Positions 1 through 28,812 of a DNA stretch of 28,812 bases are shown here, one piece after another (position 1 is the stretch's first letter; each line of letters starts with the position of its first letter). Source of the DNA: a virus; the IMG/VR virus record IMGVR_UViG_3300011114_000567, positions 1 through 28,812 of that record, one strand, 5' to 3'. Position numbers and translations under genes: made by a program. Under the pieces are notes generated by a model that was not told where the DNA came from, did no database searches, and worked only from the letters and a program-made list of their open reading frames with translations.

Positions 1-107
1 TATTAAAAGGAAGCACAATTGGTTATATAATAGATAAAAAATTCTACTCAGTAAAATATCTCCGCAATCACCTGGAGTTAATTCCAAAAGAGATACTTCC
101 ATTTTAA
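1..107 (+). CDS. 3' end of small conserved phage protein (second copy of the gene end at 28792)
   Basis: The last 34 codons and TAA stop of the 74-residue gene at 28568-28792 appear again here because the contig ends overlap. The first complete codon starts at base 3. This is not a separate gene; on the circular genome it is the same locus. See the entry at 28568. Confidence 0.9.
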   Translation, partial: LKGSTIGYIIDKKFYSVKYLRNHLELIPKEILPF

Positions 108-127
108 CTCTTATTTATAATCATTAT
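1..127. repeat. Terminal direct repeat (circular-assembly overlap, left copy)
   Basis: Bases 1-127 are identical to 28686-28812. The overlap is 127 bp, a common largest k-mer in de Bruijn assemblers, and it cuts through a gene instead of lying at a functional boundary. I infer an assembly overlap of a circular or circularly permuted molecule with a unit length of 28,685 bp. A real 127-bp terminal repeat is possible but less likely. Confidence 0.93.
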
Positions 128-148
128 AAATTAACATTAATGTATACA
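113..148. promoter_or_regulatory. Cluster of palindromes upstream of the first early genes
   Basis: The 88-bp gap between the gene ending at 107 and the start at 196 holds three close or overlapping palindromes. 113-131 has 9-bp arms around one central base (ATTTATAATCATTATAAAT). 134-143 is ACATTAATGT and 141-148 is TGTATACA. They could be operators for a phage regulator, or the first could be a weak AT-only hairpin after the upstream gene. Palindromes arise easily in AT-rich DNA, so the functional reading is tentative. Confidence 0.35.
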
Positions 149-195
149 ACTATCAAAACTATCCCGTAATCTTGTGATACAATTAAACATCTATT

Positions 196-429
196 ATGAA
201 CAATTTACAAATACCACAGGCGGAGTGGTCAGCTTTAAATGCAGCTACAAACGCATTCATCAAAACATGGCCCGACTTTGAAATGGCCATTAATTACTTC
301 AATTTTGTTTCACGCTTAAATGAACCCGACATCGAATCGAATATAATCGATTACTTGGAGTTGAATTACGCAAGTCAAACAAAGGCTTATTTTGCCGAGT
401 GCAATATTAACTACGAAGGTGAGGATTAA
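196..429 (+). CDS. Hypothetical protein, 77 aa
   Basis: I do not recognise this small acidic protein. It has no membrane segment, cysteine cluster or obvious DNA-binding motif, and its mix of helical and aromatic residues suggests a small soluble globular protein. The ATG start follows an A/T-rich stretch with no Shine-Dalgarno site, as for most genes here. It is the first gene of the rightward early block and is followed after 54 A-rich bases by another unknown gene. Its place ahead of the recombination genes suggests early expression, perhaps in host takeover, but nothing in the sequence shows a function. Confidence 0.7.
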   Translation: MNNLQIPQAEWSALNAATNAFIKTWPDFEMAINYFNFVSRLNEPDIESNIIDYLELNYASQTKAYFAECNINYEGED

Positions 430-483
430 TCTCCTTTTTAAAAATCAAAAATCACAACTAACAATTTAAAAAAAACAACTATT

Positions 484-801
484 ATGAAAAAATTATTTGA
501 TGAATTAAACAAGCAAATCGTGACTGCAATTGTCACTGGCAATTATGATGTAATTGACAATTCAGACCATCTCTACACTAAGATTGAAGTCGATGGTATC
601 GCACTAAACTTATGGATAGGCAACGAGTGGAAACATTTCGGTACATTTCTAAATGTAGACAACGATATTAACCTCACATTTAGCGATGAAGAAAAAGAGA
701 TGCTGCACAGAAGATTTAATTTCAATCACGAGCAGACTGAATCAGCTAAAAATGAACGCAGCGAATATGAAAGGTTAAAAGCTAAATTTGAAAATAAATA
801 A
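484..801 (+). CDS. Hypothetical protein, 105 aa
   Basis: Unrecognised small soluble protein. The N-terminal two thirds alternates short beta-like segments (IVTAIVTGNYDVID, then YTKIEVDGIALNLWIGNEW). The last 35 residues are charged and helical (EEKEMLHRRFNF through YERLKAKFENK). The ATG is preceded by an A-rich leader typical of Bacteroidota translation starts. It lies directly before the single-strand annealing protein: the next ATG is at 803, one base after this stop, so the genes are probably co-transcribed and translationally coupled. That suggests an accessory role in recombination or replication, as inference from position only. Confidence 0.75.
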   Translation: MKKLFDELNKQIVTAIVTGNYDVIDNSDHLYTKIEVDGIALNLWIGNEWKHFGTFLNVDNDINLTFSDEEKEMLHRRFNFNHEQTESAKNERSEYERLKAKFENK

Positions 802-802
802 T

Positions 803-1348
803 ATGAGCGACCAAACACTTCCGACCTATGCAGATTTAATGATTGACCCTGCACTTGCATATAAGCAAGACCAATTTAACTACTTGATGAACCAAGAACC
901 TCCTGCTAAGTGGGTGGTTATTCATCCCTACATCAAAAACTACCACTATTTGCCAATTGATAAAGTTGAGCATTTACTCAAAAGAATATTTAAAGACTAC
1001 AAAATTGAAATCACCGGGCAGGGAACTGCATTTAACGGAGTATGGGTAACGGTTAGAGTTCACTATAAAAATCCAATCACAGGCGAGTGGTCATTTCACG
1101 ATGGGATAGGTGGGCAGCAACTTCAAACAAAGCAAGGCACATCACCTGCGGACTTAATCAATATAAATAATGGGGCTTTATCAATGGCATTTCCCATCGC
1201 AAAGACAATTGCCATCAAAGATGCCTGTGACCACTTCGGCAAGTTGTTTGGATCGGATTTAAACCGCAAGGACACGATGGCTTACCAAATGGATGAAAAA
1301 CTTTCTATATTAATCAAAACTAATTCAGATAAACTAAATGCTAAATAA
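803..1348 (+). CDS. Rad52-like single-strand annealing protein (recombinase)
   Basis: Probable phage single-strand annealing protein that pairs complementary strands during recombination-dependent replication. The C-terminal half carries the signature I associate with phage Rad52/Sak-type proteins: an alanine/lysine-rich helix followed by KDACDHFGKLFGSDLNR at about residues 139-155, after a beta-rich core (VWVTVRVHYKN, about 80-90; GEWSFHDGIGG, about 94-104). Length, 181 aa, fits the family. I start at ATG 803; an in-frame TTG at 788 lies inside the upstream gene and is less likely. The next gene is a YqaJ-type exonuclease, giving the classic annealing protein plus 5'-3' exonuclease pair. The family call rests on motif memory, so Erf/RecT-like alternatives are not fully excluded. 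Confidence 0.75.
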   Translation: MSDQTLPTYADLMIDPALAYKQDQFNYLMNQEPPAKWVVIHPYIKNYHYLPIDKVEHLLKRIFKDYKIEITGQGTAFNGVWVTVRVHYKNPITGEWSFHDGIGGQQLQTKQGTSPADLININNGALSMAFPIAKTIAIKDACDHFGKLFGSDLNRKDTMAYQMDEKLSILIKTNSDKLNAK

Positions 1349-1350
1349 AT

Positions 1351-2055
1351 ATGCTAAATAAAGAACTTATAAAACGATACATATTTGAGGATAGAGACTC
1401 GTGGAAAGACTTCCGCAAGTATTTGTTCACTTCATCAAATATCAATAGTCTAATGGCAGCAGGTAAGTCTGCCAATGGACTATCAGTTGGGGCAGTTAGC
1501 TACATAGTTGACCTAATCAAAGAACAGATATCAGAACCAGGAGATGACTATTATAATCAAGCTATGGAGTGGGGAAACGAACAAGAGCCACAGGCATTTC
1601 TCAGATATTGCGAGAACTATGACTTAGACCCTAACGATGATGATGTTATTTATACTTCAGTAGGGGGGTTTGTATTCTTCACCTATAATGGAATATGTGG
1701 AGGGACTCCCGATGTAATTTTAAAAGACTCAATCATTGAAATCAAATGTCCCAATTCAGATACACATATTTATAGTAAGTTATTTGTGACTGCTGAGAAC
1801 TTCAAAAAAGAGTATCCAAAGTATTATGACCAAATGCAATGGAATATGTTTTTATGCCAAAAAAAGACAGGTATATTTATGAGCTTTGACCCACGCCAAA
1901 AGCACGAAGGCAATCAGACTCACTATATCACTATTGATGAAGATTTGGAAAGGCAAGAGGCAATATATTTAAAGGTTGAGGCAGCATATAACTACAAGAC
2001 TGAGCTACTTGAAAAGCTATCATACAACACCGATGATTTTCACAAAAACAATTAA
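1351..2055 (+). CDS. YqaJ/lambda-exonuclease-type recombination nuclease
   Basis: Probable Mg2+-dependent PD-(D/E)XK exonuclease that resects double-strand ends for the annealing protein upstream. Visible motifs are the early glycine/glutamate segment EWGNEQEP (about 73-80), the catalytic GGTPD (117-121) followed by EIKCP (130-134), and a helix with QMQWNM (161-166) matching the conserved glutamine/tyrosine helix of the family. At 234 aa it is normal for YqaJ proteins. Start is two bases after the upstream stop. The junction contains a near-perfect tandem duplication (ATGCTAAATAAA at 1338-1349 and again at 1351-1362), so the end of the annealing gene and the start of this one are copies of the same 12 bases. 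Confidence 0.88.
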   Translation: MLNKELIKRYIFEDRDSWKDFRKYLFTSSNINSLMAAGKSANGLSVGAVSYIVDLIKEQISEPGDDYYNQAMEWGNEQEPQAFLRYCENYDLDPNDDDVIYTSVGGFVFFTYNGICGGTPDVILKDSIIEIKCPNSDTHIYSKLFVTAENFKKEYPKYYDQMQWNMFLCQKKTGIFMSFDPRQKHEGNQTHYITIDEDLERQEAIYLKVEAAYNYKTELLEKLSYNTDDFHKNN

Positions 2056-2072
2056 CTAACAAAACAATTATT

Positions 2073-2879
2073 ATGCAAATTCAAAAAATTCTTATTACTC
2101 CAAGTTCAGCGGCTGCTTATTTGGAGGCGAACATTAAAAACAGAGCAGTAAAACAACCTACATTGTTGCGATATGTATCAGATATGGCAGCAGGTAGATG
2201 GAAAGCAGACACAGGCGAAATGATTAAAATATCAAAAACAGGAGTAATATTAGATGGCCAACATAGATTAATGGCAGTTGTCAAATCAAAAACAAATGTA
2301 TATTTCCATGTAATAACTGATTTAGAAGACTCGGTATTTGATGTATTAGATACAGGTTCAATGCGTAGTGGCAGCGATGTATTTAATATAAATGGAGTAA
2401 AATATAATTCAGTTCTGCCTGCAATGATTCAATTATATGAAATTTTAAAAACTAATCGTGTAGCTGTTAGAGGAACACAAAAAAATAATAGACATACCAA
2501 TGCAGTTCTTTTAACTTTATATAATGAAAAGCCTGCGTTTTGGGATAACGTAGCAAAAAATTCTTACTACTGGTATGCACAATTTGCAAGGGTATTAAAT
2601 ACACATACCATAGGAGGAATGTATGCTACTTTTTCAGATATAAACCAAGAAGATGCTGACAACTTTATGCAGCAACTATGTAGCGGCTTAAACATCACTA
2701 ACAATACAATAGGTGTTCTGCGAAATAAGATTATACAAGATAGGTTATCCGCAAAAAAAATGGATATAGGCACAAGAAATAATTTAATAATAAAAACATG
2801 GAATAACTTTAGAAAAGGAACAGAATTGACTTTGCTAAGATTTGATGCAGATAGAGAAGCAACACAAATACCAAAATAA
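2073..2879 (+). CDS. DGQHR-motif protein (ParB/Srx-DndB-like fold, function unknown)
   Basis: A 268-aa protein with ILDGQHRLMAVVKS at about residues 59-72. The DGQHR signature occurs in ParB/sulfiredoxin-like and DndB-like proteins, where it shapes a nucleotide- or DNA-binding pocket. The preceding KADTGEMIKISKTG strand region and following beta-strand (YFHVITDL) fit that fold. The C-terminal half is helical and lysine-rich, without recognisable motifs. It sits between the exonuclease and an OB-fold-like gene, so a DNA-metabolism role is plausible, but the substrate cannot be read from sequence. A second, distinct ParB-type protein is encoded at 6110. Confidence in the gene is high; confidence in the fold is moderate. 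Confidence 0.7.
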   Translation: MQIQKILITPSSAAAYLEANIKNRAVKQPTLLRYVSDMAAGRWKADTGEMIKISKTGVILDGQHRLMAVVKSKTNVYFHVITDLEDSVFDVLDTGSMRSGSDVFNINGVKYNSVLPAMIQLYEILKTNRVAVRGTQKNNRHTNAVLLTLYNEKPAFWDNVAKNSYYWYAQFARVLNTHTIGGMYATFSDINQEDADNFMQQLCSGLNITNNTIGVLRNKIIQDRLSAKKMDIGTRNNLIIKTWNNFRKGTELTLLRFDADREATQIPK

Positions 2880-2894
2880 TTAATAAAAAACAAC

Positions 2895-3170
2895 ATGAAA
2901 AATATACACACAATCACAGGCCGCGTTGAAGATACTTCAGCAAGGACTTACGCAAAAAAAGATAATTCAGTAGGCTACAATTACGATATCATCATTAAAG
3001 TTGATGAGGACACGCAGTATCCGTATGAATTAAAGCTATCCACGAGCAAGGAAGAACACGTTAAACAAGTGACCATTGGCTTAGTATACGTATTTGATTT
3101 TAAAGCTCGCAGCAACAAAGGGACTACTGGTTACTTCACGAATTGTAATATATTGAATATCCATGATTGA
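2895..3170 (+). CDS. Small OB-fold-like protein, possible single-stranded DNA-binding protein
   Basis: A 91-aa, beta-rich protein. The pattern (opening strand ITGRVED, then YNYDIIIKVD, QYPYELKLSTS, a V-rich turn GLVYVFDFKARSN, and closing strand GYFTNCNILNI) is reminiscent of the small Bacteroidota OB-fold family DUF3127, whose members have QYPQ-like and GKYF-like segments at equivalent positions. A single-stranded DNA-binding role fits its place among recombination genes. I cannot confirm the family without a profile search. The ATG at 2895 has an A-rich leader. The stop overlaps the next gene's start by eight bases, suggesting coupling. Confidence 0.5.
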   Translation: MKNIHTITGRVEDTSARTYAKKDNSVGYNYDIIIKVDEDTQYPYELKLSTSKEEHVKQVTIGLVYVFDFKARSNKGTTGYFTNCNILNIHD

Positions 3171-3510
3171 TTATTTAACTCAGGCAGAGATTGATATTGA
3201 ACTCTATGGAAACCAAGAACCCAACTATTTCAAAGACTATAATAGTTGGGAGGTTTATATGACTGATTTATTATTTGAGCAAAAAGGAATGAGACTTTTG
3301 TATGACCGAAAAGAAATCGAAGAGAGAGAGGCAAAAATCAAGTTTATGCCATGCTTAAAAAGTAATTTAGTATCTATTGGAGACTATGCATTTTTGAGTA
3401 GAAAATCAATCAAAAGTGTATATCAAAAGATTCAATCAAAAGATATAATTTGCACTCAGCAGGAGACTCGTAAAATGATAGACATAAGCAAATATCCAAC
3501 TAACATATAA
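3163..3510 (+). CDS. Hypothetical protein, 115 aa, possible C-terminal helix-turn-helix
   Basis: Unrecognised. The N-terminal 60 residues are acidic and aromatic-rich. The last 45 residues (SIGDYAFLSRKSIKSVYQKI, then KDIICTQQETRKMIDISKYP) resemble the layout of a small winged helix-turn-helix of the MerR/excisionase type, where a helix pair is followed by a short wing and a residue-specific strand. It overlaps the preceding gene by eight bases and ends one base into the NinG start (TAATGG), so it belongs to the same tightly packed operon. A DNA-binding or adaptor role is possible; no catalytic residues are seen. Confidence 0.6.
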   Translation: MIDYLTQAEIDIELYGNQEPNYFKDYNSWEVYMTDLLFEQKGMRLLYDRKEIEEREAKIKFMPCLKSNLVSIGDYAFLSRKSIKSVYQKIQSKDIICTQQETRKMIDISKYPTNI

Positions 3511-3890
3511 TGGAATCAGCAACCATACAAAAGTATAGTAAAATAACTACTTCCCGATTAAAGTTGAAAGCTCAGTCAGTCTTTAACAAATGGATAAGGG
3601 CAAGAGATGAGGGGCAGCAGTGTATAAGTTGCGATAGTTATAATACAACTGATGCCAGTCACTACTACTCGGCAGGCAAACATAACAACCTAAGATTCCA
3701 CGAAGATAATGTTTGGAAAAGTTGTAGACGCTGCAATTACTATATGAGTGGCAATCTGATACAGTACCGGGAACGATTGATTAAAAAAATAGGACTCGAA
3801 AGAGTTGAGAAATTAGATGAGTTGAGCAAAGTAAAAATTACCAAAAATGACCGCTTTATTTATATTGAAATTTTAACCAAATACAAATGA
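3510..3890 (+). CDS. ninG: NinG/Rap-like recombination endonuclease
   Basis: Probable NinG (Rap) family protein, a structure-specific endonuclease that in lambda cuts branched recombination intermediates. It shows the family pattern throughout: LKAQSVFNKWIRARD (about 19-33), the CISC knuckle (C38, C41), SHYYSAGKHNNLRFHEDNV (about 50-68), the second knuckle CRRC (C72, C75), then YYMSGNLIQYRERLIKKIG. The four cysteines probably bind zinc. At 126 aa it is shorter than lambda NinG and lacks extra N-terminal sequence. It closes the recombination module and fits resolution of joint molecules produced by the annealing protein and exonuclease upstream. Confidence 0.87.
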   Translation: MESATIQKYSKITTSRLKLKAQSVFNKWIRARDEGQQCISCDSYNTTDASHYYSAGKHNNLRFHEDNVWKSCRRCNYYMSGNLIQYRERLIKKIGLERVEKLDELSKVKITKNDRFIYIEILTKYK

Positions 3891-4108
3891 AATACACATT
3901 CAATCCCGACCTTCTTCAATTTGTGCCAGTTCCAAAAGCAGGACTAATGTACAGGCTTACTTTGAGCTTCCTGATATTACTTGCAGGGCTTTCATTCTTC
4001 GTAGCTTATACGTGGCCAAAACATAGCCCATTCAAACAAAAGCAATCCACTACTGATTCAGTTCAGGTAAGTGGAACATTTCACAAAGAAAAAAAATACA
4101 CCAAATGA
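3887..4108 (+). CDS. Small membrane protein, 73 aa, one transmembrane segment
   Basis: Function unknown. After an N-terminal 20 residues with a polar/proline segment (NPDLLQFVPVPKAG) there is one strong hydrophobic helix, about residues 21-42 (MYRLTLSFLILLAGLSFFVAY), followed by a hydrophilic, lysine- and serine/threonine-rich tail of about 30 residues. This suggests a short bitopic protein with its tail outside the cytoplasm. Its start overlaps the ninG stop (ATGA), and its stop overlaps the start of another membrane peptide at 4105. A spanin-like or superinfection role can be imagined, but the genes lie far from the lysis genes. Confidence 0.65.
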   Translation: MKYTFNPDLLQFVPVPKAGLMYRLTLSFLILLAGLSFFVAYTWPKHSPFKQKQSTTDSVQVSGTFHKEKKYTK

Positions 4109-4212
4109 AACATAACACATCGAAATCCGAAAACTATCTCCCATTTGTATTGATGCTATTCGTTACCATCTTACTTCTTGGGCTTGATTACTTTGCAGAA
4201 ATTTTAAAATAA
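4105..4212 (+). CDS. 35-aa membrane peptide
   Basis: A very short reading frame whose ATG overlaps the preceding TGA (ATGA), the same coupling used across this operon. The product has a polar start of about 12 residues, then a continuous hydrophobic helix, about residues 13-29 (PFVLMLFVTILLLGLDY), and a short end FAEILK. The organisation, not homology, is the evidence that it is translated. It is the last gene before the promoter and structured leader of the replication initiator. Confidence 0.5.
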   Translation: MKHNTSKSENYLPFVLMLFVTILLLGLDYFAEILK

Positions 4213-4214
4213 AT

Positions 4215-4245
4215 TTTGCCAATTCAGATTAATCATTTATAATTG
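4215..4245 (+). promoter_or_regulatory. Candidate Bacteroidota-type promoter for the replication leader
   Basis: TTTG at 4215-4218 and TATAATTG at 4238-4245 are separated by 19 bp, the spacing expected for the Bacteroidota primary sigma factor (TTTG, about 19-21 bp, TAnnTTTG). The -7 box has one mismatch. Transcription would begin near 4248-4252, at the first base of stem A in the structured leader. This coincidence supports a dedicated transcript start. Confidence 0.55.
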
Positions 4246-4247
4246 CA

Positions 4248-4360
4248 GTGTCGAGTAGTTAATGAAATTTAAAAACCAAATACAGCCCCGTACCATTTCA
4301 GCTAATTTATTAGCAGACTGCTCGACACATTCTTTAATTTGTGCGGGGCTTTATTTTTAT
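4248..4360 (+). ncRNA. Structured leader RNA with interlocked stems (candidate pseudoknot) upstream of the replication initiator
   Basis: Three helices can be drawn by eye. Stem A pairs 4248-4260 with 4316-4328 (13 bp including two G-U; core GTGTCGAG with CTCGACAC). Stem B pairs 4284-4293 with 4341-4350 (10 bp including one G-U; AGCCCCGTAC with GTGCGGGGCT). Hairpin C is 4301-4305 with 4310-4314. The order A, B, C, A', B' makes A and B interlocked, so they form a pseudoknot or compete. B' is followed by a U-rich run (4350-4364), so stem B may act as a terminator. The initiator ATG is at 4365. It could be a cis-acting control leader or a short independent RNA; I do not recognise a known RNA family. 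Confidence 0.6.
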
Positions 4361-4372
4361 TATTATGGCTAA
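4262..4372 (+). CDS. Possible 36-aa leader peptide spanning the structured leader
   Basis: An ATG directly after the 5' strand of stem A opens a 36-codon frame that crosses stems B, C, A' and B' and stops at 4370-4372. The stop overlaps the initiator start in ATGGCTAA. The product begins MKFKNQIQPRT and ends GLYFYYYG, and resembles no family I know. Its stop/start overlap permits translational coupling to the initiator, and ribosomes here would remodel the RNA stems. It may equally be a chance frame in an RNA element, so confidence is low. Confidence 0.3.
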   Translation: MKFKNQIQPRTISANLLADCSTHSLICAGLYFYYYG

Positions 4373-5087
4373 AGATACTTTTTATTTTTCGCATGACTTC
4401 AATGCCAGGAGTGATGATAAAATCAAAATGCTAATAAGAAAGCATGGGATTTTAGGGTATGGCACGTATTGGGCTATAATCGAAGACCTTTATAATAATG
4501 CGAACGCATTGCGATTGGATTGCGATGGCATTGCGTTTGATTTGCGAGTGGATTGCGAAGTTGTAAAATCTGTACTTAATGACTTTGATTTGTTTGTTTT
4601 TGATGGTGAAATATTTGGCAGTATATCGGTTGAAAGGAGATTGGATGAACGTAACTCTAAATCTGCAAAAGCAAGAGATTCAGCTAATAAGAGATGGGGA
4701 AAGATAAAAGACGATGCGAACGCATTGCGAACGCATTGCGATGGCAATGCTATAAAGGAAAGGAAAGGAAAGGAAATTAAAGAAATAAAAGAAAGCGTAA
4801 ATAAATTTACTCCTCCCACTTTTCAAGAAGTAATTTTAATTATTACAGATAAAAAAGAAGCAGAGGCTTTTTTGGATTTGTACAAATCAAATGGGTGGAT
4901 GGTTGGCAAAAACAAAATGAAAGATTGGGAGGCTGCTGCTCGAAATTGGTTAAGAAGAAAGGTTGAATTTTCTAAACCACCACAAAAAACAGGGAAGCTA
5001 AATTTTGACCCAAAACCGATGGGAAGCGATTACGATAAACGCAAAGCATTTCCAAGCGTAGTATGGCCCGAAGATATAATTAAATAG
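4365..5087 (+). CDS. Phage replication initiator / replisome organiser (DUF4373, Lin1244/Lin1753-like)
   Basis: Probable origin-binding protein that recruits the helicase loader. Residues about 5-45 (TFYFSHDFNARSDDKIKML, then GYGTYWAIIEDLY) match the N-terminal winged-helix DUF4373 domain. The middle is a basic, low-complexity linker encoded by repetitive DNA. The C-terminal part carries the DnaD-like ending NGWMVGKNKMKDWEAAARNW (about 176-195). I start at ATG 4365, not at the in-frame GTG at 4341, because the conserved domain begins at MAKDTF and 4341 lies in stem B'. The gene contains two iteron arrays with an 11-bp period that is out of phase with codons, so the origin is probably inside it, as in lambda O. 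A DnaC-like gene follows after 23 bp. Confidence 0.85.
   Translation: MAKDTFYFSHDFNARSDDKIKMLIRKHGILGYGTYWAIIEDLYNNANALRLDCDGIAFDLRVDCEVVKSVLNDFDLFVFDGEIFGSISVERRLDERNSKSAKARDSANKRWGKIKDDANALRTHCDGNAIKERKGKEIKEIKESVNKFTPPTFQEVILIITDKKEAEAFLDLYKSNGWMVGKNKMKDWEAAARNWLRRKVEFSKPPQKTGKLNFDPKPMGSDYDKRKAFPSVVWPEDIIK
4497..4562 (+). repeat. Iteron array 1: six 11-bp repeats, candidate origin
   Basis: Six repeats start at 4497, 4508, 4519, 4530, 4541 and 4552, exactly 11 bp apart. The core is ATTGCGA (variants AATGCGA, ATTGCGT, TTTGCGA) followed by four variable bases. Since 11 is not a multiple of three, successive copies lie in different codon phases and encode different residues, so the conservation is at the DNA level. 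The spacing of about one helical turn places all copies on nearly the same face of the helix, as expected for binding sites of an initiator. Confidence 0.8.
4713..4756 (+). repeat. Iteron array 2: three to four 11-bp repeats, candidate origin
   Basis: Repeats start at 4713 (GATGCGAACGC), 4724 (ATTGCGAACGC), 4735 (ATTGCGATGGC) and a degenerate one at 4746 (AATGCTATAAA), again exactly 11 bp apart. The second 11-mers match units of array 1, 216 bp upstream. The array ends where the purine-rich tract begins. Its position next to an easily melted stretch is the usual layout of a lambdoid-type origin. Confidence 0.75.
4751..4812 (+). other. Purine/AT-rich stretch, candidate DNA unwinding element
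   Basis: Immediately after iteron array 2 an uninterrupted purine run (4754-4776) contains four GGAAA units at 4757-4776, followed by an A-rich, nearly C-free region to about 4812. It encodes a lysine/glutamate linker, so composition alone could explain it. Next to initiator iterons it is the natural candidate for origin melting, comparable with the A-rich segment beside the lambda O iterons. Confidence 0.5.
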
Positions 5088-5110
5088 ATACTAAATTAAA
5101 AAAACATAAA

Positions 5111-5749
5111 ATGAAAAACATGGAAATCCAAAAATTGCAGGATGGTCGAATTGCCCGTATGCAATCCTTTCCCGAAACCGCTGACCAATTTTGCAGCGAT
5201 GGTAGATTTATTGTCGATGGAGAAAATCAAGAAGTAGTCGACAGGCTTTGCAGATATATTGACAACAATATAAGCGGAACACATAATATCAATAAAGGAA
5301 TATTGATAATGGGGCCTATGGGTACTGGAAAAACCATCATGATGCAAACACTGGCAAAGCTCACACTAAAAGAAAAGTTTAGAATGGTAAGCCTTGTAAA
5401 CATCGCCGAGCAGTATAATCTTGAAGGTGCAGACTCATTTGCAAACTTTAACCGACACAAGTCAGCCCCGATCCATATGGATGACAAAGGCAAACTAAAC
5501 CATATCTGCTTAGATGATTTGGGAAGGGAAAGGCCTGAATCAATCTACATGGGTGCAAGGTGCGATGTAGGTCAGCATTTGATTTATGCCCGGTATAATG
5601 TTTGGAAGAATTTTAAAGTCAAGACTCACTTCACTTCAAATATAAACAGTGAACCCGAAATGATATTACGATATGGAGCATTGGCTTGGGATAGGCTGAA
5701 AGAGATGTGCAACATTGTAATCATGTCTGGGGAGAGCAGAAGGAAATGA
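5111..5749 (+). CDS. DnaC-like helicase loader (AAA+ ATPase)
   Basis: Probable loader that delivers host DnaB-type helicase to the phage origin. Walker A is GPMGTGKT (68-75), Walker B is ICLDDLG (132-138), a sensor-1-like TSN is at 175-177, and a late arginine-containing segment LRYGALAWDRLKEMCNIV (about 186-203) matches the DnaC/IstB sensor region. At 212 aa it is slightly short, with a reduced N-terminal helicase-binding part. Starts at 5111 or 5120 are both possible. It follows the initiator directly, as in lambda O-P, and its stop overlaps the start of a small gene at 5746. No polymerase or replicative helicase gene is seen, so host replisome proteins are presumably recruited. Confidence 0.87.
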   Translation: MKNMEIQKLQDGRIARMQSFPETADQFCSDGRFIVDGENQEVVDRLCRYIDNNISGTHNINKGILIMGPMGTGKTIMMQTLAKLTLKEKFRMVSLVNIAEQYNLEGADSFANFNRHKSAPIHMDDKGKLNHICLDDLGRERPESIYMGARCDVGQHLIYARYNVWKNFKVKTHFTSNINSEPEMILRYGALAWDRLKEMCNIVIMSGESRRK

Positions 5750-5877
5750 ACTACACAGAAGAAGACATCAGATTTGCCATACTTCATGCGTTTGTCATTG
5801 GGATTGAAAGACCAGTCTACTCACAAGAAATTGAAGATGAGATAATAAAATTAATTAACCAACCAAATGACATTTGA
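5746..5877 (+). CDS. Hypothetical protein, 43 aa
   Basis: A short frame whose ATG overlaps the loader stop (ATGA) and whose end overlaps the next ATG at 5867 by 11 bases. The product is acidic and mostly helical (YTEEDIRFAILHAFVIG, then QEIEDEIIKLINQ). No motif is recognised. The tight overlaps on both sides are the main reason to call it. It may be a small partner of the helicase loader or of the helix-turn-helix protein that follows. Confidence 0.55.
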   Translation: MNYTEEDIRFAILHAFVIGIERPVYSQEIEDEIIKLINQPNDI

Positions 5878-6070
5878 TTTAGAACTATTTAAAGAAGACT
5901 TAACCGATTACCGAATTAGTCAAAAGAAAAGCATCTCACAAGCAGCAGTCGATGCCGATGTAGCTGAGGCTACATTCTACTGCCTATATCATCGTGGCAT
6001 CAGTAAAATTGATATATTGGCCAAGCTATGCACATACATGGGGGTTAGTCCTGCTAAGTATTTTAACTGA
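5867..6070 (+). CDS. Small helix-turn-helix protein (Xre/Cro-like)
   Basis: A 67-aa protein whose main body is a helix-turn-helix domain: SISQAAVDADVAEATFYCLY (about 26-45) gives the two recognition helices and ISKIDILAKLCTYMGVSPAKYF the closing helix and typical Xre ending. Proteins of this size normally act as DNA-binding regulators. It lies at the end of the replication operon, just ahead of a promoter-like site for the ParB/terminase block (6087), which would be a natural target. There is no divergent partner gene or integrase, so a classical lysogeny switch is not indicated. Confidence 0.7.
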   Translation: MTFDLELFKEDLTDYRISQKKSISQAAVDADVAEATFYCLYHRGISKIDILAKLCTYMGVSPAKYFN

Positions 6071-6086
6071 TAAACAAATTTTGATT

Positions 6087-6094
6087 TACATTTG
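6087..6094 (+). promoter_or_regulatory. Candidate -7 promoter element (TACATTTG)
   Basis: TACATTTG fits the Bacteroidota TAnnTTTG consensus exactly and lies 15 bp before ATG 6110 in the 39-bp gap after the HTH gene. A clear TTTG box at 19-21 bp upstream is missing; TTTT at 6061-6064 is the nearest. It would start transcription of the ParB, PAPS-reductase and terminase block. Confidence 0.45.
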
Positions 6095-6109
6095 TAGTAA
6101 TTAAATAAT

Positions 6110-6610
6110 ATGGAAACAATAAAAGTTAAAATATCAGAGGTAAAACTTAACCCAAATAATCCGAGATTAATCAAGGATGACAAGTTTGCAAAATTGGTTC
6201 AGTCAATCAAAGACTTCCCCGAAATGCTAAATATTAGACCTGTTGTTGTCAATCAAGATATGGTGGTACTTGGTGGCAATATGAGATTAAAAGCGTGCAT
6301 AGATGCAGGGATGGGCGAAATACCCGTAATAGTTACCGACCTATCAGAAGAACAACAAAGGGAATTTCTAATTAAAGATAATGTAAGCGGAGGCGAATGG
6401 GACTGGGACATATTAGCAGATAATTGGGACGATGTAAAGTTAAACGAGTGGGGTTTGGATATTCCAGGATATGGGATGGATGGGGAATTTAACGAAAGCG
6501 AAGGATATGGTTTTATGAATAAGGTAACCATAGAGTTTAAGACATTTGAAGAAGCCCAAGCATATCACATAAAATGTACCACTGAAAACTTAAAAGCAAG
6601 ACTATCCTAA
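6110..6610 (+). CDS. ParB-like nuclease-domain protein
   Basis: ParB/Srx-fold protein of the type common in phages. Residues about 1-80 show the family pattern: IKVKISEVKLNPNNPRLI, then FAKLVQSIKDFPEM, RPVVVNQDMVVLGGNMRLKA with the key GGNMR at 55-59, and IPVIVTDLSEEQQREFLIKDN. The C-terminal half is acidic. Such phage proteins have been linked to DNA binding, nicking and control of DNA modification; the substrate is not evident. The gene overlaps the PAPS-reductase-like gene by one base (TAATG), which is followed after one base by the small terminase. That coupling suggests a joint role of the first two before or during packaging, which is inference. Confidence 0.82.
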   Translation: METIKVKISEVKLNPNNPRLIKDDKFAKLVQSIKDFPEMLNIRPVVVNQDMVVLGGNMRLKACIDAGMGEIPVIVTDLSEEQQREFLIKDNVSGGEWDWDILADNWDDVKLNEWGLDIPGYGMDGEFNESEGYGFMNKVTIEFKTFEEAQAYHIKCTTENLKARLS

Positions 6611-7467
6611 TGGAAAGATTTAAAAACGGTTGTGGGTTATATAATATTCTCACAGAAAAAGAATTTGAAGAGTGCTACCATGTTATATCTTTTAGTGGGG
6701 GTAGGACTTCCGCGTATTTATTAAGTAGGTTGGTTAAAGTTGTGCCGAAAAATAAATTGATTGTAAACTATGCAAATACAGGTCGAGAAGATGAAAAAAC
6801 ATTGCAATTTGTTAAGAATTGTGGTGAGCATTTTGGTGTCAATATAAATTGGATTGAATTTGATATAAACGAAGCCAACAAAAGGTATTATAAAAAGGTA
6901 GATTTTGAAACCGCTTCAAGAGACGGAAAGCCGTTAAGAGATTGCTTCGTTTGGAATAAATTTGTACCAACTATACATCACAGAAAATGCACTATTGAAA
7001 CAAAAATACAAGCGATGCAGTTCTTTTTAAAAGACGGGTTAAAAATAGACAAAAACAGAACAATACAATACATAGGGATAAGACATGACGAGCCGAAACG
7101 ATGGAGTAAGGTTGTTAATCAGTTTGATAATAGCGGGATTATGCAATGTTACCCGCTTGTTGATTGGGTTATATCAAAACAAAATGTGCTTGATTTTTGG
7201 ACAAATATGCCATTTGACCTTGGCATTAATGAACCTTTTGGAAATTGTGACTTGTGTTTTCTAAAAACTGTTAAGAAAAGAATTGCGGTGTTACAGGCAC
7301 ATCCAGAAGTAGCGGTATTTTGGAGCGGGATAGAACAAGAATTAGGAAGCACATTTGACCCAAATTATAGCGTTAAGCAATTACTAAAAATAGCGACAGG
7401 CAAAACTATTGCCGACCTATCGAACGAAAGACAGAATGATATAGATTGTAATTGTAATATAGATTAA
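6610..7467 (+). CDS. Phosphoadenosine phosphosulfate reductase-like PP-loop protein
   Basis: A 285-aa adenine-nucleotide alpha-hydrolase (PP-loop) protein. The nucleotide loop is SFSGGRTSAYLLSRL (about 27-41), followed by NYANTGREDEKTLQFV (about 53-68), a pattern usual in phage PAPS-reductase-like proteins. Later segments are HHRKCTIETK and YIGIRHDEPKRWSK, and cysteine pairs (CDLC near 217 and CNC near the end) could bind metal. True sulfate assimilation is unlikely in a 28.7-kb phage. Related proteins such as DndC act in DNA sulfur modification, and phage versions often lie beside ParB-like genes, as here. A role in phage DNA modification is therefore possible, but no accompanying Dnd desulfurase or other partner is present. 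Confidence 0.75.
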   Translation: MERFKNGCGLYNILTEKEFEECYHVISFSGGRTSAYLLSRLVKVVPKNKLIVNYANTGREDEKTLQFVKNCGEHFGVNINWIEFDINEANKRYYKKVDFETASRDGKPLRDCFVWNKFVPTIHHRKCTIETKIQAMQFFLKDGLKIDKNRTIQYIGIRHDEPKRWSKVVNQFDNSGIMQCYPLVDWVISKQNVLDFWTNMPFDLGINEPFGNCDLCFLKTVKKRIAVLQAHPEVAVFWSGIEQELGSTFDPNYSVKQLLKIATGKTIADLSNERQNDIDCNCNID

Positions 7468-7468
7468 C

Positions 7469-7816
7469 ATGGCATATAAAACAGAAGAATTATTAAAACA
7501 AGCAATAGAAGCAATAGACAAGCACAAACTATTTTTTATTAGCGATGTAGTGGCATATGTAGCTTGCTCCCGTTCTACATTTTATGAAATGGGTTTGGAC
7601 AAATCGGACAATATTAAAGAAGCCTTGTTAAAAGTCAAGACCGATTTAAAGGTTTCGATGCGTTCAAAATGGTATAAATCAGACAATCCTACGCTTCAAA
7701 TGGGATTAATGAAACTAATCAGTACCGAAGAGGAACTTCGCAAGCTATCAATGAACCATCAGGAGCATTCGGGAGAAGTAGCGGTTAAGCAAATCACAGG
7801 AATGGAGGTTAAATAA
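7469..7816 (+). CDS. terS: Terminase small subunit
   Basis: Probable DNA-recognition subunit of the packaging motor. The 115-aa protein starts with an HTH-like segment (YKTEELLKQAIEAIDKHK, then ISDVVAYVACSRSTFYEMG, about 4-40), followed by charged helices suited to oligomerisation (ADLKVSMRSKW-like region, TEEELRKLSMNHQE) and a short basic tail. It starts one base after the PAPS-reductase-like stop and lies 101 bp before the large subunit. Identification rests on this HTH plus its place beside terL. The 7817-7917 gap has no gene and could hold a packaging or promoter site, but I see no clear motif. Confidence 0.72.
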   Translation: MAYKTEELLKQAIEAIDKHKLFFISDVVAYVACSRSTFYEMGLDKSDNIKEALLKVKTDLKVSMRSKWYKSDNPTLQMGLMKLISTEEELRKLSMNHQEHSGEVAVKQITGMEVK

Positions 7817-7917
7817 TCAGTTTATTTTTATTTGTGTCCATCGTGTGAGCAAAGCAGACTTTAATATTGACTTATAACACTTTGCAAATATTACCAAATC
7901 GCTGAAACCCCATATAA

Positions 7918-9273
7918 ATGAAATTAGTTTTTGATACTCGTGGAAATATAAAACAAAAGGAATGTGCAGCAGCATGGTCAGACCAAAATATTACCGAGAT
8001 AATTTACGGAGGAGGCAAGGGTGGTGCAAAGTCATTCACTGGATGCAAACTAATATTCCACGATGCGTTAGTCTACGAAGGAACTCACTACTTTATTGCA
8101 AGAAAGAAACTTAATGACCTGCGAAAGTTCACCATCCCATCAATTCACGAATGCTTCAAAGATTGGGGCATCAAATTAAATGATTATGCAAAATATAACG
8201 GACAAGACAACGTATTTGAATTTAAGAATGGATCGAAAGTCTTTTTAATTGAAGCTGCTTATATGCCATCTGATCCATTATACATGAGATTTGGTTCAAT
8301 GCAAATGACTCGTGGATGGATAGAAGAAGCAGGAGAGTTTGAAGAAGAAGCAAAGTCACAACTATCGGCAACTGTTGGCAGATGGTTGAATAGTGAGTAT
8401 AATATAGGGCCAAAAGTATTGCAAACTTGTAATCCATCAAAGAATTACTTATATTTAGACTACAAGAATTGGAAGGATGGAAAGTTAGAATCATATAAGC
8501 AGTTCATCCAAGCTCTGCTTACAGATAATAAGTGCATGAGTGATGACTATATCAAGAACTTGAACAAGGTATTGTCTACAAATCAAAAAAAGAGGCTAAT
8601 TGATGGCGAGTGGGAGTGGGATGATGACCCATTAACGATGATGGATTATAATAAAATCCTCGAACTATTTACCAACGAATTTATAAAGCCAACGGATAAA
8701 AGATACTTGACTTGTGATATAGCTTATGAAGGTTCAGATATATTTGCAGTTGGATATTGGGAAGGATTAGTATTAAAAAAAGTCTATGCAAGGGAGAAAA
8801 TATCTGAGGTTAAAGTACCGGGATGGATTCAAGAGCTGAGACTTAATCACGAAGTCCCATTAAGTAATGTAATTTATGACGCTGATGGTATAAAGAAGTT
8901 TGTAAGATCAAGCAAAGAGTCTGGCAGTCTACATGGAGCGACTGAATTTCATAATGGAGGCAGTCCAGTTGACAAGGCATATAAGAATTTAAAGACAGAG
9001 TGCTACTATAAGTTAGCGGATTATGTAAATAGTAATAAAATTTATATCGAAGCATCAGACTATCGTAATCAAATCATTCAAGAACTTGAGCAGATACGAA
9101 AGGTTGAGCATTCTGATGATGGTAAGTTGAGGATTGAAAGCAAAGACAATATTAAATTAAGACTTCAGAGGTCACCTGACTTTGCGGATATGATTATGAT
9201 GCGTTTATCTGCGGAAATAAAACGCAACGGAGCAAGAATGGGTGCGATGTCATTTGCATATGGCGAAGGTTAA
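7918..9273 (+). CDS. terL: Terminase large subunit
   Basis: Packaging ATPase and nuclease. The ATPase half has Walker A GGGKGGAKS (31-39) and Walker B-like GWIEEAGE (133-140), followed by QTCNPSKNYLY, a coupling-motif-like segment. The nuclease half has acidic residues at LTCDIAYEGSD (D267) and VIYDADGIKKF (D321), and a late SPDFADMIMMRL. At 451 aa it is full length. The typical partners, portal and protease, are not next to it but about 10-15 kb downstream, with the tail module between. ATG 7918 starts with MKLVFDTRGN right before the conserved domain; no longer frame is needed. Confidence 0.93.
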   Translation: MKLVFDTRGNIKQKECAAAWSDQNITEIIYGGGKGGAKSFTGCKLIFHDALVYEGTHYFIARKKLNDLRKFTIPSIHECFKDWGIKLNDYAKYNGQDNVFEFKNGSKVFLIEAAYMPSDPLYMRFGSMQMTRGWIEEAGEFEEEAKSQLSATVGRWLNSEYNIGPKVLQTCNPSKNYLYLDYKNWKDGKLESYKQFIQALLTDNKCMSDDYIKNLNKVLSTNQKKRLIDGEWEWDDDPLTMMDYNKILELFTNEFIKPTDKRYLTCDIAYEGSDIFAVGYWEGLVLKKVYAREKISEVKVPGWIQELRLNHEVPLSNVIYDADGIKKFVRSSKESGSLHGATEFHNGGSPVDKAYKNLKTECYYKLADYVNSNKIYIEASDYRNQIIQELEQIRKVEHSDDGKLRIESKDNIKLRLQRSPDFADMIMMRLSAEIKRNGARMGAMSFAYGEG

Positions 9274-9327
9274 TGTATGTACAAAATAATAAAATATAAT
9301 TTTAAAATATTAGTATTGTGATTTTAG

Positions 9328-9915
9328 ATGAGAGTAGCAGTAAAATTAGAATTTAATACAGGGGTTGAGACAATAAATATCCCGACCAAGTGGAGCGATG
9401 TTCCATTCAAGGACTTGGTACGATTCGTAAATTTAGAAGTCTTAGAACCCGAAAATATACTATCAATACTCACTGGCTTACAAGTTGAGTCATTTGATGC
9501 ACTGCCTGAGTCTGTTATATCTTTTTTATATCAAAAAATATCATTCATTGCGGATAAGGAAGAATTGACAAGTCAGAACTATCAACCTATGGCTTATGAG
9601 TCAATAGGCTTAGAGGATTGGGAAAAATTGGAGACCTGCAAGTTCTATATTAGACAAATTGAGGGTAAGCACTTGTGGAATGCTGCATCTGATGTGGTAA
9701 AAGTTTATACTAAAATAGATATATCAGATTTGCCGAGTCCAAAAGCAGTTGCAATGGCCAATTTTTTTTTGGAGAAATCACAAAATTTTTGGAACAATTC
9801 AAACAACTCAATGAGTATCGACCAACTCAAGAGGAAATTATGGCAGGAATTGACAACTTTGCAAAGTTCGGATATTTCCACACACTCGATAGACTTGCGA
9901 ACGGAAATCCATTAA
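9328..9915 (+). CDS. Tail assembly chaperone, unshifted product (gpG-like)
   Basis: A 195-aa zero-frame product. The first 147 residues look like a tail assembly chaperone of Bacteroidota phages: NIPTKWSDVPFKDLVRFVN (about 18-36), then ENILSILTGLQVESFDALPE. After the T9 run at 9762-9770 the zero-frame sequence becomes low-complexity (SQNFWNNSNNS) and unlike the family, whereas the -1 frame continues as a normal helical protein. Such chaperones assemble tape measure and tube, commonly as a short and a long form made by frameshifting, as lambda gpG and gpGT. It lies before fibre and tail genes, upstream of the tape measure. Confidence 0.65.
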   Translation: MRVAVKLEFNTGVETINIPTKWSDVPFKDLVRFVNLEVLEPENILSILTGLQVESFDALPESVISFLYQKISFIADKEELTSQNYQPMAYESIGLEDWEKLETCKFYIRQIEGKHLWNAASDVVKVYTKIDISDLPSPKAVAMANFFLEKSQNFWNNSNNSMSIDQLKRKLWQELTTLQSSDISTHSIDLRTEIH

Positions 9916-10028
9916 ATTACGAAGACATATTAAAAAAGCCTGCATCAATTATATATCAAAAACTACTACTGGACTACGAAACAGGAAAATATCAAAAGGA
10001 ACTAACAAACATTTATAAAAACAAATAA
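9328..10028 (+). CDS. Tail assembly chaperone, -1 frameshift fusion (gpGT-like), about 233 aa
   Basis: The -1 frame from the T9 run to 10028 encodes 86 residues that look like real protein: FLEQFKQLNEYRPTQEE, then GIDNFAKFGYFHTLDRLANG, EDILKKPASIIYQKLLLDYE and a basic end. The joined product has about 147 + 86 residues. The second frame begins without a start codon before the T run, so it is best explained as reached by frameshifting. Alternatives are an assembly or sequencing indel in the T run, in which case there is only one long protein, or internal start at ATG 9840. The next gene starts two bases after this stop. Confidence 0.65.
9762..9771 (+). promoter_or_regulatory. Probable -1 frameshift slippery site
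   Basis: Nine T bases at 9762-9770 are read in the zero frame as AAT TTT TTT TTG. The heptamer T TTT TTT satisfies the X XXY YYZ rule for -1 slippage. Slipping after codon 9766-9768 gives a fusion that reads on as FGEITKFLEQFKQLNEY. The downstream frame has no ATG until 9840, well inside the coherent coding stretch. Confidence 0.7.
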
Positions 10029-10029
10029 T

Positions 10030-10377
10030 ATGCTTACTACATTAATAAAAAAAGGAGACAAGACAGTCGAATTTAATATTCCCGAAACTATTGGATTATT
10101 TGCCGACCTAATAAATGTAAGAATATATTTGTCAGTCAATGGAATTGAGGTAGCAAGATATGCAAAAGAAATTGAGGCAGCATTTCAGCCATGTGTTGAG
10201 GGTTCGACTGCAACTAAAGCCAAAATTTTAATACTAAAAGAGGACACTATTAACTTTCCAAATGGAGTTCTTATATCTGAAATCGAAATAACGGTAACAG
10301 ATGCAGACTATATTGATGGCAGAGTAATTAGATGCTCGGCAAATATTTATAACGTAATCCCATCAGTAGACAAATGA
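10030..10377 (+). CDS. Hypothetical beta-rich tail protein, 115 aa
   Basis: Unrecognised at family level. The protein alternates beta-strand-like segments (KTVEFNIPETIG, VRIYLSVNGIEVARY, KAKILILKEDTINF, LISEIEITVTDAD, GRVIRCSANIYNVIP). The pattern is reminiscent of N-terminal beta-sandwich domains of baseplate or fibre proteins that end with a 'dT..P.G....I.v.D.d' motif. It starts two bases after the chaperone stop and overlaps the collagen-like fibre gene by four bases. This suggests a small tail-tip or fibre-attachment protein made together with the fibre; that part is inference from position and fold pattern. Confidence 0.6.
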   Translation: MLTTLIKKGDKTVEFNIPETIGLFADLINVRIYLSVNGIEVARYAKEIEAAFQPCVEGSTATKAKILILKEDTINFPNGVLISEIEITVTDADYIDGRVIRCSANIYNVIPSVDK

Positions 10378-11660
10378 GTGATATAATAGTAGTAGTTGAT
10401 TCACAGCCTATAATCATTGATATTATAGTTGATGATCCTTTAATAATAGAAGTTGACCCACAGACAGGAGCAACAGGCCCTCAAGGTATTCAAGGAGACA
10501 AGGGAGACAACGGAGATGCAGGTGAGAATGGTCAAGGGTTTACATATTTAGGCAATTGGGATAATGCTACAACATATCAGCCATATGATGTTATAACTTA
10601 CGATGGTAGTGCATGGATTACTCCTACTATCAGCCTTAATCAAGTTCCTGGTACTGCAGGTGATTGGTATATTATAGTTCATAAAGGAGACACAGGTAAC
10701 ACAGGTAACACAGGAGCAGCAGGTGATAAATATGCAACTACAAGCACAACTACTCAGGCATTAGATAATAATGCAACTATCACTATGTATACTGCGGACT
10801 TAGGTCTTAATTACTCGGTAGGTCAAACTATTATAATTGCAAACGATTTGTCTCATCATATGCATGGAGGTGTGGTGTCATATAACGGAGGCACAGGAGC
10901 ATTGGTAGTTCACTTGACAAATAAAACAGGCACTGGCACATTTAGTTCTTGGAGCATTAATTTAGATGGGGCAGTCGGAGAAGCAGGAACAAACGGAACA
11001 AACGGAACAAACGGAACAAACGGGACTAACGGAACTAACGGAACTAATGGAACGAATGGAACGAATGGAACGAATGGAACGAATGGAGCATCCTTCCTTA
11101 GTGGATCTGGTGTGCCATCTTCGGGACTTGGAGCAAATGGTGATTCGTATATTGATTATTCAACAAATATATTTTATACCAAAGCAGCAGGAGTTTGGAC
11201 TTCGCAAGGCCCATTAGGTAAAGAACGAACATTATTTGTTTTGCCAGCAGCAGTTTCAGCTCCTGCAAACACATCTTACAATATTTTATCATCTTATATA
11301 ATAGCTGCTAATATATTATCTGTCGGAGATGTGATAGAAGTATCAACTTTTTGGACAGTAAACAATAACGCAAATGCAAAGTTTTGCTATTCAGATATGG
11401 GTGGTAGCAATATGCTAGCTTTAACAATGGCGAATCAAATATCTGCACAAACAAGACAACTGCACAAGGTTACAACAAGCACTAATATAAAATCCAATTT
11501 TACAAACGATAGCGGTGCAGGTAGAACTTCAGCTGCAAGCATTAATACTACGGTAAATATTGCCAACAATATAACTTTAAATTTAGGAGGTCAAAAAACA
11601 GGGGCTGCAAGTGATACTATGATACTTGAACATTACTTGGTTAAACTTTATAAAGCATAA
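10374..11660 (+). CDS. Collagen-like tail fibre protein, 428 aa
   Basis: Probable trimeric tail fibre or host-binding protein. After an N-terminal 30 residues, a first Gly-X-Y block (GATGPQGIQGDKGDNGDAG, about 33-51) precedes a small aromatic domain (FTYLGNWDNATTYQPYDVIT, about 56-75, resembling carbohydrate-binding modules). A short GDTGNTGNTGAAGD block and a beta domain follow, then a long run of GTN triplets at about residues 204-237. The last 180 residues are Ser/Thr/Asn-rich and start with a YIDYSTNIFYTKAAGVW segment, similar to C1q/TNF-like fibre heads. The collagen blocks would form triple-helical stalks. Copy number of the GTN run may vary between isolates. Confidence 0.82.
   Translation: MSDIIVVVDSQPIIIDIIVDDPLIIEVDPQTGATGPQGIQGDKGDNGDAGENGQGFTYLGNWDNATTYQPYDVITYDGSAWITPTISLNQVPGTAGDWYIIVHKGDTGNTGNTGAAGDKYATTSTTTQALDNNATITMYTADLGLNYSVGQTIIIANDLSHHMHGGVVSYNGGTGALVVHLTNKTGTGTFSSWSINLDGAVGEAGTNGTNGTNGTNGTNGTNGTNGTNGTNGTNGTNGASFLSGSGVPSSGLGANGDSYIDYSTNIFYTKAAGVWTSQGPLGKERTLFVLPAAVSAPANTSYNILSSYIIAANILSVGDVIEVSTFWTVNNNANAKFCYSDMGGSNMLALTMANQISAQTRQLHKVTTSTNIKSNFTNDSGAGRTSAASINTTVNIANNITLNLGGQKTGAASDTMILEHYLVKLYKA
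10986..11084 (+). repeat. Eleven tandem 9-bp repeats encoding Gly-Thr-Asn
   Basis: Units of 9 bp run without interruption. Units 1-4 are GGAACAAAC, unit 5 is GGGACTAAC, unit 6 GGAACTAAC, unit 7 GGAACTAAT and units 8-11 GGAACGAAT. The peptide never changes, but synonymous third bases form blocks: Thr ACA, ACT, ACG and Asn AAC then AAT. Such blocks are expected if the array grows by local unit duplication. A hypervariable stalk length is likely. Confidence 0.92.
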
Positions 11661-11800
11661 TGAGATATTTTCAATTAATAGACATGGAAACTAACGAGTG
11701 CCAGTATGCGAGAAGCATTGAAGTCCCGTTTACCGATTTAAAAACAAGAATATTTGAGTCATTTGATGGTGGGAGAACTTATTTAGAAATTCAAAAATGA
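11660..11800 (+). CDS. Hypothetical protein, 46 aa
   Basis: A short frame with start overlapping the fibre stop (TAATG) and stop overlapping the next start (ATGA at 11797). The product (MRYFQLIDMETNECQYARS, ending GGRTYLEIQK) has no recognised motif but has a coherent alpha/beta composition. The tight fit between neighbours suggests a real, co-translated tail-module gene. Function unknown; a fibre chaperone or connector is one possibility based only on location. Confidence 0.6.
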   Translation: MRYFQLIDMETNECQYARSIEVPFTDLKTRIFESFDGGRTYLEIQK

Positions 11801-12255
11801 ACTACATTGATATAACAAATCTATTAAGGACTACTGCCAACTCAGTAAATGAGAATGGCTTTTTTTTAAATGCAGCAGGCAAGAACTCCGAACAAAGGAA
11901 GTCGGCATTAAGTATATGCGGAGCTGAGACATATCCTCAGATTGCGGTGTTTCATTTAAAGGCAAAACCTAACTTCTTAAATGATGCGGAGAATTACGAT
12001 ATATTAGTAGGATTTTTTGAACCCGACCACATATCATCGGCAGCAAGTCAAGATGATGATTATAGTAATGGAGTATTGAAACCAACTGAGACCATAATTG
12101 GCGAGATGTATGACTTAGCTATGTTATATTTGTCGACTTTATCAGACACATTAAATATAGTTGATGTTGAATTAGGCATCGAGATAAAGCAATTCAGCGA
12201 GACATTGAGCGGGGTAAGTGCCATATTTAAAGTTCAATCGAAACAATCATGTTAA
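11797..12255 (+). CDS. Hypothetical tail-module protein, 152 aa
   Basis: Unrecognised. Soluble protein with mixed helices and strands: an N-terminal helix with DITNLLRTTANSVNENGFF, a beta-type AVFHLKAKPNF segment and late EIKQFSETLSGVSAIFKVQ. No signal or membrane helix. It precedes a neck-like protein at 12249 and the minor tail genes, and overlaps both neighbours by a few bases. A tail-terminator or tail-completion role would fit this position; sequence alone does not show it. A T8 run at 11860-11867 lies inside it, but the frame continues normally across it. Confidence 0.65.
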   Translation: MNYIDITNLLRTTANSVNENGFFLNAAGKNSEQRKSALSICGAETYPQIAVFHLKAKPNFLNDAENYDILVGFFEPDHISSAASQDDDYSNGVLKPTETIIGEMYDLAMLYLSTLSDTLNIVDVELGIEIKQFSETLSGVSAIFKVQSKQSC

Positions 12256-12734
12256 GTATGTTTTCTACATTTCAAATCCTTGAAAACTTTGGGCAATTAA
12301 CTGCTCAATCGGTAAAGGATGACCTATTGACAAAGAAGAGCAAAAGATATACGGAGTCAATGGGCAACTTTGAAGAGGTAGCAGTCAACACAGGACAGAC
12401 TGCAGGTTCTGTTTCATATAGATTAACAAACGATGGGGTGGAGGTATATGCTGATTCAAATATTGAGAATATTTTAAGAGGTCAAGCACCTGGCGAATAT
12501 CCTCCGATTGCATTTATAGACAATTGGCTTGCATCAAAAGGTATAGATTTAAGTCCATTTGCGGTGTCAAATTCAATTCATAATAACGGGTCAAGCATTT
12601 ATCAGTATTGGAAAGGTCAAGAGAATGATATATTGAGTGATTCAATCAATGAAGATATGGTCAAGAGGTTAATGAGTGACATTTCACAGGCAACAATTTC
12701 GGGAATTTTGGAACAAATAAAACAAGCAGCATGA
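12249..12734 (+). CDS. Putative neck/tail-completion protein, 161 aa
   Basis: Not recognised with certainty. The second half (FIDNWLASKGIDLSPFAVS, then SSIYQYWKGQENDILSDSI, ending MVKRLMSDISQATISGILEQI) resembles the C-terminal arrangement of phage tail-completion proteins, in which a residue-spaced loop and long terminal helix follow a substrate-like 'I.r.i...G....' motif. Starts at 12249 and 12258 are both possible; the first overlaps the preceding gene by seven bases. Overlaps with both neighbours place it firmly in the tail operon. Confidence 0.5.
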   Translation: MLSMFSTFQILENFGQLTAQSVKDDLLTKKSKRYTESMGNFEEVAVNTGQTAGSVSYRLTNDGVEVYADSNIENILRGQAPGEYPPIAFIDNWLASKGIDLSPFAVSNSIHNNGSSIYQYWKGQENDILSDSINEDMVKRLMSDISQATISGILEQIKQAA

Positions 12735-13441
12735 GTTTAATATTAGAATCACAACCTACTTTCAAATGGAATAGCTTATGGCAGCCAATTGAGTATGTAT
12801 TATATTTTTATGATGTCGATTTCTATGCAGTCACCGACAATGGCACAGGATACGCATTAGTTCAGCATGATACTTATACTTATACTGGTTACGATGATGG
12901 CAACCATTATTTATATATTGATGGTACAGACTATAACGGTATGTTTAAAATATTAGAGGTAGTTGATTCTACTCATATTGTAATTGATACACCATATATA
13001 GGAGATGATAGCGGGATCATTGGTTTAACATATGCAGTTGATACTATTTCATTGGTTGCAGGATATGCTCCTCCGCATACATTTGCTGCATCAAATCCCG
13101 AAGAAACTATATGTGCTATTCGTGCAGTCGCAGACCCTATTGATGGTAAAATACATATTAGAGTTGAGAAATACTTGCAATCGAAGTTTAAAATTAGTCC
13201 TCCATTTGTAGGGTATGACTATTGGATGTCAACTCCATTTCATGTAGTAGATGAAGGTCTTGGAGTATTAGACACAATTCAACGATATGCAATTAATTCG
13301 GCTATCACTACTGATGACTTGCAAGCGTTCACAGTTCCGGGTGCAATATTAAATAGCACTGAATTTATAGACTTTCAGCAGTCTATTTATTTATATAGTC
13401 AAATTGTTAATGATGGAATTTATAACACAAAAATAGTATAA
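12731..13441 (+). CDS. Hypothetical structural (minor tail) protein, 236 aa
   Basis: A beta-rich, aromatic protein with many Tyr/Asp/Gly residues (YVLYFYDVDFYAVTDNGTG, YLYIDGTDYNGMFKILEVVD, THIVIDTPYIGDDSG), typical of tail or fibre beta domains and without membrane segments. I recognise no family. It overlaps the previous gene (ATGA) and its stop overlaps the next start (TAATG). Together with the gene at 13441 and the large tail protein at 14100 it forms a three-gene set, likely distal tail or receptor-associated components. The order relative to the tape measure is reversed from the lambda-type order. Confidence 0.65.
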   Translation: MSLILESQPTFKWNSLWQPIEYVLYFYDVDFYAVTDNGTGYALVQHDTYTYTGYDDGNHYLYIDGTDYNGMFKILEVVDSTHIVIDTPYIGDDSGIIGLTYAVDTISLVAGYAPPHTFAASNPEETICAIRAVADPIDGKIHIRVEKYLQSKFKISPPFVGYDYWMSTPFHVVDEGLGVLDTIQRYAINSAITTDDLQAFTVPGAILNSTEFIDFQQSIYLYSQIVNDGIYNTKIV

Positions 13442-14103
13442 TGGATTTAAGCAGAACATATAATATTTGTAAGGGTTCATACTGGAAATGCGAAGACCCA
13501 ATTACTGAAACATTATTCACTTGGGGAAGTGAATTTGACCCTTTACCGTATTGGTTCTTTCCGATTTTATATAGTGGTTATGAATGCTTTAATTTTTACT
13601 TCATACCGGGAGCAGTCGGCACATTTATTATACCTATTTCGGGACAGGAAGGATACACAGGAAATATAACTATCAATGTAAGTGAATGCGGTGGTCAATA
13701 TGATAAATGCCCTGAAGATGAAGATGTAAATATAACTTGGTTGAATCCCGAAGGAGGATGGCAGACATATGTTTTTCAAGGATTAAGATTTGATGGTTAC
13801 GATCAGGGCAAAATAACAACATTTAAAGATACAGGAAGAGTATTAAAATTTGTTGAAAGGATTGGAGTTTATGAAACTCATGTATGCGAAACATTATGGA
13901 TTCCAAAAACGCACATAGATTACCTTGACACATTGCGTTACGGAGCAATACAAGCATGGTTATTTAATGTTGATACAAGCAACTATGATATACCTATTAT
14001 AGTTGAGGCAACATCCTTCACAAAGTATGGCAGCAGAGACCAACTATTCAAGGCAACGGTTAAATATAGACTATCAACTGAAATTAATATACAAGGACAA
14101 TGA
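13441..14103 (+). CDS. Hypothetical structural (minor tail) protein, 220 aa
   Basis: Beta-rich protein with several cysteines (NICKGSYWKCEDP near the start, SECGGQYDKCPEDED near 80-95, YETHVCETLW near 140), which could form disulfides in the virion. No family is recognised. The C-terminal part (IPIIVEATSFTKYGSRDQLFKATVKYRLSTE) is a strand-rich segment similar in style to distal-tail proteins. The gene overlaps both neighbours by one to four bases. It probably works with the 236-aa and 727-aa proteins in the tail tip. Confidence 0.65.
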   Translation: MDLSRTYNICKGSYWKCEDPITETLFTWGSEFDPLPYWFFPILYSGYECFNFYFIPGAVGTFIIPISGQEGYTGNITINVSECGGQYDKCPEDEDVNITWLNPEGGWQTYVFQGLRFDGYDQGKITTFKDTGRVLKFVERIGVYETHVCETLWIPKTHIDYLDTLRYGAIQAWLFNVDTSNYDIPIIVEATSFTKYGSRDQLFKATVKYRLSTEINIQGQ

Positions 14104-16283
14104 GTTCAATAGTATTAAATGGGGAGGAGGTAGAGTTACCTGATAGCACTACACTGGCTTTAACTTTAAGTGCTGCAAATTTGCAAGACCCTACTACTCG
14201 TGGTGGTGCATATAGCAATTCATTTCATCTACCAAGAACTAATCAGATGAAGCGAATAATACAAAATGTAGATAAGACAAATGCAGGTATAGACTCCACT
14301 ACTCCTATCCCTTATATTCAATTCCCTGCTGCATTAAAAGATGGCGGGTCGGTATTTCAGCAAGGCACTGCGGTATTGAGAGAAACAAAAGAAGAACACG
14401 AAATGTTTTTTTTAGGCACAAATGCCGAGTGGGCTTCTCAGCTCGGAGATAAGAAGATAAGTGAAGTTGATTTATCAGAATTAAATATTTCGTGGAGTGC
14501 TGCTAATGTCGGATTATATCGTGACAATTTATGGACTAATGGCATAATATTCCCGAATGTAGACTATGGATTATGGGCAAGAAGGGATTTGGCAAAAGTT
14601 ACATTCAATGAACTTTATCCTGCAGTATATGTCAAATATTTACTCAAGAAATTAATTGAAGGCTATGGATATACTTTAAGTGGGTTGTGGTGGTATGATA
14701 CTGATGAGCGATTTGATGAATGTGTTATTCCTTTTTCAAGTCAGAATTTTATTACTCCTGATTATTTAACATTGAACAAATCAGTAGGCACTCTAACAAC
14801 TAACAGGGATTATGCTTTGCCATCAACTGCTGCACCATTTGGAGTAATTAATACAGATTTAACTTGGGATGCAAAAGTAGACCCACAAAGTCAATTCAAT
14901 TTAACTCAATTTACTGCTGAAGTATCAGGTTATTATTTAGTTTCTTTTGATATAAATTTAACTTTGACAGGAACTTTAAATAGTCCTTTTACTGAGTCTA
15001 TTTATGGACTGACTACAACAGTATCAGTATATGTAAATGGAGCTATGCTTGACCCATTAGATTATGCAACTGATAGTTTATTTATTGCAAATAGAGCAAA
15101 TAATATTTCATTCAGTAAAAATTATTTTTTAGCAGCAGGAGATACAGTCAAAATTAATATTGAGGCTGACACAACTTTGCTTAACAATGCCGCAGGGATG
15201 TCCTATCATATTGTAAGTGGTTCATCATTTACCGTAGCTCCTTCTTCAGGAGTAATCGGAACTGCTCCACTATCTATTGCTGCTAACTTGCCAAATATCA
15301 CTCAAAAGGATTTCATTAAGTGGGTAGCAAATAGATTTGGAATAGTATTTATGACTGACACTTGGACAAAAAATGTTAGAATAGAAAAGTTAGATTATAT
15401 ATTAGGTAAAAAAACTGATGCATACGATTGGACTGATAAGATGGATGTTTCACAAGTTCCAAGAAGAACATTCCAATTAAAAGAATATGCTCAAATAAAT
15501 TGGCTAAAATATAAAGAGGACAAAGCCGATCCATTACTTGTTTTAGACACAACTTATGGCAATGATTATTTTGAAGTATTAAATAAAAACATAATAGCTC
15601 AAAAAGATTTATATTTATCACCATTTGCAGCCACAAAAAGAGGAACATCATTTAACAATTATTATCCTTTAACAATTGTACAAAATAGAACAGTAACATC
15701 AATCCCAACGTATAGGGAAAAAGATGGTATTTCAATATATTGGTATGATTCAATAGTAACTTATACAAATTTCACTAACTTAAGGATAGTAGTTTATTAT
15801 AACAAGTCTTATTTTCAACTCAGAGAAGGCCAAACACAAACAGGAGGAACTTCATTTGATTATACTAAGTGGGATATGGTCAAAGTCTCTGACATATTTA
15901 ATCAAGTGGCAATAGTTCCAAGAGTCGGATATATTGAGATTAATTCTACTGCAAATGAAAATATTTATATTGAAGAAATAGGGGTGGAGGCAAATCAACC
16001 ACAACTATTATTTGAGGATTTAAAGTTTACGAATGCCATCACTAATTCATATAATGCTATAATCGGTATGTTAACAAATACAAGAGTTATAGAGGGATTG
16101 TTTCACTTAAATAAGACTGATATTGTCAAGTATTTAGAGACTAAATTTGAAACTCAAGGAGCGTTAATTCCTGTATATTTAGAGGATGAAAACGGAGAAA
16201 AGAATTACTATTATATAAATGAAATTAAACAATTCAAAATCAACAAAAGTGAATCGTGCTTTGTTGAACTAATAAGACTATAA
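14100..16283 (+). CDS. Large tail protein, probable distal tail / tail-tip hub, 727 aa
   Basis: The N-terminus (LALTLSAANLQDPTTRGGAYSNSFHLPRTNQ, given here as two parts: LALTLSAANLQDP at about 19-31 and GGAYSNSFHLPRTNQ at about 35-49) has the pattern 'small residues, S.S..lP.T..N' that I associate with large Bacteroidota phage tail-tip proteins. The middle holds many beta-type segments (FTAEVSGYYLVSFDINLTL, TTVSVYVNGAMLDPLD) resembling jelly-roll insertions. The C-terminus (LIPVYLEDENGEKNYYYIN) is charged. It overlaps the gene upstream by four bases and the tape measure by one base. It is probably the tail-tip hub or receptor-binding platform. Confidence 0.65.
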   Translation: MSSIVLNGEEVELPDSTTLALTLSAANLQDPTTRGGAYSNSFHLPRTNQMKRIIQNVDKTNAGIDSTTPIPYIQFPAALKDGGSVFQQGTAVLRETKEEHEMFFLGTNAEWASQLGDKKISEVDLSELNISWSAANVGLYRDNLWTNGIIFPNVDYGLWARRDLAKVTFNELYPAVYVKYLLKKLIEGYGYTLSGLWWYDTDERFDECVIPFSSQNFITPDYLTLNKSVGTLTTNRDYALPSTAAPFGVINTDLTWDAKVDPQSQFNLTQFTAEVSGYYLVSFDINLTLTGTLNSPFTESIYGLTTTVSVYVNGAMLDPLDYATDSLFIANRANNISFSKNYFLAAGDTVKINIEADTTLLNNAAGMSYHIVSGSSFTVAPSSGVIGTAPLSIAANLPNITQKDFIKWVANRFGIVFMTDTWTKNVRIEKLDYILGKKTDAYDWTDKMDVSQVPRRTFQLKEYAQINWLKYKEDKADPLLVLDTTYGNDYFEVLNKNIIAQKDLYLSPFAATKRGTSFNNYYPLTIVQNRTVTSIPTYREKDGISIYWYDSIVTYTNFTNLRIVVYYNKSYFQLREGQTQTGGTSFDYTKWDMVKVSDIFNQVAIVPRVGYIEINSTANENIYIEEIGVEANQPQLLFEDLKFTNAITNSYNAIIGMLTNTRVIEGLFHLNKTDIVKYLETKFETQGALIPVYLEDENGEKNYYYINEIKQFKINKSESCFVELIRL

Positions 16284-19057
16284 TGGATGAGAAAATATTA
16301 ATATCGATACAAGTTGACCAAGCGGGAGCTATTAAAAATACTGCGGACTTGGACAATCAAATCAAGGATTTAACAAAATCAAATAAGGAGCTTGCAAAAT
16401 CTGAGGGGGACAACTCCATCAAGATTGCGGAAAATAATGCTTTGATTCGTTCTTTAAATGCTGAAAAGCGAGAGCAAACTAAGTTGGTAGACCAATCTAT
16501 TAAGGCATTCAAGTCTGAGTCAGGTTCGTTGACTCAACAAAAAGCTCAGTTAGCAGTATTAACTCAACAATATAATAATCTATCGGAGGAGGAGAGGCTT
16601 AATTCGGATATAGGTCGCAAACTTGCAAGTGATGTATTGGCATTGACTAACAATTTAAAGAGTCAAGAATCTGCGGTAGGTGATAACCGTAGGAACGTGG
16701 GCAACTATTCTCAGGCTCTAAATGTACTTGAAAAGTCTTTGGCAGAGGTCAACGCTAAGATTATAGCTAATTCTCAGAACGGGAAAGGCAATGCGGCCGA
16801 CATGGATAAGTTGAGTAAAGAAGCCGAAATATTAAACGGGCTTGTCGAGCGTCAATCTCAGGGATTCGGGAAAGCAACTCAGGAACTAAAAGAAAATACC
16901 GCAGCACTTCAGAAAATGAAAGCTGCCGGACTTGATGGGACTGATGCTTATAAAAAATTACTAAAAACAACTGGGGATTTAAAAGATGAGATTTCAGATT
17001 TAAAAGACGGTATAAATACTTTCAAAGGTTCAGGAGTTGAAAAACTAAACGCATCATTTGGCCAGCTCCAACAAGGTATCGCTAATTTCGACACGGACGC
17101 ACTAAAACAAGGGTTTAAAGGACTTGGGGCGGCTATGACTGCAATACCTATCTTCTTAATATTGGAGGGGGTAAAATTGTTATGGGAAAACTTTGATAAA
17201 GTCAAGGAAGCCGTATCAAAATTTATACCAGCACTTAAGGAAACGGTAAATGTCAAAAAAGAATTAAACGAAGCAAGTTTAGAAGGGGCAAAGAATGCAG
17301 CAGTCGAGAGGGCTAATTTAGACAATCTATACAAGGCAGCGACCGACCAAACAAAATCGCTATCAGAGAGGGAAAAAGCTCAAATATCATTGCAAGAAAC
17401 TTACCCATTAACATTTAAGAACTTTACAGATGAGCAGTTTGCTCTTGGGTTAGCCAAAAAAGGATATGATGAATTGTCAAAAAGTATACTCGATGCTTCG
17501 ATGATAAAAGCAAAGCAGGGGTTGCTTGATAAAAAAGCTATGGAGTTTGCCGAAGAGGAGCAAAAGAGGTTGAATGAAATTGCAGACTTAAAAGCGGAAT
17601 TAAATTCCTTATCAAAAGAGGCAAATGTCATTAATGACATTGAAAGCCATTCGCGGCAAGTGTTAGCATCCGACTATGACGCTCAAATGTCAAAAATAAA
17701 CCACTTAATAAAAATAAATGACGATGAAGCGAAGTCATTCAAGAAAAAAAATGCTGACATATTAGGAGATTTAACACAACATCAAGAGGGGGCCAATAAG
17801 ATAGCAGCAGAAGCCTCCGCTGCTGCTGAATTATTAAAGAGCAAACAAAAGTCCCCTTCCAAAATTGATAAGGCGAAAAAGGACGAAGAGCAAAGACTTC
17901 AAGATATTGCACAATTTAAACACGACTTAGACGCTCGTCAAATCCAAACACAAACCGATTCAATCTCCAAAGAATTAGCACTTTTTGATTTAAAGGCAAA
18001 GCAAGAAATGGACGCGGCTATTAAGAATCATCAGGACATTAAAAAACTTGATGAAGTGCAAGGGGCAGAGCGTGACTTAATATGGAAAAAGTGGAGGGAT
18101 AAAGATATTGCCGACAGTAAAACCGCTGCCGATAAAGTAAAAGCCGACAAAGATAAAGCATATCAAGACCAAGTAAGTCAGACTGATGAGTTCTTTAAAG
18201 TGATGGATACTAAAAGAGCTGAGCAACTTGCATCAGGGAATATAACTAAAGCTCAATTTGACCAACAAACAACGGATGCAGAAGCATTACGATTACAAGC
18301 TCAATTAGAGTTAGCCAAGAAATCAGGACAAGAAACCGTTGACTTAGAAAATCAAATATCACATCAAAAAATTGACATATCAAAGGAGACTGCTGAAAGG
18401 CAATTAGCTATTGACAAACAAAAATCTGATAGACAATTGCAAATGATTAAAGATATATCAGATGCAGCGACAAGTATTATTTCAAGCAGTTATGACCAAC
18501 AAGGATTCAATTTTCAGAAGTTCAAAAAGCAATTCATTCTTGGGCTTTTGGATATGTTGCAAAAAGTTATTGCGGTGCAAATTGCCAGTGCAACAATAAC
18601 ATCGCTATCAAGTCCTCAATCAATAGCAACAGGTGGGGCATTAGGAGTAACTCAAGCCGCAATATTAACCGGGCTAATGAATATTGCTTTTGCTATTGCT
18701 AAAGCCGAGATATCTAGGGCGGGAGGTGGTGGAGACTTTGTTACGTCGGGTCCTACTTTAATGATGGTTGGGGATAATCCGGGCGGAGCTGAAAGAGTGC
18801 AAGTGACTCCACTATCGGGCAAAGGTCAAACCTATATCAATCCAAGCAGTGGGCTGCATCATTTTGCAGGCGGTGGCACATTGTCTACGGATGGAGGATT
18901 TGGTACACGAGCAAGTACAAGTCAAGCGATGAGCGATGCAAGTATATTTCAAGTAACTGATGCGATTGCAAATATGAAGCAGCCAGTGCTACAGATAACA
19001 ACTTTGGAACGAATTCAAGAAAGAAGTGCTGAGATTAGTGCATTAGCTACTATTTAG
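16283..19057 (+). CDS. Tape measure protein, 924 aa
   Basis: Long coiled-coil protein that sets tail length. Residues about 5-260 and 420-760 are charged heptad-like helices (KDLTKSNKELAKSEGDNS, LEKSLAEVNAKIIANSQN). A hydrophobic helix pair lies at about 275-300 (GLGAAMTAIPIFLILEGV) and a second at about 755-805 (FILGLLDMLQKVIAVQIAS, then AAILTGLMNIAFAIAKA). The glycine-rich C-terminus has TSGPTLMMVGDNPGGAERV, a tail-end motif often seen in tape measures. At roughly 0.15 nm per residue, a tail near 140 nm is expected. It is the last gene of the rightward tail block; a hairpin follows. Confidence 0.9.
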   Translation: MDEKILISIQVDQAGAIKNTADLDNQIKDLTKSNKELAKSEGDNSIKIAENNALIRSLNAEKREQTKLVDQSIKAFKSESGSLTQQKAQLAVLTQQYNNLSEEERLNSDIGRKLASDVLALTNNLKSQESAVGDNRRNVGNYSQALNVLEKSLAEVNAKIIANSQNGKGNAADMDKLSKEAEILNGLVERQSQGFGKATQELKENTAALQKMKAAGLDGTDAYKKLLKTTGDLKDEISDLKDGINTFKGSGVEKLNASFGQLQQGIANFDTDALKQGFKGLGAAMTAIPIFLILEGVKLLWENFDKVKEAVSKFIPALKETVNVKKELNEASLEGAKNAAVERANLDNLYKAATDQTKSLSEREKAQISLQETYPLTFKNFTDEQFALGLAKKGYDELSKSILDASMIKAKQGLLDKKAMEFAEEEQKRLNEIADLKAELNSLSKEANVINDIESHSRQVLASDYDAQMSKINHLIKINDDEAKSFKKKNADILGDLTQHQEGANKIAAEASAAAELLKSKQKSPSKIDKAKKDEEQRLQDIAQFKHDLDARQIQTQTDSISKELALFDLKAKQEMDAAIKNHQDIKKLDEVQGAERDLIWKKWRDKDIADSKTAADKVKADKDKAYQDQVSQTDEFFKVMDTKRAEQLASGNITKAQFDQQTTDAEALRLQAQLELAKKSGQETVDLENQISHQKIDISKETAERQLAIDKQKSDRQLQMIKDISDAATSIISSSYDQQGFNFQKFKKQFILGLLDMLQKVIAVQIASATITSLSSPQSIATGGALGVTQAAILTGLMNIAFAIAKAEISRAGGGGDFVTSGPTLMMVGDNPGGAERVQVTPLSGKGQTYINPSSGLHHFAGGGTLSTDGGFGTRASTSQAMSDASIFQVTDAIANMKQPVLQITTLERIQERSAEISALATI

Positions 19058-19141
19058 TAACCAAACATTCCATTGACAATCCATTTTGCAAACGTAAAAA
19101 ATAAGACTATCAATCCTATAATTATATGGGAATATACAAAT

Positions 19142-19165
19142 ACTCTACGAGTTAAATTGTAGAGT
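19142..19165. terminator. Hairpin between convergent genes, possible bidirectional terminator
   Basis: ACTCTAC (19142-19148) pairs with GTAGAGT (19159-19165) across a 10-base loop. It lies between the tape measure stop (19057) and the stop of the reverse-strand gene (19166-19168). Flanking T runs are short on either strand, so termination may be weak. The rest of 19058-19141 shows no gene. Confidence 0.4.
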
Positions 19166-19396
19166 TTACGATTCAAGTTTTTTGATGGCTTTTTTTAATG
19201 CAAAAATAATATCATCAGTAGAAGCGAGGAATATTTCAACTACTTTTTGTTGCTCCTGAGTTGCCTGAGAATGGTCGGTTGATTTACAGTATTTTATTTT
19301 AATTTTTATTCCTTCCATTTGATTTTTTAAAATGCCAATTGGATATTCAAAATTAGTTTTAATTTGAATGTTTGGGGTAGTAATTTTTTTTGCCAT
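19166..19396 (-). CDS. Hypothetical protein, 76 aa, reverse strand
   Basis: One of only two reverse-strand genes. The start is ATG with MAKKITTPNIQIKTNFEYP, and the C-terminus is helical and basic (TQEQQKVVEIFLASTDDII, ALKKAIKKLES). No family is recognised. It follows the RHH gene on the same strand, but a clear terminator (19400-19438) lies between, only a few bases before its start. Expression thus needs readthrough or an unseen promoter. Small basic helical proteins next to RHH regulators can be toxins, antirepressors or regulators; none of these is shown here. Confidence 0.6.
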   Translation of the reverse strand: MAKKITTPNIQIKTNFEYPIGILKNQMEGIKIKIKYCKSTDHSQATQEQQKVVEIFLASTDDIIFALKKAIKKLES

Positions 19397-19399
19397 AAT

Positions 19400-19438
19400 T
19401 TTTTAAATAAAAAACCCCATGCTAACCATAACATGGGG
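19400..19438 (-). terminator. Intrinsic terminator (reverse strand) after the RHH gene
   Basis: CCCCATG (19415-19421) and CATGGGG (19432-19438) form a 7-bp GC-rich stem with a 10-base loop. Read on the reverse strand the stem is followed by a TTTTTT run (19414 down to 19409) and then more A/T. It begins seven bases beyond the RHH stop and ends right before the 76-aa gene start. On the forward strand no T run follows, so it acts for reverse transcripts only. Confidence 0.75.
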
Positions 19439-19445
19439 CAACACA

Positions 19446-19598
19446 CTATTTGAAATCAACTAAATCCTTATTAAATGCTTTTATAAATTTACGAATTACA
19501 TAAGATGCTTCACCTTTGCCAACTTTCAAAATAAAGTCTTCCTTCATCTTTTTATCCAATCGCACTGGCAATATAACATTCTTATTTCGGTCTATCAC
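19446..19598 (-). CDS. Small ribbon-helix-helix DNA-binding protein, 50 aa
   Basis: A reverse-strand frame beginning with GTG (complement of 19596-19598). It has the Arc/MetJ/CopG layout: a short strand NVILPVRLD (about 7-15), a first helix KKMKEDFILKVG, a glycine turn and a second helix EASYVIRKFIKAFNKDL. RHH proteins act as dimers on palindromic operators and often repress their own promoters. A perfect TGTATATACA palindrome lies just upstream at 19612-19621, between this gene and the divergent protease gene. The only in-frame start is GTG, since a stop lies four codons upstream. It could repress head genes or work with the 76-aa protein. Confidence 0.7.
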   Translation of the reverse strand: MIDRNKNVILPVRLDKKMKEDFILKVGKGEASYVIRKFIKAFNKDLVDFK

Positions 19599-19602
19599 AA
19601 TA

Positions 19603-19621
19603 CAAATTTAGTGTATATACA
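19603..19621 (-). promoter_or_regulatory. Candidate promoter (-7) and operator for the RHH gene
   Basis: On the reverse strand TAAATTTG (19610 to 19603) matches the Bacteroidota TAnnTTTG element exactly and lies four bases before the GTG start, so the transcript could be almost leaderless. It adjoins the palindrome TGTATATACA at 19612-19621, a natural operator for autoregulation. No good TTTG box is present 19-21 bp upstream. On the forward strand AATATTTG (19649-19656) lies similarly close to the protease GTG. Confidence 0.4.
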
Positions 19622-19660
19622 AAAGGACACTACGTTTTTTTTATAAACAATATTTGCAAC

Positions 19661-20863
19661 GTGATAAAATCTAAATTAGTAATCAATGGAGAAATAAGGT
19701 CAACTGACCCAATGTTTGAGGCATTAGGGATGGTGGATAGTTGTTTTTCTGATATTGATTGCCAAAATTTTTTGAACGATAATAAAGAAGCCGACATTAT
19801 TGATGTTGAAATAACAAGTCCGGGCGGTTCGGTTGAGATGGGATTTAGAATCCATGATATGCTAATTGGATCGGGCAAGGTTATAAATACAATAGCCTAT
19901 AAAGTTGATTCAATTGCTACGGTGATATTCTTGGCAGGTTCAACACGATTGATAGCTGAGAACTGCACACCATTGGTTCATAACCCTATGATTAGTTTGC
20001 GTGATGGTGTAATGCTAAATGCAATGCAACTGGATGAGTTAAAATCGGAAACTTTGCAAGTTCAAAAGCAACTGTTAGACTTTTATTCTCAAAAATTGTC
20101 ACTTGATAAAGAAGGCAAAAGTTCAATGCAAGATTTAATGGACAAAAATAGTCCAATATCTGCGAAAGAATTTTTAAAACTTGGCTTTGCTACTGATATA
20201 ATCAGGACTAATATGTCGGTGAAGCCTTCGGTAAGTAAAGCATATAATTTAAGGATGGTTTCAATTGCAAACGAAAATAATTTAATCGAAAACAAATCAA
20301 TAAAAAATAAAATGGAAAAAGAATTTTCAGCCCTAAAAAATACGATGACCAATATCGCCAAAGCTCTTGGATTTAAAGCTATGGAAGATGGTTCAATCGT
20401 GAAAGAAGTTAAAGCTATAATGTTGGAGACAACTGATGGCACAGTCCTTTATACCGATAGCGATGCTATTGAAATTAATGTGACTAAAGTATTTACCGAT
20501 GAAGCGTTAACCGTTCCTGCGGTTGATGGCGATTATGTTACTATTGATGGTGACACAATCAGCGTTATGGGTGGAGTAGTTAGCAACTATATCGAGATGG
20601 AAGCACAAAAAGTTGCTGATTTAGAAATAGCAAATGCAAAAATTGATGAGCAAACAAAAACCATCGAAGCATTGAAAGCCGAAAATGAAAAGTTAACCAA
20701 TGACTACAAATCAAAATTTGAAGCATTGACAACTACATACAATGCATTCTTAGCAGTTGTACCGGGTAGTGCAGCATTATCACAACACAAACCAATTGCA
20801 GAAACTTTCCAAGCACAGAGACTACGTGAAATGCGTGAAGCTCGTACAGTAGGTAACAAATAA
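19661..20863 (+). CDS. Prohead protease (ClpP/S14 type) fused to scaffold domain, 400 aa
   Basis: N-terminal ClpP-like head maturation protease: KLVINGEI (about 5-12), VEITSPGGSVEMGFRIHDML (49-68, oxyanion-hole SPGG), catalytic serine in YKVDSIATVIFLAG (S84), and histidine in PLVHNPM (H107). It would cut scaffold and capsid during maturation. From about residue 218 the protein changes to an acidic domain and a coiled coil (ADLEIANAKIDEQTKTIEAL and following, about 336-375), as in protease-scaffold fusions. Start is GTG: the next ATG (codon 18) would delete the first conserved strand. An in-frame ATG at 20312 may make scaffold alone. It opens the head module after the reverse-strand island. 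Confidence 0.85.
   Translation: MIKSKLVINGEIRSTDPMFEALGMVDSCFSDIDCQNFLNDNKEADIIDVEITSPGGSVEMGFRIHDMLIGSGKVINTIAYKVDSIATVIFLAGSTRLIAENCTPLVHNPMISLRDGVMLNAMQLDELKSETLQVQKQLLDFYSQKLSLDKEGKSSMQDLMDKNSPISAKEFLKLGFATDIIRTNMSVKPSVSKAYNLRMVSIANENNLIENKSIKNKMEKEFSALKNTMTNIAKALGFKAMEDGSIVKEVKAIMLETTDGTVLYTDSDAIEINVTKVFTDEALTVPAVDGDYVTIDGDTISVMGGVVSNYIEMEAQKVADLEIANAKIDEQTKTIEALKAENEKLTNDYKSKFEALTTTYNAFLAVVPGSAALSQHKPIAETFQAQRLREMREARTVGNK
20312..20863 (+). CDS. Candidate nested scaffold protein from internal start, 183 aa
   Basis: In-frame ATG at codon 218 of the protease gene, preceded by a 30-base A-rich stretch resembling the leaders used by other genes of this genome, and encoding a low-complexity linker (ENKSIKNK) in the full-length protein. 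The domain boundary is exactly here. This is like lambda Nu3, made from an internal start of the protease gene C. Product begins MEKEFSALKNTMTNIAKALG. Proof needs proteomics. Confidence 0.4.
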   Translation: MEKEFSALKNTMTNIAKALGFKAMEDGSIVKEVKAIMLETTDGTVLYTDSDAIEINVTKVFTDEALTVPAVDGDYVTIDGDTISVMGGVVSNYIEMEAQKVADLEIANAKIDEQTKTIEALKAENEKLTNDYKSKFEALTTTYNAFLAVVPGSAALSQHKPIAETFQAQRLREMREARTVGNK

Positions 20864-20883
20864 ATATATAACCCCTTAAAAAA

Positions 20884-22089
20884 ATGAAAAACAATAAAAT
20901 GAAAAACATACTAAGCCTTGTTTTAGTATCACTTTTGGGAATCGCTTTGGCAGTTCCAATCCAATCTAACTTGCATTTTAGTTCAGCCATGTCACTTACG
21001 ATAGGTATGATTTCAATGTTTAGCTTTGCAATGTTCAACACATATCTTCGCAAACAAAATGTATTCGCTGCAATCACCTTCACAGGCCCTGCATCTTTTA
21101 CTGATTCCGTTTATGAGGAAATATTGAATGACATCTACTTACTAAATGATACAGTAGGTAAAGGTTATGTGAGATTTGTTGATAGTGTTAAAAGCACAGG
21201 CCGAGTTCGTGCTATGACAGTAACAGTTACTTCACAAGCATATAGCAATTCACCAACCGCTGCAGGAACTATATTAGTTGAAGAAAGAGCAATAACACCA
21301 GTAAAAAAAGAGTCTTATAATACTTTTGATTACGAAACTATTCGTGTATCTTCATTTAGCGAAACAATGATGCCCGGTGCTGCAAATATCATATCTGACC
21401 CATTCACGCAAAAGTTGATTGGTAATGTAGGCCCTAAATTGAGCAAACTTGCAGAATCAGAATTTTGGAATAGCATCACAAGTGGTACTCAGACTGCAAT
21501 CGCAGCTTTGACTGCAAATGCAGCTCAAACATCAGTAGGCGCAGCAGAAAAAACTTACGCAGCATCTTTAACCGCAGGGTTAACCGATGGTGTAGTAACC
21601 AAATTAATATACAATGATGCAGTTACTCAAGGTACATATGCAGTAGGTAAGCGTTATAAAGTTGTAGGAACAACTCTTTCAGCTACTAACATCCAAGATG
21701 AAATTGATAAAGTATATGCTCAAATTGATGATGCTTTGTTGACTCCCGAAAATATTGGTCGCTGCAAAATCTTCATCCCAAATAACGTAGTTAAATTCAT
21801 CAACCAAGCTAATACGGTTGTAACTGCTTACCAAATCGTGTTCATCAAAGGTGCTAACGGAAACTTTACATATAACGATGTAGAATTGTGTCCAGTACCA
21901 TTGCCCTCAAACTGCATGATTGCAGGTTGTGGAGATGACATCTGTTGGGTGACTGATTTAGTTGATGATGTTAACCAAGTTTTGGTTGACAAATTGCCTG
22001 CTCCTGCTAAGAATTTCTTTTTTGATATTGTCTACACACAAGAGTCATGGATTTTCTATATGAGTGCAAAAGTTCTTTATTTAGGTTAA
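20884..22089 (+). CDS. Major capsid protein with hydrophobic N-terminal extension, 401 aa
   Basis: Probable major capsid protein by position after protease-scaffold and by its HK97-like look: a long N-arm region (YEEILNDIYLLNDTVGKGY), strand-rich core, FSETMMPGAANI and an A-domain type finish (WVTDLVDDVNQVLVDKL, FFFDIVYTQESWIFYMSAKVL). Residues about 7-28 and 35-52 are two strongly hydrophobic segments (ILSLVLVSLLGIALAVP; MSLTIGMISMFSFAMF). That is odd for a capsid protein and would suit an N-terminal delta domain removed by the protease, perhaps near FAAITFTG (about 60-67). Starts at 20884 and 20899 are both possible. Confidence 0.78.
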   Translation: MKNNKMKNILSLVLVSLLGIALAVPIQSNLHFSSAMSLTIGMISMFSFAMFNTYLRKQNVFAAITFTGPASFTDSVYEEILNDIYLLNDTVGKGYVRFVDSVKSTGRVRAMTVTVTSQAYSNSPTAAGTILVEERAITPVKKESYNTFDYETIRVSSFSETMMPGAANIISDPFTQKLIGNVGPKLSKLAESEFWNSITSGTQTAIAALTANAAQTSVGAAEKTYAASLTAGLTDGVVTKLIYNDAVTQGTYAVGKRYKVVGTTLSATNIQDEIDKVYAQIDDALLTPENIGRCKIFIPNNVVKFINQANTVVTAYQIVFIKGANGNFTYNDVELCPVPLPSNCMIAGCGDDICWVTDLVDDVNQVLVDKLPAPAKNFFFDIVYTQESWIFYMSAKVLYLG

Positions 22090-22109
22090 TCTTTTAATAT
22101 ATAAACAAA

Positions 22110-22703
22110 ATGAGTTTAGAAAATTGTGCAACCTTAACAACCCTATCGCTAACTTGCGATGCTGCAAAAGACCCAAGTGGTGTTCGTGGTCTCGTATGGT
22201 TAGGATTTAGACCCGAAATATCTTCTTGTAGCTTTGGTATGGAAGGAGATATTACTGCATTTACCACATCGGGTGGATTATATACTTTTGATTCTAAGCA
22301 TCGTGTTCATGCTCCAAAAACAACAGGCATACCGGGTGAGAAGATTCAAATGTTTGACCAAGAAATCATGCTGCATTTGTTTGCAAAATCAAAGAGTGAG
22401 CGTGCTGCAATGGAGATACTTTGGAAGTCTGAGCGGATGATTATATTCTTCCAAACGGAAGGAGGTCAAGTTATGGCAGGCGGTATTGATATACAACCTT
22501 CAACAGGTGATCTTGATGATGAGCGTGGATTGAAAGGTTCAGCATATGAGAAAGTCTTTGGTGGAGCTACTGTAAATGAAGATATGGGTTATAAAATTAC
22601 TCTAAAAGGTACTTTTTACTCAGACTTTAAATTGGTAACTTCTATAACAGTAGGCAATGAGTCATTAACTGAAATTATAGCCGACTTAAACTCACTAACA
22701 TAG
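22110..22703 (+). CDS. Putative major tail (tube) protein, 197 aa
   Basis: The sequence pattern suggests a tube-type beta protein: C-rich start (ENCATLTTLSLTCDAAKDP), GVRGLVWLGFRPEI, a glycine-flanked strand GGLYTFDSKHRV, FFQTEGGQVMAGGIDIQPSTG and the terminal strand KITLKGTFYSDFKLV. This resembles small tail-tube proteins of Bacteroidota phages, in which a chaperone-related 'itl.G' strand ends the fold. Its location between capsid and portal is unusual for a tube gene, so a head decoration protein is an alternative. The preceding 20-bp gap has an A-rich leader. Confidence 0.45.
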   Translation: MSLENCATLTTLSLTCDAAKDPSGVRGLVWLGFRPEISSCSFGMEGDITAFTTSGGLYTFDSKHRVHAPKTTGIPGEKIQMFDQEIMLHLFAKSKSERAAMEILWKSERMIIFFQTEGGQVMAGGIDIQPSTGDLDDERGLKGSAYEKVFGGATVNEDMGYKITLKGTFYSDFKLVTSITVGNESLTEIIADLNSLT

Positions 22704-22704
22704 T

Positions 22705-23160
22705 ATGGAGGATGAGGAATTAAGAGAATTTCTTTCCCAACCCTATCAATATTTAAACAAGGAAACCCTCTTAGATTACTATGAGGGTTTTTTTGGTAAA
22801 AAGCTAAAGCGAAATTGCAATCAATGCTATCGCAGAGCATATAATGAATTTTTAACTTATTTTAATTTAGATATATTTACAATGGCAAAATCAAAAAAAG
22901 TAGCATCTATTATAGATGAATCGCAGGTTACTCCTACCGATGAAATAGTAGTTAGTGAATCAACTCCTGTTGTCTCTAAAGTATCGGCAGAAGGAAAGAA
23001 AAAGGGCAATAAATACACATATAACGAATCATTCAAAGGTAGCACTACATTTGTAAAAGAAAAAGGATGGGTAATTAAAGACTCTATCACCGATGAGCAG
23101 GGCGATTATATTATTAAAAATCTACCAAGTTTAAAAGGACTTATAAAAATAAATGAGTAG
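22705..23160 (+). CDS. Hypothetical protein with CxxC N-terminal region, 151 aa (possible gene fusion)
   Basis: The first 60 residues (YQYLNKETLLDYYEGFFGKK, then C38-N-Q-C41 and YRRAYNEFLTYF) look like a self-contained helical module with one CxxC. From M60 (ATG 22882) the sequence changes to a basic, low-complexity stretch (MAKSKKVASIIDESQ) and a small alpha/beta domain ending LKGLIKINE. The internal ATG has an A/T-rich leader, so a separate second protein may be made. It starts one base after the putative tube gene and overlaps the portal start by eight bases. Function unknown; a head-module accessory is likely from context. Confidence 0.6.
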   Translation: MEDEELREFLSQPYQYLNKETLLDYYEGFFGKKLKRNCNQCYRRAYNEFLTYFNLDIFTMAKSKKVASIIDESQVTPTDEIVVSESTPVVSKVSAEGKKKGNKYTYNESFKGSTTFVKEKGWVIKDSITDEQGDYIIKNLPSLKGLIKINE

Positions 23161-24583
23161 GCGTAACAGACATATCAATTTTGAAGGGACTTCCAAACCG
23201 AAGCCTGCAAAAATAAAAAACGAGGCATCATATGGTGTTCCTCGTGATTATAAGGCTACGGTAGCTGACCTAAACTTTAATGTAAATACTAAAATTTATA
23301 TTTTTGGGCCTGGCGGTGTTTATGGGAACCTTCCTAACACATTAATTAATACGGTAGATGATAGTGGGACTGCATCTACTTGCATTAAAAGACTGCGAGA
23401 CTTCACCTTTGGCGATGGATTTAAGGATGAGAATACTGCTAAATTTAGAATCAATCCTGAACAAACTGCCAATCAAGTATTATCTGAAATTTCAAATTAT
23501 ATTTCATACTTTGAGACTGCATTTGTCCTTAGAATATTATTTGACAATTCTGGCAAGGTTTCTCATGTGTATCATGAGCAACTTGAAGCATTCAGAAAGA
23601 GAGAAGATGGTTTATTTGTATATAATAGATACATGGGGACTAAGATATATAAAAAGGCCGATGACATATTGATTCCTACATACGATCCGATGAAGACTCC
23701 TGAGCAAAGATTTCAGCAAATTACTCATCAGATGACTGAGCATGGTAAACAAGTCGGTGAGGTATTATATGTTATGAGTAAGGGAGCAGGATTCTTAAAA
23801 GATAAATATCCAATTCCTTCTTACTATTCGGGACTTGATGACATCGAAAGCGATGCTGCAATTTCGAGACTTGAAAAAAGAAACATAGTAAAAGGGTGGA
23901 AGGCAAAGGTTATTGTTTCGATGGGAAAAGTTGATAATGAAACCGAAGATGAAGATGGGCATACTGCCTTAGATTATGTGCAGCAGACTTTAAAATCATT
24001 CTCTAATCCCGATGGAAGTGATATAGCTTTATTGCTTGGCGAAACTGCGGAGGACAGGCCACAAATCAGCACATTAGATGTAAAAGATATATTAGATGGT
24101 GTTGATAAAGCTACTGAGCGAGTGGGCAGAAAAGTATGCAGACATTTCGGTGTTCCTCCTGTGATTGTAGGTTTTGAAGAACCAACGGTAATAGGGAACT
24201 CGCAAGCTCTCGCCAATGCACTAGCATTATTTAAACGAGACATTCAATATAAGCAACAAGTCATATCAGATATATTTACAGGATTATTCCCGATGATGAA
24301 TTGGGAAATTAATAATATAGATATGTTTAGCTATATTGCTCCTGAAGTATTAGCATCGCTAACTATTGACGAATTGAGAAAATTAGGAGGATATAACGAT
24401 TTGCCACAAGTGACATCGGCATCAACTGATGCCACAATTAATGCTATCAATTCACTATCTCCATTGGTCGCAAACAAAGTTCTTGAATCACTTTCAGAAG
24501 ATGAAATCAGGGCATTGATAGGACTTGGAACAAAAGGTGAGCCAAGCAAATTAGACCCATTAACCCCACACCCCAATGCCTAA
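23153..24583 (+). CDS. Portal protein
   Basis: Probable portal: the dodecameric channel for DNA entry and tail attachment. Length (476 aa), position in the head module and pattern all fit: a basic N-terminus, SGTASTCIKRLRDFTFGDGF (about 72-91), EISNYISYFETAFVLRILFD, DILIPTYDPMKTPEQRF and a stem/wing segment (VCRHFGVPPVIVGFEEPTVIGN, given here as CRHFGVPPVIVG, about 326-337) that matches the conserved 'fgvPp.l.g' wing motif of portals. The end is acidic and helical (KVLESLSEDEIRALIGLG). It overlaps neighbours on both sides by eight bases. No terminase lies close, which is unusual. Confidence 0.85.
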   Translation: MSRRNRHINFEGTSKPKPAKIKNEASYGVPRDYKATVADLNFNVNTKIYIFGPGGVYGNLPNTLINTVDDSGTASTCIKRLRDFTFGDGFKDENTAKFRINPEQTANQVLSEISNYISYFETAFVLRILFDNSGKVSHVYHEQLEAFRKREDGLFVYNRYMGTKIYKKADDILIPTYDPMKTPEQRFQQITHQMTEHGKQVGEVLYVMSKGAGFLKDKYPIPSYYSGLDDIESDAAISRLEKRNIVKGWKAKVIVSMGKVDNETEDEDGHTALDYVQQTLKSFSNPDGSDIALLLGETAEDRPQISTLDVKDILDGVDKATERVGRKVCRHFGVPPVIVGFEEPTVIGNSQALANALALFKRDIQYKQQVISDIFTGLFPMMNWEINNIDMFSYIAPEVLASLTIDELRKLGGYNDLPQVTSASTDATINAINSLSPLVANKVLESLSEDEIRALIGLGTKGEPSKLDPLTPHPNA

Positions 24584-25064
24584 CTTAATAGATAAAACAG
24601 ATATAGTAGCGTTAATTCCTAACACTACTTTAAATATTCCCGATAGCGAGATAGACCAACATTGTAAAGATGCTCAAATATTCGATTTTCAGCCACGTAT
24701 GCCGATAGAATTTTATGCAGCGTTGATTGGTGTTAGGACTACTAATTTAGATGCCCTATTCAAAGAATTTATTATCCCTGTTCTTGCTTACTCAGCATTC
24801 GCTCGGTACTTGCTTTGGAATGGAAAGCACGTCTCACGAATGGGCATGAGAAAGATTCAAGAATCAACATCAACCGAAGTAAATGCGAAGGAAATTGGCG
24901 AGCTGATTAATGATATGGAATTTAAAAAGGATGTATCATGGACACGATTATATAATCAATTGAAGACTGATGGTTATGCTTATGACTCGGTGAATTATAA
25001 TTTTGCCAATTATATGCAATCTACTGACAAAACAAAGCGGTCACCACATATTATAGCAGTATAA
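24576..25064 (+). CDS. Putative head-tail connector protein, 162 aa
   Basis: Helical protein with LIDKTDIVALIPNTTLN and IPDSEIDQHCKDAQIFDFQ at the start, then ALFKEFIIPVLAYSAFARYL, GMRKIQESTSTEVNAKEIG and a charged end. The layout fits head-tail adaptor families: a short N-terminal 'site' helix with residues for gap spanning and an alanine-rich core helix. DUF6712 is the family I would compare first. Position after portal supports a connector/adaptor role. It overlaps the portal by eight bases and shares one base with the following gene (TAATG). Confidence 0.55.
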   Translation: MPNLIDKTDIVALIPNTTLNIPDSEIDQHCKDAQIFDFQPRMPIEFYAALIGVRTTNLDALFKEFIIPVLAYSAFARYLLWNGKHVSRMGMRKIQESTSTEVNAKEIGELINDMEFKKDVSWTRLYNQLKTDGYAYDSVNYNFANYMQSTDKTKRSPHIIAV

Positions 25065-25195
25065 TGGCGAAACAAACTAATATAGTAGCCAAAAGAATAA
25101 AAGTAAAAGCTAAAAATAAAGGAGTTGTTTCCAAAAAAGGCAGCAGCAAGAATAAAAATTCAGACTTATATAAAAAACCATCGAGAGGACAATGA
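25064..25195 (+). CDS. 43-aa highly basic protein
   Basis: The frame starts with the last base of the connector stop and ends in TGA overlapping the next ATG (25192). The peptide is rich in Lys and Ser/Asn (MAKQTNIVAKRIKVKAKN, then GVVSKKGSSKNKNSD and the end YKKPSRGQ). Small basic proteins with a similar SSKNKNSxxYKK-type ending occur in Bacteroidota phages beside the head genes; I recall the style but cannot name a family. DNA or nucleocapsid binding is a natural guess for such a charge. Confidence 0.55.
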   Translation: MAKQTNIVAKRIKVKAKNKGVVSKKGSSKNKNSDLYKKPSRGQ

Positions 25196-25449
25196 CACCA
25201 TCAATATTAGCGATATTTATTTCAGTATGCACAGCCATTATAGTAGCTTCAATTTTAGGAGTAATTTCTTGGATTAAAAAGACATTCAAAAGTCATAACA
25301 ATAGAAATATAATAGTCTCTATTCAGGTAGAGTCTATGTTGGAAGGATTCAAGAATGTCAATCATAATTGGGGGAATGAATTTAAAGAGGGCTATGATAA
25401 AAAATATCACGAACTAATCGAAAAGCACAATTTTATCAATCACAATTAA
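25192..25449 (+). CDS. Small membrane-anchored protein, 85 aa
   Basis: One N-terminal transmembrane helix (about residues 4-27, ILAIFISVCTAIIVASILGV) followed by a lysine-rich stretch and a charged, histidine-rich helical tail (KNVNHNWGNEFKEGYDKKYH). No signal cleavage site is obvious, so the tail is probably cytoplasmic or periplasmic on a signal anchor. It begins the lysis-type cluster: the following genes encode a two-helix protein, a 29-aa membrane peptide and the amidase. Pinholin or spanin-like function is possible, unproven. Confidence 0.6.
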   Translation: MTPSILAIFISVCTAIIVASILGVISWIKKTFKSHNNRNIIVSIQVESMLEGFKNVNHNWGNEFKEGYDKKYHELIEKHNFINHN

Positions 25450-25749
25450 ATGATTTTTGCAAAACCAAAACAAAAAACTATGACAACTTTTTTAAAAGAA
25501 ATTAAAATCCGCAAGAAATTAGAATCTCCACAATTCTTTCAGAAGCTCGGCAATATTGGTCGGAAGATTGCAATTGTATCGGGCCTATTATCAGCAACTG
25601 CATTATCACTTGCAACGGGAGGAATCGCCATCCCTGTTATTGTTACAACAATTTTGGCGAGCATTTCAGCACTTGGTGAAACCATCAAGAAGGTCAGTGA
25701 TTTGACAGTTTGTGACAAAGACAAAGGGGAATTAAATAAGGCGTTATAA
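25450..25749 (+). CDS. Putative holin, 99 aa, two hydrophobic segments
   Basis: Small membrane protein upstream of the endolysin. After a basic N-terminus (KIRKKLESPQFFQKLGNIGR) there are two hydrophobic stretches, about residues 39-57 (IAIVSGLLSATALSLATGG) and 59-76 (AIPVIVTTILASISALGE), then a polar tail. This size, topology and place suggest a holin-type protein; Bacteroidota phages often encode similar proteins in this spot. Start is 25450 directly after the previous stop, or 25480 (MTTFLKE), which has a better A-rich leader. It shares its last base with the start of the 29-aa membrane peptide. Confidence 0.5.
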   Translation: MIFAKPKQKTMTTFLKEIKIRKKLESPQFFQKLGNIGRKIAIVSGLLSATALSLATGGIAIPVIVTTILASISALGETIKKVSDLTVCDKDKGELNKAL

Positions 25750-25838
25750 TGTATCCACTCGTTATATTTGCATTTGTAGTAATTGGATTGCTATGTTATA
25801 TTTATTATGATATTGAGAATTTTAAAAAAAATCAATGA
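25749..25838 (+). CDS. 29-aa membrane peptide
   Basis: ATG follows directly from the holin stop (TAATG) and the stop overlaps the endolysin ATG (ATGA at 25835). The peptide is a hydrophobic helix (PLVIFAFVVIGLLCYIYY, about 3-20) with an acidic/basic tail (DIENFKKNQ). The tight coupling between holin and endolysin suggests a lysis accessory such as an antiholin, but nothing beyond position shows this. Confidence 0.5.
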   Translation: MYPLVIFAFVVIGLLCYIYYDIENFKKNQ

Positions 25839-26473
25839 CAAAATTTGAATTAGTAAAAGAGAGACTGCTCCAGGTACAAGGATTTACTACCGACTGCTAT
25901 AATGATGAGGTATGTGTTAAAAAAAGTATAGTTCTTCATCATACCGCAGGAGGGTCAGCGAGTAGCTCCGTATCCTTTTGGAAACAGGCAAAAAACAAGG
26001 TATCAACTTGCGTGGTAATTGATAGAGATGGTACTATATTCCAATGCTTCTCATCCGATCGTTGGGCCTACTCGTTAGGGTTAACTTCCGCAAACTATCA
26101 GACTATTGAAAAGCAGACCATTGGGATTGAGCTTGCCAATTACGGATACTGCGAGAAGTCAAGAGGGGAGTTCTATAATGCCTATCAAGGCTTTATGACC
26201 GATGATAAAGTATGTGCATTTGAGCATGCGTTTAAGGGGAAGCAATATTACGAGAAGTATTCCGATGCACAAATCGAATCTACCAAAAGACTGATTCAAT
26301 ATTGGGGCGAAAAGTACGGGATAGATATAAAATACAAAGGCGATAGGATATTTACTTTAAGTCAGGATGCACTGGCAGGTGCAGGAGGTATATGGACTCA
26401 TAATTCATACCGGGCAGACAAGTCAGACATTTGTCCGCAGCCTAACATGGTTGAGATGCTCAAAAGCCTTTAA
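25835..26473 (+). CDS. N-acetylmuramoyl-L-alanine amidase endolysin (Amidase_2)
   Basis: Zinc-dependent amidase that cleaves the peptide from glycan chains in peptidoglycan for lysis. Zinc ligands are H35 in IVLHHTAGG (H36 adjacent), H189 in WTHNSYR and C200 in SDICPQ, the T7-lysozyme-type triad; family strands DRDGTIFQCF (about 63-72) and QTIGIELAN (about 94-102) are present. At 212 aa there is only the catalytic domain and no obvious cell-wall-binding domain or signal peptide, so it needs a holin to reach the wall. Small membrane proteins directly upstream would provide this. A terminator follows. Confidence 0.93.
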   Translation: MTKFELVKERLLQVQGFTTDCYNDEVCVKKSIVLHHTAGGSASSSVSFWKQAKNKVSTCVVIDRDGTIFQCFSSDRWAYSLGLTSANYQTIEKQTIGIELANYGYCEKSRGEFYNAYQGFMTDDKVCAFEHAFKGKQYYEKYSDAQIESTKRLIQYWGEKYGIDIKYKGDRIFTLSQDALAGAGGIWTHNSYRADKSDICPQPNMVEMLKSL

Positions 26474-26520
26474 AATTATTTAAAATATTCCAAGTCTATT
26501 GATTTAGGCTTGTGGTGATT

Positions 26521-26552
26521 GCCCCTGTTCGTCATGTTCGGGGCTTTTCTTT
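26521..26552 (+). terminator. Intrinsic terminator after the lysis genes
   Basis: GCCCC (26521-26525) pairs with GGGGC (26540-26544) around a 14-base loop, followed by TTTTCTTT (26545-26552). It lies 47 bases after the endolysin stop and probably ends the late transcript. A weaker pair AAGCCT/AGGCTT spans the preceding 50 bases. Confidence 0.75.
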
Positions 26553-26617
26553 GGTATCAGTTAATTTTATTTGGCTAATTTTCAACAAGTTACAAAAAAA
26601 AGACAAAAAAAATTTTG

Positions 26618-26624
26618 TACTTTG
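26618..26624 (+). promoter_or_regulatory. Possible promoter for the accessory block
   Basis: TACTTTG, directly preceded by TTTTG and an A-rich tract, lies in the gap between the lysis terminator and the next gene. It is one base short of the TAnnTTTG consensus and no clear upstream box is present at the right distance. A promoter is expected here because the upstream transcript ends at 26552. The rest of 26553-26693 shows nothing else. Confidence 0.35.
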
Positions 26625-26693
26625 GAATGAATAGCCGTAGTTTGTATTCAGATAACAGAGACAAATTAAATAAAATAATTAAAAAACACAAAA

Positions 26694-27076
26694 TGAAAAA
26701 TCTAACACAATCACAAATCAACCAAGTTGCTAATTTAGAATCTTGGTCACAAACAAAATTTCATGGTAACACAAAGAAAGTAGGTGAACTATCAGTAGTT
26801 GATATTAAATCTATAGTTGGAAAGAAGCACTCTCGTAAATGTGCTAAAATTAATAATGCACGTTTATCAAATTTGCAACTGGTAAGAATGTTACTTAATC
26901 AATCTTTAAAATGCAAGGGAACTAATTACTGCAAAATCATGATTGAAGGGAACACACACATATATTATGCATCTGCCGACTACGGTCATTCTGATTATAA
27001 TAAAAGTTGTTTATTTGTTAAAAATGAGCAGACAATTAAGTTGATGAATTTATTTAACTCAATTATAAATAAGTAA
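26694..27076 (+). CDS. Hypothetical protein, 127 aa
   Basis: Unrecognised, basic protein. Segments are KNLTQSQINQVANLESWSQ, then VVDIKSIVGKKHSRKCAKIN and a tyrosine/cysteine-rich C-terminal half (KGTNYCKIMIEGNTHIYYAS). I choose ATG 26694 because it has the A-rich leader (ending CACAAA) seen at other starts; ATG 26627 would add 22 poorly conserved-looking residues and lies at the candidate promoter. It is the first gene of the accessory region after the late terminator. Early takeover or host-defence roles are common for such positions, but none can be read here. Confidence 0.6.
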
Positions 27077-27077
27077 A

Positions 27078-27191
27078 ATGAAACTTAAAAAAATATCAAA
27101 CACCTGGTACTTGACCATTAGCGGACAAGTCTATCAGCACACAACTATCTCATCAGCATTATCCCAATTACAAAATGAACGCAAAAGATAA
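27078..27191 (+). CDS. Hypothetical protein, 37 aa
   Basis: A short frame starting one base after the preceding stop and overlapping the next gene by 17 bases. The basic peptide (MKLKKISNTWYLTISGQVYQ and a helical end LSQLQNERKR) has no recognised motif, but the beginning looks like one beta-hairpin. The position within a compact gene series is the main support. Confidence 0.4.
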   Translation: MKLKKISNTWYLTISGQVYQHTTISSALSQLQNERKR

Positions 27192-27477
27192 ACTCAAAGA
27201 ATTAATGTCTCACAGGAATTGGCATGGTGGTAAATTTGGAAGCTCAAAAACCGCAGCAGTTTACAAAAGTCTGCATTTGAAAAGTCGGTTAAGTTATGAG
27301 AAGTCCTGCGAAATGCTTATTACTTTAGGATATGTAAAAAAATCGGAAGAAGTATGGGTTGAGTGGGTTAATTGTAAACAAGTATCAAAGAAATTACCTA
27401 TTTTTGCGACATGGAAAACACAAGAGGAGGAAAAAGAATTGGATCGGGCCAACCAAAAAAAGAGCCTACCACTATAA
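27175..27477 (+). CDS. Hypothetical protein, 100 aa
   Basis: Unrecognised, lysine-rich, with a mostly helical profile: KDKLKELMSHRNWHGG, TAAVYKSLHLKSRLSYEKSC, then EMLITLGYVKKSEEVWVEW and a charged tail KTQEEEKELDRANQKK. The SYEKSCEMLITLGYVK segment looks like a small helix-turn-helix followed by a strand wing (VWVEWV), so DNA binding is possible. It overlaps the preceding 37-aa frame by 17 bases and the following gene at 27411 by 67 bases. Confidence 0.55.
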   Translation: MNAKDKLKELMSHRNWHGGKFGSSKTAAVYKSLHLKSRLSYEKSCEMLITLGYVKKSEEVWVEWVNCKQVSKKLPIFATWKTQEEEKELDRANQKKSLPL

Positions 27478-27578
27478 TTAGCAAACGAGTGCCAGTGCAA
27501 TTTAAGATTGACTACGAGGCAAGGGTTAACGTGGCTATATCTAATCTGATTAAGCAGTGGAGAAGGGGTTGCGTATAA
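27411..27578 (+). CDS. Small basic protein (possible ribbon-helix-helix), 55 aa
   Basis: A frame overlapping the previous gene by 67 bases in another phase. The product starts RGGKRIGSGQPKKEPTTII, a pattern seen in small Bacteroidota RHH-type proteins whose N-terminus carries a basic GAGRP-like hook. It continues SKRVPVQFKIDYEARVNVA and a helix SNLIKQWRRG. Its stop TAA lies inside the motif GCGTATAACG that opens the imperfect inverted repeat at 27573, so the last codons come from the repeat. That makes it look like a cassette-type insertion end. Confidence 0.55.
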   Translation: MENTRGGKRIGSGQPKKEPTTIISKRVPVQFKIDYEARVNVAISNLIKQWRRGCV

Positions 27579-27704
27579 CGTTTTGCAAGTAGGCGATGTG
27601 GCGGATTTAGAAGCACAAAGTTTAAATTTAGAACTAAACTTTATTGGAAATCCAAAATTTGAATTAAGTACTGAACCCGCCATTTTGCCAAATTGCTGTT
27701 ACCT
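27573..27704. repeat. attC-like imperfect inverted repeat element
   Basis: The 226-bp gap 27579-27804 has no gene. Its left part begins GTATAACGTTTTGCAAGTAG and its right part ends CCAAATTGCTGTTACCT. Paired features are TAAC/GTTA at the ends, TGGCGG (27599-27604) with CCGCCA (27677-27682), and GGCGA with TTGCC outside them. So the ends fold back over about 130 bp. This resembles integron attC sites or the related interspersed repeats of Bacteroidota genomes. The core sites do not fit RYYYAAC/GTTRRRY perfectly, so attC is only an analogy. Confidence 0.45.
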
Positions 27705-27712
27705 GCTGGTGC
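27697..27712 (+). repeat. Left copy of inverted repeat flanking the methylase gene
   Basis: TGTTACCTGCTGGTGC at 27697-27712 matches the reverse complement of 28521-28536 (TGTTACCTGCAAGTGC) at 14 of 16 positions, including ten perfect bases. The two lie on either side of the adenine methylase gene, 808 bp apart. The left copy forms the right end of the attC-like element. Confidence 0.6.
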
Positions 27713-27804
27713 GGTTTATTTAGCACAGAACTTGAATTGAAACGGAAACACTTTTTCTTTTCTTTTTTGTGCGATGGCAAATATTAATTTGAAAAATTAA
27801 AAAT

Positions 27805-28515
27805 ATGTTTAGTTATTACGGAAGAAAGAGTAAAATAGTAAAACACTACCCAAAACCAATCTATGATAAAATCATTGAACCGTTTGCAGGGAGTGCTGCT
27901 TATTCAATGATATATTTTGAGAAAGATGTATTACTGATTGAAAAATATGATGTGCTTGTAAAACTATGGAATTGGCTAATTAACGAAGCTACTGAAAAAG
28001 AAATACTTGCATTACCATCGGTTGTTGAAAATGATATGATTGAGAAGTTTGATTGGTTATGTCAAGAGGAAAAATGGTTAATGGGATTTTCATTAAACAG
28101 AGGTTCTGCTCAACCAAAAAACAAAGTTAAAAAGTTTTCAGATGGATGGGAGAATGTTAAAAAGCGAATTGCTAACGACTTACATAAAATAAGGCATTGG
28201 AAAGTTATTGAAGGAGATTATAGATGTATAGAGAATGAAGAAGCAACTTGGTTTATAGACCCACCTTATCAATTTGGAGGAGAGTGGTATAAACACAAAA
28301 ATATTAATTACACGGAATTACATAATTATGTAGTGAATAGAAATGGTCAAATCATAGTATGTGAAAACACAAAAGCAAATTGGATTGATTTAACACCATT
28401 AGTTAAAATTCAAGGTTCTAAAAACACAAATACTACTGAAGCTATTTTTACAAAAGGAGGGGAAGAAAAAAGAAAAGAAAAAGATTTACAGGCAGGAACT
28501 CTCTTTGGGAACTAA
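27805..28515 (+). CDS. dam: DNA adenine methylase (D12 class)
   Basis: N6-adenine methyltransferase of the Dam/D12 class. The N-terminal YGRKSKIVKHYP takes the place of the usual GGK motif; the AdoMet motif is EPFAGSAAYS (25-34), and the catalytic motif is IDPPYQF (151-157). The target-recognition part lies between. At 236 aa it is of normal length; the end is a lysine-rich low-complexity tail (KGGEEKRKEKDLQAGTLFGN). The glycine change in EPFAGSAAYS (common form F.G.G) does not look inactivating. It probably shields phage DNA from restriction. It is flanked by a 16-bp inverted repeat (27697 and 28521) and preceded by an attC-like element, as if acquired as a cassette. Confidence 0.85.
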   Translation: MFSYYGRKSKIVKHYPKPIYDKIIEPFAGSAAYSMIYFEKDVLLIEKYDVLVKLWNWLINEATEKEILALPSVVENDMIEKFDWLCQEEKWLMGFSLNRGSAQPKNKVKKFSDGWENVKKRIANDLHKIRHWKVIEGDYRCIENEEATWFIDPPYQFGGEWYKHKNINYTELHNYVVNRNGQIIVCENTKANWIDLTPLVKIQGSKNTNTTEAIFTKGGEEKRKEKDLQAGTLFGN

Positions 28516-28520
28516 ATGTA

Positions 28521-28536
28521 GCACTTGCAGGTAACA
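28521..28536 (-). repeat. Right copy of inverted repeat flanking the methylase gene
   Basis: GCACTTGCAGGTAACA begins five bases after the methylase stop. It is inverted relative to 27697-27712 (14/16 matches), so the pair would delimit an 840-bp unit containing only the methylase gene. No transposase is present. Confidence 0.6.
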
Positions 28537-28567
28537 ACTTATTGATGCAACTTCATACCCATATCAA

Positions 28568-28792
28568 ATGTACGTTATTACTGTAAATTATATTGCAAAG
28601 TGGAGATTAAAATTTAATCACAATGTGTGGTATACTCAATGTGGCAAATGTTATAATAATAAATCGCATAAATTCCTAAATCAAATATTAAAAGGAAGCA
28701 CAATTGGTTATATAATAGATAAAAAATTCTACTCAGTAAAATATCTCCGCAATCACCTGGAGTTAATTCCAAAAGAGATACTTCCATTTTAA
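28568..28792 (+). CDS. Small conserved phage protein, 74 aa
   Basis: Basic protein with a beta-type start (MYVITVNYIAKWRLKF), a CGKCYNN turn and the segment GSTIGYIIDKKFYSVKYLRN, then a proline-ended helix LIPKEILPF. The arrangement 'W..cGk..N......lkg..iGY.i..KfYsl..lR..le.Ip' is one I know from small hypothetical proteins of Bacteroidota phages, although no function is established to me. Its end continues into the repeat of the window start, so on the circular genome it lies just before the early genes at 196. Confidence 0.75.
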   Translation: MYVITVNYIAKWRLKFNHNVWYTQCGKCYNNKSHKFLNQILKGSTIGYIIDKKFYSVKYLRNHLELIPKEILPF

Positions 28793-28812
28793 CTCTTATT
28801 TATAATCATTAT
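28686..28812. repeat. Terminal direct repeat (circular-assembly overlap, right copy)
   Basis: Identical to bases 1-127. It covers the last 35 codons of the 74-aa gene and 20 bases beyond. See the left copy for reasoning. Confidence 0.93.

Follow-up and report, generated by a model that had tools for sequence, protein, structure and literature searches.

Interlocked RNA helices in the leader of a replication-initiator gene from a Bacteroidota-type phage: a very probable RNA switch

In plasmid ColIb-P9 (IncI-alpha) the leader open reading frame (ORF) repY is coupled to repZ, and the attenuators of pT181 and pIP501 work through loop-loop pairing. Asano and Mizobuchi (1998), in the parts of their report cited here, describe translation of repZ as dependent on an RNA pseudoknot switch, in which the pseudoknot activates and an antisense Inc RNA blocks it (PMC8383071). 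In SGI1, according to the sections of the source cited, the short leader ORF S004 overlaps the start of repA inside a stem-loop, and RepA production requires that S004 be translated in cis; the same sections cite leader-peptide coupling for tap-repA of plasmid R1 (PMC7826253). The excerpts cited for pT181 and pIP501 describe transcription attenuators of Rep (PMC10724649, PMC8383071). In fluoride and other pseudoknotted transcriptional riboswitches, a co-transcriptional pseudoknot competes with a downstream terminator (PMC11077080).

The leader studied here lies at 4213-4372 of the window, by which we mean the whole 28,812-nt stretch analyzed, a 28.8-kb virus record. By analogy, it appears to work most like the plasmid leader-peptide/pseudoknot control of Rep, and we claim membership in no known system. 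The ColIb-P9 leader likewise belongs to a replication initiator. In the window, stems that cross beyond chance expectation precede the initiator and may form a pseudoknot, and a short predicted ORF, which may be coupled to the initiator, has a stop that overlaps the initiator start, an arrangement enriched among leaders of the same style. Unlike in ColIb-P9, the first stem of the window's leader (A) would close the start of the leader ORF, and the carrier is a Bacteroidota-type phage. A leader ORF overlapping the initiator start is also shared with SGI1 S004-repA and R1 tap-repA, but the cited parts of the SGI1 report describe one stem-loop and no crossing stems, and the initiators and hosts are unrelated. 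Attenuation in a replication-initiator leader, as the excerpts describe it for pT181 and pIP501, is a further likeness, but the partner there is an antisense RNA, whereas here it is the leader's own 5' end. Unlike the fluoride-type riboswitches, the window's leader has no recognizable aptamer core and no Rfam match at the gathering score (permissive best matches, E>3).

Antisense-RNA control was considered and set aside: the promoter pattern TTG-N18-21-TAnnTTTG matched no minus strand among 94 leaders versus eight plus strands, which is weak evidence as this strict pattern misses most plus-strand promoters, that of the window included. Our literature search found no description of a phage leader of this kind or of leader RNAs in Bacteroidota phages, and to our knowledge little is known about how these phages set the onset of replication. 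We suggest that the leader very probably gates replication in this Bacteroidota-type phage as an RNA switch not described before.

Interlocked helices, promoter and leader ORF

The segment is best explained, from its sequence and position, as a cis-acting leader RNA heading a phage replication-initiator gene. The locus contains the following features:

4214-4245, plus strand: Bacteroidota-type promoter, TTTTG (4214-4218)-N19-TATAATTG (4238-4245)
4248-4260, plus strand: 5' arm of stem A, at the presumed transcript start and directly 5' of the leader ATG
4262-4372, plus strand: leader ORF of 36 codons, MKFKNQIQPRTISANLLADCSTHSLICAGLYFYYYG followed by a stop that overlaps the initiator start (ATGGCTAA)
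4284-4293, plus strand: 5' arm of stem B
4301-4314, plus strand: hairpin C, GCTAA-TTTA-TTAGC, just 5' of A'
4316-4328, plus strand: 3' arm of stem A (A'), within the loop of B
4341-4350, plus strand: 3' arm of stem B (B'), ending 14 nt 5' of the initiator ATG
4350-4364, plus strand: T-rich tail, a weak intrinsic-terminator-like tract
4365-5087, plus strand: replication initiator with a Lin1244_N domain (PHROG 2562, replication initiation protein)
5111-5749, plus strand: DnaC-like helicase loader, the next gene in the module

Stem A (GTGTCGAGTAGTT/GACTGCTCGACAC) has 13 bp, including two G-U pairs, and a stacking energy of -24.9; stem B (AGCCCCGTAC/GTGCGGGGCT) has 10 bp, one of them G-U, and a stacking energy of -23.5. 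Both lie where the original prediction had placed them, and their order (A, B, C, A', B') makes them cross. With nearest-neighbour stacking energies, the combined crossing score is -48.4 kcal/mol. None of 1,500 dinucleotide shuffles of 4213-4372 scored as well (mean -21.8, minimum -34.9), and the leader ranks first among 1,434 windows of 160 nt taken from both strands of the record, bearing out the earlier claim that such interlocked pairs are improbable by chance. The runner-up in the record (-39.1) is on the minus strand at 1053-1252, opposite predicted ORFs.

Plain folding of the leader yields A and C only (-24.5, z -2.3); B is missing because such programs are unable to show both crossing stems. 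When the two states are forced separately they are isoenergetic (A only, -24.5; B only, -23.9). During transcription A can form fully once about 4332 has been reached, when B' has yet to be made. In principle one molecule may contain both A and B, and we do not claim from linker lengths that B sterically excludes A: the hairpin C segment may allow both.

The TATAATTG element of the promoter has a single mismatch to TAnnTTTG. Using a pattern widened to take in common variants, we identified a -7 element of this type no more than 40 nt from the structure in 39 of 41 curated related leaders, compared with 6% of random windows; in most of these leaders it lies a few nucleotides 5' of hairpin 1 or stem A. 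A transcript start at 4248, or a few bases to either side, is therefore credible. The near-consensus promoter that had been proposed is thus upheld, and the start, originally put at the first base of A, is credible to within a few bases.

The U-rich run had also prompted the suggestion that B could be a terminator. The tract is present, but it is weaker than a classical terminator: intrinsic terminators combine a GC-rich stem, a short loop and a U run, whereas the loop of B spans 47 nt and the T tract is interrupted, and a terminator scan of the window made no call at 4350-4364.

The leader ORF begins directly 3' of A and spans B, C and A'. It was absent from the original prediction. Its start abuts stem A and its stop overlaps the initiator ATG. 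Its presence shifts the likely mechanism from a terminator or ribosome-binding-site switch to leader translation coupled to the pseudoknot.

Leaders upstream of related initiators

DNA-similarity searches of phage records returned matches to coding regions only and none to the window's leader, and an exact search with its B'-tail-ATG segment gave no matches. The initiator itself has hundreds of relatives. We read the upstream DNA at 459 loci, of which 186 were non-redundant and 94 lacked a long ORF abutting the initiator. Many have the same topology in other letters: a stem stands just ahead of the initiator ATG and carries in its loop the complement of a 5' element. In most relatives a crossing leader, unrelated in its letters, occupies the corresponding position or heads the initiator operon, and a Bacteroidota promoter usually lies immediately 5' of it. 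Among T-tracts no more than 30 nt before the initiator, from which near-duplicates were removed by exact 30-mers only, 27 of 52 (52%) score -24 or better, as opposed to 78 of 2,500 (3%) elsewhere in the same loci.

A strict script applied to 109 non-redundant viral loci placed leaders directly upstream of the initiator in 56 and at the operon head in 16; four had too little upstream DNA, and 33 were negative, about ten of which have a leader by other analyses. Where the initiator is preceded by another gene, the leader is often one gene further upstream, at the operon head. The intervening gene encodes an HNH endonuclease-like protein in L003 (2618-2947), L008, L015, L018 and L021 (2640-3008), and other small genes occupy this position in L031, L152 and L153. 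Upstream of the initiator in L107, L112, L115 and L120 no crossing leader was found and the preceding short gene is different; this sub-lineage may be under other control. Overall, the relatives of the initiator on viral contigs indicate that the crossing leader is selected rather than accidental.

Alignable classes allowed the pairing to be followed through sequence change. The ten sequences of class G1 share 22 pairs, forming hairpin 1, a loop-loop helix between hairpins 1 and 3, hairpin 3 and a closing stem B. All cells (100%) are standard pairs and 16 of the 22 pairs changed on both sides, including five of the seven pairs of the crossing (kissing) helix. None of 500 shuffles reached these values, either for percentage paired or for covariation score; in slid controls 35-47% was paired. 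In G3 (20 sequences), 96.4% of cells are paired, ten pairs show changes on both sides, and the kissing helix is 100% paired with three of its seven pairs covarying, a count that leans towards structure because it was made on hand-cut, equal-length segments with three odd sequences left out (MAFFT misaligned the loop). G2, G4 and single leaders show the same pattern by eye. Weak matches of G2 leaders to the G3 model (E 1e-5 to 1e-4) point to a probable relationship between the two classes.

The covariance analysis originally proposed as a check thus gives strong support in related leaders of G1 and G3, and the window's own leader, for which no alignable homologue was found, falls outside both models. 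It scores 5.9 bits (E 0.8) against the G1 model R1, compared with 57-101 bits for members and L003, and 11.1 bits (E 0.04 in 401 bases) against the G3 model R2, compared with 68-108 bits for members. As it fits neither, the window shares topology and position with these classes and not demonstrable sequence ancestry.

About 12 leaders resemble that of the window more closely: the window itself, L043, L046, L047, L077, L110, L137, L160, L165, L167, L322 and L372. We defined this style, with the window among the members from which it was drawn up and to which it conforms, by A abutting the leader ATG, the 5' arm of B, hairpin C, A', a short linker, and B' ending 10-22 nt before the initiator ATG. 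A is long in most of them, and a strong 5' hairpin is usually missing. In eight of 11 tabulated leaders the end of A falls -3 to +2 nt from the leader ATG, B' ends 10-22 nt 5' of the initiator ATG, and by inspection a small hairpin like C usually lies 5' of A'. The leader ORFs are mostly 29-43 codons long, and GC content is 16% in the first 18 nt past the leader ATG versus 35% in the body. In ten of 12 leaders (2.7 expected from shuffles) the reading frame continues to near the initiator, and in seven of 12 (1.2 expected) its stop falls on the initiator start; these figures, which retain L043 despite its uncertain A stem, are indicative, since the ORF set was noticed before testing and L165 and L372 are related. 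Two of the 12 have no long ORF. Leaders of the kissing type (G1-G4) mostly lack one as well, and leader translation is therefore not the common denominator.

When L165 is compared with L372, A reads TTTGACCA in the former and TTTGACAC in the latter, and A' reads TGGTCAAA and GTGTCAAA, respectively. The changes are compensated and the peptide is altered, so the pairing is kept and the peptide sequence is not. In both of these leaders A is located inside the end of the preceding gene. Part of A is repeated just before the initiator ATG in L077, L110 (1060 and 1172), L160 (3259 and 3361) and L167, so that either start region would be a possible partner for A'.

A further class, G5, is defined by an exactly shared 23-nt core (TGCTCAGGCATGGGCGTAAAAGG) in 19 viral contigs (L467-L485; for example, L473:3382-3475, minus strand). 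In every case the core lies 73-82 nt 5' of an initiator-like gene, which carries Lin1244_N or DUF6291 where tested. One loop has two possible partners, an arm further downstream (6-9 bp) and a repeat of the sequence at the start codon (5-8 bp). In at least four sequence types the two copies have changed in concert. G5 has no Rfam match. The core was found in none of 396 Bacteroidota genomes, and host genes thus offer no hint of a ligand. That the same RNA precedes genes for different proteins speaks against the initiator simply regulating its own expression, at least for G5.

Proposed control of the initiator

Comparison of sequences shows a promoter-linked leader with predicted interlocked helices, places the pairing under selection in relatives, and adds a small ORF, putatively coupled to the initiator, in leaders of the window's style. 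We propose, with a probability of roughly one half, that leader translation coupled to the pseudoknot sets initiator output. Pairing of A with A' would close the ribosome entry site of the leader ORF, and B, 14 nt before the initiator AUG, would keep ribosomes off that AUG; jointly with the T-rich tail it may terminate transcription as well. If a ribosome loads on the leader ORF while A' has yet to be transcribed, it would open A and B in moving along, end at the overlapping stop and re-initiate on the initiator, after which the pseudoknot would close again. Initiator output would thereby be limited to fresh, actively translated transcripts. A ribosome covering the 5' part past the 5' arm of B would abolish B. 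The original prediction had offered B as a terminator, a block to translation or part of a pseudoknot; the interlocked, promoter-linked leader on the initiator is supported, and the plain terminator or ribosome-binding-site switch, proposed with the leader ORF overlooked, becomes the less likely mechanism.

The main rival remains a pure transcription attenuator, in which B and the T-tract would form an intrinsic terminator that the A:A' or kissing helix helps or hinders, leader translation being irrelevant. It fits the kissing classes better than leader translation does: B or its hairpin is compact there and followed by TTTTTT just before the ATG, most of these leaders are without an ORF, and the leader keeps its place at the head of the operon where an HNH or other gene intervenes. 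The large loop of B in the window's style and the recurring leader ORF, which attenuation leaves without explanation, speak against it, and several window-like leaders have a weak T-tract or none. Given this inconsistency of the tract, the pure-terminator reading is at its weakest for the window's style, and we consider attenuation alone unlikely as the explanation. Alternatively, the pseudoknot may bind a metabolite or protein and so set initiator expression in the manner of a riboswitch. The exact core of G5, the alternative partners of its loop (B' or the start-codon copy) that change together, and its position upstream of initiator-like genes from two Pfam families are consistent with such a switch; the window's leader has no conserved core and lies outside the class models, and the G5 core is absent from the Bacteroidota genomes searched, which leaves a ligand- or protein-responsive switch improbable here.

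The direct and inverted repeats of A around the gene start in L110 and L160 might instead point to DNA sites, with A and A' (and the A repeats near the ATG in relatives) bound by a repressor or by the initiator, as at an operator or origin. This is very improbable: the complementary stretches of the kissing classes fall exactly in hairpin loops, their stems covary independently, G-U pairs are used, and G5 serves unrelated proteins. No further copy of A occurs within the window, giving no support for an origin with repeated sites, which was ruled out on this ground. Very improbable too is a stable small RNA that ends near 4360 and acts in trans, with the initiator made from read-through only. 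It would have its own promoter and, in the kissing classes, a strong terminator-like end, but wherever loci were read the leader belongs to the initiator operon, the leader ORF of the window extends into the initiator start, and the terminator is weak in the window's style.

Beyond leader translation in the window, we tentatively suggest, at somewhat less than even odds, that Bacteroidota phages guard their initiator operons with many fast-diverging RNA switches of one topology, each pairing the opening bases of its transcript with the loop of the final structure ahead of the gene. Some, such as that of the window, would be read by a leader ribosome, and others (G5) would resemble ligand sensors switching between a pseudoknot and sequestration of the start codon. 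If one topology has been kept under wholesale sequence replacement, this would be an unusual conservation of RNA architecture without sequence, of a kind that motif databases miss. As the leaders are short and self-contained and have many natural variants, the role of crossing helices in control of transcription and translation is directly testable.

Two further observations are minor. A short ORF with a hydrophobic stretch (MKHNTSKSENYLPFVLMLFVTILLLGLDYFAEILK) occupies 4105-4212 of the window, immediately 5' of the promoter. The Rfam search of 35 related loci returned two tRNA matches only. A tRNA match at L058:2422-2529 is spread over 108 nt with a score of 40 bits, which suggests an insertion in a tRNA gene or a decayed copy.
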